From NCBI RefSeq assembly GCF_917563915.1, contig NZ_CAKJTI010000007.1, positions 120,600 through 184,599 on the forward strand: a stretch of 64,000 nt of DNA, in the 5' to 3' direction. Source of the stretch: Bacillus rhizoplanae (GTDB lineage Bacteria; Bacillota; Bacilli; Bacillales; Bacillaceae_G). Below the pieces are notes generated by a model. That model saw only the letters and a program-made list of their open reading frames with translations. It ran no database searches and had not been told where the DNA came from. Position 1 is the stretch's first letter; each line of letters opens with the position of its first letter. Made by a program: the position numbers and the translations under genes. Shown one piece after another: positions 1-64,000 of this stretch.

Positions 1-75
1 TTATTCCCTTGCAACAACGACTATAAATTCTTTATCATGGAGACAGACTGAAAAGAGAAGGAGTAATTGAAACAA

Positions 76-783
76 ATGAATGAAGTAAAGCTTTCAAAAC
101 GATTAGAAGAAGTGGTGCTTGAAATTCCAACAGGTTCCACTGTTGCAGATATTGGTTCGGATCATGCTTATTTACCTTGCTATACGATTTTACATAATAT
201 TGCCACACAAGCGGTAGCGGGAGAGGTTGTAGAAGGTCCGTTCCGTTCTGCTCAAGCTACAGTAGCAGAGTGCGGATTGCAAGATAAAGTGAACGTACGT
301 AAAGGGAATGGCTTAGAAGTAATCGCGCCAGGTGAAGTAGATGTAATTACAATTGCAGGTATGGGTGGTGCGTTAATTCGTGATATTTTAGAGAATGGAA
401 AAGAGAAGCTTATTGGTGTAACTCGTTTAATTCTACAACCTAATATTGCTGCGCATCATATTCGTGAATGGTTTATTGAAAATGGCTGGGAATTAATAAA
501 AGAAAAAATTGTAAAAGAAGACGGGAAGATTTACGAAATTTTAGTAGGGGAACAGGGCAATACCCTTGCACCGTACAATGAGAAAAAAGAAGAAGCTTTA
601 TTAATGGGACCATTTTTAATGAAAGAGAAAAATGAAGCGTTTGTAGAAAAATGGGAGAGCGAGCGAAAAAACTTTAAAAATATTTTCAAGCAATTAGAAC
701 TTGCGACAGAGACAGAAGATACAAAAGCAAAGCGTGCAGAAGTGTTAGAGAAGATACGTATGATTGAGGAGGTTTTATCGTGA
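76..783 (+). CDS. trmK: tRNA (adenine-N1)-methyltransferase TrmK
   Basis: Class I SAM-dependent methyltransferase of the TrmK (YqfN) family, which methylates A22 of tRNA in the cytoplasm. The SAM-binding motif VADIGSDHAYLP lies near the N-terminus, GMGG follows, and the last ~70 residues are a charged helical region typical of the family's C-terminal coiled coil. Two starts are possible. The TTG at 67 is only 3 nt from the GAAGGAG ribosome site (57-63), whereas ATG 76 is 12 nt away and gives the family-like N-terminus MNEVKLSKRL, so I prefer 76. It overlaps the next gene by 4 nt, so translational coupling is likely. Confidence 0.93.
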   Translation: MNEVKLSKRLEEVVLEIPTGSTVADIGSDHAYLPCYTILHNIATQAVAGEVVEGPFRSAQATVAECGLQDKVNVRKGNGLEVIAPGEVDVITIAGMGGALIRDILENGKEKLIGVTRLILQPNIAAHHIREWFIENGWELIKEKIVKEDGKIYEILVGEQGNTLAPYNEKKEEALLMGPFLMKEKNEAFVEKWESERKNFKNIFKQLELATETEDTKAKRAEVLEKIRMIEEVLS

Positions 784-1901
784 GTAAAACGCCGAATGGA
801 TATGAAATCATTTCTTTATTTGAAAGTATGTACCCAAAACATTTAGCAGTCGAAGGTGATAAGGTTGGATTGCAAATTGGGGCATTAAATAAATCGGTAG
901 AGAATGTTTTAATCGCTCTTGATGTAACGGAAGGCGTTGTACAAGAAGCGATAGAAAAAGGGGCGAATTTAATTATTGCTCATCACCCGCTGATTTTTAA
1001 TCCATTAAAAGTAATTCATACAGAGCAAGCATACGGACGTATTATTGAAATGTGTATAAAACATGATATTGCGGTTTATGCTGCTCACACAAATGTGGAT
1101 ATCGCAAAAGGTGGTGTGAATGATTTACTTGCAGATGCTTTAGGGCTGCAGGAAACGGAAGTGCTTGTTCCTACTTATGCAGAAGAAATGAAAAAGCTAG
1201 TTGTATTTGTTCCTTCTTCGCATGCAGAAACAGTACGTCAAGCGATTGGTGACGCAGGAGCAGGTCATATCGGCAATTATAGCCACTGTACGTTTAATAG
1301 TGGGGGGACTGGTACGTTTCTGCCGCAAGAAGGAACGAATCCGTATATCGGAGAGACAGGGCGTTTAGAACAGGTGGAAGAAGTTCGTATTGAAACAATT
1401 ATCCCGGCTTCCTTGCAGCGTAAAATCATGAAAGCAATGCTAGGGGCACATCCGTATGAAGAAGTTGCATACGATATTTATCCGCTAGAGAACAAAGGTG
1501 AAACATTAGGGCTTGGGAAAATTGGATATTTACCACAAGAAATGACATTACAACAGTTTGCAGCGCATGTGAAGGAATCCCTTGAAGTGAAGGGAGCTCG
1601 CGTTGTTGGGAACTTACATGATACTGTGAAGAAAGTAGCGGTACTTGGCGGGGATGGAAATAAATATATAAAGCAAGCGAAGTTTAAAGGAGCAGACGTA
1701 TATGTAACAGGAGATATGTATTATCATGTTGCGCATGATGCGATGATGTTAGGGTTAAATATTGTAGACCCAGGGCATAACGTGGAGAAAGTGATGAAAA
1801 AAGGCGTGCAAAAACAATTACAAGCAAAAGTAGATGAGAGAAAGTTTACTGCGCGTATTCATGCTTCAGAATTACATACCGATCCATTTACATTTGTATA
1901 A
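780..1901 (+). CDS. Nif3-like dinuclear metal protein YqfO (DUF34)
   Basis: 373-aa NIF3/DUF34 protein, often mis-named GTP cyclohydrolase 1 type 2. Metal ligands are visible as AHHPLIF and AAHTNVD in the N-terminal half, and as YYHVAHDA and DPGHNVE near the C-terminus. A PII-like insert (about residues 125-230) separates the halves, as in Bacillus YqfO. The GTG start overlaps the trmK stop (GTGA) and has the ribosome site GAGGAGG. The biochemical role of the family is unsettled; a metal-dependent hydrolase or metal-handling role is inferred only. Confidence 0.9.
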   Translation: MSKTPNGYEIISLFESMYPKHLAVEGDKVGLQIGALNKSVENVLIALDVTEGVVQEAIEKGANLIIAHHPLIFNPLKVIHTEQAYGRIIEMCIKHDIAVYAAHTNVDIAKGGVNDLLADALGLQETEVLVPTYAEEMKKLVVFVPSSHAETVRQAIGDAGAGHIGNYSHCTFNSGGTGTFLPQEGTNPYIGETGRLEQVEEVRIETIIPASLQRKIMKAMLGAHPYEEVAYDIYPLENKGETLGLGKIGYLPQEMTLQQFAAHVKESLEVKGARVVGNLHDTVKKVAVLGGDGNKYIKQAKFKGADVYVTGDMYYHVAHDAMMLGLNIVDPGHNVEKVMKKGVQKQLQAKVDERKFTARIHASELHTDPFTFV

Positions 1902-1912
1902 AATGCAAAGTA

Positions 1913-1945
1913 AAATCCGTTATCTCATAAGATAACGGATTTATT
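1913..1945 (+). terminator. terminator after yqfO
   Basis: A perfect 13-bp stem (1913-1925 with 1930-1942) and a 4-nt loop lie 12 nt after the yqfO stop. The 3' arm ends in TTT with only a weak T tract. Confidence 0.6.
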
Positions 1946-1950
1946 TGTAT

Positions 1951-2050
1951 TATCTCGCTATTTGTGGGAGGATTACTGCCCGTAAAAGCCTGATTGGTGA
2001 GATCTTTCCATCAGTGAGGGGAACCTCACTGATGGAAGTTTCACTTTATT
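1951..2050 (+). repeat. shortened bcr1 repeat
   Basis: Roughly 100-bp bcr1-type repeat that begins TATCTCGCTATTTGTGGG, contains TTACTGCCCGTAAAAGCC, and ends in the hairpin CATCAGTGAGG/CCTCACTGATG plus the signature GGAAGTTTCACTTTAT. The internal CCCACCTC...AGGTAGG arm seen in longer copies is missing. The terminal TTTAT supplies the TAA stop codon of the convergent ispH gene (2046-2048). Confidence 0.8.
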
Positions 2051-2987
2051 TTGCCTTTACTTTTGGTAAGATTTTTTGTAATGGTACGTTTCGCTTACGC
2101 TCCCACGTTGCAGGATTTGTTGGATCGTACTGTTCAAAAAATGCGATTACTTCTTTTGTAATAGGTGTTGGTGTAGAAGCGCCTGCAGTAATAGCGACTG
2201 TTTCTACGCCTTGTAGCCATTCTAATTGAATTTCACTTACATCGGCAACGCGGTATGCTTTTGTGCTGGCAATTTCTTCAGACACTTGTGCAAGACGGTT
2301 AGAGTTATTACTTTTTGGATCGCCAACAACAATTGTTAAATCAGCAGCAGTTGCTTGTTTTGCGACAGCCTCTTGACGCACTTGCGTAGCAAGGCAAATC
2401 TCTTTATGAAATTCTGCTGTTGGAAACTTTTCTTGGATTTTCTCCATAATATGTTGAACATCCCATTGACTCATCGTCGTTTGATTTGTGACCAAAATTT
2501 TATCAGTTGGAATGGTAAGTGTTTCAAGATCTGCTGCTTTCTCAATGAGATGGACAATATCTGGAGCAATCCCAACTGCACCTTCAGGCTCAGGATGTCC
2601 TTTTTTACCGATATAAATAATATGGTAGCCTTCTTCTTTTTTTGCCTCAATTAAGTCGTGTGTTTTTGTTACGTCAGGACATGTCGCATCAATTGTTGTT
2701 AGTCCTTTTTCTTTTGCGCGTTGCTTTACTTCAGGAGATACACCGTGAGCTGTAAAAATAACAGTTCCAGTCTCAATTTTCTCTAAAATATCTAAGCGGC
2801 TTGGGCCATCAAGCGTAATAATGCCATCTTCTTCAAACGCGTCTGTTACGTGTTTGTTATGGACAATCATCCCTAAAATATAAATTGGTCTTGGTAAAGT
2901 TTTATCAAGCGCTGCATTGCGCGCGATGACCATCGCGTCTACAACACCGTAGCAATAGCCGCGAGGGGAAATTTTAACAATTTTCAT
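2046..2987 (-). CDS. ispH: 4-hydroxy-3-methylbut-2-enyl diphosphate reductase
   Basis: IspH (LytB), the final enzyme of the MEP isoprenoid pathway, which reduces HMBPP to IPP and DMAPP with a [4Fe-4S] cluster. The three cluster cysteines are visible at C12, C103 (DATCPDV) and C198 (EICLATQ), with TAHGVSPEV and AGASTPTP as substrate-site motifs. The 313-aa length is normal. ATG is preceded by AAAGGAG 11 nt upstream. The pathway partner ispG lies about 7 kb away. The stop codon comes from the end of a bcr1 repeat. Confidence 0.97.
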
Positions 2988-3077
2988 GTAATTAATCCGC
3001 TCCTTTAAAAAAGGATTTGTTTTATAAAGTCAATCCTTTTTATTATAAAGGAGAAGGAGGCGGATGACAAAGAAATG

Positions 3078-3779
3078 TTACACATATAATTTTGGTTTAG
3101 GAGTAGTAGGTTGTAAGGTTTCTACGTTTGCATCATCTCCAAGTGTGATTTGAGAAGTAAGTGGCTTGCTTGTAATAGGTATTTGTTTAGGTGGAGTGGG
3201 AGGTATTATTTCGACTTCTTCTGTTTGTTTTTCCTCAGTACTTTTTCCAGATGTAAGTATTTTCATTATGTTAGGAATACTACGGACGATCGGACCATAT
3301 TGTTGCACGACAGGTCCAACAGATTGGGCCATTTGGACAACTTTTTCAACGTTGTTTAGCATTCCAGTGGGGTTTGAAATGAAGTTAGTGAAAAAACTGC
3401 CAATTCCACTAGGTGCACTTCCTGCAGCTCCTCGTATTTCGTTTGCTATCCCTCGTGTTTCATTTGGTGCTATCATTTGAGGTTGCATCATTCTTTGCTG
3501 TGGCTGCTGCTGCTGCATATATGGATTGTTTTGCTGGTATGGTATATTTGAGTACGTTTCCGTTTGTCTATAAGGGGGCATCATATGCATATAATCTGCA
3601 GCTGGTTTCTGTTTTTGAAACAATTTTGCAAGAAATCCTTTCTTTTTAGGCATCATCGGTTGCATACCCGGTGACGGTTGCATACCCGGTGACGGCTGCA
3701 TACCTGGTGACGGATACATCGTATAAGGATAGGGAGGCTGACCGTACATTTGTTGATATGGAGGAGATTTCATACGCAT
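3078..3779 (-). CDS. YqfQ/VrrA-like proline-glutamine-rich protein
   Basis: 233-aa low-complexity protein in the YqfQ position. The N-terminal ~100 residues are rich in P, Q, M and Y and include three tandem copies of a six-residue PSPGMQ-type unit, encoded by 18-bp DNA repeats at 3662-3715. A more conserved region follows (GSFFTNFISNPTGMLNNVEK) and the C-terminus is proline-rich. The B. anthracis repeat-typing locus vrrA encodes a similar repeat protein and, to my recollection, lies next to lytB (ispH), so this is probably its counterpart. The start uses GAAAGGAGG before ATG 3779. Function is unknown; a spore or surface role is only a guess. Confidence 0.75.
   Translation of the reverse strand: MRMKSPPYQQMYGQPPYPYTMYPSPGMQPSPGMQPSPGMQPMMPKKKGFLAKLFQKQKPAADYMHMMPPYRQTETYSNIPYQQNNPYMQQQQPQQRMMQPQMIAPNETRGIANEIRGAAGSAPSGIGSFFTNFISNPTGMLNNVEKVVQMAQSVGPVVQQYGPIVRSIPNIMKILTSGKSTEEKQTEEVEIIPPTPPKQIPITSKPLTSQITLGDDANVETLQPTTPKPKLYV
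3662..3715. repeat. 18-bp x 3 coding tandem repeat
   Basis: Three head-to-tail 18-bp units of the form GCATACC(C/T)GGTGACGG followed by two variable bases. They encode the PSPGMQ repeats of the YqfQ/VrrA-like protein. The unit length is a multiple of three, so copy-number change would preserve the frame. Confidence 0.9.
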
Positions 3780-3957
3780 TAGGAAATCCTCCTTTCTTCA
3801 ATTTGGTAATATACACCACAATATGCAATTGACAGTAAGAAGGTTAGTTTTTCCTCTGAAAAGCTAAACTAAAGATAGATTTTACTGGTAGATTTCGATA
3901 TAATGTTAACTTGACTGATTAATGAACGCAGTAGAAATAAGGAAGAAGGTGGAATGT

Positions 3958-5268
3958 ATGACAGTGCAAACATTTACACAGTATAATTTTCAACCATTTT
4001 TAATAGATGCAATTCGTGAATTACGTTTTTCAGAACCGACAGAAATTCAACAGAAGATTTTCCCGGTCGTGAAAAAGGGCATTAGCATTATCGGGCAATC
4101 ACAAACAGGATCTGGAAAAACACACGCGTATTTACTTCCAACGTTAAATCGTATTGATGCAAGCCGAGAGGAAGTACAGCTCGTAATTACAGCTCCAACT
4201 CGTGAATTAGCACAGCAAATTTATGAAGAAATTGTAAAGATAACAAAGTTTTGTGAAGAAGACAAAATGATTACAGCACGTTGTTTTATCGGTGGGACAG
4301 ATAAACAGCGTTCAATTGAAAAGTTGAAGAAACAACCGCATGTTGTTGTCGGAACACCTGGCCGTATTAAAGATTTAGTGGAAGAGCAAGCGCTATTTGT
4401 ACATACGGCTTCTGTTATTATTGTCGATGAAGCAGATTTAATGCTTGATATGGGCTTTATTCACGATGTGGATAAAATTGCAGTGCGTATGCCGAAAAAT
4501 TTACAAATGCTTGTTTTCTCAGCGACAATTCCGCAAAAGTTAAAACCATTTATGAAGAAATATATGGAGAATCCAGAGCATATTCATATTAATCCGAAGC
4601 AAGTAGCGGCAGTTAATCTTGAACATCATCTTATTCCATCAAGACATCGCAATAAAGTTGAACTTGTGAAAAATATGTTACTGCAATATCAGCCGTATTT
4701 AGCGATTGTGTTTACAAATACAAAGAAAATGGCTGATCAAGTAGCTGATGGCTTAGCAGAGCGCGGTTTAAAAGTTGGTCGTATTCACGGTGATTTATCC
4801 CCTCGTGACCGTAAGAAAATGATGAAACAAGTTCGTGATTTAGAATTCCAATACATTGTAGCCACAGATTTAGCAGCACGTGGTATTGATATCGAGGGAA
4901 TTAGTCATGTTATTAACTATGAAATTCCGTCCGATTTAGATTTCTTTATTCACCGTGTTGGTCGAACTGCACGTGCTGGGTACTCTGGTATTGCAGCAAC
5001 AATTTACGATCCGGCTGATGAAGAAGCATTAGATACTTTAGAGAAGCAACGTCATATTGAATTCCAACATGTTGATTTGCGTGCAGGCGAGTGGATTGAA
5101 TTAGGACCTCGTCGTCGTCGTCAAAGTCGTAAGAAACCGAATGATAAATTAGATGCTATGGCGCAAAAAGTTGTGAAGAAACCGAAAAAAGTAAAACCGA
5201 ACTACAAGAAAAAACTTGAATGGGAACGCGAAAAAATTAAGAAAAAATATAGCAAAAAGAAAAGATAA
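3958..5268 (+). CDS. cshB: DEAD-box RNA helicase CshB
   Basis: 436-aa DEAD-box helicase (YqfR/CshB type), implicated in cold-shock RNA remodelling. The motifs appear in order: Q motif (YNFQPF..AI), SQTGSGKT (~residue 48), PTREL, TPGR, DEAD (~158), SAT, RGID and HRVGRTAR. A lysine-rich tail (KKPKKVKPNYKKK) probably binds RNA. I chose ATG 3958 because of AAGGTGG just upstream and the family-like start MTVQTFTQY; a longer reading from ATG 3922 lacks a ribosome site. A strong terminator overlaps the stop. Confidence 0.95.
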   Translation: MTVQTFTQYNFQPFLIDAIRELRFSEPTEIQQKIFPVVKKGISIIGQSQTGSGKTHAYLLPTLNRIDASREEVQLVITAPTRELAQQIYEEIVKITKFCEEDKMITARCFIGGTDKQRSIEKLKKQPHVVVGTPGRIKDLVEEQALFVHTASVIIVDEADLMLDMGFIHDVDKIAVRMPKNLQMLVFSATIPQKLKPFMKKYMENPEHIHINPKQVAAVNLEHHLIPSRHRNKVELVKNMLLQYQPYLAIVFTNTKKMADQVADGLAERGLKVGRIHGDLSPRDRKKMMKQVRDLEFQYIVATDLAARGIDIEGISHVINYEIPSDLDFFIHRVGRTARAGYSGIAATIYDPADEEALDTLEKQRHIEFQHVDLRAGEWIELGPRRRRQSRKKPNDKLDAMAQKVVKKPKKVKPNYKKKLEWEREKIKKKYSKKKR

Positions 5269-5288
5269 GGGATTCCTTATCTTTTTTT
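5261..5288 (+). terminator. cshB terminator
   Basis: 10-bp stem AAAGATAAGG/CCTTATCTTT with loop GATT, followed by a T run. The cshB stop codon lies in the 5' arm. Confidence 0.9.
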
Positions 5289-5364
5289 GTGGAGAAGTTA
5301 GCAGTGTCAGGTTTCTACAAATTATGCTATCATTATAGCTATTGTATTTATAAGAGGTGATTAC

Positions 5365-6261
5365 ATGTTGAAAATTGGATCTCACGTTTCGATGAGTGGA
5401 AAGAAAATGCTATTAGCGGCAAGTGAGGAAGCTGTATCCTATGGTGCAACAACGTTTATGGTTTATACAGGGGCACCGCAAAACACGAGAAGGAAACCGA
5501 TTGAAGATTTAAATATAGAAGCTGGACGTAAACATATGGAACTTCATGGGATTGAAGAAATCGTTGTTCATGCACCTTATATTATTAATATTGGTAACAC
5601 AACGAAGCCTGAAACATTCCAACTAGGTGTGGATTTTCTTCGTATGGAAATTGAAAGAACATCAGCATTAGGTGCTGCAAAACAAATTGTGCTTCATCCA
5701 GGAGCGCATGTTGGAGCAGGTGCGGATGCAGGAATTCAAAAAATTATTGAAGGATTAAATGAAGTGTTAACAACTGATCAAACGGTGAACATTGCGCTAG
5801 AAACAATGGCTGGAAAAGGAACAGAGTGCGGGCGCAGCTTTGAAGAGCTTGCTAGAATCATTGATGGTGTAACACATAATGAGAAATTATCTGTCTGCTT
5901 TGATACTTGTCATACACATGACGCTGGTTATGATATTGTTAATGATTTTGACGGTGTTTTAAACGAGTTTGATAAAATTATAGGTATTGATCGTTTGCAA
6001 GTATTGCACATTAATGATAGTAAAAATGAGCGCGGTGCTAGCAAAGACCGTCATGAGAATATCGGCTTCGGTCATATTGGTTATAAAACATTGCATCACA
6101 TTGTGCATCATCCACAATTACAGCATGTACCGAAAATTCTTGAAACACCATATGTAGGTGAGGATAAACAAGATAAAAAGCCACCGTATAAATTTGAAAT
6201 TGAGATGCTGAAAAACGGTATGTTTGATGAAGAGATTCTTCAGAAAATTAAAGGTCAATAA
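5365..6261 (+). CDS. nfo: deoxyribonuclease IV (AP endonuclease)
   Basis: 298-aa endonuclease IV, a Zn-dependent TIM-barrel enzyme that cleaves abasic sites in base-excision repair. Zn-ligand motifs include [51 protein letters not shown] and [11 protein letters not shown], all intact. ATG follows AGAGGTG. In B. subtilis nfo is expressed in the forespore; no SigG promoter was analysed here. Confidence 0.97.
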
Positions 6262-6290
6262 AAAAGGGGAGAACCCCTTTTTTATTTTGT
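6260..6290. terminator. bidirectional terminator nfo/yqfT
   Basis: AAAAAAGGGG (6260-6269), loop AGAA, CCCCTTTTTT (6274-6283). It is symmetrical and lies between two convergent genes, so it can serve both. Confidence 0.9.
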
Positions 6291-6536
6291 TAATTTTTGG
6301 AATATAATATTGATTTGCTGTGCAGTAGCAGGAGAGGTAACCTTTGCAATTTGTTTTAAAAGTTGCAATCTTTCTTGATTATCATAAATATTAATATGTT
6401 TTCCTTGAATTAATGTAACGATTTTGTCTGCTTGTTCGCTTGTAATAGATACTCCATATTCTGTACTATATTTTAATAATTCTTTAGAAGTCATGGTGTT
6501 TAATTTTTTGTTTACAAACTGTTGAATGAGGTTCAT
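6282..6536 (-). CDS. YqfT-like small protein (DUF2624)
   Basis: 84-aa predicted soluble helical protein (MNLIQQFVNKKLNTMTSKELLKY is split here as MNLIQQFVNKKL then TMTSKELLKY). It matches the size and position of B. subtilis YqfT, DUF2624. A good ribosome site AAAGGAGG precedes the ATG. It is transcribed against its neighbours as a single gene. No catalytic motif is visible and its function is unknown. Confidence 0.75.
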   Translation of the reverse strand: MNLIQQFVNKKLNTMTSKELLKYSTEYGVSITSEQADKIVTLIQGKHINIYDNQERLQLLKQIAKVTSPATAQQINIIFQKLTK

Positions 6537-6685
6537 GGTGCTGCCTCCTTTGTTTTGTCCTCATATCCGAATATATGTAGAATATGCTTGTATATATTCC
6601 AAAGCAGGCTGTTTTCTCATCAGAAAAAGAAGAGTATGCTATAATAAAAGAATAAGACTATATAAAAATCATTTAAGGAGGTAAC

Positions 6686-7564
6686 ATGGAAAAAAAACAG
6701 CATAGAAAAGAAAGTATAATTCATCTTTTGTATCGTCTTGTTATGATTGTAATAGGTGCTGGCTGTGCAGCAGTTGCACTCGAACTATTTTTAATTCCAA
6801 ACAAAATTATTGATGGTGGTATTATTGGTGTTTCCCTCATATTAGATTACCTTACACCAAATATTTGGTGGCTAAGCTTTTCCACTTTAGTTGTAATCCT
6901 CAATTTACCATTTATGTACTCAGGTTATAAGCAAATCGGAAAAACATTTATGTTATCTTCAGTTTTTGCCGTTGTATGTTTAGCTTTCATTGAGTCAACA
7001 TTACATTCTATTCAGCCCTTTACGACAGAGCCGATTTTAGCTACTGTCTTTGGCGGATTAATTTTAGGTGTTGGTGTTGGACTTGTAATTAGGCATGGCG
7101 GTTCATTAGATGGAGCGGAAATTCTAGGTATTTTACTAACAAAGAAATTACCGTTTTCTGTTGGTGAATTTGTGATGTTTATGAATATTTTCGTCTTTTC
7201 TTGGGCGGCATTTGTGTTTGGAGTAGAACAAGCAATGTATTCTGTTATGACATACTATATTGCCTTTAAAACAATTGATACAGTAATTCAAGGTTTAGAT
7301 GAAACAAAAGCAGTTATTATTGTATCAGACTATTATGAAGAGGTATCAAATGCAATTTTACATCGGCTTGGTCGCGGAACAACGAAGTTGGTTGGGAAAG
7401 GTGGCTATACGGATAAAGAAAAAGAAGTCATCTATGCAGTTATTACTCGTTTAGAGGTAACGAAGCTCAAATCGATTGTTCATGAAGTAGATGAAAAGGC
7501 TTTTATTACCATTATGAATACGCAAGAAACAAAAGGTGCAAAATTTAAATCAGCAATTCACTAA
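6686..7564 (+). CDS. YitT-family membrane protein (YqfU-like)
   Basis: 292-aa protein with about five N-terminal transmembrane segments (DUF161/YitT) and a soluble C-terminal DUF2179 domain from about residue 210 ([24 protein letters not shown]). It occupies the yqfU position. Ribosome site AAGGAGGT precedes the ATG, and a TATAAT box is at 6650-6655. Transport substrate is unknown for the family. Confidence 0.88.
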
Positions 7565-7592
7565 AAGCAGAGTGATTTTCTCTGCTTTTTGC
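7563..7592 (+). terminator. terminator after yitT-family gene
   Basis: AAAAGCAGAG ... CTCTGCTTTTT hairpin directly after the stop codon. Confidence 0.85.
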
Positions 7593-7671
7593 TATAATAG
7601 TAGGGTTGTCTAAAATGAGAGGGATATTTTAGGACAGATTGGTTTACAAGTCCTAATGAGCTATAATATAA

Positions 7672-7702
7672 TTCAAATAGAAATAAATCGGAATCATTCT
7701 GG
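7672..7702 (+). promoter_or_regulatory. znu promoter with candidate Zur box
   Basis: A -10 box TATAAT is at 7672-7677. Overlapping the expected start site is TCGGAATCATTCTGG (7688-7702), which matches 10 of 14 informative positions of the Bacillus Zur box TCGTAATNATTACGA. Upstream, TTAGGAC (7629-7635) and GTCCTAA (7650-7656) form an inverted repeat. Because zur itself is the third gene downstream, autoregulated zinc repression is the simplest reading. Confidence 0.6.
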
Positions 7703-7722
7703 ATTAAAATAGGTGAGATATA

Positions 7723-8496
7723 ATGGAATATATATTAGAAATCGAGAATTTAACCTTTCGTTATGAAGAGCGAAATGTGTTAGAGAACATTCAATTACAA
7801 GTTCCTAAAGGAGCTTTTTTAGGTTTAGTAGGCCCAAATGGATCGGGAAAATCTACATTATTGAAATGTATATTAGGTATTTTAAAACCGAAGCAAGGAA
7901 CGATTCGGTTGTTTAGTGTCGATAGTAAAAAGTTTAAAAATTGGAATAAAATTGGATATGTTTCACAAAAGGCAAATAGCTTCAACTCTGGATTCCCAGC
8001 AACTGTATTTGAAGTTGTTTCGATGGGACTTGTTTCTAAAAAAGGTTTGTTTCGTTTTTTATCAAAATCTGATAAAGAAAAAGTAAGACAGGCTATCGAC
8101 AATGTTGGAATGAGTGATTTTGCAACTCGGAATATTGGAGAGCTTTCCGGAGGACAACAGCAGCGCGTCTTTATTGCAAGAGCACTTGTCAGCGATCCAG
8201 AGCTATTGATTTTAGATGAACCGACAGTAGGTGTAGACGTAAAAAACGTTGAGAGTTTTTACGAAATGCTTGCACACTTAAATAAGAAATTAGGAATTAC
8301 ACTTATTCTTGTGACGCATGATATTGGCGCGGTAACAGAAAAAGTGACGCATGTGGCTTGCTTAAATCAGCATTTACATTTCCATGGAAATGTAGAGACA
8401 TTCCGAGAGTTAGAAGATGCTGAAATGTCGTTGTTATATGGTCATCATGTTCATCGTTTAGAGCATGATCACGAGCATCACGGGGGGATACGATGA
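7723..8496 (+). CDS. znuC: zinc ABC transporter ATP-binding protein
   Basis: 257-aa ABC ATPase. Walker A GPNGSGKST, Q loop (YVSQKA), signature LSGGQQQR, Walker B LLILDEPTVGVD and the switch histidine (VTHD) are all present. The C-terminus is histidine-rich (HHVHRLEHDHEHH), fitting a metal transporter. It overlaps znuB by 4 nt (ATGA) and is followed by a Fur-family regulator, so zinc rather than manganese is favoured. No solute-binding protein (znuA) is in this cluster. Confidence 0.9.
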   Translation: MEYILEIENLTFRYEERNVLENIQLQVPKGAFLGLVGPNGSGKSTLLKCILGILKPKQGTIRLFSVDSKKFKNWNKIGYVSQKANSFNSGFPATVFEVVSMGLVSKKGLFRFLSKSDKEKVRQAIDNVGMSDFATRNIGELSGGQQQRVFIARALVSDPELLILDEPTVGVDVKNVESFYEMLAHLNKKLGITLILVTHDIGAVTEKVTHVACLNQHLHFHGNVETFRELEDAEMSLLYGHHVHRLEHDHEHHGGIR

Positions 8497-9326
8497 TACA
8501 GGATTTTTTGCAATATGACTTTTTACGAAATTCTTTATATGCTGGAATTTTAATTGGAATTGTTGCCCCGCTGCTAGGTGTTTTTGTTGTAATTCGTCGT
8601 TTATCATTCATTGCTGATGCGTTAAGTCATGTTACGTTGTCAGGTATTGCAGCGAGCTTATTACTAGAAAAAACAGTATTTACCGGTGGCTTTTTAAATC
8701 CATTATATATGGGAATGGTATTTTCTATTGGCGGTGCCTTACTCATTGAAAAATTAAGAACGGTATATAAACATTATCAAGAATTAGCAGTTCCAATTAT
8801 TTTATCAGCTGGTATTGGAATTGGTGTTGTGTTCATTTCGCTTGCGAATGGATTTAATACAGATTTATTTAGTTATTTGTTTGGTAGTGTGAGCGCGGTA
8901 ACAAGCGGCGATTTACTCATTATTGGATTGGTTGCTATTGTTGTGCTCGTTGTTATCATTTCATTATACAAAGAACTGTTCTTATTATCTTTTGATGAAG
9001 AATATGCTGTAGCAACAGGTTTGCGTGCAAAATGGATTCACTTTATTTTTATTATTTTAGTTGCACTTGTGATTGCGGTTTCGATGCGTGTTGTCGGTAT
9101 TCTTCTCGTTTCATCGTTAATGACATTACCAGTTGCAGCGAGTATTCGCATTGCGAAAGGATTTAAGCAAACGATTTTTTACTCTATTGTATTTGGGGAA
9201 ATTTCGGTAGTCGGAGGTATGTTAGCTTCTTATCAGCTTGACATCGCTCCAGGTGGTACAATTGTTGTGTTAGCAGTTCTTATTTTAATTGGTGCAATCT
9301 TATGGGAGAAGAAAAAAACTGCGTAA
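8493..9326 (+). CDS. znuB: zinc ABC transporter permease
   Basis: 277-aa ABC-3 family permease with about eight hydrophobic segments and the typical motif [20 protein letters not shown] near the N-terminus. It is translationally coupled to znuC (ATGA) and lies 13 nt before zur. It forms the membrane channel of the high-affinity zinc importer. Confidence 0.92.
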
Positions 9327-9339
9327 AGTAGGGATGATT

Positions 9340-9753
9340 ATGAATCTTACAGAAGCTTTACACCTTATGAAGGAGAAAGGCTATAAACATACCGGAAAAA
9401 GAGAAGAGATGCTTCGCCTATTTGCGGCTCACAATAAATATTTAACAGCGAGAGATGTTTTAGCTAATATGAAAGATGATTATCCGGGATTAAGTTTTGA
9501 TACCATTTATCGCAACTTAACTGTATTTGTAGAAATTGGTATTTTGGAACAGACTGAATTAAATGGTGAAAAGCATTTTCGCTTCAAATGTTCTACTACA
9601 GAACACCATCACCATTTCATTTGTTTAGATTGCGGGGGAACGAAGGAAATTACATCGTGTCCAATGGAACTAATGAATAAAGATTTTAAAGGATTTGAAG
9701 TAACTGGGCATAAGTTCGAAATATATGGACGCTGTCCGAAGTGTGCACAATAA
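9340..9753 (+). CDS. zur: zinc uptake regulator Zur (Fur family)
   Basis: 137-aa Fur-family repressor. The winged helix contains SFDTIYRNL; the metal sites are the HHHHFIC segment and two cysteine pairs (CLDCGG and CPKC) for the structural zinc. ATG 9340 is chosen because it gives the Zur-like start MNLTEAL and sits 6 nt after AGTAGGG; ATG 9334 is an alternative. Assignment to Zur rather than Fur or PerR rests on the znuCB neighbours and the Zur box upstream. Confidence 0.9.
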
Positions 9754-9789
9754 AAAGCTTGTCAGTTTTGAAACTGACAAGCTTTTTTA
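9753..9789 (+). terminator. znuCB-zur terminator
   Basis: Long perfect stem AAAAAGCTTGTCAGTTT/AAACTGACAAGCTTTTT with a 2-nt loop and T run. It may also terminate convergent ispG. Confidence 0.92.
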
Positions 9790-9805
9790 TTAGAATTTTT
9801 TCACC

Positions 9806-10897
9806 TTATTTTTCTTGTTTTGCCGCATATTCTGCTGCAATTTTATCAATTTCTTTTTTTAATTCTTCTACCATTGTTTCTTCTGGTACTTTACGTACAA
9901 TTTCGCCTTTACGGAAGAGTAGACCTTCTCCGCGTGCTCCGGCAATCCCGATATCAGCTTCACGTGCTTCACCAGGACCATTTACTGCGCAGCCAAGTAC
10001 CGCAACTTTAATCGGTGCTTTAATTTTTGAAATATACTCTTCTACTTCATTTGCGATGCTAATTAAGTCAATTTCAATACGTCCACAAGTTGGACAAGAG
10101 ATTAATGTAGCAGCGTTAGAAGCAAGGCCGAATGATTTTAATAGTTCACGTGCTACTTTTACTTCTTCAACTGGGTCTGCACTTAACGAAATACGTAGTG
10201 TGTTACCGATGCCTTTGCTTAAGATAGCTCCAAGACCAGCTGCACTTTTTACAGTTCCAGCAAATAAAGTTCCAGACTCTGTAATACCAAGGTGTAATGG
10301 GTAATCGAAAGCACGTGATGCTTTTTCGTATGCTTCAATTGCTAAGTTCACATCGGACGCTTTCATCGATACGATGATATCGTGAAAATCTAGATCCTCT
10401 AAAATTTTAATGTGATGCAATGCGCTTTCTACCATGCCATCCGCTGTTGGGTATCCATATTTTTCTAAAATGTGACGTTCTAATGAACCTGCATTTACAC
10501 CGATGCGAATTGGAATACCGCGTTCTTTTGCAGCATTTACAACTGCTTCAACTTTATGGCGGCGACCGATGTTTCCTGGGTTGATACGAACTTTATCAAT
10601 ACCGCCTTCAATTGCTTTTAATGCTAGGCGATAGTCAAAATGAATATCAGCAACAAGAGGGATATTAATTTGTTTTTTAATATCAGCAATTGCGTTTGCA
10701 GCGCGCTCATCTGGAACGGCTACACGGACAATTTGACAACCTGCTTCTTCTAAACGTTTAATTTCGGCAACTGTTGCTTCCACATCATGCGTTTTTGTTG
10801 TTGTCATACTTTGTATAATTAATTCATTATTACCGCCGATTGTTAAATTTCCAACTTTAACAGGACGTGTTTTTGTACGATGAGTTATTTCATTCAC
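9806..10897 (-). CDS. ispG: 4-hydroxy-3-methylbut-2-en-1-yl diphosphate synthase
   Basis: IspG (GcpE), the [4Fe-4S] enzyme that converts MEcPP to HMBPP in the MEP pathway. Cluster cysteines are in SCPTCGR and GCAVNGPGE, with the TIM-barrel motifs IQSMTTT and [12 protein letters not shown]. The open frame extends to 11029, but that extension is not family-like. A GTG at 10897 ([16 protein letters not shown]) preceded by AAGGAGAG gives 363 aa, the expected size. Confidence 0.95.
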
Positions 10898-11052
10898 GAA
10901 TAGATCGCTCTCCTTATAAAAGAAGTTTCTTATTTTGTAGACAAATACATTTATATTGTATGCATTATTTGTCTCGTGAAGCCAAATGTCTAGCTTCACT
11001 TTTTCTATTGTATCAGCGCTTTGCTGCAATTGACAAGAATTATGTGATACTA

Positions 11053-11394
11053 TTATGGATAGAGAGGGAATTTGTATTTTTTCCCAATTTGTAATTTTGC
11101 AGGAGATTCACTTTGGTTTAATCCTTTAAAATCTGTAACAACCTTTTCAATAGAAGGGATTTTTTTTTTGTTAATTTCCTCTGTAATGGATAGAACGGTA
11201 TCGCCTGTTTTTACTTCAATGATTTTATATTTTGTTGATGATATATTTTCTTTTTGGTCGTTCTTTGAAGCTTTAGCCGAAGTTTCTTTTGTTTTGGAAT
11301 ATGTATGAAGTAACGGTAAAGTGCCGATTGTCATATCGTAGTACAAGACGTAACCGAGAACAAGCAACAATAAGACACCACCAAGTCTTTTCAT
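11053..11394 (-). CDS. YqfZ-like LysM protein
   Basis: 113-aa protein with an N-terminal membrane anchor or signal segment ([18 protein letters not shown]), a charged linker and a C-terminal LysM-like domain beginning [13 protein letters not shown] and ending [10 protein letters not shown]. LysM domains bind peptidoglycan GlcNAc. It lies upstream of ispG on the same strand, as yqfZ does in B. subtilis. Probable cell-wall or spore protein; the exact role is unknown. Confidence 0.8.
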
Positions 11395-11432
11395 ATTTCT
11401 TCACTCCTTTGTAGAGAAATATATGCTTGTCC

Positions 11433-11461
11433 AAAAAAAAAATGCCTGGAAGGCATTTTTT
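11433..11461 (-). terminator. terminator after DUF1189 gene
   Basis: AAAAAATGCCT/AGGCATTTTTT stem with a 3-nt loop directly after the DUF1189 stop. The stem is symmetrical, so it could act on both strands. Confidence 0.85.
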
Positions 11462-12227
11462 ATAGTGAATTTTTTTCTTTTGGTTTTGGTACTTCTTTTA
11501 TTGTTAAATAAAGAACAATCAGAACAACGGTAATAAATAGAAACAACGAGCCTGGGACGTTAATGTTTAACAAATCCATTATCATAAAGAATATAGTTGG
11601 GATTGTATAGCTGTAGGCAGTTAATGTCCAAATTTGTTTGTACGATAGTTTACGCTGTCCGCTCATTGCAGAGCCGATAAATGCTAATAGCGTAACGCCA
11701 AGGAATGTAATGAAGAGCTGGAATAAGTAAATAAGTATTCCGATAACGAACATAGCAACTGGATATATGCTATCGACAAATGAAACTAATTCTTGAATAT
11801 CTTTCTTTTCAAAAGTCGTATTTCCTAAGTCACTATATGGAAATGATTGTGTTTTTTGTTCTGCTGTTGAAATCACTTTATCTTTTAAGATGAACACACC
11901 ATCTCGGTTGGGATATGCACTTGCATCCGTTGCATTTGGATCAAATACAAAAATAAAATCTGTGTCATCTTTTACAATGGGTTTGTCGATGTCTGCGTGA
12001 AGTTCGCCATTTTCAATTTTAAAATCAGGTACATCTTTTTCGATAGAATGATTAACCAGACTGATGCCATCTTGAATGAAACTTCCAAATAGAATCGTTT
12101 TTGGAACGGTAGCAAGTAAACATAGCAACATTATGTAAAGAATCGTTTTTCCAATTTTTTGAAAACGAAAAAGTGCCATCTCTTTTGGTGCATATAAACT
12201 TTTAAACAATTGCGTAAATATGGACAT
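11460..12227 (-). CDS. DUF1189 membrane protein (YqgB-like)
   Basis: 255-aa membrane protein. One TM segment (TILYIMLLCLLATVPKTILFG region) is followed by a ~100-residue external or soluble part (DVPDFKIENGELHADID...) and then about four TM segments at the C-terminus (VAMFVIGILIYLFQLFITFLG onward). This matches DUF1189 proteins in the yqgB position before sodA. Function is unknown. Confidence 0.75.
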   Translation of the reverse strand: MSIFTQLFKSLYAPKEMALFRFQKIGKTILYIMLLCLLATVPKTILFGSFIQDGISLVNHSIEKDVPDFKIENGELHADIDKPIVKDDTDFIFVFDPNATDASAYPNRDGVFILKDKVISTAEQKTQSFPYSDLGNTTFEKKDIQELVSFVDSIYPVAMFVIGILIYLFQLFITFLGVTLLAFIGSAMSGQRKLSYKQIWTLTAYSYTIPTIFFMIMDLLNINVPGSLFLFITVVLIVLYLTIKEVPKPKEKNSL

Positions 12228-12449
12228 GAATTCACTTCCTTCTTTTAAATATATTGATTTACCATCTCATTGTAACGTACGTTTCTAAAGAATCACAAGA
12301 TATATCATGTGTGATATGAAAATACAATTGACACATTTCTTTTTATTATGGTAAATTTATCTTACATTTTTATATATACTTATACATTCCATGGTAGTTT
12401 AGCTGACTAGAGCATACAGGATGCCTTAGTAGTTATTCGTATATATTGT
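12228..12449. other. intergenic, no gene apart from a tRNA remnant
   Basis: AT-rich spacer between the divergent DUF1189 gene and the tRNA. No ORF with a ribosome site was seen. It contains the tRNA-like fragment listed separately. Confidence 0.6.
12393..12425 (+). pseudogene. possible 5' half of a decayed tRNA gene
   Basis: The stretch GGTAGTTTAGCTGACTAGAG plus GCATACAGGATGCC resembles the acceptor 5' strand, D arm (TTAGCT...TAGAGCA) and start of the anticodon arm of a tRNA. No matching T arm or 3' acceptor follows before the intact tRNA at 12450. The D loop is shortened. Read as a degenerate tRNA relic, by eye only. Confidence 0.4.
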
Positions 12450-12523
12450 GGACCCTTAGCTCAGCTGGTTAGAGCAGACGGCTCATAACCGTCCGGTCGT
12501 AGGTTCGAGTCCTACAGGGTCCA
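12450..12523 (+). tRNA. tRNA with CAU anticodon (probably Ile2)
   Basis: 74-nt cloverleaf. Acceptor GGACCCT/AGGGTCC with discriminator A, D arm TAGCTCAGCTGGTTAGAGCA, anticodon stem GACGG/CCGTC with loop CTCATAA (anticodon CAT), and T arm with GGTTCGAGTCC. The 3' CCA is not encoded. A CAU anticodon can mean Met or the lysidine-modified Ile2. The body resembles the Bacillus tRNA-Ile(CAU) more than elongator Met, so Ile2 is preferred; many annotations would call it Met. Confidence 0.9.
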
Positions 12524-12556
12524 TACCCATTTCATATATTGATACATAACACATAG

Positions 12557-12583
12557 GCTTCCTTATAGAAGGAAGCTTTTTTT
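12557..12583 (+). terminator. tRNA terminator
   Basis: GCTTCCTT, loop ATAG, AAGGAAGC, then seven T, 33 nt after the tRNA. Confidence 0.92.
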
Positions 12584-12699
12584 ACAAAATGTATGAGCAT
12601 TTCGTTTGAAAAGAAATGGGAAATTTGCTACTTTAATGTTAGCGAGGCAATACGTTAAATTTGTTTTCAGCCCTATGTAATTAGGGTAAAATGAATTTG

Positions 12700-12725
12700 T
12701 ATGCCGAGTCATTATCGGCAAATAC
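12700..12725 (+). promoter_or_regulatory. hairpin in sodA 5' leader
   Basis: TGCCGA/TCGGCA stem around GTCATTA, 30 nt before the sodA ribosome site. It has no T run, so it may be an mRNA-stabilising leader hairpin rather than a terminator. Confidence 0.4.
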
Positions 12726-12747
12726 ATACAATGGGAGGAATATAACA

Positions 12748-13359
12748 ATGGCAAAACATGAATTACCAAATTTACCTTATGCGTATGATGCATTAGAACC
12801 TCATTTTGACAAAGAAACAATGAACATCCATCATACAAAACATCACAACACATACGTAACAAACTTAAATGCTGCATTAGAAGGACATGCGGAATTAGCA
12901 GAAAAAAGCATTGAAGAATTAGTTGCAAACTTAAACGAAGTGCCAGAGGCAATTCGCACAGCAGTACGCAATAACGGTGGTGGACATGCAAACCACTCTT
13001 TATTCTGGACAATCCTTTCTCCAAATGGCGGCGGACAACCAGTAGGTGAACTTGCAGGCGCAATTGAAGCAAAATTCGGCAGCTTTGATGCATTTAAAGA
13101 AGAGTTTGCAAAAGCAGGCGCAACTCGCTTCGGTTCTGGTTGGGCATGGCTTGTTGTAAACAATGGTGAATTAGAAGTAACAAGCACACCAAACCAAGAT
13201 ACTCCATTAATGGAAGGTAAAACTCCGATTTTAGGACTAGACGTTTGGGAGCATGCATACTACTTACATTACCAAAACCGTCGTCCTGACTACATCGGTG
13301 CATTCTGGAACGTTGTAGATTGGAACGCAGTTGAAAAACGTTACCAAGACGCAAAATAA
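12748..13359 (+). CDS. sodA: superoxide dismutase [Mn]
   Basis: 203-aa Mn/Fe superoxide dismutase. The four metal ligands H28, H83, D165 and H169 (DVWEHAYY) are present, and the [11 protein letters not shown] segment is typical of Mn enzymes. ATG 12748 is preceded by GGGAGGAA; the open frame runs upstream but without family similarity. It is a single gene with its own leader hairpin and strong terminator. Confidence 0.97.
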
Positions 13360-13369
13360 TTATAATTGT

Positions 13370-13402
13370 AAAAGCTAGGAGATGTTTCTCCTAGCTTTTT
13401 TT
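13370..13402 (+). terminator. sodA terminator
   Basis: AAAAGCTAGGAGA/TCTCCTAGCTTTT stem with T run, just after sodA. Confidence 0.92.
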
Positions 13403-13412
13403 GTTTTCTCAC

Positions 13413-13610
13413 ACCGGTCCGATTGGTAGAGCTCCCATCAATGGAGAAAAACGCTCCATTGAAAGAAGTTTCACTATCCCCCGCTCAAACAGACAATAGG
13501 AGGACTTACAGGGAAGGAGAGAGCAAATCGCCTGTAAGAGCCCGATTGGTTCAACTAACCGTCAATGGAGAAAAACACTCCAGTGACGGAAGTTTCACTT
13601 TACCCCTTCT
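13413..13610 (+). repeat. bcr1-type repeat, partial plus fuller copy in tandem
   Basis: The first unit (to about 13480) has CCGATTGGT, a CAATGGAG/CTCCATTG hairpin and AAGTTTCACT. A second, longer unit follows, with CCCGCTCAAAC..., GTAAGAGCCCGATTGGTTC, AACTAACC and the end GACGGAAGTTTCACTTTA. The internal portion differs from the bcr1 copies at 44 kb, so this may be a related bcr subtype. Confidence 0.7.
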
Positions 13611-13669
13611 TCTTTACATAATTGTGTTCTTCTTTGGAAGACTAGAACATGAAGTAAAGGAGAGTTCAT

Positions 13670-14947
13670 ATGAAATGGAAACATTTAATTGGCGATGTTG
13701 AGGTGAATCGTGACTTAGTATTATTACTCATAATTGGCGGGTTATATGCGTTGGCTATTTCGTTGTCGAATACGTTTGTTAATATTTATTTATGGAAACA
13801 AACGAAGGACTTTGTGAATATTGGCCTTTATAATTTAGCAAGCGTTGTTTTACAACCACTGACATTTCTTGTTGCTGGAAAATTAGCGAAACGAGTAGAT
13901 CGTACGATTTTGCTCCGAATTGGTGTGACAACATTAGCTATTTTTTTTATTGTTGTATTACTAACAGGAACAAATGCTTCGCAGTATATTTTACTAATCG
14001 GCAGTTTACTTGGAATAGGATATGGATTTTACTGGCTCTCATTTAATTTATTAACATTTGAAATTACAGAGCCGGAGACACGTGATTTTTTTAACGGATT
14101 TCTCGGATTGCTTAGCTCATTTTCGGGCATGATTGGTCCAATTGCATCCGGATTTATCATTTCGCGTATGGAAAAGTGGAGTGGTTATACATTCGTTTTT
14201 TTTCTGTCTTTAACCTTATTTACTATTGCAGTTGTTGTCAGTTTTTTTCTTACAAAGCGTGAATGTGAAGGGCGTTATGAACTTGTTGAAGTAATGAAAG
14301 AGAGAAAGAATAATAAAAACTGGGGAAGAATTACACTTGCTCACTTTTTTCAAGGTTTGCGAGAAGGTACATTTATATTTGTTATTTCTGTATATGTGTA
14401 TTTGGCTTCTGGAAGCGAATTAGCGCTAGGAAAATATGGACTTGTGAATTCTGCTGTTTCTTTCATTTGCTACTATTTAGTAGCACGTGTATTGAAAAAA
14501 GAATGGAGAAAAAAAGCCATTTTACTCGGTGGAATCATTTTATATGCAGTTGTATTTTTAGTTGTCTTTCATGTTACGTATACGAAATTGCTCATTTATG
14601 CAGCTTGTATTGCTGTGGCGTATCCAATCCTGCTTGTTCCATACGGTTCGATGACATATGATATAATTGGTAGAGCCAAACAAGCAAAGGAGCGGCGAGT
14701 GGAATATATTGTTGTTCGTGAACTATGGTTAAACGGAGGAAGAATTTGTTCCGTGTTAAGCTTCTTACTAGCGGTTTCGTTATTTCCGGCAGAAAAAAGC
14801 TTGCCTGTTTTATTATTAATATTGGGTGCTGGACATTTACTCATCTATTTTGCAATTCGAAATGTCAAATACGATGATGAAAAAGTGCATTCTACAGCGT
14901 TAGAAGTTGTACAAACGACTCAAAATACAACCGAAGGAGAAGGTTAA
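13670..14947 (+). CDS. MFS transporter (YqgE-like)
   Basis: 425-aa major facilitator protein with about 12 TM segments and no clear signature for a particular substrate. It occupies the position of B. subtilis yqgE, between sodA and pbpA. ATG 13670 has AAAGGAG upstream. It is about 110 nt before pbpA with a GGACACCT/AGGTGTCC hairpin between (14998-15018) that lacks a good T run. Confidence 0.85.
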   Translation: MKWKHLIGDVEVNRDLVLLLIIGGLYALAISLSNTFVNIYLWKQTKDFVNIGLYNLASVVLQPLTFLVAGKLAKRVDRTILLRIGVTTLAIFFIVVLLTGTNASQYILLIGSLLGIGYGFYWLSFNLLTFEITEPETRDFFNGFLGLLSSFSGMIGPIASGFIISRMEKWSGYTFVFFLSLTLFTIAVVVSFFLTKRECEGRYELVEVMKERKNNKNWGRITLAHFFQGLREGTFIFVISVYVYLASGSELALGKYGLVNSAVSFICYYLVARVLKKEWRKKAILLGGIILYAVVFLVVFHVTYTKLLIYAACIAVAYPILLVPYGSMTYDIIGRAKQAKERRVEYIVVRELWLNGGRICSVLSFLLAVSLFPAEKSLPVLLLILGAGHLLIYFAIRNVKYDDEKVHSTALEVVQTTQNTTEGEG

Positions 14948-15055
14948 CTTCTGCCCTATTTTATGTTAAAATAATAAAACGTATATGACAGTAGCGAGGA
15001 CACCTGAAGAAGGTGTCCCTTTCCGCTTGCATAGCTGTTGGCAGAGGGGGTTCGT

Positions 15056-17173
15056 ATGAGCAAGAAAAAGAAAAAGAAGAAAGCCACGATTCCGTTTCGA
15101 TTAAATGTGTTGTTTTTTTGTGTGTTTTTACTGTTTTCGACAATTATTGTCCGCTTAGGAATGGTACAGATTGTACATGGTGAAGATTATAAAAATGAAG
15201 TAGATAGGAAGGAAAACTTAACGGTAAGTACCCCTGTTCCACGCGGAAAGATTTATGACAGGTATGGTCGTGCGGTTGTAGATAATACACCACTTCGAAC
15301 GATTACGTATACAAGAATGAAGGGGTCGAAACCTGAAGAACGTTTAGAAACCGCAAAACAACTTTCGAAACTGATTGATGTACCGACTGATAAGTTAACA
15401 GAACGAGATAAAAAAGATTATTGGATGCTGTTAAATCCAGAGCGAGCAAAAGCAAAAATTACGAAAAAAGATGAAGCGGATTTGAAAGCGAAAAAGATTG
15501 ACGATAAGCAACTGGCGCAGCGTCAACTCGACCGTATTACAGAAGCAGAATTAAATGAATTAACTCCACAGGATTTAGAAGTGTTAGCAATTAAGAGTAA
15601 AATGGATAGCGGTTATACAATGACGCCGCAAATTATTAAGAAAGATGCTACACCTGAAGAATATGCTGTAATTAGTGAGAACTTAGAAAAGTTGCCAGGG
15701 GTAGACACTACGGTTGATTGGGATCGTAACTATGCTTATGGTGATATGTTCCGTACTGTACTTGGCGGTGTAACGAGTTCTGATGAGGGATTACCGCGAG
15801 AGAATCTAGATTACTACTTAGTTCGTGATTATGATCGTAATGATCGCGTCGGAAAAAGTTATATTGAACAGCAATACGAAGACGTGTTACATGGTACAAA
15901 AGCAGAAGTGAAAAATATTACAGACTCAAAGGGTAATATTATTGAAACAGATTACGTATCTAAAGGAGAAAGTGGAAAGAATTTAACTCTGACTATTGAT
16001 ATGGAGCTGCAAAAGCAGGTTGAACAAATTATTGAGGAAGAAATGAAAAAAGCGAAAGCTTCAGGCGAAGCGGGCTATATGGACCGTGCGTTCGTTGTTA
16101 TGATGAATCCGAAAAACGGAGAAATTTTATCAATGGCTGGTAAACAATTTGTGAATGAAAATGGACAACCTACTATACAAGATTATGCACTTGGCACCAT
16201 GACGAGTTCATATGAAATGGGTTCAACTGTAAAAGGAGCAACTGTTTTGACAGGATATCAAACAGGAGCAATTCAACCGGGAGAAGTACTTGTTGATGAA
16301 CCAATCAAACTTAAAGGTACGCCGGTGAAAAAATCATGGAAAACAATGGGGCCAATTAATGATTTAACAGCCCTGCAACAATCTTCAAACGTATATATGT
16401 TTAAAACAGCGATGAAAATCGCAGGTGTAGATTATGTTCCAAATGGTACATTAAGTATTAAACCAAAGGACTTTGATACAATGCGTTATTACTATAGTCA
16501 ATTTGGTCTTGGAGTACCAACTGGAATAGATTTACCAAATGAAGTGTCTGGAGTAAAAGGACTGGAAGGAAAACCAGGGAACTTACTCGACTTAGCAATT
16601 GGACAGTATGACACATATACACCGCTTCAATTGGCGCAATATGTATCAACGATTGCGAACGGTGGTTATCGTATGAAGCCGCAGGTTGTAAAAGAAATTC
16701 GCAGGCCGACTTCCAAACCGGAAGATTTAGGTCCAGTAGTAGAATCGATGGAGCCGGTTGTTTTAAATCGGATAGATATGAAAGATGATTATATTAAGCG
16801 CGTCCAAGAGGGCTTTAAAATGGTAATGCAAACACAGAATGGAACAGGTCATTCTGCTTTTGCTAATGCGACATATGATCCGGCTGGAAAAACAGGAACG
16901 GCACAGGCAGCTTATGCTGGTCCAGATCAAAAAGAAGTAAGAGCACAGTTAGGTCAATCGCCAACTACGTATAATTTAACGATGGTTGGATATGCGCCGG
17001 CATCTGATCCGGAAATTGCATTTTCTGTTGTTGTTCCGTGGATGACCAATGATCACAATCCAATAAACAAAAATATTGCACGCCGAATTACGGACGCATA
17101 TTTCGATTTGAAAAAGCAAGAAACTAGCGGACAAGCTGGACAACCAGCAGATACTACGAAAACAAATCAATAA
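15056..17173 (+). CDS. pbpA: class B penicillin-binding protein (PbpA/PBP2A type)
   Basis: 705-aa transpeptidase of elongation-specific peptidoglycan synthesis. It has a very basic N-terminus (MSKKKKKKK), one TM segment (about residues 18-40), a dimerisation/pedestal domain, and a transpeptidase domain with STVK (~389), SSN (~443) and KTG (~612) active-site motifs. It ends in a short Q/T/G-rich tail. ATG 15056 has the ribosome site AGAGGGGG. The context (downstream of yqgE, before pst) matches B. subtilis pbpA. Confidence 0.93.
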   Translation: MSKKKKKKKATIPFRLNVLFFCVFLLFSTIIVRLGMVQIVHGEDYKNEVDRKENLTVSTPVPRGKIYDRYGRAVVDNTPLRTITYTRMKGSKPEERLETAKQLSKLIDVPTDKLTERDKKDYWMLLNPERAKAKITKKDEADLKAKKIDDKQLAQRQLDRITEAELNELTPQDLEVLAIKSKMDSGYTMTPQIIKKDATPEEYAVISENLEKLPGVDTTVDWDRNYAYGDMFRTVLGGVTSSDEGLPRENLDYYLVRDYDRNDRVGKSYIEQQYEDVLHGTKAEVKNITDSKGNIIETDYVSKGESGKNLTLTIDMELQKQVEQIIEEEMKKAKASGEAGYMDRAFVVMMNPKNGEILSMAGKQFVNENGQPTIQDYALGTMTSSYEMGSTVKGATVLTGYQTGAIQPGEVLVDEPIKLKGTPVKKSWKTMGPINDLTALQQSSNVYMFKTAMKIAGVDYVPNGTLSIKPKDFDTMRYYYSQFGLGVPTGIDLPNEVSGVKGLEGKPGNLLDLAIGQYDTYTPLQLAQYVSTIANGGYRMKPQVVKEIRRPTSKPEDLGPVVESMEPVVLNRIDMKDDYIKRVQEGFKMVMQTQNGTGHSAFANATYDPAGKTGTAQAAYAGPDQKEVRAQLGQSPTTYNLTMVGYAPASDPEIAFSVVVPWMTNDHNPINKNIARRITDAYFDLKKQETSGQAGQPADTTKTNQ

Positions 17174-17195
17174 GGATAAAAAATATGTGAGATTG

Positions 17196-17229
17196 GCACA
17201 CTATCTGTGAAGATAGTGTGCTTTTTTTT
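17196..17229 (+). terminator. pbpA terminator
   Basis: GCACACTATCT, loop GTGA, AGATAGTGTGC, eight T. Confidence 0.93.
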
Positions 17230-17312
17230 ATGTGTGCTGCATATAGTGATGACAGAAGTGTACAAGCTTATGGAATAAGGGTTGTGTTTTCGTAAATAAT
17301 GAATGAAATGGG

Positions 17313-17453
17313 ATTTATCCCGCATTAACGGGCAGTAAGACCCCCCACTGATGGAAGTTTCACTTTATCACGTTATTCGCAGACATTAAGACTCTCACCT
17401 CAATATTCAGAGAAAACAAAGAAGGTAGGAGGGGAAGCATTCACTGATGGAAG
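17313..17453 (+). repeat. two shortened bcr1 repeats in tandem
   Basis: The first (17313-17368) runs TTTATCCCGCATTAACGGGC...AGTAAGACC and jumps directly to CACTGATGGAAGTTTCACTTTAT. The second (17369-17453) has the CTCACCTCAATATTCAGAGAA arm, AAGAAGGTAGGAGGGG and ends ACTGATGGAAG. Each lacks a different internal part. Confidence 0.7.
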
Positions 17454-17466
17454 ATAGGCTGCAGAT

Positions 17467-17634
17467 GCATAATTACTTGTTCGTTAACGCATAGGAAATG
17501 TTGATATTTACGAAACTTTTACAAACTGTTAAAACCGAGTTAATAGTGCGGCATAATTGCTTGTTCGTTAACGTATAAAAAATGTTGATATTTACAAAAC
17601 TTTTACAAACTATTAAAACCGAGTTAATAGTTCG
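17467..17634 (+). repeat. 84-bp direct duplication carrying PhoP-box arrays
   Basis: Two adjacent 84-bp copies (17467-17550 and 17551-17634) with about ten substitutions between them. They lie directly upstream of pstS. Each contains an identical-phase four-box PhoP array (see separate entry). Confidence 0.92.
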
Positions 17635-17649
17635 GCATTATTCTTATAT
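17507..17649 (+). promoter_or_regulatory. pst promoter: two four-box PhoP arrays and -10
   Basis: TTTACG, TTTACA, TTAAAA, TTAATA start at 17507, 17518, 17529, 17540 (exact 11-bp period). The set recurs as TTTACA, TTTACA, TTAAAA, TTAATA at 17591, 17602, 17613, 17624. The PhoP~P consensus is TT(A/C/T)ACA repeats with 4-6 bp gaps. A -10-like TATTCT or TTATAT follows at 17639-17649, so the promoter-proximal array is placed as expected for activation during phosphate starvation. Confidence 0.8.
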
Positions 17650-17691
17650 GTGTACTTCTGTTATCAGAAGGCCCCTAGGAGGAAATATTAC

Positions 17692-18600
17692 GTGAAACGT
17701 AATAGAACATACACCATGGTTATATTATCAATATTTTTTTTATCTGCTCATACGTTACCTATTTCTGCTGCGAATATTGTAGGGGAAGTACAAATTGATG
17801 GATCTTCTACAATTTTTCCGATTATGGAAGCAGTAGCAGAAGAGTATACGAAAAGAGAACCCTCTGTAAAAATTTCCATTGGTATATCTGGAACAGGGGG
17901 AGGATTTCATCGTTTTGGAAAAGGCGAAGTGGATATGACGAATGCTTCTAGGCCAATGAAAAGAGAAGAAGAGAAACTTGCTAAGAAGCATCATATCACG
18001 TATACGCCACTTCAAATTGCTTATGATGGTCTTACACTTATTGTGAATCGTGAAAATACGTGGGCAGATAATCTTACAATAGAAGAATTACAAACAGTAT
18101 GGAGTGAAAGTGGCACAACGAAAAAATGGTCACAAATTCATCCGAAATGGCCGCAGGAAACGATACAATTTTACGCACCAGGGGTAGATTCTGGTACGTA
18201 CGATTATTTTCAAAATGTAGTGTTACAAAAAAAACTCATAACAAAAACAGTAACGTTATCCGAAGATGACAATGTTCTGATAAGAGGTGTTATGAGTAAT
18301 AAACACGCAATTGCATTTGTTGGATATGCATACTATGCCGCGAATCGTGATAAAGTAAAGGCCGTGAAAATTAACGGTATTGCCCCAGCGAAAGAAACAA
18401 TTCAATCCGGGGCATATAAGCCGTTGTCTAGGCCGCTCTATGTATATGTAAACAATTCTTCTATTCGAGCGAAAAAAAGCGTTGCGAATTATGTATCTTT
18501 TATGATGAAGCACGCAGGAGAGCTTGTAGAGGAGATTGGATATGTGAAGCTACCGCAATATAAATATAATCAACAGCTGCAAATGTTAACAGAAATATAA
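17692..18600 (+). CDS. pstS: phosphate ABC transporter substrate-binding protein
   Basis: 302-aa periplasmic-type phosphate-binding protein (PstS, PBP-like family 2). Phosphate-binding motifs are GSSTIFP and GISGTGGGF, then APGVDSGTYDYF. The N-terminus is a signal peptide (TMVILSIFFLSAHTLPISAAN), but it has no lipobox cysteine, which is unusual for a Gram-positive binding protein. The start is GTG 17692 after AGGAGGAAAT. First gene of pstSCAB-phoU under the PhoP arrays. Confidence 0.93.
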   Translation: MKRNRTYTMVILSIFFLSAHTLPISAANIVGEVQIDGSSTIFPIMEAVAEEYTKREPSVKISIGISGTGGGFHRFGKGEVDMTNASRPMKREEEKLAKKHHITYTPLQIAYDGLTLIVNRENTWADNLTIEELQTVWSESGTTKKWSQIHPKWPQETIQFYAPGVDSGTYDYFQNVVLQKKLITKTVTLSEDDNVLIRGVMSNKHAIAFVGYAYYAANRDKVKAVKINGIAPAKETIQSGAYKPLSRPLYVYVNNSSIRAKKSVANYVSFMMKHAGELVEEIGYVKLPQYKYNQQLQMLTEI

Positions 18601-18633
18601 AAATAATGTCAGGATGGAGAGGGGTTTTCATCT

Positions 18634-19584
18634 TTGGCTCGTAATGATAAGAGTCGCGTTACGGTTTCTGTTCAACATTTGATTGAAAGAAATATAGGCA
18701 AGCGAAAGAAAGCACAGCGAATCAATCAAATGGTTCCTTTCGTACTACGAATAATCGCCAGTATTTCTATTGTTACAACGATAGGAATTATTGTAACTTT
18801 AGCAAATGAAACATTTATGTTTTTTGAAAGAGTATCAATGGTTTCCTTTTTTACAGAAAAAGAATGGCTTCCTTTTTTTGAAAATCCTAAGTTTGGTATT
18901 TTACCGCTTATATATGGAACTATGCTTGTTACTATCATTGCAATGGTTGTTGCGATTCCGATTGGATTAGGATGTGCAATATTTTTAAGTGAATACGCTT
19001 CTAGTGCAGCAAGAAAGGTATTAAAACCGGCATTAGAACTGCTAGCAGGGATTCCGACAATTGTATACGGTTTTTTTGCTTTAACAGTTGTTACACCGAT
19101 TTTGCAGCGCGTCGTTCCGGATTTACAGTTTTTTAACGCACTTAGTCCAGGGATTGTAATTGGTATCATGATGATTCCAACGATTGCATCTCTTAGTGAG
19201 GATGCGATGCGTGCTGTTCCGAATCAGGTGCGAGAAGCTTCCTTTGCGATTGGGGCCACTCGTTTTGAAACGGCAAAGAACATTGTATTACCAGCAGCTT
19301 TTACGGGAGTTGTAGCAGCGATTGTGTTAGCCGCCTCAAGAGCAGTTGGTGAAACGATGATTGTTGTCATTGCGGGCGGTTCAACACCAAGCTTATCATT
19401 GGATCCGACACAGTCTATTCAGACGCTAACGGCTTATATTGTGCAAGTTAGCTTAGGGGATGCTCCTTATGGAACGCTGACCTATTACAGTATGTATGCT
19501 GTCGGAGCAACGCTATTTATTTTTACATTAATCATGAATATGATTGCGCAGTATATTATGCGTCGTTTTAAGGAGGCGACATAA
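18634..19584 (+). CDS. pstC: phosphate ABC transporter permease PstC
   Basis: 316-aa inner-membrane permease with six TM segments and the EAA-type loop (AVPNQVREASFAIGATRFE). The start codon is TTG 18634 with GGAGAGGGG 9 nt upstream; no ATG alternative is supported. It pairs with PstA to form the phosphate channel. Confidence 0.95.
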   Translation: MARNDKSRVTVSVQHLIERNIGKRKKAQRINQMVPFVLRIIASISIVTTIGIIVTLANETFMFFERVSMVSFFTEKEWLPFFENPKFGILPLIYGTMLVTIIAMVVAIPIGLGCAIFLSEYASSAARKVLKPALELLAGIPTIVYGFFALTVVTPILQRVVPDLQFFNALSPGIVIGIMMIPTIASLSEDAMRAVPNQVREASFAIGATRFETAKNIVLPAAFTGVVAAIVLAASRAVGETMIVVIAGGSTPSLSLDPTQSIQTLTAYIVQVSLGDAPYGTLTYYSMYAVGATLFIFTLIMNMIAQYIMRRFKEAT

Positions 19585-19585
19585 T

Positions 19586-20452
19586 ATGCGTATGTTAAAT
19601 GAGCGAAATATAGAAGAACACATGCCTTCTCGATTCCGGAAAGATCGTGTATGCAAGATTGCATTTCGTATAACTATGTTATTTTCACTTTGTATATTAA
19701 TTTTTTTGCTGTACCAAATTTTCCAACAAGGCATAACATATATTTCATTTGAGTTTTTTACCAATTTTGCATCGCGAAATCCAGAGAAAGCTGGTATTGC
19801 AGCTGCTTTATCGGGAACGATTTTATTTATGAGTATTGTTACTCCTACTTCTTTTTTATTTGGAGTCGGAACAGCTCTTTATTTAGAATACTATGCCAAG
19901 CAATCATTGTTTACACGAATGATAAAAATCAACATTCAAACGTTGGCAGGAGTGCCATCTGTTGTTTTTGGATTATTAGGATTAACAATGTTTGTATATG
20001 GATTGCAGTTAGGTGAAAGTATATTGGCAGCAGCATTAACGATGAGTCTTCTCGTTTTGCCGACAGTTGTTGTAGCAGCGCAAGAGGCACTTCGATCTGT
20101 ACCGAGATCTCTGTTAGAAGCTTCTTATGGAGTGGGGGCAACGAAGTGGCAAACGATGTCTCGTGTTGTTATCAAGGCAGCAATGCCAGGAATTTTAACA
20201 GGTTGTATTTTGGCATTATCACGAGCGATGGGAGAAGCAGCGCCATTACTTGTCGTTGGGGCACTTGCTTTTGCAAACTATGTACCGCTTGATGTATTTG
20301 ATAAATTTACAGTTTTACCAATTCAAATCTTTAATTGGATGAGCAGGCCGCAGGAGGAGTTTCAACATGTAGCAGCAGCTGGAATTATTGTGTTACTACT
20401 GTTGTTGCTTTTTATAAATACTTTTGCAATATGGCTACGAAATCGTAAGTAA
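19586..20452 (+). CDS. pstA: phosphate ABC transporter permease PstA
   Basis: 288-aa permease with six TM segments and the loop SVPRSLLEASYGVGATKW. ATG 19586 lies 1 nt after the pstC stop; AAGGAGG overlaps the end of pstC. An upstream in-frame start inside pstC has no support. Confidence 0.95.
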   Translation: MRMLNERNIEEHMPSRFRKDRVCKIAFRITMLFSLCILIFLLYQIFQQGITYISFEFFTNFASRNPEKAGIAAALSGTILFMSIVTPTSFLFGVGTALYLEYYAKQSLFTRMIKINIQTLAGVPSVVFGLLGLTMFVYGLQLGESILAAALTMSLLVLPTVVVAAQEALRSVPRSLLEASYGVGATKWQTMSRVVIKAAMPGILTGCILALSRAMGEAAPLLVVGALAFANYVPLDVFDKFTVLPIQIFNWMSRPQEEFQHVAAAGIIVLLLLLLFINTFAIWLRNRK

Positions 20453-20482
20453 GAAAGACATGGATGAAAGGGGAATTTCAAA

Positions 20483-21298
20483 ATGGTATCTACAGTAGTA
20501 AATGTACAGGTGAAAAATGAAGAAAAGACTATCCCTCAGACAAAAAAGGTTGTATTTGATACGAAAAATTTAAACTTATGGTACGGAGAAGACCATGCAT
20601 TAAAGGATATTAATTTAAGTATTTATGAGAATGAAGTGACAGCAATTATCGGGCCGAGTGGATGCGGAAAATCTACGTATTTAAAAACATTAAATCGTAT
20701 GGTTGAACTAGTACCAATCGTTCGGACAACAGGGGTGATTGAATATCGTAGTCGTAACATTTTCGAGAAATCTTATCCTGTTGAGGAATTACGTACACAT
20801 GTTGGAATGGTATTTCAGAAGCCAAATCCATTTCCAAAGTCAATCTACGAAAATGTTGTGTATGGCCCGAAAATTCATGGTATTCGCGATAAGAAAACGT
20901 TGGACGAAATTGTTGAGAAGAGTTTGCGCGGCGCGGCGATTTGGGATGAATTAAAAGATAGATTACATGATAATGCGTATGGGCTATCAGGTGGACAACA
21001 GCAACGTTTATGTATTGCACGTTGCTTAGCAATTGAACCAGATGTTATTTTAATGGATGAACCAACATCAGCGTTAGATCCAATTTCTACATTAAAAGTG
21101 GAAGAGTTAATTCAAGAGTTAAAGAAAGATTTCAGTATCGTCATTGTTACACATAACATGCAACAAGCAGCACGTATTTCTGATAAAACTGCTTTCTTCT
21201 TAAGCGGAGAAGTTGTGGAATATACAGAAACGAATAAATTATTTACAACTCCAACAGACAAACGAACAGAAGATTATATTACAGGACGATTCGGTTAA
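20483..21298 (+). CDS. pstB: phosphate ABC transporter ATPase PstB
   Basis: 271-aa ATPase. Walker [20 protein letters not shown] (characteristic of PstB), signature LSGGQQQR, Walker [14 protein letters not shown] and switch VTHN are present. Only one pstB occurs here, unlike the pstBA/pstBB pair of B. subtilis. Confidence 0.97.
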
Positions 21299-21402
21299 TA
21301 GTGTCTGTTTGAGAGAGAAATATATGTTCTTATCAATTGAAATATTTCGGTGAGAGCTTCATCTTATATCGGAGCACGTGTAACGAATAAAGGGGGACCA
21401 AC

Positions 21403-22059
21403 ATGGTACGCGAACAATTTCAGTATGATTTGCAAGCATTACAGCAAAAAATTATTGAACTAGGTGAATTAGCAAAACAAGCTCTTGAAATTGCAATGGA
21501 AGGATTGCGCACAAGAGATGTAGAGAAGGCGCTTGAGGTAATCGATGGTGATTATCGTATGGATAATTTGGAAGAAGAAATTAATGATTTTGCATTAATG
21601 TTGATTACGAAACAACAACCTGTTGCTAGTGATTTACGAAGAATTTTTATTTCTATTAAAACTGCAACAGATTTAGAACGTATTGCAGATCACGCGGTAA
21701 ATATTGCTAAGTCAACAATCCGTCTTGGTGAAAAAGAAGTATCTGTATCATTACAAAACCTTGAAAATATGTTCGGAATTGCAATAGATATGCTGCAAAA
21801 TGTGATTCAAGCTTATAGAGAAGAAAACTTAACATATGCGAAAAAGATTGCTGAGATGGATGATGAAGTTGATGAACTTTATGGGAAAGCAATTCGTGAG
21901 TTTATTTCTTCCATTCCAGATCAGCCAGAGACGATTGGACAAATTACACAGCTGTCGTTTATTGCGCGTTATATTGAACGAGTAGCCGATCATAGTACAA
22001 ACATTGCAGAAAATGTTTTTTATCTTGTAAAAGGAAAGCATTATTTGTTAAATGAATAA
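21403..22059 (+). CDS. phoU: phosphate signalling protein PhoU
   Basis: 218-aa PhoU with two three-helix repeats and the metal-binding motifs DLERIADHAVNIA and YIERVADHSTNIAEN. In many bacteria it couples Pst transporter state to PhoR/PhoP signalling. Its position as the last gene of the pst operon, before a strong terminator, is canonical for many Firmicutes. Confidence 0.95.
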   Translation: MVREQFQYDLQALQQKIIELGELAKQALEIAMEGLRTRDVEKALEVIDGDYRMDNLEEEINDFALMLITKQQPVASDLRRIFISIKTATDLERIADHAVNIAKSTIRLGEKEVSVSLQNLENMFGIAIDMLQNVIQAYREENLTYAKKIAEMDDEVDELYGKAIREFISSIPDQPETIGQITQLSFIARYIERVADHSTNIAENVFYLVKGKHYLLNE

Positions 22060-22067
22060 AAATTGTT

Positions 22068-22103
22068 AAAAGAGAGGGATGCAAAGTGTCCCTCTCTTTT
22101 TTT
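22068..22103 (+). terminator. pst-phoU operon terminator
   Basis: AAAAGAGAGGGA/TCCCTCTCTTTT stem with a 9-nt loop and T run. Confidence 0.92.
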
Positions 22104-22199
22104 AGTCAAAATATGACAAAAAAGGATTATTGTTACTTACTTGTTGCGGTGGTAAGATGGATTATAATGCAACCAAAAGAAAACGCTTACTTTTTCGTA

Positions 22200-22341
22200 G
22201 GATGAAAGTTTCACTGTATCCCGCTCAAACGGTTGGTAAGAAGTGTAAGCAAGAAGAAAATCAAACCACCCGTAAGAGCCCGATTGGTTCAACTAACCTT
22301 TCATAAAAAAAGCGTTCATGAAGGGAAGTTTCACTTTATTC
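22200..22341 (+). repeat. bcr1-type repeat
   Basis: Begins GATGAAAGTTTCACTGTATCCCGCTCAAAC, which includes the tail of a previous unit. It continues through GTAAGAGCCCGATTGGTTC, AACTAACC and the TTTCAT...ATGAAG hairpin, and ends GGAAGTTTCACTTTAT. It fills most of the gap between phoU and the glycosyltransferase (22104-22368); nothing else was found there. Confidence 0.7.
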
Positions 22342-22368
22342 TTCTATGTGAAGAGAAAAGAGGGATGT

Positions 22369-23559
22369 ATGGAGCCTTTGCATATTTTAATGTTGGCATG
22401 GGAATATCCCCCGATGATGGTAGGTGGCCTTGGAAGACATGTATATGAATTATCCCGGGCTCTTGCACATAATGGACATTACGTGCATGTAGTAACGGTA
22501 CACGAAGAGCATTGCACGACATATGAAAAGGTACATGATGTACATGTGCATCGTGTTTCAGTTGAAGATCGTGAAAAGTATCATTTTTATGAGTGGATTG
22601 CTCAGTTAAACAAGTCTATGTTTGCTTATACACAAGAACTGTGTAAATGTTATACGTTTGATGTGATTCATGCTCATGATTGGCTTGTTGCTATTTGTGC
22701 GATGGAACTTAAAAAACAGCAACATTTGTCTCTCGTTACAACAATTCATGCAACGGAACATGGACGCAATGGTGGGATTTATACATCACTGCAATGGAAA
22801 ATACATATGCATGAAAAAGAGTTAGTAAAAGAATCTAACGTTGTGATTGTTTGCAGTCAATTTATGAAAGACGAGGTTGTAAGAGATTTCGAAATGAATG
22901 GTGAAGATGTGATTGTACATCCAAATGGGATTGACCGCCATTTCTTTCATGCCGTTACGCCTTCATTAGAAATTACGAAGCGTTATAATTTAGCAGAACG
23001 ATTGGTTATATTTTCAATTGGCCGTATTGTCAATGAGAAGGGCTTCTATACCATTATTGAAGCAGCACCGCAGATTATTAAGCTATACCCGCAGGTTTTA
23101 TTTATTATTGCAGGCCAAGGGCCCATGTTAGAGCAGTACCGTGCAGTTGTACAGGGAAGGGGACTGCAACATTCTATCTTTTTTCTCGGTCATATTACAG
23201 AAGAAGAACAACGAGCTTTTCTCCAAAAGTGCGATGTATTATTAATTCCAAGTTTGTATGAACCTTTTGGGATTGTTGCATTAGAAGGGATGCTTGCAAA
23301 GAGACCAGTTTTGGTTTCGCGGGTGGGCGGCCTGCAAGAAATCATTATAGATGGTGTGAATGGGTTTCAAATGAAATCAGGTTGTTCGCAAAATCTGAGT
23401 GAGAAATTAATATTTATTATAGAGCAACGAGAATTTGCTCAGTGCGCGGCAAATAAAGGATATGAAGATGTTCTTGTTCACTATAATTGGGGTGAAATTG
23501 CAAGAGCAACTGCACACACGTATGAAAAAGCAGTTCAACATCATAAATGTGGAGGTTGA
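22369..23559 (+). CDS. GT4-family glycosyltransferase
   Basis: 396-aa GT-B fold glycosyltransferase. The N-terminus MLAWEYPPMMVGGLGRHV resembles the glycogen/starch synthase and GT4 group. The sugar-nucleotide site SLYEPFGIVALEGMLAKRP is in the C-terminal half with the EX7E arrangement intact. ATG 22369 sits after AGAGGG. It is directly followed by the nucleotidyltransferase fusion, so the pair probably makes or attaches a surface polysaccharide. Position is like B. subtilis yqgM; the sugar is unknown. Confidence 0.85.
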   Translation: MEPLHILMLAWEYPPMMVGGLGRHVYELSRALAHNGHYVHVVTVHEEHCTTYEKVHDVHVHRVSVEDREKYHFYEWIAQLNKSMFAYTQELCKCYTFDVIHAHDWLVAICAMELKKQQHLSLVTTIHATEHGRNGGIYTSLQWKIHMHEKELVKESNVVIVCSQFMKDEVVRDFEMNGEDVIVHPNGIDRHFFHAVTPSLEITKRYNLAERLVIFSIGRIVNEKGFYTIIEAAPQIIKLYPQVLFIIAGQGPMLEQYRAVVQGRGLQHSIFFLGHITEEEQRAFLQKCDVLLIPSLYEPFGIVALEGMLAKRPVLVSRVGGLQEIIIDGVNGFQMKSGCSQNLSEKLIFIIEQREFAQCAANKGYEDVLVHYNWGEIARATAHTYEKAVQHHKCGG

Positions 23560-23565
23560 ATGCCG

Positions 23566-25923
23566 ATGAAGGGGGTTATTTTAGCAGGAGGGAAAGGGAC
23601 GCGTTTACGTCCGTTAACATGTAACCTTCCAAAGCCCATGTTGCCTCTACTACAAAAGCCAGTGATGGAATATAGTATTGAACTATTGAAACAGCATGGT
23701 ATTCAAGAAATTGCTATTACTGTTCAATATATGAGTTCCGTTATTCAAAATTATTTTGGTGATGGTAGTAAATGGGGAGTAAAGCTACATTACTTTGAAG
23801 ATACTCCTCCTCTTGGTACAGCGGGGAGTGTGAAACAAGCGGAGAAGTTTTTAGATGAGCCATTTGTTGTGATTAGCGGAGATGCGCTAACAGATTTTCA
23901 ATTATCTAAAGGGATTGATTTTCATAACAGTCATAACGGAATAGTTACAATGTTTGTTAAAGAAGTAGCTAATCCGTTATCGTACGGATTAGTTGTTACA
24001 AATCAGCGTCATGAAGTTATTAAATATATTGAAAAACCAAGCTGGAACGAGGTGATTTCCAATACAGTAAACACTGGTATTTATATTATGAACCCCGACA
24101 TTTTTTCTTATATTACACCTCATACATTTTTTGATTTTAGTCATCATGTATTTCCTTTATTAGAAAACAAAGAAGCCATGTATGGATATGTAGCGGATGG
24201 ATATTGGCTTGATATTGGAACATTTTCGCAATATCGCCAGGCTCAATTTGACTTGCTTACGAAGAAAGTTCATGTACCTATTCCATATACAGAAGTGTTG
24301 CCAATGGTATGGATTGGCGAAGATGTAACAATTGAAAAAGGAACAAAGATCCATGGTCCTGCTTTTATTGGTGAAGGAACAACGGTACAAACAGGAGCTA
24401 TTATTGAGCCATATTCTATTATTGGTAAGCATAGTATGATTTCTGCATATACTCGTCTTCAAAAAAGTATTTTACTCTCTCATACGTACATAGGAAAGCG
24501 ATGTGAGTTGCTTGGAACAACAATTGGGGCAAGTACAATTATTGAAGATGGGGTTACTTTATTTGAAAAGAGTGTTGTGGCTGACCAATGCCGAATTGGC
24601 CGAAATGTAGTGATTAAGGCGAAGGGAAAAGTATGGCCAGAGAAAGTGGTTGAGAACAGTACAATTATTGCTTCATCTGGAATTACAGAACATGAAAATA
24701 TTTCGTGTTTTCTGCAGAAAAGTCGTATGTGCGGAAGAAGCAATTTAGATATTACACCACAAGTCGTCGTGAAATTGGCGATGGCATATGGTTCTTTATT
24801 AGCAGAAGGAGGCAGTTTGCTGATTGGCAGCAGTGCACATTCAGAAGTACAAATGTTTAAACATATTTTTTTACATGCCGCTCATACAGTGGGATTGCAT
24901 ACAATGGAATGCCAAGAGATAATTGAGTCTTGTTTTCGATATGCGGTCGGGCAAACAAATGTCGTTGGCGGTGTGTTTTTTTATAAGGGGCAAGATGAGA
25001 AACTAGTCATTCAATTTTATAATGAAGAAGGAATGGGATTAACATATAAAAAGCAAAAAGAAATAGAAAATTTGTATATGGCAGAGGCATTTCGATATGT
25101 CGATTGTAAAAAAATCGGGAATAACGAAGTCATACATGTTTGCTCAGAAATGTATATTGAATCTGCCCTGCAATTAATAGATGTACCAGCTATAAAAAAA
25201 CAAACATTCCATCTTCTTATAAATAAGTGGGATGAAATGTTTCAGTCTTTGTTACTATCTTTTTTACAGAAAATTGGCTGCACAGTAACGTGGATATATG
25301 CTGCTGAGAAAAAAGAGCATATTAAGTTATTAATGAAATCAAGTCAAGCAGATATGGCTATTATGTTTCATGAACAGGGAAATACATTTGAGTTATATGA
25401 TTCTTATGGGAATATTTACAAAAACACAAATTGTGAGGAGATTGATATTCCAAATTTATTATTTGAAAAAGATGAATGTGTCTATCCATTATCATTAAAG
25501 TTAGGAGAATGTTATCTTCTTTTCTATATGCAGAATGAAAATAAGAAGTTATTGCAAATGAGATGGCAGCAAGATATTTTATTTCGAATTGGTAAATTAT
25601 TGGAGTTAATTGTTCTTCAAGGGAAAACATTACCGGCGATGTTAGAGCAATATCCACCACTTTATTTATTATGTGATGAGGTGGTTTGTTCATGGAATGA
25701 GAAAGGAAAAGTGTTAGGGATGTTGCTGAGAGACATGGCACAGCGGGAGTTTGAGGTATTAGAGGGAATTAAGTTTACACATGCGGAAGAAGAGTGGTCC
25801 TATGTTGTTTCTGATGTAAATCAACCGAAATTTCTTGTGTATTCTCAAGCAAGAAATCCAGTCATAGCAAAGGAAAATATGAATACTCTTATAGAAAAAA
25901 TTAGACAATATCAAAAGGTGTAG
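23566..25923 (+). CDS. sugar nucleotidyltransferase / phosphoglucomutase-like fusion
   Basis: About 785 aa. Residues 1-230 are a nucleotidyltransferase (GVILAGGKGTRLRPLT, PKPMLPLLQKPVMEY, ISGDALTDF). Residues 250-355 are left-handed beta-helix hexapeptide repeats. Residues ~375-785 are an alpha-D-phosphohexomutase-like region. That last part lacks the phosphoserine TASHNP loop: the aligned stretch reads GGVFFYKGQDEKLV. So mutase activity is doubtful. ATG 23566 is 10 nt from GGAGG; ATG 23560 (4 nt away, two residues longer) is possible. Probably supplies an NDP-sugar to the preceding glycosyltransferase. Confidence 0.82.
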   Translation: MKGVILAGGKGTRLRPLTCNLPKPMLPLLQKPVMEYSIELLKQHGIQEIAITVQYMSSVIQNYFGDGSKWGVKLHYFEDTPPLGTAGSVKQAEKFLDEPFVVISGDALTDFQLSKGIDFHNSHNGIVTMFVKEVANPLSYGLVVTNQRHEVIKYIEKPSWNEVISNTVNTGIYIMNPDIFSYITPHTFFDFSHHVFPLLENKEAMYGYVADGYWLDIGTFSQYRQAQFDLLTKKVHVPIPYTEVLPMVWIGEDVTIEKGTKIHGPAFIGEGTTVQTGAIIEPYSIIGKHSMISAYTRLQKSILLSHTYIGKRCELLGTTIGASTIIEDGVTLFEKSVVADQCRIGRNVVIKAKGKVWPEKVVENSTIIASSGITEHENISCFLQKSRMCGRSNLDITPQVVVKLAMAYGSLLAEGGSLLIGSSAHSEVQMFKHIFLHAAHTVGLHTMECQEIIESCFRYAVGQTNVVGGVFFYKGQDEKLVIQFYNEEGMGLTYKKQKEIENLYMAEAFRYVDCKKIGNNEVIHVCSEMYIESALQLIDVPAIKKQTFHLLINKWDEMFQSLLLSFLQKIGCTVTWIYAAEKKEHIKLLMKSSQADMAIMFHEQGNTFELYDSYGNIYKNTNCEEIDIPNLLFEKDECVYPLSLKLGECYLLFYMQNENKKLLQMRWQQDILFRIGKLLELIVLQGKTLPAMLEQYPPLYLLCDEVVCSWNEKGKVLGMLLRDMAQREFEVLEGIKFTHAEEEWSYVVSDVNQPKFLVYSQARNPVIAKENMNTLIEKIRQYQKV

Positions 25924-25993
25924 AATTTTTATTTTAAAAGTGGTATTATAGTATAGTCTGATTTAAGTTATTAGTGACTGGAGGGAAATAAGA

Positions 25994-26143
25994 ATGCGTG
26001 TAAATATTACTCTAGCATGTACAGAATGCGGAGATCGTAACTATATCTCAAAGAAAAACAAACGTAACAACGCTGAGCGTCTTGAACTTAAAAAATATTG
26101 CAAGCGTGACAAGAAGTCTACGTTACACCGCGAAACAAAGTAA
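25994..26143 (+). CDS. rpmG: 50S ribosomal protein L33
   Basis: 49-aa L33 ([18 protein letters not shown]...HRETK). The first zinc pair CTEC is kept, but the second pair is CKRD instead of CPRC, so zinc binding is probably lost or altered. Ribosome site CTGGAGGG is upstream. The genome probably encodes other L33 copies, as Bacilli usually do. Confidence 0.95.
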
Positions 26144-26176
26144 GCAGTAGGGATATTTTCCTACTGTTTCTTTTGT
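26144..26176 (+). terminator. rpmG terminator
   Basis: GCAGTAGG/CCTACTGT hairpin followed by TTCTTTT. Confidence 0.75.
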
Positions 26177-26191
26177 ATATAGGGGGAATTT

Positions 26192-26773
26192 ATGATGAAA
26201 GAAGAGAAAAAAAGATTACGAAAAGAAATATTGCAGCGTATGAATGCTTTATCGGAAGAACAGTATACGACTTTATCAGAAAAAATTGCGGATTCTTTAT
26301 ATAAACAACGAGAATGGATTGCGGCACAAACAATTGGGATTACACTTTCTATGGAACGTGAAGTAAATACATATGCAATTATTGAAAAGGCATGGGAAGA
26401 AGGGAAAGCAATTGTTGTCCCAAAATGTAATCGTGAAACGAGAACAATGACATTCCGCCAAATTACGAATTTTGAACAATTAGAAACGGTTTATATGAAT
26501 TTACGAGAGCCAGATCCGTCTATAACAGAAGAGGTATCAGCAGAGGAGATTGATTTACTTCTCGTGCCAGGTGTTGCGTTTACGCGAAAAGGAGAGCGTG
26601 TAGGATATGGTGGAGGATATTATGATCGTTATCTTGTGAACTATAAAGGGAAAACGCTATCATTAGTTTTTGATTTTCAAATTGTCTCTCATATCCCAGT
26701 TGAACCGTTTGACAAAGCTGTAGAGAAAATTATTACAGAAAAAGAAGCGATTTCTATTTTAGAACTTATATAG
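26192..26773 (+). CDS. 5-formyltetrahydrofolate cyclo-ligase
   Basis: 193-aa 5-FCL/MTHFS family (YqgN-like), which converts 5-formyl-THF to 5,10-methenyl-THF using ATP. The ATP/Mg motif LLLVPGVAFTRKGERVGYGGGYYDR is shown by GVAFT and GYGGGYYDRYL. The N-terminus KKRLRKEILQRM is typical. ATG 26195 is an equally good start. It is followed by a short 100-nt gap. Confidence 0.92.
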   Translation: MMKEEKKRLRKEILQRMNALSEEQYTTLSEKIADSLYKQREWIAAQTIGITLSMEREVNTYAIIEKAWEEGKAIVVPKCNRETRTMTFRQITNFEQLETVYMNLREPDPSITEEVSAEEIDLLLVPGVAFTRKGERVGYGGGYYDRYLVNYKGKTLSLVFDFQIVSHIPVEPFDKAVEKIITEKEAISILELI

Positions 26774-26875
26774 GCTAATTATAAATTGACGATTCTTTTT
26801 TATGTTTATTATAATAAAATATGTGAACGTTTTCTTATTATGTTTTTATAGTAAGTGGACATAGAGGGTGAAAGA

Positions 26876-27070
26876 ATGATATCTGTTTATGACATTCAAC
26901 AATTATTAAAGCAATTTGGAACAATTATTTATACAGGAGATCGTGTTGCAGATTTACAATTAATGGGCGATGAGCTTCGTGAATTATATAAATCACAGCT
27001 GATTGATCCAAAAGATTACCAAACTGCCTTATTTTTATTGAAGCAAGAAATTCAAAAAGAGATAAAGTGA
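26876..27070 (+). CDS. YqgQ-family small protein
   Basis: 64-aa helical protein (MISVYDIQQLLKQFG...) of the YqgQ (DUF910) family, whose structure is a small three-helix bundle. ATG 26876 is preceded by GAGGGTG. In B. subtilis the rhomboid protease gene gluP sits between yqgN and yqgQ; here there are only about 100 bp. The TGA stop is contributed by the end of an inverted bcr1 repeat (AAGTGAAACTTCC). Confidence 0.88.
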   Translation: MISVYDIQQLLKQFGTIIYTGDRVADLQLMGDELRELYKSQLIDPKDYQTALFLLKQEIQKEIK

Positions 27071-27205
27071 AACTTCCATCAGTGGGGCATCCCCCACTGA
27101 TGATTAATTGAACCGATCGGGTGCATATGAGCAGTTATCCCCCACCTATCTTTTTTTGTTTCCTCAGAATCTTGAGGTGTGGGTTTTACTGGCCGTGATT
27201 AGCTG
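27060..27205 (-). repeat. bcr1 repeat, inverted orientation
   Basis: Reads on the minus strand: ...ACACCTCAAGATTCTGAGG arm, AGGTGGGGGATAACTGC, CGATCGGTTCAATTAATC, hairpin CATCAGTGGGGGA/CCCCACTGATG, GGAAGTTTCACTTTATC. It fills the yqgQ-glcK gap and donates the yqgQ stop codon. Confidence 0.78.
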
Positions 27206-27233
27206 GAGAAATTGATGAAGGAAGGGTAGTAAA

Positions 27234-28211
27234 ATGGAAGAGAAATGGTTGGTTGGTGTTGATCTTGGTGGAACAACAATTAAATTAGCATTTATTAATA
27301 TTTACGGTGAGTTTTTACATAAATGGGAAATCCCAACGAATAAAAGTGAACAAGGAAAACATATTACGCTTGATATTGCGAAAGCAATTGATAAAAAGTT
27401 AGAACAATTAGGTGAGTTAAAAAGCAAATTAGTCGGAATTGGAATGGGTGCCCCGGGGCCTGTTCATGTTGCGTCTGGAATGATTTATGAAGCAGTAAAC
27501 TTAGGATGGAAAAACTATCCTCTTAAAGATTTATTGGAAGTAGAAACTGGTTTACCAGTTGTTGTTGATAATGATGCTAACATTGCAGCACTTGGAGAAA
27601 TGTGGAAAGGTGCTGGAGAAGGTTCAAAGGATATTGTTTGTATGACACTTGGAACAGGTGTTGGTGGCGGTGTTATCACAAACGGTGAAATCGTACATGG
27701 TATAAGCGGAGCAGCTGGTGAAATAGGTCATATTACAGTTGTAACAGAAAATGGTTTTGCTTGTAATTGCGGGAAATCAGGATGCTTAGAAACGGTTTCT
27801 TCAGCAACTGGTATTGTACGCGTTGCGATGCAAAAAATGCAGGAAACAGATGAAGCAAGTGTACTACGTTCGATGCTAGAACAAGAAGGAAGTATTACAT
27901 CGAAAGACGTGTTTGATGCACTTGCACAAGGTGATGCATTCGCAGAAAAAGTAGTAGAAAAAGTTGCTTCTTATTTAGGGCTAGCGGTGGCAAACATTTC
28001 TAGTACATTAAATCCAGAAAAAATTGTTATTGGTGGTGGCGTATCAAAAGCAGGTGATGCACTGCTGCAACCAATTCAACGCTATTTCGAAAGATATGCA
28101 TTTTCACGTGCTGTTAAAAGCACAAAACTAGCAATTGCGACACTTGGAAATGATGCTGGAGTAATCGGCGGTGCTTGGCTTGTGAAAAAGTATATTTATG
28201 AAGCAAAGTAA
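27234..28211 (+). CDS. glcK: glucokinase (ROK family)
   Basis: 325-aa ROK kinase phosphorylating glucose with ATP. Phosphate-1 motif GVDLGGTTIKLA, sugar-binding DNDANIAALGE, LGTGVGGGV, the ROK zinc motif GHITV...CNCGKSGCLE and adenosine motif GGGVSKAG are present. ATG 27234 has GAAGGAAGGG. After the stop there is a short (AAGTA)n run (28206-28226). Confidence 0.95.
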   Translation: MEEKWLVGVDLGGTTIKLAFINIYGEFLHKWEIPTNKSEQGKHITLDIAKAIDKKLEQLGELKSKLVGIGMGAPGPVHVASGMIYEAVNLGWKNYPLKDLLEVETGLPVVVDNDANIAALGEMWKGAGEGSKDIVCMTLGTGVGGGVITNGEIVHGISGAAGEIGHITVVTENGFACNCGKSGCLETVSSATGIVRVAMQKMQETDEASVLRSMLEQEGSITSKDVFDALAQGDAFAEKVVEKVASYLGLAVANISSTLNPEKIVIGGGVSKAGDALLQPIQRYFERYAFSRAVKSTKLAIATLGNDAGVIGGAWLVKKYIYEAK

Positions 28212-28282
28212 AGTAAAGTAAAGTAAATCTTTATATGTGTTGAAGGCTAACAAAATGAATAATCTTTTGCGAGCATAATAAG

Positions 28283-28312
28283 AAAAAGGAAGGGGGGATC
28301 CCTTCCTTTTTG
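28283..28312. terminator. bidirectional terminator glcK/yqgW
   Basis: AAAAAGGAAGGG, 5-nt loop, CCCTTCCTTTTT. It lies between glcK and a convergent small gene. Confidence 0.9.
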
Positions 28313-28358
28313 CATATGCTAGAAATCATGATGTATGTAGAGAGTTTAGACAAGTTGC

Positions 28359-28532
28359 TTAATGTGTTGGTGGATAGCCATTATTTATAAAGGTCATGAC
28401 TGTAAACCAACCGAAAACAAGTGCAGTTGCAACGGAAAAACCTCCAGCAAGAAGGTTCTTATCTCGCAACGTTTTAAGAGAAGAGTATACACCTAACAGA
28501 GTGACTAACGCAAAAATAATAACAAGACCCAT
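28359..28532 (-). CDS. small membrane protein YqgW-like (DUF2759)
   Basis: 57-aa protein with two TM segments (residues ~1-15 and ~30-50), sequence MGLVIIFALVTLLGVYSS ... ending NNGYPPTH. The ATG has a strong GAGGGGG ribosome site. Size, hydropathy and position (after glcK, before yqgX) fit B. subtilis YqgW/DUF2759. Function is unknown. Confidence 0.8.
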   Translation of the reverse strand: MGLVIIFALVTLLGVYSSLKTLRDKNLLAGGFSVATALVFGWFTVMTFINNGYPPTH

Positions 28533-28694
28533 ACATATCCCCCTCTACTCTCTCATTTTTGCTTGAGTTTTTGTAATATTTTTTCAATTTTATTGTACAT
28601 GTTTTCCATATTGTTGTCGAGGTATCGTTTCTTTTCTTATGAGAAGAAAATGTTGTATGATGAAAATGAGTGTAACGACTGGAGGAGATTAAGA

Positions 28695-29324
28695 GTGAAT
28701 TGGATTCAAATGCCGTTAGGCCCACTGCAAACAAATGCGTATATTTTAAGTAATGATCAAAAAGAATGTATTATTTTTGATCCAGGTAGTGAAGGAGAAA
28801 AACTTGTAAATTATGTAAAGAAAGAACAGTTAAAGCCATTAGCTATTTTATTAACACACGCACATTTCGATCACATTGGTGCGGTAGATGAAGTACGTAC
28901 TGCTTTTCAAATTCCGGTTTATGTTCATCAAGAGGAGGCTGATTGGCTAGGAGATGCTACTTGTAATGGCTCGCAAATTTTTATGATGAATCGTAGTATT
29001 ACGGCAAAACCTGCGGACCACATCATCGAGGAAGAAGGAGTATTAACAATTGGTTCGTTTTCATTTGATATGTATGAAACACCAGGTCATTCACCAGGAA
29101 GTATTTCGTACTATTGCAAAGAAGCAAATGCTGTATTCTCCGGTGATGTTTTATTTCAAATGAGCATTGGCCGTACTGATTTACCAGGAGGCAGTTTCCA
29201 AGAATTAATCATGAGTATTGAAGATAAGTTATTTGTACTGCCGGATGATACAAAAGTGTTATGTGGACATGGCCCAGAAACAACAATTGGTTTTGAAAAA
29301 GAAAATAATCCATTTTTACAATAA
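28695..29324 (+). CDS. metallo-beta-lactamase fold hydrolase YqgX
   Basis: 209-aa glyoxalase-II-like hydrolase. Zinc motifs THAHFDHIG, ETPGHSPGS, FSGDVLF and LCGHGPET are complete. GTG 28695 follows GGAGGAG and gives the family start VNWIQMPLGPLQTNAYIL. It lies 11 nt before the next gene. Related to YqgX (BshB-independent glyoxalase/bacillithiol-related hydrolases); substrate is not certain. Confidence 0.88.
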   Translation: MNWIQMPLGPLQTNAYILSNDQKECIIFDPGSEGEKLVNYVKKEQLKPLAILLTHAHFDHIGAVDEVRTAFQIPVYVHQEEADWLGDATCNGSQIFMMNRSITAKPADHIIEEEGVLTIGSFSFDMYETPGHSPGSISYYCKEANAVFSGDVLFQMSIGRTDLPGGSFQELIMSIEDKLFVLPDDTKVLCGHGPETTIGFEKENNPFLQ

Positions 29325-29335
29325 GGGGTACGAGG

Positions 29336-30451
29336 ATGGAACACGTTCTAAAACAAGCAATGGAAAAAGAAATAGATCAGTCTATTTCTTATAGTACATA
29401 TATGAGCCTTGCATTATATGACGTAAACAATGGCTATTATATGAAAGAACGTGAAAAAATCGGAAGGCAAGGAGATTTTTTTACAAGCAGTAATGTGTCT
29501 TCTGTTTATGCAAAAACATTTGCTCATTTTTTTATTCAGCTTGTGAAAACAGGAGTTGTTTCACCGCATATATGTGAAATTGGTGGGGGAACAGGAAGAT
29601 TTGCATATGACATGTTACAAGAGTGGCAAACGATATCTCCTGATACGTTTGGAAATATGCAATACTCAATTATAGAGGTGAGTCCGTTTCATAGAGAGTT
29701 GCAGAAACAACAACTTATTTCTTTTTCAAATGTTTCGCAATATGCATCCTATGAGGAATTGGGAGCCTCCTTTACAGGAATTGTTTTTTCAAATGAGTTG
29801 TTTGACGCGTTTCCTGTAGAAGTGATAGAGAAACGAGAAAGAATGTTATATGAAGTACGTGTAAAGTATAACAGTGAAGGTAGACTTGTTGAAGTATTGC
29901 GACCACTGGATAGTGAAATTGTTATAAAGTATTTGCAAAGACATCAAATTTCACTTTATGAAGGACAACGATTTGAAGTACCGTTACAAATGAATGATTA
30001 TGTAAAACAGCTGACAAGTTGGCTGCAAGAAGGATTGCTTATAACGATAGATTATGGTTATACAAATGAAGAATGGGCGCATCCAGCTCATCGTGAAGGA
30101 AGCATGCGAAGCTATTATAGGCATCAAATGATTCCTGATCCTCTTCAATTTCCAGGAGAGATGGATATAACAACTCATATTCATTGGGATACATTGAAGA
30201 CAGTTGGAGAAGAGACAGGCTTACAAACAGTATGGCATACGAAGCAAAGAGAATTTTTGCTAGCTGCAGGTATTTTAGAACAGCTTGTAAATCATGAAGA
30301 TCGTAATCCGTTTTCTGATAAGCAAAAGAAAAATCGTGCGATTCGTTCTATGATTTTACAAGGTGGTATGGGTGATGCTTTTGATGTTGTGATTCAGCAA
30401 AAGGGGATTCCGTGTTTAAACTTAGAGCATTATCTACATATTTTTTTATAA
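29336..30451 (+). CDS. MidA-like SAM-dependent methyltransferase (COG1565)
   Basis: 371-aa protein of the NDUFAF7/MidA family (Methyltransf_28). The N-terminus ISYSTYMSLALYDVNNGYYM and GRQGDFFTSSNVS are diagnostic; the SAM motif is EIGGGTGRFAYDML; VFSNELFDAFPVE follows. In mitochondria the family methylates an arginine of complex I subunit NDUFS2; the bacterial substrate is unknown. Likely co-transcribed with yqgX. Confidence 0.88.
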   Translation: MEHVLKQAMEKEIDQSISYSTYMSLALYDVNNGYYMKEREKIGRQGDFFTSSNVSSVYAKTFAHFFIQLVKTGVVSPHICEIGGGTGRFAYDMLQEWQTISPDTFGNMQYSIIEVSPFHRELQKQQLISFSNVSQYASYEELGASFTGIVFSNELFDAFPVEVIEKRERMLYEVRVKYNSEGRLVEVLRPLDSEIVIKYLQRHQISLYEGQRFEVPLQMNDYVKQLTSWLQEGLLITIDYGYTNEEWAHPAHREGSMRSYYRHQMIPDPLQFPGEMDITTHIHWDTLKTVGEETGLQTVWHTKQREFLLAAGILEQLVNHEDRNPFSDKQKKNRAIRSMILQGGMGDAFDVVIQQKGIPCLNLEHYLHIFL

Positions 30452-30487
30452 AACAAGGCGCAGAGTAAAACTCTGCGCCTTGTTTTG
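30450..30487. terminator. terminator after midA-like gene
   Basis: 16-bp perfect stem AAAACAAGGCGCAGAG/CTCTGCGCCTTGTTTT with TAAAA loop. Confidence 0.93.
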
Positions 30488-30609
30488 TAGGTTAATACGA
30501 CGTTTTGTTTAGGATTATGTAGTATTTATATTTTTTCTCATGATATATATTTATATTAAAGATATGAGATTAAAAATATACAATACACCCTGTTTTTATT
30601 TAAATACCC

Positions 30610-30900
30610 CTAACCTAGTAATACGCGAACTAATTGAATAATCGTTTCATTTTCTACTTTGTAGTAAATTTCTAGCCCTTTTCTTTCGCTCGAAACAATC
30701 TTAGCACTTTTTAATTTTGCTAAATGTTGGGAAATTGTAGATTGGGGCATGTTTAAACCTGTATACATTGTAGAAACGTTACTTGGACCTCGTTCAATCA
30801 ATCCTTTTACAATACATAAACGAACTGGATGAGCAAGTACTTTCAATAATTCTGCATTATTTTCATACAATTCTAATTCCTTTTGAAAGGTTTCTAACAT
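30610..30900 (-). CDS. ArsR-family transcriptional regulator
   Basis: 96-aa winged-helix repressor: ELLKVLAHPVRLCIVKGLIERG, recognition helix MPQSTISQHLAKLK and wing VSSERKGLEIYYKV. No obvious SmtB/ArsR metal cluster is seen apart from C in RLCIV. The start at 30900 has GGAGGTG 10 nt upstream; the ATG at 30918 lacks a ribosome site. Ligand and targets are unknown. Confidence 0.85.
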   Translation of the reverse strand: MLETFQKELELYENNAELLKVLAHPVRLCIVKGLIERGPSNVSTMYTGLNMPQSTISQHLAKLKSAKIVSSERKGLEIYYKVENETIIQLVRVLLG

Positions 30901-31254
30901 ATTCTTTTCCACCTCCATGCGTGCTGTTATACCATAATATACATAACAAAATTTTAAAGCAAAGAAAACAGTTGTTGCAAAAAAAATGCCCTAAAGTAAA
31001 GAAACTGTAAGAAAAGAGAACATGGTGTAAATAAACTAGATAATTTTGGACGTTTTTCCAATGAGGTAAATCAAGGTTTGTAGATTGAAATAACAGGTAT
31101 TTTCGTTCTTAATAAAAAACGTTTTCATTTATGTCACAATTTTACCATATTTTATGTTTCTTTCAATAATAAAAATGAAAATTTTTGGAATAATTAGAAA
31201 AGGAGTTATATATATCAATCTAGAAATTAATAAGGATGGAAAGAAGGGATAGTC
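30901..31254. other. 354-bp intergenic region
   Basis: AT-rich divergent promoter region between the ArsR gene and the MBL gene. Ribosome sites for both neighbours are visible at the edges. No ORF, repeat or hairpin terminator was recognised. Confidence 0.6.
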
Positions 31255-32100
31255 ATGAGGATAGAATTTTTAGGAACAGGCGGTGCCACACCGATTCCGA
31301 GACCAGGGAGTTATAGCAAAGTAAGCAAAGAGGCGAGGGGAAAAGGTTTACCATATAGTAGAATGGGGCCAAGTGTTTTTATTCACGATCTTCATTTAGT
31401 AATTGATACACCAGAAGAAATACGATTGCAATTAGAGAGATCTCACATTTCAAAAGTAGAAGCCGGGATTTACTCACATTGGCATCCTGATCATACGATG
31501 GGCCGGAGAATTTGGGAAACGATTGCGTTTGAAACGAACAAAGCTTGGGCTACTACTGTGTATGTACCAGAGCAAGTAGCAGAGGATATGAAAAAATTTC
31601 TAGGATCGTGGGATCATCTGCAATTTATGCAGCAACAAGGATGGATTGATTTAATCGTATTACGAGATGAGCAATCTTTCGTGAAAAATAAAGTGAAAGT
31701 TACTCCGTTTCGTTTACATGAACAATATGTGTATGCGTTTTTATTAGAAGAAAAAGAAAAGCGAGTATTGATTGCAATGGATGAATTATATAAATGGGAA
31801 CCGCCCGCTCACCTAATTGGTAATTTAGATGTAGCTATTTTGCCGATGGGAATCGTCGAGTTTGATTGGAATACGAAAGAGCAAATAAGAGACCGTGCTT
31901 TGATTGAACGCATACGAGAGGCAACGTTTGAAGATACGCTAGAAGTAGCGAAGCAATTACAAGCAAAGCATACAATTATTACGCACATTGAAGAAGTAGA
32001 TAATCTTGGATATGACGAACTGAAAGAAATCGAAGCTGAATTGCGGGCAGAAGGCATGAATATTACGTTTGCTTACGATATGATGCAAATTGAAGTGTAA
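31255..32100 (+). CDS. metallo-beta-lactamase fold protein (PhnP-like)
   Basis: 281-aa MBL-fold hydrolase: [13 protein letters not shown] start, metal motif [17 protein letters not shown] and THIEEVD near the C-terminus. The order resembles PhnP/RNase Z-like phosphodiesterases. It is a probable single gene with AGAAGGG before the ATG. The actual substrate cannot be told from sequence. Confidence 0.8.
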
Positions 32101-32155
32101 TCATTTTAAAATTGATATGATATTCGGGATGGAAAACAAAAAAGAGGGAATTTTC

Positions 32156-32578
32156 ATGCAAATATTCCAACAATGGAATCAAGAAGATAATGATTATATT
32201 AGACGAAAAGTTATAGAATACAATGCTTCACAACTGCCAGATGAAATAAAAACTCCTCTTGAAAATGTAAGCTTTATGGTAAAAGATGAAGAGGGAAATA
32301 TAGTAGGCGGCATAACAGGAACAATATTTTGGTATCACATGCATATTGATTTCCTTTGGATAGAAGACAAATTACGTCATCAAGGATATGGGACTAAATT
32401 ACTACATAAGATTGAGAAGATTGCAAAAGAAAAGAAATGTAGACTCATTATGCTTGATACTTTTAGTTTTCAAGCTCCTGAATTCTATAAGAGACATGGC
32501 TATAAGGAATTCGGTCTCCTTAAGGATCGCCCGAAAGGATTCAGCCAACACTTTTTAGAAAAAAGGTTAGAAGTGTAA
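32156..32578 (+). CDS. GNAT-family acetyltransferase
   Basis: 140-aa GNAT: motif [22 protein letters not shown] binds acetyl-CoA (R/Q-x-x-G-x-G/A form RHQGYG), followed by [23 protein letters not shown] 32156 follows AGAGGG; an upstream extension overlapping the MBL gene is not family-like. Substrate is unknown. Confidence 0.85.
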
Positions 32579-32601
32579 CTTCCGATAACGAGAGATATGT
32601 G

Positions 32602-32635
32602 AAAAAGTTCCTTCAATCTTCTGAAGGAACTTTTT
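32602..32635 (+). terminator. terminator after GNAT gene
   Basis: AAAAAGTTCCTTCA/TGAAGGAACTTTTT stem. Confidence 0.85.
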
Positions 32636-32819
32636 GAGGTTTTTAGATACAGTGCCTGTCGATCCAATATGGTAATTTTACCAGAATCTCATATGAAACA
32701 CTTTTTAGTCTATAGCTATTTTTTCACAGATCAATATTTGATTTTATAGTTTAAAACATTTTTTATGAAGCATGAAGGCCTTTTGTATAATCACTATTAA
32801 TATTTATATAGGTTCCTCA

Positions 32820-33983
32820 TTAAGAAATAACAACTTCTTCTACATACGTAAGCGCATGCTCAAAGTCCGTAATTAAATCATCCGCATTTTCTAATCCAAC
32901 AGATAAGCGCAGCAGTGAATTTGAAATCCCTCGTTTTTCGCGTTCTTCTTGTGACATAGCAGCGTGCGACATTTTTGCTGGATATGAAAGAATTGATTCA
33001 ACAGCTCCTAAACTAACGGCGAATACCGGGAGTTGAATGTGAGCTAAAAATTGTCGTAATGCATTTTCAGATTCTAGTGTAAAGGAAAGGACTGCTCCTG
33101 CTGATTTTGCCTGAACGTGCTGCGTTTTATATCCCGCGTGAGACGGTAATCCAGGATAATAGATATCTTTAATTTTCGGATGCCTTTGCAAATGATATGC
33201 AATTTTTTCAGTGCTTCGTGAAGAGTGTTCTAAGCGAACGTTTAATGTTTTTAAGCCGCGTAGGACGAGGGAACAATCTTGCGGTCCTAATATGGCACCA
33301 AAAGCATTTTGTAAAAAACTAACTTTTTTTGCAAGTTCTTCACCTTTTACAACTGCCAACCCTGCGGTAACATCGCTATGGCCTGCAATAAATTTTGTTG
33401 CGCTATGGAGAACGATATCAGCCCCAAGTTCTAACGGTTGTTGAAATAGCGGTGTTAAAAATGTATTATCAACAAAAGTGAGCGCCCCAACAGATTTAGC
33501 AAGCTCACAAACGGCTTTAATATCTGTCACTTTTAATAATGGATTTGATGGTGTTTCAACATAAAAAACTTTTGTATTCGGCTGAATCTTTCGTTCTACT
33601 TCTTCTAAATTCGTCATGTCAACGAATGTGTGAGAAACGCCGTAACGAGAGAGAACTTCAGTTACAATTCGATATGTACCTCCATATACGTCTTCAGAAA
33701 TAAGAACATGATCTCCTTGTGATAAAAGAAGAAAAGTTGTTGAAATAGCAGCCATGCCAGATGAGAAGGCAAACCCTTTGCTTCCACCTTCTAGTAAAGC
33801 AATCATTTCCTCAAGAGCTTCGCGCGTTGGATTTCCAGAGCGACTATAATCATATTTTCCAAATGTATCTACATCAAATTGATGAAATGTGGATGTGTTA
33901 TAAACAGGAACATTGACAGCTCCTGTTTGTTTGTCATGCTTAAAACGATTATGAAGTAAAAGCGTATCTAGTGAATAACTCAT
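32820..33983 (-). CDS. metC: cystathionine beta-lyase MetC
   Basis: 387-aa PLP enzyme of the Cys/Met metabolism family. The PLP lysine is in SATKFIAGHSD; YDYSRSGNPTR and ETPSNPLL are also present. It most resembles B. subtilis MetC (yjcJ), which cleaves cystathionine to homocysteine. Its ATG overlaps the metI stop by 4 nt. Co-transcribed behind the SAM-I riboswitch at 35168-35282. Confidence 0.92.
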   Translation of the reverse strand: MSYSLDTLLLHNRFKHDKQTGAVNVPVYNTSTFHQFDVDTFGKYDYSRSGNPTREALEEMIALLEGGSKGFAFSSGMAAISTTFLLLSQGDHVLISEDVYGGTYRIVTEVLSRYGVSHTFVDMTNLEEVERKIQPNTKVFYVETPSNPLLKVTDIKAVCELAKSVGALTFVDNTFLTPLFQQPLELGADIVLHSATKFIAGHSDVTAGLAVVKGEELAKKVSFLQNAFGAILGPQDCSLVLRGLKTLNVRLEHSSRSTEKIAYHLQRHPKIKDIYYPGLPSHAGYKTQHVQAKSAGAVLSFTLESENALRQFLAHIQLPVFAVSLGAVESILSYPAKMSHAAMSQEEREKRGISNSLLRLSVGLENADDLITDFEHALTYVEEVVIS

Positions 33984-35092
33984 ATTCTCACTCCTTCTTT
34001 TACTTGTTTGAGTGCTTGCTGTAAGTCTTGAATTAAATCATCTTGATTCTCAATTCCTACGGAAAAACGGAGCAGACGATTACAAACGCCGCGGGCAGTG
34101 CGAATATCTTCTGGTATATCGGCATGTGTTTGTGTTGCTGGGTATGTAATGAAGCTTTCTACGCCGCCAAGACTTTCTGCAAACGTAATAAGAGAAAGAG
34201 ATTGTAAGAACGGATCAATCCATGCTTCTTTCTTCAGTTTAAAAGAGATCATACCGCCTTTTCCCGGATAAAACACATCGGTTATAGATTCTTCCCCTTG
34301 TAAATAGGCAACAATTGCTTTTGCGTTTTCTTCATGCTGCCTCATACGAAGCGCTAATGTTTTCATACCGCGTATTAAAAGCCAAGAATCAAATGGACTT
34401 AACACAGCTCCAGATGCATTATGATAGTGAGCGAGTTCCTCGCATAACTTTGCACCTTTAGCAACGACAAGTCCGCTTAATACATCGTTATGACCACCTA
34501 AATACTTTGTAGCACTATGCAGGACAATGTCAGCCCCGGTTGTTAATGGTTGTTGTAAATACGGTGTGTAGAATGTGTTATCAACAATAAGTAACAAGTT
34601 ATGACGTTTTGCAACGGTAGCAACTGCTGCGATGTCCGTTACTTGCATAAGCGGGTTTGTTGGTGTTTCTATGAAAATTGCTTTTGTATTTGGTGAAATT
34701 ATTTTTTCAATTTCTTGTATATGCTGCGTATCTACGTATCTACATCGAACATCCCATTTTTGTTCGTGCTCTGTAAATAAACGATATGTTCCGCCGTATA
34801 AATCTTCAGATACAATAAGTTCGTCACCAGACCGGAATAGTGAAAGGACAAGAAGAACAGCAGCCATTCCTGAGCTACAGGCATAGCCTTGCTCTCCTTG
34901 CTCTAAGTCAGCGATTGCGCGCTCTAATAGAAGACGTGTTGGGTTTCCTGTTCGGGAATAATCAAATCCTGTTGACTGTCCAATTCCTTCGTGGCGGTAC
35001 GCAGTGGAGAAGTAAACGGGTGGATTGACTGTTCCTGTTGTTGTTTCACTGCGATTTCCAATTTGGGCAAGCTTCGTTTCAATTGTAGACAT
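33980..35092 (-). CDS. metI: cystathionine gamma-synthase / O-acetylhomoserine thiolyase MetI
   Basis: 370-aa PLP enzyme, paralogue of the next gene. PLP lysine in SATKYLGGHND; FDYSRTGNPTR and ETPTNPLM. In B. subtilis MetI uses O-acetylhomoserine with cysteine or sulfide. First gene of metIC; the ATG follows GAGGA and lies just downstream of the riboswitch terminator. Confidence 0.92.
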   Translation of the reverse strand: MSTIETKLAQIGNRSETTTGTVNPPVYFSTAYRHEGIGQSTGFDYSRTGNPTRLLLERAIADLEQGEQGYACSSGMAAVLLVLSLFRSGDELIVSEDLYGGTYRLFTEHEQKWDVRCRYVDTQHIQEIEKIISPNTKAIFIETPTNPLMQVTDIAAVATVAKRHNLLLIVDNTFYTPYLQQPLTTGADIVLHSATKYLGGHNDVLSGLVVAKGAKLCEELAHYHNASGAVLSPFDSWLLIRGMKTLALRMRQHEENAKAIVAYLQGEESITDVFYPGKGGMISFKLKKEAWIDPFLQSLSLITFAESLGGVESFITYPATQTHADIPEDIRTARGVCNRLLRFSVGIENQDDLIQDLQQALKQVKEGVRI

Positions 35093-35113
35093 AATAGAAT
35101 TCCTCCTTATACA

Positions 35114-35282
35114 AAATAAAAAAGCCTTCTAAGAAGAAGGCTTATATATGACGAATATAGTCTTCTTCTTATCTGTCAAATCATTTCTCAATTTGCTGGA
35201 ATTAGCACCTTATTAACAAATAAAAGCTTGTTAATGGTTGCTGAGGCGTCAATGGGCCAGTCCCTCGACCTCTCTCGATAAG
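35114..35282 (-). promoter_or_regulatory. SAM-I riboswitch (S box) and terminator of metIC
   Basis: On the minus strand: P1 CTTATC (35277-35282) pairs with GATAAG (35168-35173). Between them are the S-box conserved segments AGAGAGGTCGAGGGACTGGC, GCCTCAGCAACC, AAGGTGCTAATTCCAGCAAA and GACAG. A terminator follows (GCCTTC/GAAGGC with T run at 35114-35143). SAM binding would favour termination and switch off metIC. Confidence 0.95.
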
Positions 35283-35485
35283 AATTCGAAATATGAAGTT
35301 TTTTATTATGTTTTTTACTTTACAACAAATTTAGAAAGAAGCGCAACTATATTTTGAATAATTTTATTTTTCTTTATTTTCGTTGACTTTCTAACTTCAA
35401 CATGCTAAATTAATGAAAAAATTAACAAAGATTGTTAATGAGTGAACGGATGATGTTTACTTTTGGCATTCACAATAGAATGAAA

Positions 35486-35642
35486 CTCTTATCAAGAGTG
35501 GTGGAGGGAAAGGCCCTGTGAAACCCAGCAACCTTCAAACAACATGTTTGAGACGGTGCTAAGACCTGCAGAACAAATTGTTCTGAATGATAAGAGGAGG
35601 ATGAAATGTTGTCCCCCTCTTCATTGAGAAGAGGGGGTTTTT
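35486..35642 (+). promoter_or_regulatory. SAM-I riboswitch (S box) and terminator of yitJ-metH
   Basis: P1 CTCTTATC (35486-35493) pairs with GATAAGAG (35589-35596). Conserved S-box segments AGAGTGGTGGAGGGA, GGCCCTGTGAAACCC, AGCAACCT and ACGGTGCTAAGACCTGC lie between. The terminator is CCCCCTCTTC/GAAGAGGGGG (35613-35637) plus five T. It faces away from the metIC switch; the ~200 bp between the two aptamers should hold both promoters. Confidence 0.95.
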
Positions 35643-35668
35643 ATATTGAAAAGAAGAGAGGGAGATAT

Positions 35669-37504
35669 GTGAAATTACTAGATTTATTGCAACGAGGAAT
35701 TGTTATTGGGGACGGGGCAATGGGAACATTGTTACACTCTCGTGGTTTACAAAGCTGCTTTGAAGAATTGAATTTATCTGAGCCGGAGCGGATTATTTCG
35801 ATTCATAAACAATATGTTGCAGCCGGAGCAGATGTTATTCAAACAAATACATACGGAGCAAATGAAGGAAAACTTCGCATGTATGGACTGGAGGATCGCG
35901 TAAGAAAAATTAATCGTGCCGCTGTAAGACATGCAAAAGCAGCTGTGACAGAAAAGAATGCAATTGTTGGAACAATCGGTGGTATGAAACACATTGGAGC
36001 AGTTACAACGACTGATATGGAACGAGAATTTATGCTCTTAGAGCAAGCAAATGCCTTACTAGAAGAAAATGTTGATGGGCTATTATTAGAAACCTTTTAC
36101 GATGAATTTGAATTGCTTCATGCAGTGAAAGTATTACGAAAGCAAACAAACGTTCCTCTTATTGCACAGCTTGCTCTTCACGAGGCTGGTACAACTCAAA
36201 ACGGAAATAGTGTAGATGGTGTATTGAAGCGGCTTATAGAGTATGGTGCAAACGTAGTCGGATTAAATTGTCAATTAGGGCCGCTTCATATGATTGAATC
36301 TTTTAAAACGATAGCAATTCCTGAATATGGTTATTTATCTGCATATCCAAATGCCGGTCTTCCTAAATATGTAGAAGGTCGTTATGTATATGAAGGAAGC
36401 CCTGCTTATTTTGAAGAGATGGCGCCAGAATTTATTAAGCAAGGAGTTAGGTTACTTGGTGGTTGTTGCGGTACAACCCCTACTCATATCGAAGCAATGA
36501 AGCGGGCACTTGAAAATGAGCGTCCTGTAACTGCTAAAGAAGTTGTAAAGCGTGCAGAAGTAGTAGCAACGAAGCATGTAAATACAGTGGATCGAATTAC
36601 ATTAGCAGAAAAAGCGAAGAAAGAAACGACAGTGATTGTTGAGCTTGATCCGCCAAAAACTTTGGATACGCAACGTTTTTTTGAAGGAGCAAAAGCGTTG
36701 AAGCGTGCGGGAGCAGATGCTATTACGTTAGCAGATAATTCCTTAGCATCACCGCGTGTATCAAATATGGCAATGGGTGCGTTATTAACAAAGCATGATA
36801 TTCCTGTATTGACCCATTTAACGTGTCGTGATCATAATGTGATCGGGCTGCAGTCTCATTTACTTGGATTAGCGGCGCTCGGTATGGAGGAAGTATTGGC
36901 ATTAACAGGGGATCCAGCACGCGTTGGTGATTTTCCGGGTGCAACATCTGTATATGACCTTTCTTCTGTAGAGCTTATTAAAATGATTAAAGAAATGAAC
37001 AATGGGCGTTCTATTTTAGGGAAATCAATTGGAGCAGCTACCCGTTTTTCAGTGGGCGGAGCCTTTAATCCGAATGTAAGACATATAGAAGCAGCTGTAA
37101 AACGCATGGAGAAAAAAATTGCAGCTGGCGCTGAGTATTTTTTAACGCAGCCCATTTATGATGCGGCAGTCATTCGAAACGTATATGAAGCAACGAAGCA
37201 TATCGAGCAGCCGATTTTTATTGGCATTATGCCACTTGTAAGTAAACGAAATGCAGATTTTCTACATTTTGAAGTACCAGGTATTACTCTTCCAGAAGAA
37301 GTGAGAAGGCGTATGGACGGGCATAGAACGTCAGAAGAAGCAGTGGCAGAAGGAATTCTTATATCTCAAGAGTTAATTGATGTTGCGATGGAATTATTTA
37401 ACGGTATTTATTTAATTACACCATTTTTAAAGTACGAAGTGACAGAAGCACTTGTTAGGTATATTCAAGCGAAGAAAGAGCAGAAAGAAGGAATAAATGT
37501 ATGA
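35669..37504 (+). CDS. yitJ: bifunctional homocysteine S-methyltransferase / methylenetetrahydrofolate reductase
   Basis: 611 aa. Residues 1-~300 are a homocysteine methyltransferase (BHMT/MetH-N) domain with zinc motifs GLNCQLGP and GGCCGTTP; ~325-600 are a MetF-type flavin TIM barrel (HLTCRDHN, LALTGDPAR, TQPIYDA). GTG 35669 after GAGGGAG is preferred, because the longer frame would run through the riboswitch terminator. Overlaps metH by 4 nt. Supplies 5-methyl-THF to MetH. Confidence 0.92.
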   Translation: MKLLDLLQRGIVIGDGAMGTLLHSRGLQSCFEELNLSEPERIISIHKQYVAAGADVIQTNTYGANEGKLRMYGLEDRVRKINRAAVRHAKAAVTEKNAIVGTIGGMKHIGAVTTTDMEREFMLLEQANALLEENVDGLLLETFYDEFELLHAVKVLRKQTNVPLIAQLALHEAGTTQNGNSVDGVLKRLIEYGANVVGLNCQLGPLHMIESFKTIAIPEYGYLSAYPNAGLPKYVEGRYVYEGSPAYFEEMAPEFIKQGVRLLGGCCGTTPTHIEAMKRALENERPVTAKEVVKRAEVVATKHVNTVDRITLAEKAKKETTVIVELDPPKTLDTQRFFEGAKALKRAGADAITLADNSLASPRVSNMAMGALLTKHDIPVLTHLTCRDHNVIGLQSHLLGLAALGMEEVLALTGDPARVGDFPGATSVYDLSSVELIKMIKEMNNGRSILGKSIGAATRFSVGGAFNPNVRHIEAAVKRMEKKIAAGAEYFLTQPIYDAAVIRNVYEATKHIEQPIFIGIMPLVSKRNADFLHFEVPGITLPEEVRRRMDGHRTSEEAVAEGILISQELIDVAMELFNGIYLITPFLKYEVTEALVRYIQAKKEQKEGINV

Positions 37505-40500
37505 GACCAATCGAGGAAAGATTGCAGCAAGAAATTTTAATTTTAGACGGTGCAATGGGAACGATGATTCAACAAGAAGACCTTTTACCTGCAGATTTTG
37601 GCGGTGAAGAGTATGAAGGCTGTAATGAATATTTAGTAAAAACACGCCCAGATGTTATTATACATATTCATAAAGAGTATATCGAAGCAGGAGCAGATAT
37701 TATTGAAACGAATACATTTGGTGCAACGAACATTGTACTAAGTGATTATAATCTCTCTCACTTAGATGAGGAGTTAAATGAAAAGGCAGCTCAATTAGCG
37801 AAACAAGCTGTAATAGAGAGCGGCAAAGAAGTATATGTAGCAGGTGCGATGGGGCCAACGACAAAAGCGATTAGTGTTACGGGTGGGGTGACGTTTGAAG
37901 GGCTTATTGAGGCATATACAAGACAGGCGCGCGGGTTACTGCGTGGTGGAGTAGATTTGTTACTTGTAGAAACAAGTCAAGATATGAGAAATGTAAAAGC
38001 AGCCTGTTTAGGAATTGAAAAGGCATTTATTGAGGCAAAGAAAAAAGTTCCTCTTATGATTTCCGGAACAATTGAGCCGATGGGAACGACGTTAGCTGGG
38101 CAAACAATTGAGGCATTTTACTTATCGATAGAGCATATGAATCCATTATCAGTAGGGCTAAACTGCGCAACAGGACCAGAGTTTATGAGAGAACATATTC
38201 GTTCACTTGCAGAGTTATCAGAGTGTTATATTTCTTGTTATCCAAATGCTGGGCTTCCGGATGAAGACGGTCATTATCATGAATCGCCGCATTCGCTTGC
38301 ATATAAAGTGAAGCAGTTTGCAGAAGAAGGTTGGGTCAACATTGTTGGTGGGTGTTGCGGAACGACGCCAGCACATATTCGTGCGATGAAAGAGGCATTG
38401 TTATCATTGCAGCCACGTGTGAAGCAAGAAAGAAAAGGGCATGGAATTAGCGGGCTCGAAGCGTTGCAATATGAAGATGCAATGCGCCCGTTATTCGTTG
38501 GGGAGCGTACGAATGTAATTGGTTCACGGAAATTTAAACGTCTTGTTGCAGAAGGGAATTTTGAAGAAGCAGCAGAAGTAGCAAGGGCACAAGTAAAGAA
38601 AAATGCCCATATTATCGATATTTGTATGGCAGATCCAGATCGTGATGAAATAGAAGATATGGAGAATTTCCTGCAAGCTGTGACGAAAGTATTAAAGGTG
38701 CCAATTATGATCGATTCGACAGATGAGCAAGTTATGGCGAGAGCTCTTACTTATTTACAGGGAAAAGGAGTGATTAACTCCATTAACTTAGAAAATGGAG
38801 AAGAGCGTTTTGAAAAGGTGATTCCACTTATTAAACAGTACGGAGCTGCTATTGTTATTGGAACAATTGATGAAATTGGTATGGCAGTAACGGCCAAGCG
38901 GAAGCTTGAAATTGCCAAAAGAAGTTATGAGCTATTAACAACAAAATACGGAGTACGTCCATCTGATATTATTTTTGATGCACTTGTATTCCCTGTTGGA
39001 ACAGGTGATGAAGAATATATCGGTTCAGCGGCGGCAACAATTGAAGGCATTCGGCTTATAAAAGAAGCGATGCCTGAGTGTTTAACGATATTAGGTGTAA
39101 GTAATATTTCGTTTGGTTTACCACCAGCAGGACGCGAAGTATTAAATTCAGTCTTTTTATATCATGCCACAAAGGCAGGCTTAGATTACGCGATTGTTAA
39201 TACTGAAAAACTAGAGCGCTATGCCTCTATTTCTGAAGAAGAAAAAGCATTAGCAAATGCTCTTTTGTTTGAAACGACGAAAGAAACATTAGAGGAGTTT
39301 ACAAATTTTTATCGAAATGTGAAGCGGAAAGAAGTCGTAGCAGCTGAAACGCTAACGCTTGATGAGCGCTTGTCTTATTATATCGTCGAGGGAACGAAGC
39401 AAGGATTGCATAATGACTTGCAAGCTGCGCTTGATGAAGGAAGAAAGCCGCTTGATATTATTAACGGGCCGCTTATGGCAGGAATGGATGAAGTAGGACG
39501 TTTATTTAATAATAATGAGTTGATAGTTGCAGAAGTGTTGCAAAGTGCGGAAAGCATGAAAGCAGCGGTTGCTTATTTAGAGCCATATATGGAGACAAAT
39601 GATAGTGCGAAGAAAGGGAAAGTATTGCTTGCTACAGTAAAAGGGGATGTACATGATATCGGTAAAAATTTAGTGGAAATTATTTTATCGAATAATGGAT
39701 ATGATATTGTGAACCTCGGTATTAATGTGCGATCTGACCGCATTATTCAAGAGGTGAAAGAACAAAAGCCCGATATTATTGGATTATCAGGATTACTTGT
39801 TAAATCTGCGCAGCAGATGGTGACAACAGCAGAAGATTTAAAAGCAGCAAATATTGATGTTCCCATCGTTGTAGGCGGAGCTGCGCTGACACGAAAATTC
39901 ACAGAAACGCGCATTTCTCCTTCTTATCAAGGACTCGTATTATACGCAAGCGATGCGATGACAGGGTTAGATCTTATCAATCGTCTGCAACACGAAGAGG
40001 AACGCGAAAAGATGCGTGAGGAAAAAGCGAAGCGTCACTTACATGTTGTTGCAAAAGAAGAGAAAAAAGTAGTAGAGGTACCGATTCAGATTGAAAAATT
40101 ACCGCCAGTGCCAGTAATCGTACCAGATTCTACAAAACGTGTCGTTCTCCGGGATATTCCAGTAGCACACCTTGCTCCGTTTTTAAATCGACAAATGTTA
40201 CTTGGGCATCACTTAGGCTTAAAAGGGAATGTGAAAAAGTTGCTGCAAGAAGGGGATAGAAGGGCCCATGAACTCAATAACTTAATTGATGAATTGTTTC
40301 GTGAAGGAGAATCGTGGTTACGCCCGAGCGCTGTATATCAATTCTTTCCGGCGCAAAGCAAAAACCAAGATATCTTAATTTATGACCCGGAAGACCCAAC
40401 GCGTGTATTAGAGCGGTTTACATTCCCAAGACAAGGGAAAGCACCGCACCGGACGTTAGGTGATTACTTACGCCCGGTTGGAGATGAAATGGATTATGTT

Positions 40501-40902
40501 GCTTTTTTAGCTGTAACAGTCGGGAAAGGCGTGCGCGCCGTAGCAGAAAAATGGAAAGAGCAAGGCGATTATTTACGCAGCCATGCTATTCAATCGCTTG
40601 CCCTTGAACTTGCAGAAGGCTTAGCTGAAAAAACGCATATGCTCATACGTGATCGCTGGGGATTTCCAGATTCACTAAACATGACGATGGAAGAGCGCTT
40701 CCGTACAAAATATCAAGGAATTCGCGTTTCTTTTGGCTATCCTGCATGCCCGGAACTTGCTGATCAAGAAAAATTATTCCGTCTCATTTATCCAGAAGAA
40801 ATTGAGATTTCCTTAACTGAAGGGTTTATGATGGAACCAGAGGCTTCTGTTACAGCAATGGTGTTTGCTCATCCAGAAGCACGTTATTTCAGTGTGTTAT
40901 AA
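37501..40902 (+). CDS. metH: cobalamin-dependent methionine synthase
   Basis: 1133 aa, full set of modules. Homocysteine domain (1-~310, GLNCATGP and GGCCGTTP zinc cysteines), pterin-binding domain (~330-610, FVGERTNVIGSRKF), B12 cap and cobalamin domain (~640-880, with the cobalt-ligand motif DVHDIGKN) and AdoMet-activation domain (~900-1133, RPSAVYQFFPA and GYPACPE). Transfers a methyl group from methyl-THF to homocysteine. Regulated with yitJ by the upstream SAM riboswitch. Confidence 0.96.
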   Translation: MRPIEERLQQEILILDGAMGTMIQQEDLLPADFGGEEYEGCNEYLVKTRPDVIIHIHKEYIEAGADIIETNTFGATNIVLSDYNLSHLDEELNEKAAQLAKQAVIESGKEVYVAGAMGPTTKAISVTGGVTFEGLIEAYTRQARGLLRGGVDLLLVETSQDMRNVKAACLGIEKAFIEAKKKVPLMISGTIEPMGTTLAGQTIEAFYLSIEHMNPLSVGLNCATGPEFMREHIRSLAELSECYISCYPNAGLPDEDGHYHESPHSLAYKVKQFAEEGWVNIVGGCCGTTPAHIRAMKEALLSLQPRVKQERKGHGISGLEALQYEDAMRPLFVGERTNVIGSRKFKRLVAEGNFEEAAEVARAQVKKNAHIIDICMADPDRDEIEDMENFLQAVTKVLKVPIMIDSTDEQVMARALTYLQGKGVINSINLENGEERFEKVIPLIKQYGAAIVIGTIDEIGMAVTAKRKLEIAKRSYELLTTKYGVRPSDIIFDALVFPVGTGDEEYIGSAAATIEGIRLIKEAMPECLTILGVSNISFGLPPAGREVLNSVFLYHATKAGLDYAIVNTEKLERYASISEEEKALANALLFETTKETLEEFTNFYRNVKRKEVVAAETLTLDERLSYYIVEGTKQGLHNDLQAALDEGRKPLDIINGPLMAGMDEVGRLFNNNELIVAEVLQSAESMKAAVAYLEPYMETNDSAKKGKVLLATVKGDVHDIGKNLVEIILSNNGYDIVNLGINVRSDRIIQEVKEQKPDIIGLSGLLVKSAQQMVTTAEDLKAANIDVPIVVGGAALTRKFTETRISPSYQGLVLYASDAMTGLDLINRLQHEEEREKMREEKAKRHLHVVAKEEKKVVEVPIQIEKLPPVPVIVPDSTKRVVLRDIPVAHLAPFLNRQMLLGHHLGLKGNVKKLLQEGDRRAHELNNLIDELFREGESWLRPSAVYQFFPAQSKNQDILIYDPEDPTRVLERFTFPRQGKAPHRTLGDYLRPVGDEMDYVAFLAVTVGKGVRAVAEKWKEQGDYLRSHAIQSLALELAEGLAEKTHMLIRDRWGFPDSLNMTMEERFRTKYQGIRVSFGYPACPELADQEKLFRLIYPEEIEISLTEGFMMEPEASVTAMVFAHPEARYFSVL

Positions 40903-40936
40903 TCTAAAGTAAAACTTCTATAAAAGGAGACTTACT

Positions 40937-41995
40937 GTGAAGACGATTATATTTACAGGCGGAGGTTCTGCTGGTCATGTTACGCCTAATTTAGCGCTTA
41001 TACCGCATTTTCAAAAGAGTGGGTGGAACGTGTGCTATATTGGTTCGCACAATGGAATCGAAAAGACCATCATTGAAAAAGAAGGGATTCCTTATTATGG
41101 TGTAGCAAGCGGAAAGCTTCGCCGTTATTTTGATTTAAAAAATATAAAAGACCCCTTTCTTGTGATGAAAGGGGTTATGGATGCGTATGTACGCATTCGG
41201 AAATTAAAACCAGATGTTATTTTTTCAAAAGGTGGCTTCGTATCTGTACCAGTTGTAATTGGTGCATGGTTAAACCGTGTTCCTGTTTTTTTACATGAGT
41301 CTGATATGACACCGGGGCTTGCAAATAAAATTGCTCTTCGCTTTGCTTCAAAAATATTTGTTACGTTTGAAGAAGCGAAAAAACATTTACCAAAAGAAAA
41401 AACAGTCTATACTGGTTCACCTGTGCGAGAAGAGGTTTTGCAAGGGAGCCGTAATAAAGGATTGCAATTTTTACGGTTCACTGCCTCAAAGCCAGTTATT
41501 ACGGTTATGGGAGGCAGTTTAGGAGCACGGCGCATTAATGAAGCAGTGCGCGGTGCATTGCCGAATCTTCTTCAAACGTATCAAGTTGTTCATCTGTGCG
41601 GGAAAGGAAATCTTGACGAAAAGCTTGAAAGTATGCCAGGATACAAGCAGTTTGAATATGTTCATGGTGAACTGCCAGACATATTAGCAGCAACAGATAT
41701 TGTCATTTCTCGTGCAGGGTCCAATGCGATTTTTGAATTTCTAACACTGCAAAAGCCGATGTTATTAATTCCTCTTCCGAAATCTTCGAGCCGAGGCGAT
41801 CAAATTTTAAATGCACAGTCGTTTGAAAAACAAGGATATGGACGTGTGTTATTTGAAGAAGATTTAACGGAAACGTTACTTGTTGAATATGTGGAAGAAT
41901 TGTATAAACATCGTTTGCAGTATAAAAGATCTATGCAGCAGTATAACGGACAAGAAGCGTTGCAAACGATTATTGATTACGTAACGAAAGCATGA
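40937..41995 (+). CDS. murG: MurG-type UDP-GlcNAc transferase (second copy type)
   Basis: 352-aa GT28 enzyme: [44 protein letters not shown] and [10 protein letters not shown] motifs. It would make lipid II from lipid I. It lies outside the dcw cluster, as the additional MurG paralogue of B. cereus-group genomes does, so it may not be the only murG. GTG start after AAAAGGAGA, 34 nt after metH; it may be read through from the S-box operon. Confidence 0.9.
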
Positions 41996-42018
41996 TTTCA
42001 TAGAGATCATGCTTTTTA
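41987..42018 (+). terminator. murG terminator
   Basis: AAAGCATGAT/ATCATGCTTT with T run; the 5' arm overlaps the stop codon. Confidence 0.88.
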
Positions 42019-42120
42019 AATAGAGATAACAGCATACTTTATGTTACAATAACATAGATTTGACAGGGGAATTCTAATTGTTGACGCGTGAAAATACGGA
42101 TGAGATTAGGAGTGACTACG

Positions 42121-42303
42121 TTGGGGCTAAGTCTCTATGAAAATATTGCTCTAGTTGTTTGTTTAGTATTGTATATCGGTAGTATTATAGTTTATATGGG
42201 ACGGAATTTTTCACAAGAACGAAAACTAGAAAAATCAGAAATTAAAGCTGAATTAGATATGTTAAATGATAAAAGCAATCAAAAAGTAAAAAGAGAGTTA
42301 TAG
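42121..42303 (+). CDS. small membrane protein, unknown
   Basis: 60-aa protein with one TM segment (about residues 8-30: IALVVCLVLYIGSIIVYMG) and a charged, probably coiled-coil tail. TTG 42121 has AGGAG 8 nt upstream; an in-frame GTG 33 nt earlier lacks a ribosome site. No family recognised. Confidence 0.6.
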   Translation: MGLSLYENIALVVCLVLYIGSIIVYMGRNFSQERKLEKSEIKAELDMLNDKSNQKVKREL

Positions 42304-42377
42304 TTGTAAGCGTCCTCTTTTTTCATGCATACGAAGGGTTTCCCGTCTATTTTATATATAATAAGGAGAGAAGTAGT

Positions 42378-42755
42378 ATGAAATTTTACATTGCTTCAAC
42401 CTTTACAAATAAACCTCTTGTCCGTTTTGTGGCTGATAAACTGAAACAAGCAGGATGGATTCATACATATGATTGGACAAAAAATGAAAAAGCGACAAAC
42501 AGATTACAATTAAGAGATATTGGGCAAGCAGAAAAACAAGCTGTGCAAGACGCTGACGTTTTTCTGCTTTTATTAGATGGAGGAAAAGGGAGTCACACTG
42601 AATTCGGAATGGCGCTTGCTTCGGATAAAAAAGTATATTTGTATAGTGAAAACAGTTCTTTAGATACAACTTTCTATCATTTATCGGAAGTAAATATAAT
42701 TGAAGGTAGTATAGAGAGATTTATTGAACAAGTATTAGAAGGTGCAAGGGTTTGA
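42378..42755 (+). CDS. nucleoside 2-deoxyribosyltransferase-like protein
   Basis: 125-aa Rossmann-like protein with N-terminus KFYIASTF, central DADVFLLLLDGGKGSHTEFGMALA (glutamate in HTEFG aligns with the catalytic Glu of the family) and KKVYLY. Strong AAGGAGAG start. Overlaps the HD gene by 4 nt. Substrate is unknown; nucleotide salvage or toxin-like NADase roles exist in this superfamily. Confidence 0.7.
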   Translation: MKFYIASTFTNKPLVRFVADKLKQAGWIHTYDWTKNEKATNRLQLRDIGQAEKQAVQDADVFLLLLDGGKGSHTEFGMALASDKKVYLYSENSSLDTTFYHLSEVNIIEGSIERFIEQVLEGARV

Positions 42756-43732
42756 TTACAATTTATGATTCTATATATGGTGAACATCATATGGATGGTG
42801 TGCTTGAAGAACTATTGCAATCAAAAGCAGTGCAGCGCTTAAAGAAGATTCATCAAGGCGGCGCAAGCTTTCTTGTGAATCCAACGTGGAATGTAACACG
42901 TTATGAACACTCTGTTGGTGTTATGATTCTTGTGAAAATGTTAGGTGGTAGTGTAGAGGAACAAATTGCAGCCTTGCTTCACGATATATCTCATACAGCA
43001 TTTTCTCACATTGTTGACCACGTATTAGAGGAGCAAGATGAAGATTACCATGAACAAATCTTTATGGATGTTATTGAGCATTCAGAGCTTCCGTCCATTT
43101 TGCATACATATGGTTATGATTATAGAATGATTGAGAAATGGGAACAATGGACGTTGTTAGAGAAACCTCTTCCCAATTTATGTGCGGATCGTATAGATTA
43201 TACGCTACGGGATTTATCTACTTATGGAATGATTACAAAACAAGAAGTGTGTTCTTTTTTAGAAGACGTAACAGTTCATAACGGACAAATATGTTTACAG
43301 TCTATACAGGCAGCAGAATGGTTTACAGAAGCTTATTATAAAGAAACGATTGATTTCTTTTTACATCCGCTGAATTCCTATGGTTATTATATATTAACAA
43401 AGGTATTAAAAGAGGCGTTGCAAAAGAATATTTTACATCTATCTGATTTTTCAACTGATGATGAAACTGTGTTACATATGTTACGAAGTAATGAGGATTG
43501 TGAAATTAAAAAGATGCTCAGTTCCTTACATCCAAACGTAATATTAGAAGAGAGTAAGACAGAATACGACATTTGTTATAAGGGCGGAAAAGCACGGTTA
43601 ATTGATCCGTTTGTTTATAGAAATGGTAAGATGCAAAGAGCGTCTGTCATATCTTCATTTGTTAAACAATGTAATGAGAAAGCGAAAAAGCAATTGCAAC
43701 AAAATATATATTTAAAAATAAAGAGTATATAA
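42752..43732 (+). CDS. HD-domain phosphohydrolase
   Basis: 326-aa HD protein (COG1078-like). Metal motif H...HD is visible as EHSVGV and LLHDISHTAFSH; LCADRIDYTLRDL follows. The start is TTG 42752 (TTGA overlap with the preceding gene). Related proteins are dNTPases or nucleotidases; pairing with a deoxyribosyltransferase-like gene suggests nucleotide metabolism (inference). Confidence 0.82.
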   Translation: MITIYDSIYGEHHMDGVLEELLQSKAVQRLKKIHQGGASFLVNPTWNVTRYEHSVGVMILVKMLGGSVEEQIAALLHDISHTAFSHIVDHVLEEQDEDYHEQIFMDVIEHSELPSILHTYGYDYRMIEKWEQWTLLEKPLPNLCADRIDYTLRDLSTYGMITKQEVCSFLEDVTVHNGQICLQSIQAAEWFTEAYYKETIDFFLHPLNSYGYYILTKVLKEALQKNILHLSDFSTDDETVLHMLRSNEDCEIKKMLSSLHPNVILEESKTEYDICYKGGKARLIDPFVYRNGKMQRASVISSFVKQCNEKAKKQLQQNIYLKIKSI

Positions 43733-43746
43733 AAGGAGATATAAAT

Positions 43747-44238
43747 ATGCAGTTAGAACAAGGATGGAAAGCAAACTTTTTAACAGTTGTACAGCAAAGT
43801 GAATATAAGAAAGGTGCACTTTTATCACAATTACTATTTGAAGATGGAGAAGAAGTAGAAGAACTCGTTGATGATTATGGGTATGAAGAGATTATAAATC
43901 GTGAACATGATGATGAACTGGAAGAGATCTTAGGCGAAGAGTTATTTTATGAACTTGAGCGTAACGTTTTTGTATCATCGCAGTCGAAAGAGAAGTTCAT
44001 TTCCTTTATAAATGGTTTAGGATTTCATCTATTAGATTGTATTGTGTTATTAGAATCAGAATTTCATGTAGATAGCGCGATGTTTTCATCTGATGCAGTG
44101 AAAAAAATGGAGAAGCGTTTTCATAAGTTTCCTTATGTGGAAGGTGAGCAAACGATTTTTGATATGACACTAGAAGAAGTGGTTGAGCTATTAGAGGGTG
44201 TATCGAATCTTCAGATTAAAGAAAATATGACTGTATAA
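43747..44238 (+). CDS. acidic protein of unknown function
   Basis: 163-aa acidic protein with an EDGEEVEELVDDYGYEE stretch and a helical C-terminal half. Good AAAAGGAGAT ribosome site 14 nt after the HD gene stop, so probably the third gene of that operon. No family recognised. Confidence 0.65.
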   Translation: MQLEQGWKANFLTVVQQSEYKKGALLSQLLFEDGEEVEELVDDYGYEEIINREHDDELEEILGEELFYELERNVFVSSQSKEKFISFINGLGFHLLDCIVLLESEFHVDSAMFSSDAVKKMEKRFHKFPYVEGEQTIFDMTLEEVVELLEGVSNLQIKENMTV

Positions 44239-44269
44239 AAAAAGAACGTGCTAGGCACGTTCTTTTTTT
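44237..44269 (+). terminator. terminator of the 42.3-44.2 kb operon
   Basis: AAAAAGAACGTGC, loop TAG, GCACGTTCTTTTTTT. Confidence 0.93.
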
Positions 44270-44416
44270 ATCCCGATATTCGCGGGCAGTAAAATCCCCA
44301 CCTTAAGATTTAGAGAAAATCAAAGAAGATAGGTGAAGATAACTGCTGGCATGCGCCCGATTGGTTCAACTAACCTTTCATGAAAAAAGCGTTCATGAAA
44401 AGTTAGTTGAACTTTA
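44269..44416 (+). repeat. bcr1 repeat, near full length
   Basis: TTTATCCCGATATTCGCGGG..., then CAGTAAAATCCCCACC, AGATTTAGAGAAAATC, AAGAAGATAGGTGAAGATAA, CCCGATTGGTTC, AACTAACCTTTCATG/CATGAAAAGTTAGTT and ACTTTAT. Flanked by TTTAT on both sides, the expected target duplication. The right end gives the stop of the convergent 103-aa gene. Confidence 0.85.
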
Positions 44417-44725
44417 TACAATGATTGTATGTTTTGCGTTTTTATATTGTTTTTCAATGATTGTATTTAAATGCTCAACCTTCCGTATGCAAGATTGTAT
44501 ATGCTTCTCGACTTCTTGCAATTCTGTAAGGTGATGTGTTTCAATAGGATGGATTTGTACGCTGAATTTTTCAAATTGCGCACTATATGTTATTTCTGCA
44601 TAGCCGCTCATAATATCTGTCTCGTTGTGAAACAAATATTGTTTTGTTTTTTCACAATATGCTGCATTTTGAAATCCATACGATTTTAAGGTTTCGATGA
44701 TTTTTGTAATGATTACTGTATTCAT
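44414..44725 (-). CDS. hypothetical protein, 103 aa
   Basis: Soluble, helix-rich protein beginning MNTVIITKIIETLKSYGFQN and with SVQIHPIETHHLTEL. Ribosome site AGAGG is 6 nt from the ATG. Its TAA stop lies in the TTTAT end of a bcr1 repeat, so its C-terminus may have been altered by the insertion. A further bcr1 pair lies just upstream. No family recognised. Confidence 0.6.
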   Translation of the reverse strand: MNTVIITKIIETLKSYGFQNAAYCEKTKQYLFHNETDIMSGYAEITYSAQFEKFSVQIHPIETHHLTELQEVEKHIQSCIRKVEHLNTIIEKQYKNAKHTIIV

Positions 44726-44747
44726 TGTTTTTCCTCTTTAAGAAATT

Positions 44748-45049
44748 CGATTTTATCTCGCTACTTTTGGGCAGTAAGACCCCTATCTCAAGATTCAGAG
44801 AAAGCGAAGAAGATAGGTGGGATTTTACTGCCCGTAAGAGCCCGATTGGTTCAACTAACCATCAGTGTAGGATGAAGCCCCCCGCTGATGGAAGTTTCAA
44901 TTTATCTCGCTATTTGCGGACAATAAGCCCTCCGCCTCAAGACTGTGAGAAAGTCAAAAAGGTAGTGAAGAATAAAGGCCTACAAAAAAACGATGTGTGA
45001 AATTGATTATTAGTGAAGTCTCCACTAATCGGAGTTTCACTGTATTAGT
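44748..45049 (+). repeat. two bcr1 repeats head to tail
   Basis: Unit 1 (44748-44904): TTTTATCTCGCTACTTTTGG, CAGTAAGACCCCTATCTC, AAGATTCAGAGAAAGCG, GATAGGTGGGATTTTACTGC, CCCGATTGGTTC, CATCAGTG/CGCTGATG, GGAAGTTTCAATTTAT. Unit 2 (44905-45049): TCTCGCTATTTGCGG, CAATAAGCCCTCCGCCTC, a degenerate middle, and ACTAATCGGAGTTTCACTGTAT. An apparent 91-aa ORF across them is only translated repeat. With the rest of 44726-45222 this stretch has no gene. Confidence 0.83.
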
Positions 45050-45222
45050 ATAACATGAGTATATTTTAGAAAGCGCTATCAATGTGTTTCTAATATGAAT
45101 TTTTATGTATATTTTATACAATTAAAACAAATGAAAAATAATTGTAATAAAGCAAAAAGTAGGAGACTCTTTCGTTGTTTCATCATATACATACAGAAAT
45201 GGAGCAAATGAAAGAGGTGAAG

Positions 45223-45441
45223 ATGTTGAACTTTGATATTACAGGACAAAAAGCATATGTAAAAGATGGACCGTATCGGAATCAAATTGGAATCGTAAAA
45301 CGAAATGATACGGAGAGCATTACAAAATATGCGATTGTAATTGACGATATGAATATTGATATTGAATTAAAAGATATTGTTTTAATTGATGTAGATGTTC
45401 GGCAATTTCATGATTGGTGTGAAGAACATGGGTATTTGTAA
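45223..45441 (+). CDS. hypothetical protein, ~72 aa
   Basis: Small protein MLNFDITGQKAYVKDGPYRN... that looks like a KOW/SH3-like beta barrel (KDGPYRNQIGIVKRND, then YAIVIDDMNIDIELKDI). Starts are uncertain: AGAGGTG is 3 nt from ATG 45223 and 6 nt from TTG 45226. It is followed by a strong terminator. Function is unknown. Confidence 0.65.
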   Translation: MLNFDITGQKAYVKDGPYRNQIGIVKRNDTESITKYAIVIDDMNIDIELKDIVLIDVDVRQFHDWCEEHGYL

Positions 45442-45459
45442 AAAATAGATTATACAAAT

Positions 45460-45494
45460 AAGAAAACCCCCTGAATGTTCAGGGGGTTTTTCTT
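45460..45494. terminator. bidirectional terminator before tcyP
   Basis: AAGAAAACCCCCTGAA, 2-nt loop, TTCAGGGGGTTTTTCTT. It lies between two convergent genes. Confidence 0.93.
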
Positions 45495-46887
45495 ATAGTG
45501 CAACTTCTTCAGTTTTATTGACTGTTTCATTGTACGTATTTACATCTAATTCTCCGAGCCATTTGCTAGAAATCAAACCAGCTGTCATAGAACCGCTCAC
45601 ATTTAAAGCTGTGCGTCCCATATCAATTAATGGTTCAACAGAAATTAATAGAGCGACAATTCCAATTGGTAAGTTCATTGTAGAAAGTACGATGAGTGCT
45701 GCAAATGTTGCTCCGCCTCCGACACCGGCAACGCCGAATGAACTAATCGCAACAACGGCAATTAACGTTAAGATAAATTGTGGCTGCAATGGATCGATAC
45801 CAACAGTTGGTGCAACCATCATCGCAAGCATTGCAGGATAAATACCGGCACATCCGTTTTGACCAATTGATACACCAAAGGATGCCGCAAAGTTTGCAAT
45901 TCCTTCTGAAACGCCTAGTTTTTCTTTTTGCGCTTCAATATTTAATGGCAGTGTACCTGCGCTTGAGCGTGAAGTAAACGCAAATGTTAAAACAGGGAAT
46001 ACCTTTTTCAAATATTGGATTGGATTTAAACCAGAAAGAGCGATAAGTAATAAGTGAATAATAAACATAACAATGAGTGCTACGTAAGACGCTAATACAA
46101 AATTTCCAAGTTTTAAAATGGCCTGGATGTCACTACCTGAAACTGTTTTTGCCATAAGAGCAAGTACGCCATATGGAGTAAGACGTAAAATTAATGTTAC
46201 CATCCGCATTACGACCGCATATACGGCATCGAGCATCTTCTTAAATTGTTCTGCCTGTTCTGGATATTTCTTTTTCACTCCTAAGAAGGCAATCCCAATA
46301 AACGCTGCAAAAATGACAACAGAAATTGTTGATGTTGGACGAGCACCTGTTAAATCTAGAAATGGATTTGCAGGGAGTAATTCTAATAATTTTTGCGGAA
46401 TGGGTGTTTGTTCAATGGAAGTGGATTTTTCTTCCACTAATTTTAAGCGAGCTGTTTCTGCATCACCTTGCTGCAAGCCAGTTGCTTGCACATCAAAACC
46501 AGCGCTTGCAGCAATTCCGACTGCAGCAGCAATTGCCGTTGTAAGAAGTAAAATACCGATAATAAAACCGCTAATTTTACCAAGATTATTTGTTAGTTTT
46601 AATTTTGTAAACGCTGAAAGAATAGAAACTAAAATAAGCGGCATAACGATCATTTGTAATAACTTAACATAACCGCTTCCAATTAAGTTAAACCAATTAT
46701 TAGATTGGATAATGACTTCAGAAGTTGGTTTATAAAAAAATTGTAAAATAAGTCCGAATATAATTCCGAGTCCGAGTGCGGTAAATACACGTTTATTAAA
46801 AGAAACGTGCTTACGCTGCATATAATATAACACGCTGACTAATAGGAGCATAATTACAACGTTTATGCTAACTAACAATGTATTCAT
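45493..46887 (-). CDS. tcyP: L-cystine sodium symporter TcyP
   Basis: 464-aa dicarboxylate/amino acid:cation symporter (DAACS) family protein very like B. subtilis TcyP. N-terminus MNTLLVSINVVIMLLLV; the transport core has SRSSAGTLPLNIEAQ, GQNGCAGIYPAMLAMM and SFGVAGVGGGATFAAL. ATG 46887 has GGAGGAAA; the upstream extension is rejected. About eight TM segments. No S-box was seen upstream. Confidence 0.92.
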   Translation of the reverse strand: MNTLLVSINVVIMLLLVSVLYYMQRKHVSFNKRVFTALGLGIIFGLILQFFYKPTSEVIIQSNNWFNLIGSGYVKLLQMIVMPLILVSILSAFTKLKLTNNLGKISGFIIGILLLTTAIAAAVGIAASAGFDVQATGLQQGDAETARLKLVEEKSTSIEQTPIPQKLLELLPANPFLDLTGARPTSTISVVIFAAFIGIAFLGVKKKYPEQAEQFKKMLDAVYAVVMRMVTLILRLTPYGVLALMAKTVSGSDIQAILKLGNFVLASYVALIVMFIIHLLLIALSGLNPIQYLKKVFPVLTFAFTSRSSAGTLPLNIEAQKEKLGVSEGIANFAASFGVSIGQNGCAGIYPAMLAMMVAPTVGIDPLQPQFILTLIAVVAISSFGVAGVGGGATFAALIVLSTMNLPIGIVALLISVEPLIDMGRTALNVSGSMTAGLISSKWLGELDVNTYNETVNKTEEVAL

Positions 46888-46966
46888 ACTGTTTTCCTCC
46901 TTCAAATCTGTTACATACAAATATATTCCAATAAAACCTATAAGTCAACTGTGGAATGAGTTAAAT

Positions 46967-46996
46967 ATAAAAAAAAGATGGCGTATATGCCATCTT
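46967..46996 (-). terminator. yqgY terminator
   Basis: AAGATGGC/GCCATCTT stem overlapping the yqgY stop, with T run on the minus strand. Confidence 0.88.
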
Positions 46997-47237
46997 AATG
47001 TCCTATTCCTGGTGTAAGAAGGAATGTCGTATAGTATGTAAATCCAATGAAGAAAACTGTTAAATATGCGCCGAATACATAAATGTACATGCGCTCTGTT
47101 AATTTTAAATAACTTAAAAGTACAAAAAATCCTGTTTGTCCTAAAAACAATAGTGCTGTCCCATACATATCCCCTAGATAAAACATGACTGAAAAAATAC
47201 CAGTCCAAAAGCCGAGAACGCGAAACATGCGCTCCAT
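46995..47237 (-). CDS. DUF2626 membrane protein YqgY
   Basis: 80-aa protein with three TM segments (MFRVLGFWTGIFSVMFYLGD; LFLGQTGFFVLLSYLKL; YIYVFGAYLTVFFIGFTYY). Closely matches the DUF2626/YqgY family in size and position. GGAGGGG ribosome site. Function is unknown. Confidence 0.85.
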   Translation of the reverse strand: MERMFRVLGFWTGIFSVMFYLGDMYGTALLFLGQTGFFVLLSYLKLTERMYIYVFGAYLTVFFIGFTYYTTFLLTPGIGH

Positions 47238-47321
47238 CCCATTCCCCTCCTTCTATATGAACTTAATACTCCTTTTATTATAATGCACTTTTCTAACTAT
47301 TGTAAACATTTGCAAAATAAT

Positions 47322-47347
47322 AAGAAGCCAGTATAATCTGGCTTCTT
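47322..47347 (-). terminator. terminator after COG2345-type regulator
   Basis: AAGAAGCCAG/CTGGCTTCTT, loop TATAAT, followed on the minus strand by an A/T-rich ATTATTTT tail. Confidence 0.85.
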
Positions 47348-47350
47348 ATT

Positions 47351-48049
47351 TTACATATGAAGATGATAATTACAAGATTTACAACCTGTTTCTAGCATAT
47401 TCTCATTGTGGGTTAATTCCATGTTCGGGAATAAAATTTCAAAGATGCCTGTCATCATATCGACGTGCATGTTGCAAATTTCTTTTGGATGGTGAATGGC
47501 AACTTCTTTAAATGGGCAATTGTATACATCATAGAAAATTTTTGTTCCATCAATGCTTAATTCAAATGTCGGAGATAATCCGGCTGTTGTTAAAGCTTCT
47601 TTCGCAATTTGTATTTTTTGTTCTACTGTTAATTCATTTTCGCTAATGCTTAGCCGATGTAGATGTTGTTCCATTAATTCTTTACCAAATTTCTTACCTG
47701 TTTCATATAGTGCTTTTTCACCGATTTCACCTAAGCTAAGCAATGTATTGCATGCAATTTGTGCTAACAATTGATAATCACGAAACGGAAACTGCAGTTG
47801 AATCACATCGTCTGATAGTGCGTATAACCGGCTTGGTCTGCCACCTTTACCTGTTTTTTTTGTTTCTGATTTTAACATATTTACATCTTCTAGCTTAGAG
47901 AGGTGTAAACGCGCAACATTTGGATGAATATCAAATTCATCAGCAATTTCTTGTACAGTAACTTCATTATGTTTTTGAGAAATATATTGATAAATATAAT
48001 AGCGTGTTGGATCAGATAGTACATTTGTAATTTTTAAAGCTTGTTCCAT
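47351..48049 (-). CDS. COG2345-type transcriptional regulator with C-terminal cysteines
   Basis: 232 aa: N-terminal winged helix (EIADEFDIHPNVARLHLSKLEDVN, wing KTGKGGRPSRLYAL) and a C-terminal domain with NCPFKEVAIHHPKEICNMH and GCKSCNYH. The pattern recalls SufR/DeoR-like Fe-S regulators, where such cysteines hold a cluster (inference). ATG 48049 has GGTGG 8 nt upstream. It is divergent from comGA; targets are unknown. Confidence 0.78.
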   Translation of the reverse strand: MEQALKITNVLSDPTRYYIYQYISQKHNEVTVQEIADEFDIHPNVARLHLSKLEDVNMLKSETKKTGKGGRPSRLYALSDDVIQLQFPFRDYQLLAQIACNTLLSLGEIGEKALYETGKKFGKELMEQHLHRLSISENELTVEQKIQIAKEALTTAGLSPTFELSIDGTKIFYDVYNCPFKEVAIHHPKEICNMHVDMMTGIFEILFPNMELTHNENMLETGCKSCNYHLHM

Positions 48050-48272
48050 GAGGATCGCCACCTTTATCGGTTTATCTGAGATAACAACATTATAATATAG
48101 ATAATGTTGTATAATAATGGGTTTTGGTAATGATTCATTAATTGTTCATAATTTCACATACTTTTTGTTATTTTTGTTTAGAAAATTGAAAAATATCATG
48201 ATAGAAATAGAAAATTCCTCATTTTTCTTTTCATGATGGCCATGATATATAAATAGTGAGGAGGGGATAACA

Positions 48273-48716
48273 GTGAATGCTGTCGAACAGTTTGCTGACA
48301 CAATCATGAAAGAAGCATGCCGGTTGCGTGCATCAGATCTTCATATTGTGCCACGTCATGAAGATGCTGTTGTGCAATTGCGTATTGGAAAGGATTTGGT
48401 GACAAAGCACTGTATTTCAAAAGAGTTTTGCGAACGGCTTGTATCGCACTTTAAATTTTTAGCAGCTATGGATATTGGTGAAAGGAGAAAGCCGCAAAAT
48501 GGTTCATTGCAGATGAAAGTTAATGAGGAGGAAGTATATTTACGCCTTTCTACTTTGCCAACTATACATCATGAAAGTTTGGTCATTCGTATGCACTTAC
48601 AAACGGCGGTGCCAAACCTCTCGCATCTCTCATTATTCCCAAGTTCCGCGAAAACACTTCTCTCTTTTTTACATCATTCGCATGGATTAATTATTTTTAC
48701 AGGACCAACTTGTTGA
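48273..48716 (+). pseudogene. comGA: comGA, 5' part interrupted by a mobile element
   Basis: The first ~146 residues of the ComGA traffic ATPase, which powers the competence pseudopilus: MNAVEQFADTIMKEACRLRASDLHI, MDIGERRKPQNGS and LSTLPTIHHESLVIRM. The frame reads through to IIFTGPT, the first residues of Walker A (GPTGSGKT), then one foreign codon and a TGA. Family length is ~350 aa. GTG start with GGAGGGG is intact. The rest of comGA and the comG operon are not in the window, so this is an insertion by the adjacent recombinase element. Confidence 0.93.
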
Positions 48717-48725
48717 GTACGTGGG
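48701..48725. other. left attachment junction (attL) of the integrated element
   Basis: Chromosomal AGGACCAACT (the GPT codons of comGA, 48701-48710) abuts element sequence TGTTGAGTACGTGGGTAGAA. The exact crossover dinucleotide cannot be fixed without the right junction. Confidence 0.75.
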
Positions 48726-48741
48726 TAGAACCTTGTATAAT
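48713..48741 (+). promoter_or_regulatory. promoter of the serine recombinase at the junction
   Basis: -35 TTGAGT (48713-48718), 17-bp spacer, -10 TATAAT (48736-48741), then GGAAGGTG and ATG 48763. The -35 begins three bases inside the element. Confidence 0.75.
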
Positions 48742-48762
48742 TACCTTTAGGAAGGTGATTAT

Positions 48763-50235
48763 ATGCTATTCAACAACAATAACATAAAGCACGTTGCAAT
48801 ATATTTAAGATTAAGTCGTGACGAAGAAAACCTAGGAATAGAACAAATATTAGATAACCACCGTCAAACACTAATTACATTATGTAATGAAAATAGATGG
48901 TCATATGAGATTTTTGAAGAAGTGGCTTCAAGTAGTACTATAATAAATCGAAAACAAATGATGAAGCTTTTGGAACGAGTGCAACAGGACTATTTTGACG
49001 CTGTTGTAGTTATGGATATAGATAGGCTTTCAAGAAATGAGTATGACGCTAGTGATATTAAAAGGATACTTTATCAAACAGAAACATTCATTGTTACACC
49101 GTATAGATTATATGATCTTACAAAAGATGATGACAGTTTATTATTAGGGATAACTAACCTTATTGCTAGTGGAGAATATAAGCAAATTCTAAGGCGTATG
49201 CAAAGAGGCAAAAAATTCGCCCAACAACAAGGGCTATGGACAGATGGAATAGCACCATTAGGCTACTCAAAAGATTCAAAAACAAGAAAACTTGTCCCTA
49301 ATGAACGTGCTAAAGATGTTCAGTTTATTTTCTCCGAAATTGTTAAAGGTACAACTATACCTGAACTTATTAAACAGCTAAATAACATGGGAATAAAAAC
49401 AAGACAGGGGTATGATTTTAAATACAATAGTATCCAGCGTATTATAAATAACGACGCTTATAAAGGAACAATAGCCAGTAACAAAACTATTGGTCAATAT
49501 AAGCCTAGACCTAAAGAAGATTGGATTATTGTCCATAATGCACACCAACCGATTGTAGATGAAGCTACTTGGGAAGCGGCAAATAAAATCGTTAATACAT
49601 ATTCGTTTAAAGCACCTAGAAGTAAAAATCGTATTTATCCTACAAGTAATCTTATTTATTGTGCGAATTGTGGCAGGATACAAGGTTGTAACCTAAAGCC
49701 AAAACTTAACAAAATCTACATTAAGCATTGTCTGTGTGGGAACAGAGGCTTTTATTATAATCCTGTGTTAGCCTTGATTAAGGAAGAAGTGTTAGGCTAC
49801 AAAGAACATATATTAAAGGCACTGGAAACGCTGGAAGAAGGTCAGCAGGAAGACAATACTCAATGTAGAAAAGAAATACTACTTAGCCGATTAAACAAGT
49901 CTAAAAAAGCTTTAAAAAACAACAATTATCTTTTTGAAGAAGAGGAAATAGATATTGTTGAATATAGAGAAAGCAAAGCTATACGACAAGAAGAAATAAA
50001 GCTAATTGAAGAAGAAATATTGGCAATAGAGAAGGAAGATAAATCAGTTAAAATAGACACCTTAAAGGAACAACTAGAGGCTGTTGAAAACTTAGTAGGT
50101 AAGTGGCATTTATTAGACAGTGAAGGCTATTCTGATGAAAAGATAAATCGCTTATTACATGGCTTTGTTGGTGGGATATTATGGTCTTTTAAAAAAGGTG
50201 CAGAATCACCGACTATAAATATAATTTACAAGTAA
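48763..50235 (+). CDS. large serine recombinase (site-specific integrase)
   Basis: 490 aa. N-terminal catalytic resolvase domain with nucleophile S18 (YLRLSRDEE) and DIDRLSRNEYD, recombinase domain (~165-270, GYSKDSKTRKLVPNERAKDVQFIF split motifs), zinc ribbon (YCANCGR ... HCLCGN, ~300-330) and a long coiled-coil (~345-450). This is the layout of phage/skin-type large serine integrases. It is the first gene inside the element and is oriented away from the comGA junction. Together with a directionality factor (not identified) it could excise the element. Confidence 0.95.
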   Translation: MLFNNNNIKHVAIYLRLSRDEENLGIEQILDNHRQTLITLCNENRWSYEIFEEVASSSTIINRKQMMKLLERVQQDYFDAVVVMDIDRLSRNEYDASDIKRILYQTETFIVTPYRLYDLTKDDDSLLLGITNLIASGEYKQILRRMQRGKKFAQQQGLWTDGIAPLGYSKDSKTRKLVPNERAKDVQFIFSEIVKGTTIPELIKQLNNMGIKTRQGYDFKYNSIQRIINNDAYKGTIASNKTIGQYKPRPKEDWIIVHNAHQPIVDEATWEAANKIVNTYSFKAPRSKNRIYPTSNLIYCANCGRIQGCNLKPKLNKIYIKHCLCGNRGFYYNPVLALIKEEVLGYKEHILKALETLEEGQQEDNTQCRKEILLSRLNKSKKALKNNNYLFEEEEIDIVEYRESKAIRQEEIKLIEEEILAIEKEDKSVKIDTLKEQLEAVENLVGKWHLLDSEGYSDEKINRLLHGFVGGILWSFKKGAESPTINIIYK

Positions 50236-50701
50236 GGATAATCATTATTGATTATTCTTTTTTATTTTGGGCAAAAAGAAAACCCCCCTAACAGCGGTTA
50301 AGCCATTAGAGGGAAAAAGAGATACACTGTTATTACTGTTAAAGGATATTAACTTAGTATCTATAACACCAGCTATTACTGGTGACAATATTTAATTAAA
50401 GTATTATTGCTTACGCCACTCATTCACTACGTTCATTCGTGCTTAATAGTATTAGCTATCAAAGATATTAGTTATTTATTAGTTATGTAGTGCGAGGAGG
50501 TTATTACTTTTATAAGTCACACTTTGAATGTCATTAGATTGCTAACATGGTTGTGATTCCCCCCTATGAAATCAATGTTATCCAGGCTGATAATCACAAT
50601 ATGATAAGTTATGTTGATATTATTTTTAAGTGAATGGGAAATTAAACAGAGAAAGAAGTATTATCGTTTTTGTTGTGGGCTATTATTAAGAAGGGATGAT
50701 T
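50236..50701. other. non-coding stretch with hairpins and one copy of a 31-bp repeat
   Basis: Directly after the integrase is a hairpin ATAATCA/TGATTAT with T run (50238-50265). The 31-bp repeat is at 50283-50313. A CACCAG/CTGGTG hairpin is near 50370. No supported ORF. Confidence 0.6.
50283..50313 (+). repeat. 31-bp repeat, copy 1
   Basis: CCCCCCTAACAGC ... ATTAGAGGG, a weak hairpin that recurs with three substitutions at 56075-56105. Both lie 50 bp after the stop of a large gene of the element. Confidence 0.75.
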
Positions 50702-50944
50702 TTGGTTGAATTTGATAATAAACAAAATCTACTTGTTATAATTTATAATGAGTATCAAAAAGATCCCCTGAAATGATGATGACATGAGACGGTATAAATT
50801 ATGTAGAAGAAAAGTTGGGAATTTAACCTGCTATGTCTTCTGGCAAAAAGGTAAAAGAGGATTCTTGGGGGGGATAATGAACTAAAAGATATTGCGTTAA
50901 AAATGACAGGTGAGAATATTAAAAGTGCAGTGGAATTAAAATAA
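50702..50944 (+). pseudogene. decayed small gene (YjcQ-like start?)
   Basis: Translation from TTG 50702 gives MVEFDNKQNLLVIIYNEYQK then DPLK and a stop. Downstream, in other frames, is a gene-like tail ending DNELKDIALKMTGENIKS plus AVELK and a stop at 50944. The start resembles YjcQ-family phage/mobile-element proteins by memory; the family call is tentative, but the broken state is clear. Confidence 0.45.
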
Positions 50945-51172
50945 AATATCTTCGCTTACCCAGCATCCATTAAGAGGGTGTTTTTTTAATGGAAAAGTAT
51001 TTCAAGTGAATTTGCTTGAACAAGATGTTTTCATATTATCTAAATTAGAAAATGTTATTTTCGCAAAAATATTCTAAATATTATTGTTTATCGACATATT
51101 CCGACTATAATTGTGGAAGAAATGTATAATAATAGAAATAGATTATACATTTTATTAAATGGAGAGAAAAAG

Positions 51173-53482
51173 ATGGCACTTTTAGAAGATAAAATCGATC
51201 AAATAACCCAACCAGAACTTAGAAATATTATTAAAAGTGAAGTGAAAAAACTTAAAGGTAGAAAACAATTCGGAGTGGTATTTGAACAGCATATACCTGA
51301 AGTTGTTCCTCTTTTTAGTGCACCCATTACCATTCGATCAACGGTGGCGAAGAAGAAAGGAAATTTGAGTGAAACTTATCGTGTAAAAAAAATATTAGGT
51401 GAAACTAGTGAAGTAGTTAAAAATTCAGACGGAACGATAGAAGAAGTACCAACTGAAAGTGTAGTTATTGTTAAGCAATTTGGAGATCCTATCTATCCTG
51501 CCTTAGTAAAATTAGATGAAGTTAGAAATGGTAATCAAAGTTCTCCACACCATGTTTTGATAGAAGCTGATAATTATCATGCACTTCAATTATTAGAATA
51601 TATGTACTCTAATAGAGTTGATTGTATCTATATTGATCCTCCATATAATACTGGTGCGAGGGATTGGAAATATAATAACGATTACATTGATTCTAATGAT
51701 ACATACAGGCATAGTAAGTGGTTATCGATGATGCAGAAACGCCTTGTATTAGCTAAACAACTATTAAAAAATGACGGAGTACTTATTCTTACCATCGACG
51801 ACTACGAATTGTATCATATCGGTACGTTACTAGAGGAAATATTTCCTGATTATGATGATTACATAGTGACAATTGAACATAACAAAAGGGGAAGAAGAGG
51901 AAAGAACTTTGCTAAGACTAATGAATTTGCTATCTTCTTAGTCCCAAAAGGGCAGGAAGTAATTCAAGAAGAGATCCTTGAAGAAATGATTGGTGGAGAA
52001 ACTAGAAATTTAAGACGAACAGGCAGTGGTTCACTAAGAACTCAACGGTGGAGAAAATTTTTCCCTATATATGTAGACAAAAATACCCTCGAAATTGTAA
52101 GTGTCGGAGACCCTATACCTCTTGGTCAACAGAGAGAAGATAGTTCAGATGAAAACATCATAACTGTCTGGCCAATTGATGAGAATGGTATAGAGAAAAA
52201 TTGGCATTATGGGCTTGAAAGAACTAGAGATGCTGTAAGTCAAGGGAAGTTACAAGCTAGAGAACAATCATATGGTGTTCAAGTTTATTACACTTTAAGG
52301 GAAAAGCAGTCTAAAAAATACAAAACTGTTTGGAGTAAGACAACATTAGATGCAAGTACCTATGGGACCGAACTCCTTTCTAAAATTATGGGTAGATCTT
52401 CTAATTTTGATTTCCCTAAGTCTGTATATGCAGTAGCAGATTGTATAAACGCAGTAGTTAGTAATCGGGAGAATGCCTTGATATTAGATTTTTTTGCTGG
52501 AAGTGGAACAACTTTACACTCAGTGTTAATGCTGAATCAAACTTATAACAAGCAACACCAATGCGTACTAGTTACAAATAATGAAGTTTCTGGAGATGAA
52601 GCGGAAAAATTAGAACAACAAGGTTATTATCCGGGTCAACCGAATTGGGAAAAACATGGGGTATGTCGGTCTGTTACATTTCCACGTTCCAAATTCACAA
52701 TTTTGGGTAAACGAGATGATGGTTCAACAATTGAAGGAGACTATACCACAGGTCGCCTTATTGATAAAGAGAAACCAAGAAATATAAAACAGATTGGATT
52801 TGTGGATGGAAAAACATTAAATACACCGATGAGAAAACAATTAGTTGCTTTAATAGATGGACTACCACAATCAAAAATTAAAGGTGATATGCCTTTCTTT
52901 TTAGACGAAAAGTGTTCTGCAACTATATTATTTGATGATACTAAGTTTGAAGAGTACTTAGAAAACCTCGAAGAAAATCTACATGTCACAGATATATACA
53001 TAATGACCTCACGTCAAAGTCAGTTTAGGAGATTTAAAGAACAAATTATAGAAAACATGGGGTATTTAATAGTTAAAGAAGAAGAAAAACGTCTGTTTTC
53101 TGAAGGATTTTCTGCAAACCTAGATTATTATAAGTTGGACTTTTTAGATCCAGATGAAGTTGCTTTAGGAATGCAATTTAAATCAATATTACCAGTTCTA
53201 TGGATGATTGCGGGATCAAAAGGCGATATTCCTGTTGTCGAAGGTTCTGTAAGGTATTTAATACCTGAGAATAGTACATACGCTATATTGATGAAGGAAC
53301 AATATTTTGGTGAATTTTCTGAAAAAATAAGCGTAAGAGAAGATTTAACACACGTCTTTATCATTACCAACTCAGAGGATGCTTACTTTGATATGAAGTC
53401 AGAGTTAAATGTTCCCAATGTAAATATGCTTTATAAAAACTATTTGAAGAATTTTGAATTAAAACGACAATGGAAGGAATAA
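51173..53482 (+). CDS. Type III-like DNA methyltransferase (Mod)
   Basis: 769-aa beta-class adenine/N4-cytosine methyltransferase: catalytic DPPYN at 155-159 precedes the SAM motif FFAGSGTT at about 441. The large region between should hold the target-recognition domain. A ~130-residue N-terminal extension precedes the catalytic core. ATG 51173 has GGAGAG; the longer frame from 51113 is less likely. It ends 6 nt before a helicase-nuclease gene, the usual Mod-Res layout. It would protect host DNA at an unknown site. Confidence 0.88.
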   Translation: MALLEDKIDQITQPELRNIIKSEVKKLKGRKQFGVVFEQHIPEVVPLFSAPITIRSTVAKKKGNLSETYRVKKILGETSEVVKNSDGTIEEVPTESVVIVKQFGDPIYPALVKLDEVRNGNQSSPHHVLIEADNYHALQLLEYMYSNRVDCIYIDPPYNTGARDWKYNNDYIDSNDTYRHSKWLSMMQKRLVLAKQLLKNDGVLILTIDDYELYHIGTLLEEIFPDYDDYIVTIEHNKRGRRGKNFAKTNEFAIFLVPKGQEVIQEEILEEMIGGETRNLRRTGSGSLRTQRWRKFFPIYVDKNTLEIVSVGDPIPLGQQREDSSDENIITVWPIDENGIEKNWHYGLERTRDAVSQGKLQAREQSYGVQVYYTLREKQSKKYKTVWSKTTLDASTYGTELLSKIMGRSSNFDFPKSVYAVADCINAVVSNRENALILDFFAGSGTTLHSVLMLNQTYNKQHQCVLVTNNEVSGDEAEKLEQQGYYPGQPNWEKHGVCRSVTFPRSKFTILGKRDDGSTIEGDYTTGRLIDKEKPRNIKQIGFVDGKTLNTPMRKQLVALIDGLPQSKIKGDMPFFLDEKCSATILFDDTKFEEYLENLEENLHVTDIYIMTSRQSQFRRFKEQIIENMGYLIVKEEEKRLFSEGFSANLDYYKLDFLDPDEVALGMQFKSILPVLWMIAGSKGDIPVVEGSVRYLIPENSTYAILMKEQYFGEFSEKISVREDLTHVFIITNSEDAYFDMKSELNVPNVNMLYKNYLKNFELKRQWKE

Positions 53483-53488
53483 TTTAAA

Positions 53489-56023
53489 ATGAAAATTGGC
53501 TTAAAGGATTTTCAAGAAGACGCAGTAGAAGAATTGATTAAGGAATTGTCAAAAGCTAAGCGAGAAGTAAAAGAAGATGGTTTACAGGCAGTTGTATTAT
53601 CATCACCTACTGGTTCAGGTAAAACAGTTATTACAGCAGCGTTAATGGAATCAATTTTGGAAGGGTCAGATGGTATTCCCGCTGAAAGAGATGCTGTTTT
53701 TCTTTGGTTCTCAGATCAACCTGAATTAAATGAACAGTCCCGTAAGAAAATTTTAGATTGTTCCGACCGATTTCGCGAAAATGATATTGTAATGATTGGT
53801 CCTGATTTTGATCAAGAAACATTTGATGGTGGTAAACTTTATTTTGTTAATGCACAAAAGTTAGGTAGAGATAAACTTTTAACAACAAAAGGTGACCATC
53901 GAAATTATACAATATGGGAGACTATCCAAAACTCCTCAGATCTATACAAAGACAAATTCTATTTAATTATTGACGAAGCACATAGAGGAATGAATCGAAC
54001 CTCATATGATGAAAAATTCTCTAGAACAACAGTACAAAAACTCGTTCTTGGCGACCCAGGATTAGGAATAAATCCTATAGGAATGGTAATAGGTATCTCA
54101 GCTACTCCAGATAGATTTTTAAGATTATTACAAGGTACGCAACAAAAAGTAAATAGAAGGATCCCTCGTGTAATAGAGATTGATCCTGAAGTTGTAAGAA
54201 CATCGGGTCTACTAAAAGATAAAATTGTTTTGTTTCATCCAGAAGAAGAACAGTATTCTGATTGGACATTACTCTCAGCTGCTACACGTCAATTAGTAAT
54301 GATGCGTAGGGAATGGAGTAAGTACACTTTGTCTCAGGGAAATGACGAAGTGCATCCAGCCATGGTTATTCAGGTTGAGGATAGAAATGATACCAGCATT
54401 ACTAAAACGAATCTTGAATTAGTCATTAGGACAATTGAGGATGAATATGGAACTATTAGTGATGAAGAGATTGCACATTGCTTTGAAGAGGATGTAGATA
54501 TATCTGCTGGAAATAAACGAATAAGGAAAATTGAGGCTTCGAAAATTCAAGATCAAAAAAATATAAAATTTATTTTATTTAAAATGAGTTTAACAACTGG
54601 TTGGGACTGTCCTCGTGCCGAGGTTATGATGTCATTTAGAAAGGCAAAAGATTATACTTTAATCGCACAGTTGATAGGTAGGATGGTGAGAACTCCTTTA
54701 GCTAGGAGAATAGAAGCCCAAGAATTATTAAACTCTGTATCGTTATATCTACCACATTATGACTCCGAAGGATTACGTAATGTAATAGATCATTTAAAGA
54801 ATGACCCTGATTTCGTACCTCCAACAAGTATTGAAAATGGGAATAACCAAGTAATTCTTAATCGTCATAAAGATTTTGATCATGTTTTTAAAGTACTAGG
54901 AGAAATACCTACGTACCCACTTGAAAAAAGCAGAAAAACATCAAATGTAAGGCGTTTAATAAAATTATCTCGTTTATTAACATCCTTTCACCAAATAGAT
55001 TCTGAGGCTTTAGATAATTCGAAGAATCTAATAATCCAGACCTTGTTTAATGAAAAGGAAAAATTAAAAACTAAGGATAAGAGTTTTGCAACAAAAATCA
55101 GTGAAGCAGATGAGATGATAATAAATCCTATTACAGTTGAACAAGGAATATGGAGGGAACTCCCGGGAGAATCACTAAGAGTTAAACTTAGTGAGCCTAA
55201 TATTGCTGAATTGTTTAATAGGTGTGGAAAGAGACTGGGGGAAGGTCTTCATTTAGATTATTGGTCAACTTATTATGATAGACAAAACCCTAATACTTCT
55301 AAATTAGAATTATTTCTTACCTTGCAACATAAAGAGGTGTATGAAGAACTAGAAAATGTATGTAAGTTGCGTTTAAACGAATTGTTTGAAACTCACAAAC
55401 TGGCAATTAAAGCACTTTCTACATCAGAACAAGAAAAATATAATATTATTAGGGGACAATCAAAAATACCTGAAAAAATTGAGTTTATAGCACCTACTCA
55501 AATTTTATTCTATGGAGATATCAGAAGTTCTGACTATGAACTATATGATAAACACCTTTATATTACTGATAAGGGAGTTTTCCCAGCGAAATTAAATGGT
55601 TGGGAAAAAGCAACGATAGAAGCAGAAATATTACGTGAAGATGTGGTTGGATGGTTGCGAAATTTTGATAGAAAAACATGGTCGTTTTCAATACCATATG
55701 AAGATTCAGGTAAAATTAAACCAATGTATCCTGATTTTCTAGTTGTTAGGAAGTTAGGAGACAATCTAATTGTAGACATACTTGAACCACATAGAGATGA
55801 TTTGGATGATAACTGGAAAAAGGCGGTAGGATTAGCTAAATTTGCTGGTGAACACTGGAACAGTTTTGGTCGAATTGAGTTAATACGTAAAAATGGAACA
55901 CGATTAAAGAGATTAAACTTTAATGATGAAAATGTAAGGACTAGAGTGGCTGGTGTTAAAAGCAACGATCACCTTGATACTTTATTTGATATTCTATCAA
56001 CTGAATTATATAAACAATTATGA
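53489..56023 (+). CDS. Type III-like restriction subunit (Res) helicase-nuclease
   Basis: 844 aa. SF2 helicase with Walker A SSPTGSGKT (39-46), DEAH (~162-165), ISATP and the C-terminal helicase motif QLIGRMVRTP. Near the C-terminus (about 748-768) is a PD-(D/E)xK-like segment YPDFLVV ... VDILEPH, followed by a helix KAVGLAKFAGEHW. The usual lysine of the ExK motif is replaced by histidine (EPH). The partner mod gene is 6 nt upstream. Confidence 0.85.
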   Translation: MKIGLKDFQEDAVEELIKELSKAKREVKEDGLQAVVLSSPTGSGKTVITAALMESILEGSDGIPAERDAVFLWFSDQPELNEQSRKKILDCSDRFRENDIVMIGPDFDQETFDGGKLYFVNAQKLGRDKLLTTKGDHRNYTIWETIQNSSDLYKDKFYLIIDEAHRGMNRTSYDEKFSRTTVQKLVLGDPGLGINPIGMVIGISATPDRFLRLLQGTQQKVNRRIPRVIEIDPEVVRTSGLLKDKIVLFHPEEEQYSDWTLLSAATRQLVMMRREWSKYTLSQGNDEVHPAMVIQVEDRNDTSITKTNLELVIRTIEDEYGTISDEEIAHCFEEDVDISAGNKRIRKIEASKIQDQKNIKFILFKMSLTTGWDCPRAEVMMSFRKAKDYTLIAQLIGRMVRTPLARRIEAQELLNSVSLYLPHYDSEGLRNVIDHLKNDPDFVPPTSIENGNNQVILNRHKDFDHVFKVLGEIPTYPLEKSRKTSNVRRLIKLSRLLTSFHQIDSEALDNSKNLIIQTLFNEKEKLKTKDKSFATKISEADEMIINPITVEQGIWRELPGESLRVKLSEPNIAELFNRCGKRLGEGLHLDYWSTYYDRQNPNTSKLELFLTLQHKEVYEELENVCKLRLNELFETHKLAIKALSTSEQEKYNIIRGQSKIPEKIEFIAPTQILFYGDIRSSDYELYDKHLYITDKGVFPAKLNGWEKATIEAEILREDVVGWLRNFDRKTWSFSIPYEDSGKIKPMYPDFLVVRKLGDNLIVDILEPHRDDLDDNWKKAVGLAKFAGEHWNSFGRIELIRKNGTRLKRLNFNDENVRTRVAGVKSNDHLDTLFDILSTELYKQL

Positions 56024-56053
56024 CTGTTAGGGCTATTCCCTGACAGTTTTTTT
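56023..56053 (+). terminator. mod-res terminator
   Basis: ACTGTTAGGG, 5-nt loop, CCCTGACAGT and seven T; the 5' arm begins at the res stop. Confidence 0.92.
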
Positions 56054-56074
56054 ATGTAAATTAGGAAAAATAAG

Positions 56075-56105
56075 CCCCCCTAACAGCTATTAAGCTATTA
56101 GAGGG
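56075..56105 (+). repeat. 31-bp repeat, copy 2
   Basis: CCCCCCTAACAGC ... ATTAGAGGG, matching 50283-50313 at 28 of 31 positions. Confidence 0.75.
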
Positions 56106-56182
56106 ACGGCAGAGAACAAGCCATGTTGTTTACATGAAAAAGAAAAGTGATTAACACTTTATTTAAGCCACTACTGTTAATC

Positions 56183-56890
56183 ATGGCATTAAATTTAATA
56201 AAAGGTTTATCGAAGGAAATAAAAGAAAGAGTTGAATGTTAGTGAAATTTACTTGACTTGATAATGGTGCAGATTCATTAAGGTCTGCATATGAAAACTT
56301 AGAACAATTAAAAGAGATAATTGTTGGTGAAGGACATAGACTAAAAGACGCAGTTATTTTTCTTAATCATGGAGTAGAACTGTTGTTAAAATACATTCTT
56401 CAACAACGTAGTCCAGCGTTAATGTTTGAAAAAATTGAACCTTACTTAAAAGCAAAACAGGGCTTGAAAAAGTTTAAAGGTGGTCAAAAGATGGTCTTTG
56501 ATATAGATGGAAATGTAAGGACTGTTAGTCTTTTAGAGGCGTTAAAGAGAATTGAGTATCTCTGTGATATTGATATTATTGAAGAATTTTATGCCACAAT
56601 TCTTTATGTTAATAAAATACGTAATAATTTCATGCATTACGAAGTGGAATTGGATGACAAGGAAACGGAAACCCTTAGTGACAAACTTACAAGTGTGTTA
56701 TGAACAAGCAATAGAATTTCTTGAAATTCATATTGAGGATTTAGATGATTATATTTAGGACTCACGTTTTGAACTTACCACTGAAGAATATGCGGGGCAA
56801 CAAGCAGAATTTTGGGCTGAAATGCAGTATGAAGATATGAAAATCGAAGATATAGAATGTGCTTACGAAGATCTAGGTGAAGGAAAATAG
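56183..56890 (+). pseudogene. broken HEPN-domain gene
   Basis: Reading starts MALNLIKGLSKEIKERVEC, shifts frame near 56240, continues LRSAYENLEQLKEIIVGE, FLNHGVELLLKYILQQ and VNKIRNNFMHYEVELDDK, shifts back near 56700 to YEQAIEFLEIHIEDLDDYI, then a stop, then an in-frame tail to 56890. RNNFMH is an Rx4H motif as in HEPN RNases/toxins. Two frameshifts and one nonsense codon make it inactive. The 321-bp ORF at 56383 is only its central part. Confidence 0.75.
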
Positions 56891-57333
56891 TAAGAGTTTA
56901 GTTTAAATTTGTATTACCTAATGAAAAAATACAATGATTATTTGTGCTTTTTGTGCAATTTATAATGTTTGGTTGTCTTTTGTACAAACTAGCCCTAAAA
57001 ACTTTTTTGCATAACCTCAATAGTGTTAATCTTTTGTGAAATGTCATAAATTGTAATAATGTTAGGTACTAAAAAGACTTTGCACAATTATCACTGGTTA
57101 GATCCGTTTATTTGCTAGTGAAAATAAGAAGAAACGCAAATGGAAAGGCAAACATAAAAGAATTTCTTAGCGATTATCAAAAGTCATTAGAGGGTAAGGG
57201 GAAAGAATCTACCTTACCACAAAATTATAAAAAATTATTTTACATGTCTTTTTTTATTCCCATTCTGCAAGTAGGTAAATGTAAGGTTCAAAGATTGAAC
57301 TACTAAAATTTGTAGAAAAGGAATGGTTTTTAA
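56891..57333. other. non-coding stretch, possible gene relic
   Basis: Contains two copies of TTGTGCA/TGCACAA (56951, 57081). A 64-codon frame starts at 57112 with no ribosome site. It holds NIKEFLSDYQKSLEGKGKES, which looks like the start of a tyrosine-recombinase core-binding domain. I treat it as a relic rather than a gene. Confidence 0.4.
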
Positions 57334-57849
57334 ATGACAAACACTGTATCCACAATCAAAGGGACAGAAGTTATTTGTAAAGGAAATGTAAATGGTAACT
57401 TTGAACAAGTGCCAATGGAATTATTCGATTATATTCAACTAGGATTGATTACTCATACTGATTTAGTCATTTATGTGAAATTACTTCAACGATACAATGA
57501 AAACTATGGTTATGCTTTTCCAACTATTGAACATTTAATGATTGATACTCGTATTGGAGGTAAAGCAACTGTTCATAACAGCCTTAAAAGATTATGTGAA
57601 GTTGGGCTAATACAGAAAAGCAAGACAAATAGAGGGAATAATGTTTATGTGGTCTACAAGCCATTAAGCAAGACAGAATTATATAAATGTGTTCCTGATA
57701 AGGTTCAACAGTTTAAAGAATTTGAGAGTAAGTTACTGAAAATATCAGATCAGGACAAGGAACGTTTTCAACAGCACCTACAAGAAAAACAAATGAGGGA
57801 ACAACAGGAACAGCAGATTCAAGCTAGAAATATTGTTCCTGAAGGTTAA
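57334..57849 (+). CDS. winged-helix (HTH_36-like) plasmid-type protein
   Basis: 171 aa. Residues ~25-110 are a helix-turn-helix of the kind at the N-terminus of plasmid/phage replication proteins (LGLITHTDLVIYVKLLQRYN, YAFPTIEHLMIDTRIGGKAT, LKRLCEVGLIQKSK). The C-terminal 60 residues are a glutamine/glutamate-rich coiled region. Ribosome site AAAAGGA. The palindromes downstream (57966-58141) are candidate targets. Replication or regulatory role is not resolved. Confidence 0.65.
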   Translation: MTNTVSTIKGTEVICKGNVNGNFEQVPMELFDYIQLGLITHTDLVIYVKLLQRYNENYGYAFPTIEHLMIDTRIGGKATVHNSLKRLCEVGLIQKSKTNRGNNVYVVYKPLSKTELYKCVPDKVQQFKEFESKLLKISDQDKERFQQHLQEKQMREQQEQQIQARNIVPEG

Positions 57850-57965
57850 ATAATGAATTGTGATTAACCCATGAGAAAAACAGTGATATGACAGCATTTG
57901 TTTGCTTTGAAAGGCACAATTTTAATAATCAGTAGAATTGGTAGTTTTAAAAATGGACTTCCATA

Positions 57966-58141
57966 GTTCAATAACTGGACTTGTCATAGTTCAAATTATG
58001 AACGTTATACAAACTTACTTACACATATTTAATTATACAAACTTAAATATACTTTTTAAAAGAATACTATCAAAAGAAGAAAAGAAAACTGTTAAAAGAA
58101 TGAAGTAAAGTAAAGAAGGTATTAACGTTCATTATTTGAAC
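57966..58141. promoter_or_regulatory. three GTTCA-N5-TGAAC palindromes
   Basis: Sites at 57966-57980 (GTTCAATAACTGGAC, one mismatch), 57989-58003 (GTTCAAATTATGAAC) and 58127-58141 (GTTCATTATTTGAAC). The last two lie in a 22-bp inverted repeat (57985-58006 against 58124-58145, two mismatches). They are the only structure found in the 440-bp gap 57850-58291. Likely protein-binding sites. Confidence 0.6.
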
Positions 58142-58291
58142 CATGCACAATATATGTTCTTTGTCAACTGTAGATAAAATAAGGGTTCTTGTCATATTTA
58201 GCTTGTGCAAAATTTCACTTTTTCCGCTTCCACGTCCTCTTTATACAGTCGCCTCAAAATATTTTATTTCGCACAGTAAAAGACCACACTA

Positions 58292-58897
58292 TTAAAGTGT
58301 AGCCTCGTATTCTTTCACTTTCTTGTAAAAGGTTGCTTTCTTCATTTCCACATCTTTCATAAATGCCACCGCTGTTATCTTTCCTGCTTTCCATTCCTTG
58401 TACAGCTTGTTCCATTCTTTAGGAAGTGCTAACACTGGACGTCCTAAATGTTTTCCTTTTGCTTTAGCAACAGCGATTCCTTCTTTTTGACGCTGTTTAA
58501 TAGTTTTCCTTTCCTGCTGGGCTAGTGTAGTATACACCTCAATTAAAATGTTATTTACCATATCTAAAATGCCTTCTTGACCTTCTTGTATATCTATCAT
58601 AGTAGTTGGTAGATCAATTACTTTAACTCTGATACCCTCGTTTTTAAAGTATTGTAGGTACTCTTTGATTTGCTGTTTATTACGTCCTAAAAGGTCAATA
58701 GATTTTATGTAAAGCGTGTCGCCACTTCTCATTGCTTTAAGCATGTTTTGAAATTCCTCACGTTCCATATCCTTGCCACTTGCTTTATCGCTGTATATGT
58801 ATTTCTCATCAGTTACATAACCCTTTAATGCCTCATATTGTCTATCTAAATTCTGTTCTTTAGTTGATACACGCATATAGCCAAAATTGATTCCCAT
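58292..58897 (-). CDS. serine resolvase/invertase, substituted active site
   Basis: 201-aa small serine recombinase: catalytic serine S11 (GYMRVSTKEQ), long E helix, C-terminal HTH (KEWKAGKITAVAFMKDVEMKKATFYKKV). The conserved DRLGR reads D68-L69-L70-G71-R72, so the arginine equivalent to gamma-delta R68 is leucine (one base, CGT to CTT). ATG 58897 has GGTGG. Candidate res sites lie just upstream. Confidence 0.88.
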   Translation of the reverse strand: MGINFGYMRVSTKEQNLDRQYEALKGYVTDEKYIYSDKASGKDMEREEFQNMLKAMRSGDTLYIKSIDLLGRNKQQIKEYLQYFKNEGIRVKVIDLPTTMIDIQEGQEGILDMVNNILIEVYTTLAQQERKTIKQRQKEGIAVAKAKGKHLGRPVLALPKEWNKLYKEWKAGKITAVAFMKDVEMKKATFYKKVKEYEATL

Positions 58898-59203
58898 TAT
58901 TAAAACCACCGTTTCTATTAGTTGATAGATTTAATATACAACAACCGTCTATAAAGGTTGTTTTTTCAATATACGTACATAAAGGTTTATTCCCCATTTA
59001 AGTAGACGTCGTTTTTGGCTGTTTTTCCACCGTCTATACAGGTGTACCTTTTTAGACAACAATATAAGATTAAGTTACCTTACCTTAATTCGAATTAAGT
59101 TACAAACATTTAAATATAACACACTTTTATTATTGGTGTAAATGATTTTCTTGTGTTTTTTAATAAAATTTGGTATATTAACTCATGAAATAGAGGGAGA
59201 TAT
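58898..59203. other. candidate res region of the first resolvase
   Basis: ACAACC-GTCTATAAA-GGTTGT (58940-58960) and CACC-GTCTATACA-GGTG (59029-59045) are palindromes sharing the core GTCTATA(A/C)A; TACGTACATAAAGGT (58972-58986) is a partial third. Their place upstream of a resolvase gene fits a multi-site res. The rest of the 306-bp gap is AT-rich with nothing recognised. Confidence 0.5.
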
Positions 59204-59392
59204 ATGAATCCGATGATTAAACGATTCTTTCATTCACATGATATTAAAGTAAATGAGGATTTATTTGCACTATCAGAATTACTCCAGTGGTTATTTCGGA
59301 GTGCTATTCGCAATGATGAACCTATTGATGTTTATATTCCTTCTGAAAGAATGCGGACATTATTAGAAATGTACTTAAATAATGAGATTTAA
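59204..59392 (+). CDS. small orphan protein, 62 aa
   Basis: MNPMIKRFFHSHDIKVNEDL..., then FALSELLQWLFRSAIRNDEP and IDVYIPSERMRTLLEMYL. The latter half recalls the C-terminal end of larger plasmid/phage proteins, so it may be a detached domain. GAGGGAG ribosome site. Function is unknown. Confidence 0.55.
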   Translation: MNPMIKRFFHSHDIKVNEDLFALSELLQWLFRSAIRNDEPIDVYIPSERMRTLLEMYLNNEI

Positions 59393-59754
59393 TTTGCATA
59401 AAAAAACTAGCAAATAACTCTACAAACGCTGATATATCAAGCCTTAAAAAACATTTCCTTAAAGAAAGAAAAAATACACTATACACACTCCGAGGGATAC
59501 AAACTATCCCTCTCCATGTGATTAGTGCGGTTAATAAAAAAATAATATTCTATATTAGTCGTAAACAGTGTGGGAGTGGAACGACCACATACGTAGCGTA
59601 GCGGAGTATAGAGAAATGAGTAATTGAATGAAAGATAATTGTGATGTAGTGAGTCATATGATTCGATTGGATGTGAGACAGTAAATAGTTATTAGAGGAA
59701 TGATGAGATCAATAGTATTTTCATTGTTTGATATAAATAATAGGAGGAAATGGT
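59393..59754. other. 362-bp intergenic region
   Basis: One hairpin GAGGGATA/TATCCCTC (59491-59511) without T run. The words CAAGCCTTAAAAAACA (59438) and CAAGCCCTTAAAAAACA (60221) recur before the next genes. No gene seen. Confidence 0.5.
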
Positions 59755-59991
59755 GTGGAACTAGAACGATATTTTTTCAATCCATATAAAAAGAAATACA
59801 AAGGTCATTGGTATTATCGCTGTATGCAATGCAACACGGTTATACACGTTCCTAAAGAACCTGAAGGTGGTTTTTACACTTGGTGCTACTGTGACGAGTA
59901 TAGTGGTGATTTGGTGGGACGTATGGTTTGTTCAAAGGAGTGTATAGAAGAAGTTGACCAAGAATATAAGAAAAAACGAGGATGGGCATAG
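59755..59991 (+). CDS. small cysteine-rich protein (zinc-ribbon-like)
   Basis: 78 aa with CMQC, CYC and CSKEC cysteine groups (YRCMQCNTVIH ... TWCYCDEYSG ... MVCSKECIEE), likely a zinc fold. GTG start after TAGGAGGAAAT. Unknown function. Confidence 0.6.
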   Translation: MELERYFFNPYKKKYKGHWYYRCMQCNTVIHVPKEPEGGFYTWCYCDEYSGDLVGRMVCSKECIEEVDQEYKKKRGWA

Positions 59992-60254
59992 TAGCCGATC
60001 CTTTTATTTTTTTATCATTATATCTCCTCACGAGAGTAGCATTGGGAAAGCATTAAGGATTTGAATCATAAAAGAAGATTTATTAGTAAGGTTATTTCAA
60101 GGTCTGGCTTTTTCGTGTAAGGAATATATAATCTTTTTGTTGTTCTTATAAAATTTTTTCAATTTGATGTCCTATTATGAAATGAAATTGCAAGTACCTA
60201 ATTGTAAGGGGCAATAACAAGCCCTTAAAAAACAATTACTTGGAGGTACTAACA

Positions 60255-60485
60255 ATGAAAACAAACGTTAAGAATGGCACTATTTATTTAGGAGAGTTTG
60301 CTACAGATACAGAAACTATTCGATTAGGGGACTGTGATATTTTAGGACTACAAATAGAGACAGAAAGTAATGGAGGTTGGTTTTCTGTACTTGGTGAAAC
60401 AGATGAAAAAGGAATTGTTAAGCGTTTAATTATAGACCTAGAACCAATTGATGAGGATCCATATGAAGAAGATTATGATAATTGA
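60255..60485 (+). CDS. hypothetical protein, 76 aa
   Basis: Acidic small protein starting MKTNVKNGTIYLGEFATD and ending in a D/E/Y-rich tail. Strong GGAGGT ribosome site 8 nt before ATG. No family recognised; the acidic character might suit a DNA-mimic or anti-restriction role, but nothing proves this. Confidence 0.55.
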   Translation: MKTNVKNGTIYLGEFATDTETIRLGDCDILGLQIETESNGGWFSVLGETDEKGIVKRLIIDLEPIDEDPYEEDYDN

Positions 60486-60535
60486 ATAAGAAAAGCGAAT
60501 TAAAAGGCTAAATTATTTGGAAAGGAAAGGTGTTT

Positions 60536-60766
60536 ATGGACGGTATTGGATTTAACAACGTCAAATTAACAGATAAAGACGTTTATGAAATTTTGTTTCT
60601 AAATAAGGTGAAGGGGTTACAGCCTTATGAGATAGAAAAAAGGTTCCCTGTATCTAGGACAACCATTAAAAATATTGTAAATGGAAAAAGTCGGAAAGAT
60701 TGTTATTTTGTTTTCATAGAATACAAGGAAAAACACCCTAAAAAAGTTATGACACTATTTGACTAG
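60536..60766 (+). CDS. small HTH protein
   Basis: 76 aa with a resolvase-type helix-turn-helix: DVYEILFLNKVKGLQPYEIE, KRFPVSRTTIKNIVNGKSR. Possible regulator or excisionase-like factor; ribosome site GGAAAGG before ATG 60536. Confidence 0.6.
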   Translation: MDGIGFNNVKLTDKDVYEILFLNKVKGLQPYEIEKRFPVSRTTIKNIVNGKSRKDCYFVFIEYKEKHPKKVMTLFD

Positions 60767-60931
60767 TTTAACTAAACAGATAAAAAGTACAGGAACGAGG
60801 GTTTTAAGTGGTACTAGTAATAGTATCACTTTTTCTTTATATCGATATTACTATATTTCAGAAATGTATTTTGATTAGAAGGAAAATAGTCCCTTTTTGT
60901 CAAAAAAATGTAATTGAAAGGGAGATGTTTC

Positions 60932-61675
60932 ATGAAAAGGGGTCAAATAGGAGTTAGTCACTTAGTTTATATCATTATAATTTTTGTAATTGTTCTTTCG
61001 TTCTTTCTTGTTATAGCCTTTGGGGGGACAGATAACGCTGGTACAATGATGGGAACTGCCTCAACTGTTTCATCATTGATTTTATCAGTAATAGCAATTG
61101 TATTATCTTTAATTGACGTAGCAGGTCAAAGAGAATCTATGGTAGATTTAAAAGAAACTGCTGAGAAATTGCAGGAGTCAAACATAATTGCGAGTTCAAT
61201 AATTGAAAGTCTAACAGCAAAGATGGATGAATTACAAGGTATGAAGGACCAAATGATTAAGGCAGTAAATAAATCAGAGGAATGGAGAACAGGGCTGGTA
61301 AAAGAAATTCAAGGACTTAAACAAATGGATGATGTAAAGAAAGAAGATTTAGAAGGTCTTTATAAAAAGGCTAATGAAGGTGTTAAAAGTTTAGATTTTG
61401 ACATATGGTTAGAGAAAAATTTAGTCGAACAATCCTTTAAGGATGTAGGTTCTACATACTCCTTTATTAAGTACCTTCGAGAACACTTTCAAGAAAATGA
61501 CCAGTTTAAGTCATCACACTTTGTATCTATGATTCAAAGAAAATGTTTGTTGACTCATGCCGATGCTATAATAGTTTTTAAAGACCTAGTGCAGAACAAT
61601 TATATTTCATTGTTCATGAAAAAAGGTGATGGTGAATCTAATATAAGATTATCCAATAAATTATTTGAGAAATAG
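60932..61675 (+). CDS. two-TM coiled-coil protein of unknown function
   Basis: 247 aa. Two N-terminal TM segments (residues ~8-30 LVYIIIIFVIVLSFFLVIAF and ~42-62 TVSSLILSVIAIVLSLIDVA), then a coiled coil (~65-150) and a C-terminal alpha-helical/winged-helix-like region (FIKYLREHFQEND ... DAIIVFKDLVQNNYISLF). ATG 60932 with AAAGGGAG. Lies between the resolvases in the defence-rich part. No family recognised. Confidence 0.6.
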   Translation: MKRGQIGVSHLVYIIIIFVIVLSFFLVIAFGGTDNAGTMMGTASTVSSLILSVIAIVLSLIDVAGQRESMVDLKETAEKLQESNIIASSIIESLTAKMDELQGMKDQMIKAVNKSEEWRTGLVKEIQGLKQMDDVKKEDLEGLYKKANEGVKSLDFDIWLEKNLVEQSFKDVGSTYSFIKYLREHFQENDQFKSSHFVSMIQRKCLLTHADAIIVFKDLVQNNYISLFMKKGDGESNIRLSNKLFEK

Positions 61676-61689
61676 ACAGGAAACTTTTG

Positions 61690-61713
61690 GCATCCATTTT
61701 GGATGTTTTTTTA
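61690..61713 (+). terminator. terminator after two-TM gene
   Basis: CATCCA, 3-nt loop, TGGATG and seven T. Confidence 0.85.
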
Positions 61714-61848
61714 TTGGCAAAATATCGCCTCTTTGCTGTGCATACTTGTGCAATCAGAAAATATTTTTTTGCACAAAAGCTAGGTGTAACAAGGTTCGAA
61801 TAGGTGTTCTGTAAAAGGCTATGCACAATTAAAAAAGACGATCACCGT

Positions 61849-62427
61849 TTAAAGTATCGCCTGTTGTTTCTTCTTAGCCCTTATAAGGGTACTTTTAGAA
61901 ATGCCTGTCATGTTCTCCACTTCTTTATACGAGTGAGTTTCTAACAGTTTTAAAGCGTGTTCTATCTGTTTCTTGGTATATTTATTAGGACGCCCTTCTC
62001 TAAAGTCTGTACGTTGTTTGGCAATGGCTTTACCTGATTGAGTACGTTCTACAATCATGTTTCTTTCATATTCAGCAAAAGCAAAAAATATTTGTCTCAT
62101 TAGTTTACTACTTGAGGTGTTGTCTAAAATCATTCCCATATTGTCTATGATGACTTTTACTCCTCTATCAATCAATTCAGTAATGATTTTTTCACCTTCA
62201 ATTAGTGTTCTAGCAAAACGATCAAGTTTAGTTACCACTAATGTGTCACCATTTTGTAGCTTATCTACTAATTCCTTGAACATTGGACGATCTGTTGTTT
62301 TCCCTGTAAATGCTTCCTGTACTATCTCATTACAATTATAGCCTTCTAATATTCTTAGCTGGTCTTTTAAACTATTACCGTCCTTAGCTTGTCCGTATGT
62401 ACTTACCCTAGCATATCCATAAATCAT
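61849..62427 (-). CDS. serine resolvase/invertase
   Basis: 192-aa Tn3-type resolvase with intact catalytic set: S9 ([10 protein letters not shown]), TKLDRFART (both arginines) and [18 protein letters not shown], plus C-terminal HTH ([21 protein letters not shown]). GGTGG ribosome site. It differs from the first resolvase throughout, so it is not a recent duplicate. Upstream inverted repeat TGACACC (62461) / GGTGTCA (62502) may be its site. Confidence 0.92.
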
Positions 62428-62460
62428 TGTTTTTCCACCTTTATTTTTGAATATAAGTTA

Positions 62461-62508
62461 TGACACCGATTGATACCCTGATAATACTGGAATGTGTTCT
62501 TGGTGTCA
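62461..62508. promoter_or_regulatory. inverted repeat between resolvase and Shedu-like gene
   Basis: TGACACC (62461-62467) and GGTGTCA (62502-62508) in the divergent promoter gap. Candidate resolvase or repressor binding site. Confidence 0.4.
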
Positions 62509-62618
62509 ATACTGTTAAGTTTTGGTTATATTATTTATAATAAATATGACTTGTTGTATTGATGTTCCGGAAAAGTAAGAATACAGCATCTCGTTTAATT
62601 TTAAAAGGAGATGATAAG

Positions 62619-63848
62619 ATGGAGGAAAAAGAAACATTAACAATGGAGGATGTTGCTACTTCATTAGGAAAAATGCTAATGGAGAATTATTGGGGAAAAT
62701 TATGGCGTCTTCTAGAAAAAAATCCTGATTTAAAAAAGAATTTCACAAAATTCTTACTGAATCCAGAGAAGGTAATATTATATTTAGGCAAAACCCATTG
62801 GGGTGTAGAGTATATAGGGGATGTTAATTCTCAAGAAATTAGTTCGAGACATACAGCTGATATTCAAATTTTAGACTATTCAAAAGGAGAGAACCTATTA
62901 ACAGACATATTAGGCATTGATTATAGTAAACATACAGGTCCAGTAATGCCATTACTTGGGTATAATGAAGATCTCGTTTATCCTACTAATGAGGCAATGG
63001 ATATTATGATAGGGAATGGTTGGAATTTAGGTGGTCAGTCAATGATAATGGGTATCAATACAGGCGGATTTGTATTACAGGAAGGCATGTGTCATAGAAT
63101 AGTTAATGGTTTCTTTTATGGAACTAACAAATCTGGCCTAGTTACCAGAAATGTAAAGTGGCTAGATTTGTTTCCATTACAAATAGATGATACAGATGTA
63201 GAAGTAGATGCATTTAAATTTTATATGTGGCCTAATCTTGCAGATGTCATAATGCATGATGTCCATTTTCAATATCCTCTCCCTTCTGGATTTAGGGAAG
63301 AAAAATGGTATAGTTTAAATCGCTTTGTTGAGTTGATTAGTTCTAAGGATACGAGTGAACCTCAAATAACTGCTTTTCTAGCTGAACCTGAAAATCAGTT
63401 TATATTAAAAATGGCTTTTATGGGTAAAAAGATATCTTCTGAATGTGAATTAGAATGGCAATCAGAAGAACGTAAAGCGATTAGGCCAGACTTTTTTATA
63501 GAAGGGTCAAATGGTTATTCGGACATTGTTGAATTTAAATTACCTAATTTAAAAAATATAAATAGCATAGTAGGGCGGGAGAATAGAGAAACCTTCAGTG
63601 CGGAGATTCATTCATATGTTAGTCAAACAAGAGACTATGAGTATTATTTTGAAGACCCTAAAAATAGAGAGTTTGCAGAAGAAAAGCATAGAATAAAAGT
63701 TTATTATCCGAAAAGAATTTTGGTAATGGGAAGAAGATGGATGTTAGATACCCCAAATTGGAGAAGGTTAGAAAATGATTATAGAAACATTATGATTAAA
63801 ACCTATGACGAAGTTATAGATTTAGTTTTAAGTCATTTATATTCATAA
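62619..63848 (+). CDS. Shedu-like DUF4263 nuclease (SduA-type)
   Basis: 409 aa. C-terminal half (~245-405) matches the Shedu nuclease pattern. It has helix EPENQFILKMAF, PD-(D/E)xK core RPDFFIEG (P290-D291) and SDIVEFKLP (E305-F306-K307), AEIHSYVSQTRDYEYYF (Q336), VLVMGRR-type strand (RILVMGRR) and the end LENDYRNIMIKTYDEVIDLV. The N-terminal ~240 residues are not recognised. ATG 62619 has AAAAGGAGATG 8 nt upstream. Shedu is a single-gene anti-phage system first described from B. cereus. Confidence 0.82.
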   Translation: MEEKETLTMEDVATSLGKMLMENYWGKLWRLLEKNPDLKKNFTKFLLNPEKVILYLGKTHWGVEYIGDVNSQEISSRHTADIQILDYSKGENLLTDILGIDYSKHTGPVMPLLGYNEDLVYPTNEAMDIMIGNGWNLGGQSMIMGINTGGFVLQEGMCHRIVNGFFYGTNKSGLVTRNVKWLDLFPLQIDDTDVEVDAFKFYMWPNLADVIMHDVHFQYPLPSGFREEKWYSLNRFVELISSKDTSEPQITAFLAEPENQFILKMAFMGKKISSECELEWQSEERKAIRPDFFIEGSNGYSDIVEFKLPNLKNINSIVGRENRETFSAEIHSYVSQTRDYEYYFEDPKNREFAEEKHRIKVYYPKRILVMGRRWMLDTPNWRRLENDYRNIMIKTYDEVIDLVLSHLYS

Positions 63849-64000
63849 TCTTATTTTTTTAGAGGGATGGAGAATTAAACAACATTGTTTTAACTATAAC
63901 TAAGTGCTACTATTACCGCTTATTTAACATGAAGTTTATGTATCAACCCGTAAGAAATGTAGATATAGGTTAATAATTATCGATTCCTGTAAGATTATAG
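63849..64000. other. end of window inside the element
   Basis: 152 bp of AT-rich sequence with no ORF. The element's right end (attR) is not reached. Confidence 0.6.

Follow-up and report, generated by a model that had tools for sequence, protein, structure and literature searches.

The window, by which we mean the whole stretch of 64,000 nucleotides that was analysed, contains the 5΄ part of comGA, a large serine recombinase (LSR) gene directly behind it, and the left 15.3 kb of an island. The relevant features are as follows.

48273..48716, + strand: comGA 5΄ part, GTG start, 147 aa, T2SSE profile match
48708..48709, + strand: crossover dinucleotide AC of attL, bases 1 and 2 of the Walker A Thr codon
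48713..48741, + strand: promoter-like TTGAGT-N17-TATAAT (consensus match) in the attP right arm, directly 5΄ of the recombinase
48763..50235, + strand: LSR, 490 aa, integrase of the element (Pfam Resolvase and Recombinase, PHROG, relatives at the same site)
51113..53482, + strand: type III restriction-modification (R-M) modification subunit, 789 aa (Pfam N6_N4_Mtase; PADLOC MTase_III, 2.9e-105)
53489..56023, + strand: type III R-M restriction subunit, 844 aa (Pfam ResIII, 4.6e-16; PADLOC REase_III, 8.8e-11)
56383..56758, + strand: two-frame remnant of a candidate defence gene (intact relative in L001)
57334..57849, + strand: HTH_36/DnaD-like replication-initiation-type protein, 171 aa (Pfam; PHROGs DnaD-like helicase loader, 1.1e-7)
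58292..58909, – strand: small serine resolvase/invertase, 205 aa (Pfam, PHROG)
59204..59392, + strand: C-terminal remnant of a P-loop protein, 62 aa (homologues in relatives)
61849..62427, – strand: second small serine resolvase, 192 aa (Pfam, PHROG)
62559..63848, + strand: Shedu (SduA) anti-phage protein, 429 aa (PADLOC SduA, 1.7e-182, 605 bits; Pfam SduA_C, 1.2e-8)

The comGA 5΄ part matched the Pfam T2SSE profile (1.7e-33, profile positions 7–151 of 370). Its native codons stop inside the Thr of GPT(GSGKT), the Walker A motif; the native sequence ends at position 48709 and is followed by read-through into the element up to a TGA at 48714–48716, giving a C-terminal end of ..HGLIIFTGPT C stop and a truncated ComGA without everything from the Gly after GPT onward. 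The LSR frame starts 46 bp past this fused stop. The original prediction that comGA is cut right after the GPT codons, with an LSR 46 bp further on, thus agreed with both the coordinates and the Pfam domains. ComGA queries matched the 5΄ part alone in the window, and the right end of the island therefore lies beyond position 64000. The right-end DNA motif of the elements in genomes G001, G127 and G363 was also absent from the window, which is only suggestive and weaker evidence than the missing ComGA 3΄ match, the motif being missing in G195 and G767 as well.

We compared the locus with those of relatives. An LSR of 53% identity or more occurs at eight loci (the window included); in seven of them comGA is cut at this one site, and the eighth is a decayed fragment in G002, outside comGA. 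Both element ends were present in five relatives (G001, G127, G363, G195 and G767; 10.2–18.1 kb), the attL of which aligned with that of the window; the comGA 3΄ part, expected downstream of the element, was found in all five. These relatives, together with the left junction in the window, uphold the placement of a serine-recombinase element in the Walker A codons. In G118, comGA is cut at the same place by a different end, with a junction that does not have the GTTGAG end, and this genome has, besides the interrupted copy, an intact comGA on another contig. When the flanks were joined, an open comGA of 359–365 codons was restored exactly in four of the five complete elements, as predicted for excision of a gene-intervening element; in the fifth, comGA is broken again by a second element. 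Intact comGA genes, which had been proposed as a check, were found as empty sites in G771 and G773 beside G195/G767, and in G002 beside G127. In G127 and G195, the next six frames are open and were assigned by eye, in order, to comGB–comGG. Judged by sequence, the locus represents competence-gene disruption by integrase-directed insertion inside a transformation gene.

The recombinase has an N-terminal resolvase domain (PF00239, 2.5e-20) followed by a Recombinase domain (PF07508, 1.2e-21), both above the cut-off, a length within that of the LSR class (about 450–550 aa), and a match to PHROG integrase phrog_95 (1.5e-79). The dinucleotide AC was common to attL and attR in all five complete relatives and formed the entire shared run in four; in G195 the run was TCCAAC, a pair that by itself would not fix the core, its shared run being longer than AC. 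The attP arms were symmetric at 13–18 of 26 positions, and the att sites accordingly appear to consist of a 2-bp crossover core, AC, centred in inverted arms, as in other LSR systems. A crossover at GG, an idea that came from Bacillus tianshenii alone, was abandoned after alignment of the five attL/attR pairs. The putative promoter, a consensus match, had identical spacing and position in all six elements. The prediction that the entry site is widely conserved was supported in that all 31 distinct comGA sequences with an unbroken P-loop matched at least 29 of the 32 positions invariant among the used sites, although these sequences were chosen by protein motif and the match is partly by construction. 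The T2SSE paralogue, which is full-length in G001, G127 and G363, also matched at 29 of 32 positions (one paralogue sequence compared), equal to the weakest comGA; a conserved protein motif is thus not enough to account for the target choice, and motif-only targeting was rejected.

Defence-type genes were detected in all five elements scanned (window, G001, G127, G363 and G195), each with a different set; the G363 matches were weak. The G767 element contains a homologue of the type IV-like HNH gene of G195. The L001 relative of the remnant at 56383..56758 is a 219-aa protein matching PADLOC PDC-S64, and the P-loop protein left as a remnant in the window is whole in the G363, G195 and G767 elements (PHROG 2467 for G363 and G195). 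The claim that all later genes are accessory holds for those scanned, namely the type III R-M genes, the two small resolvases and SduA; neither the defence cargo nor the recurrent targeting of comGA by further elements, described below, had been foreseen. No capsid, tail or terminase genes were found among the window proteins scanned (the element being read to position 64000), nor by eye in the ORF lists of the relatives, and a prophage identity of this family was rejected on these grounds. No relaxase or mating-pore genes were noticed in the ORF lists, in a scan of part of the ORFs that covered the window element to 64000. A carrier phage or plasmid was sought using the LSR and none was identified: the search of viral contigs gave one match at 23% identity, and that of phages and plasmids gave no best place with 60% identity or more and none covering 80% of the query.

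Among the window, G001, G127 and G363, the LSRs are 73–77% identical and the host ComGA fragments 44–54%; this difference shows, at the level of sequence comparison, horizontal spread of the island between genera. Between G195 and G767, dS was 0.43 for the LSR and 0.21–0.26 for comGA, in a table from which pairs with saturated dS and three frames on the antisense strand of other genes (dS 0.01–0.25) were excluded. The two elements therefore look like separate acquisitions, and a single old insertion inherited vertically is not favoured, since the element genes are more diverged synonymously than comGA, although faster change of element genes may account for the higher values.

Other elements also use comGA. 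The crossover of prophage LSRs that are ~20% identical to the window LSR also lies at this AC. Further prophages have entered the His-box and Walker B codons, and Tn7-like elements insert just downstream. The last were recognized in G001 (its second element), G020 and G780, with TniB and TniQ domains in G001 and G020, a Mu-type transposase C-terminal domain in G001, and genes assigned by eye only in G780; they have TGT..ACA ends and 5-bp target duplications (TTGGA, TAGAA and TCCAG, read by eye). In a sample of the order, 348 of 397 genomes gave a match, and 8 of the 150 matches listed were short frames. It is largely shown, from sequence comparisons, that comGA is a shared landing pad in Bacillales, with three recombinase classes and about six element groups converging in or next to the ATPase-motif codons.

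We considered the possibility, raised in the original prediction, that the island is a regulated reversible switch, which is excised at competence (or in another programme) to restore comGA and is kept in the population. The skin element in sigK, SPbeta in spsM and gin in gerE are models for such a switch. The exact restoration of comGA described above is compatible with this reading, as are dN/dS values of 0.062–0.119 for split-comGA pairs (G195/G767 group) against 0.061–0.178 for intact-relative pairs (G177 rows were not used, its comGA being interrupted at another site), although a recent insertion would give low dN/dS as well. In G001, G127 and G363, an ORF of 42–52 codons (pN 0.11–0.22 versus pS 0.46–0.53) stops 44–45 bp short of the right end of the element and is a candidate directionality factor; SprB of SPbeta has 58 aa (PMC4191935), and gin is likewise a non-phage element with R-M genes (PMC5595907). 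However, no comparable small ORF clustered from G195/G767, the elements of these two genomes seem to have been acquired separately, and no sign of competence-linked control was found. Moreover, the competent cell is not terminal, unlike the mother cell, and excision would be expected to lose the island. A regulated switch is possible by sequence but improbable, and any excision of the island is probably infrequent and independent of competence. We give similarly little credence to the joint proposal that comGA is a landing pad and this family a reversible toggle; if it were true, a cell with the insertion would refuse DNA and gain restriction and Shedu, and a cell that had excised it under some condition would be competent again.

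It is even less likely that these hosts had lost comGA function beforehand and that the element fell into a neutral site. The comGA of B. tianshenii has two insertions, and the gene must have been dead when the second of them, at least, arrived. However, the comGA frame is open apart from the insertion in four of five cases, which largely refutes this explanation for G127, G363, G195 and G767; in addition, dN/dS of split comGA resembles that of intact genes, the same 2 bp are used in hosts whose ComGA proteins are so dissimilar, and the comGB–comGG-like frames are open in G127 and G195. An assembly artefact, for which nothing speaks except that the window is a single sequence, has a negligible probability: in five other genomes comGA is cut identically, the adjoining element end and promoter-like sequence are shared, and both ends were found. 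This recurrence, with G118 as a sixth genome cut at that place, also argues against chance, and the observed insertion is confirmed.

Taken as a whole, the evidence is very probably best explained by a non-phage integrative defence island in the P-loop codons of comGA that follows a selfish-island logic. The LSR would have recombined the attP of the island with these codons, with the crossover at AC, a site defined by comparison. Insertion splits the ComGA N-terminal domain from the ATPase and cuts the comG operon, and from the established biology of ComGA the cell should fail to build the competence pilus and take up DNA. The island brings with it Shedu and a type III R-M system. It likely targets DNA that competent Bacillales are bound to keep unchanged, and its insertion would remove the uptake route through which homologous recombination could delete it, phage defence being its payment to the host.

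These results make the conflict between natural transformation and mobile elements testable in a clear-cut case, which ties loss of DNA uptake to gain of defence genes. Two LSR lineages have settled on one dinucleotide, within a codon that the host can hardly change without ATPase loss. The model predicts which Bacillales are non-transformable; in one search centred on a carrier, these were 13 of the 40 genomes that had a comGA match. It also provides LSRs whose target is defined and conserved.

Several known systems resemble this island. SCC elements with Ccr recombinases are serine-recombinase islands with exchangeable cargo, and their target gene differs from comGA; the window LSR matched the NCBIfam models CcrB (74.6 bits, cut-off 900), CcrC (46.4, cut-off 900) and CcrA (33.3, cut-off 700) far below all cut-offs, and SCC membership was rejected. 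The gin element in gerE, a sporulation gene of Bacillus cereus ATCC10987, is, like the present family, a non-phage element of tens of kb with an LSR and R-M genes that splits a host coding sequence and allows exact restoration; it is excised in sporulation with a tested directionality factor, GirX (PMC5595907), whereas the present family targets comGA, occurs in hosts of several genera and may be able to excise. SpST71A, a 44-kb prophage that splits the 988-bp comGA ORF of Staphylococcus pseudintermedius at 509 bp (PMC7029219), should likewise end competence, and a comGA prophage is also described in PMC8297860; unlike SpST71A, the islands of the present family are 10–18 kb long and non-phage, have an LSR and sit at Walker A. 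In Macrococcus strain CCM 7927, the comG locus is similarly interrupted, by the prophage phiMC1 (PMC6008420); the host belongs to a different family of Bacilli. Integrases of prophages and islands also target the competence genes comYC, comFA, comK and comM, which has been argued to protect the elements from removal by transformation, with comFA targeted convergently at distant sites (PMC4774983; comGA is named there solely in the reference list); unlike these cases, two LSR lineages here share one dinucleotide, and comGA collects several element types. The competence gene comM of Acinetobacter baumannii is also interrupted by elements with defence systems, among them AbaR and some that are Tn7-like (PMC11472951); gene and phylum are different there, as is the recombinase class relative to the window family. 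Durrant et al. (PMC10083194) reported LSR target genes enriched for DNA competence genes and one conserved site used by diverse LSRs; comGA does not occur in the main text of that article, and the window LSR family may be inside its catalogue. Elements that break competence genes are thus already known, and a defence island placed by an LSR at the Walker A codons of comGA is a variant of them.

We read the comGA frame of the window, which opens at a GTG and runs through HGLIIFTGPT into one foreign codon and a stop; its Pfam T2SSE match ends at profile position 151 of 370. A serine recombinase with Pfam Resolvase and Recombinase domains begins 46 bp past this stop, and the original prediction, that comGA is cut after GPT with a serine recombinase 46 bp on, was thus borne out by both ORF reading and Pfam. 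The relevant features are as follows.

48273 (GTG) to 48714–48716 (TGA): 5΄ part of comGA
48763–50235, forward strand: large serine recombinase (LSR), 490 aa
56383–56758, in two frames: related to a candidate defence gene (PDC-S64; 219 aa and intact) of locus L001 in Bacillus tianshenii (G001)
59204–59392: C-terminal remnant of a P-loop protein
60240–60485: small ORF of unknown function
60530–60766: small ORF of unknown function, a helix-turn-helix protein as judged by eye

Relatives of the two small ORFs were found solely in the element of genome G363, among six elements compared. The LSR is followed on its 3΄ side by a type III restriction-modification (R-M) pair, two small resolvases, a DnaD-like protein and, at the window edge, Shedu SduA (605 bits, PADLOC). 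Four ComGA queries matched the 5΄ part only, and no comGA 3΄ part was found in the window; the right end therefore lies outside it, and the element exceeds 15,293 bases.

We searched for relatives of the LSR in contigs and in genome samples. The contig search returned B. tianshenii (77% identity), a Metabacillus iocasae fragment (locus L002, 66%) and one distant match (23%). Among 397 genomes of the order, nine matched at 1e-60: G001, G127, G363, G195 and G118 at 54–77%, a fragment in G002 at 67%, and three at 34%. The class sample gave a match in 1 of 398 genomes, G001 itself, and 3 of 101 relatives of G195 matched, the new one being G767. Among the eight loci with an LSR at least 53% identical, including the window, comGA was cut at Walker A (the P-loop motif GPTGSGKT) in seven. 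The exception was G002, in which an LSR fragment with a stop adjoins proA (L002, 10001–10976) outside an intact comGA. G118 carried, on separate contigs (L074 and L046), an interrupted and an intact comGA with 89.6% likeness across 540 bases; a second copy, mixed strains or contamination are alternative explanations. The LSR of G118 is broken by a stop, and the usual end of the element is missing from its comGA junction. All three genomes with 34% relatives (G076, G113 and G117) retained an intact comGA. In G076 (L100) and G117 (L102), this LSR follows a truncated gene that by eye resembles spoVFB (dipicolinate synthase B), which is reminiscent of the vfbin element of B. weihenstephanensis.

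Both element ends were available in G001, G127, G363, G195 and G767, with element lengths of 11,255, 13,022, 10,160, 17,715 and 18,109 bases, respectively. The base after AC differed between the left and right junctions (attL and attR) in all five and the base before it in four, G195 sharing the longer run TCCAAC; the core common to all five is accordingly AC, the first two bases of the Thr codon in GPTGSGKT. When the flanks were joined, comGA was open over 365 (G127), 359 (G363), 364 (G195) and 363 (G767) codons, and over just 259 codons in G001, where a second insertion interrupts it. Relatives with an intact comGA, which it had been proposed to look for, supplied natural empty sites that agreed with the joined flanks; by eye, 53 of 54 bases of the G773 site are identical to those of the joined G767 site. 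The entry site had also been claimed to be highly conserved, and this held: of the 32 positions that do not vary between the five used sites, 29 or more were kept in each of 31 distinct comGA windows whose P-loop is uninterrupted, although these windows were picked by protein motif, so that first and second codon positions of the motif largely match by construction. In 6/6 elements, TTGAGW-N17-TATAAT precedes the LSR, its first base lying five positions past the core A, so that a promoter-like sequence overlaps the arm presumably bound by the recombinase; the LSR would thus likely regulate its own expression.

Other elements also enter comGA. It was interrupted in 13 of 40 matching genomes among relatives of G363 (41 searched) and in 4/41 relatives of G127; in the genus of G195, 3/36 had only interrupted copies, and G118 additionally had an interrupted copy alongside its intact one. 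In the order, 348 of 397 genomes matched, with at least eight short frames (8/150 among the matches listed). These survey sets overlap and three were drawn around carriers, so the counts are not population rates. Prophage LSRs only ~21% identical to the window LSR (over 312–423 residues) occupy Walker A in G789, G381 and G793; AC is common to attL and attR in all three, alone in two, whereas G789 shares ACAG. The His-box codons (TGHLV) were entered in G043, G218, G788, G794, G343, G797, G229 and G177; another prophage LSR group was seen in the seven that were followed (all but G797; in two frames in G788). The His-box and Walker A prophage LSRs are ~36% identical, indicating that the two groups are mutually related. 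Tyrosine integrases entered the Walker B codons in G799 and G007 (Pfam) and G030 (by eye, two frames). Tn7-like elements lie just 3΄ of the His box: the insertion points in G001 and G020 are no more than 1 bp apart, and the one in G780 is 9–10 bp upstream of them. The Tn7-like element of G001, which breaks the B. tianshenii 3΄ part again, spans 32 kb (L012, L076 and L077; contig G001:C4, ~39.6–71.7 kb); it carries type I R-M-like genes (by eye) and is flanked by a target duplication, TTGGA, and the G020 element is related to it. The comGA 3΄ part was located in all 16 genomes examined for it, on another contig in G788, G797, G799 and G007, and the 3΄ junction was read in 14. In total, we counted 24 insertions in 22 genomes plus the window, leaving out an extra left junction in G793 with no recombinase nearby. 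G793 (L131 and L121) holds two comGA 5΄ parts in tandem at a distance of ~15 kb; the first is interrupted at the His box, the second at Walker A by the prophage.

The LSRs of the window, G001, G127 and G363 are 73–77% identical, versus 44–54% for the adjoining ComGA fragments; being more alike than their neighbours, they indicate an element that moves between genera. Between G195 and G767, dS was 0.21 and 0.26 for the comGA 5΄ and 3΄ parts, versus 0.43 for the LSR, 0.79 for the PHROG 2467-type P-loop protein and 0.46–1.95 or past saturation for other shared element ORFs, which would most simply reflect separate acquisitions. The dN/dS of split comGA pairs in this group was 0.062–0.119 (0.061–0.178 among intact relatives), and that of G363 was slightly higher than among its intact relatives (0.050–0.069 versus 0.027–0.060). 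Six open frames in comGB–comGG order (named by eye) follow the element in G127 and G195. These observations fit young insertions and do not prove a switch.

The proteins of the window and four elements were scanned for cargo, using PADLOC names as annotation, candidate systems included.

Cargo of five Walker A elements
Window: type III R-M and Shedu
G001: C5 methylase, type II restriction enzyme, Vsr, PDC-S64, 188-aa tyrosine-integrase-like piece
G127: type III R-M
G363: GHKL ATPase and MrcB-HNH protein (PADLOC weak, ~1e-7; Pfam MrcB_N 5e-60)
G195: Aga nuclease, AbiC-like (7e-7), type IV-like HNH, PDC-S54

Neither the protein scans nor a reading of the ORF lists turned up phage structural genes. 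The P-loop protein is kept in three elements (L072, 8854–10155; L073, 5591–6925; L099, 7535–8932), and those of L072 and L073 belong to PHROG 2467, of unknown function; it hints at a phage or satellite ancestry. An ORF of 42–52 codons ends 44–45 bases before the right end in G001, G127 and G363, and its last 34 codons show pN of 0.11–0.22 versus pS of 0.46–0.53. The G001 product matched nothing in Pfam or NCBIfam, and in the clustering neither G195 nor G767 yielded an ORF of this kind. For comparison, SprB, which SPbeta requires for its excision, is 58 aa long (PMC4191935). We regard the ORF as a candidate directionality factor only.

Judged by sequence comparison, elements of three recombinase classes have settled on comGA codons that are indispensable to a competent host. 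It is predicted from the sequences that transformation is lost, that the recombinases are active, that the cargo acts in defence and that the elements can excise. In open-access main texts, we found no literature on comGA with a serine recombinase or with Tn7-like elements, and the accessible text of a Tn7-like cargo survey (PMC8649781) contains neither comG nor competence as a whole word. As far as the cited sources go, three points are new: comGA Walker A as the target of a defence-carrying LSR family, two LSR lineages using the identical two bases, and the accumulation of different kinds of element in comGA. Staphylococcus pseudintermedius (PMC7029219, PMC8297860) and Macrococcus (PMC6008420) have been described with prophages in comGA or the comG locus; among open-access main texts, the S. 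pseudintermedius prophage was the sole pertinent match for comGA together with an integrase and attachment site. Insertion into such codons agrees with the published views that elements benefit by stopping transformation (PMC4774983) and that LSR targets are enriched in competence genes (PMC10083194).
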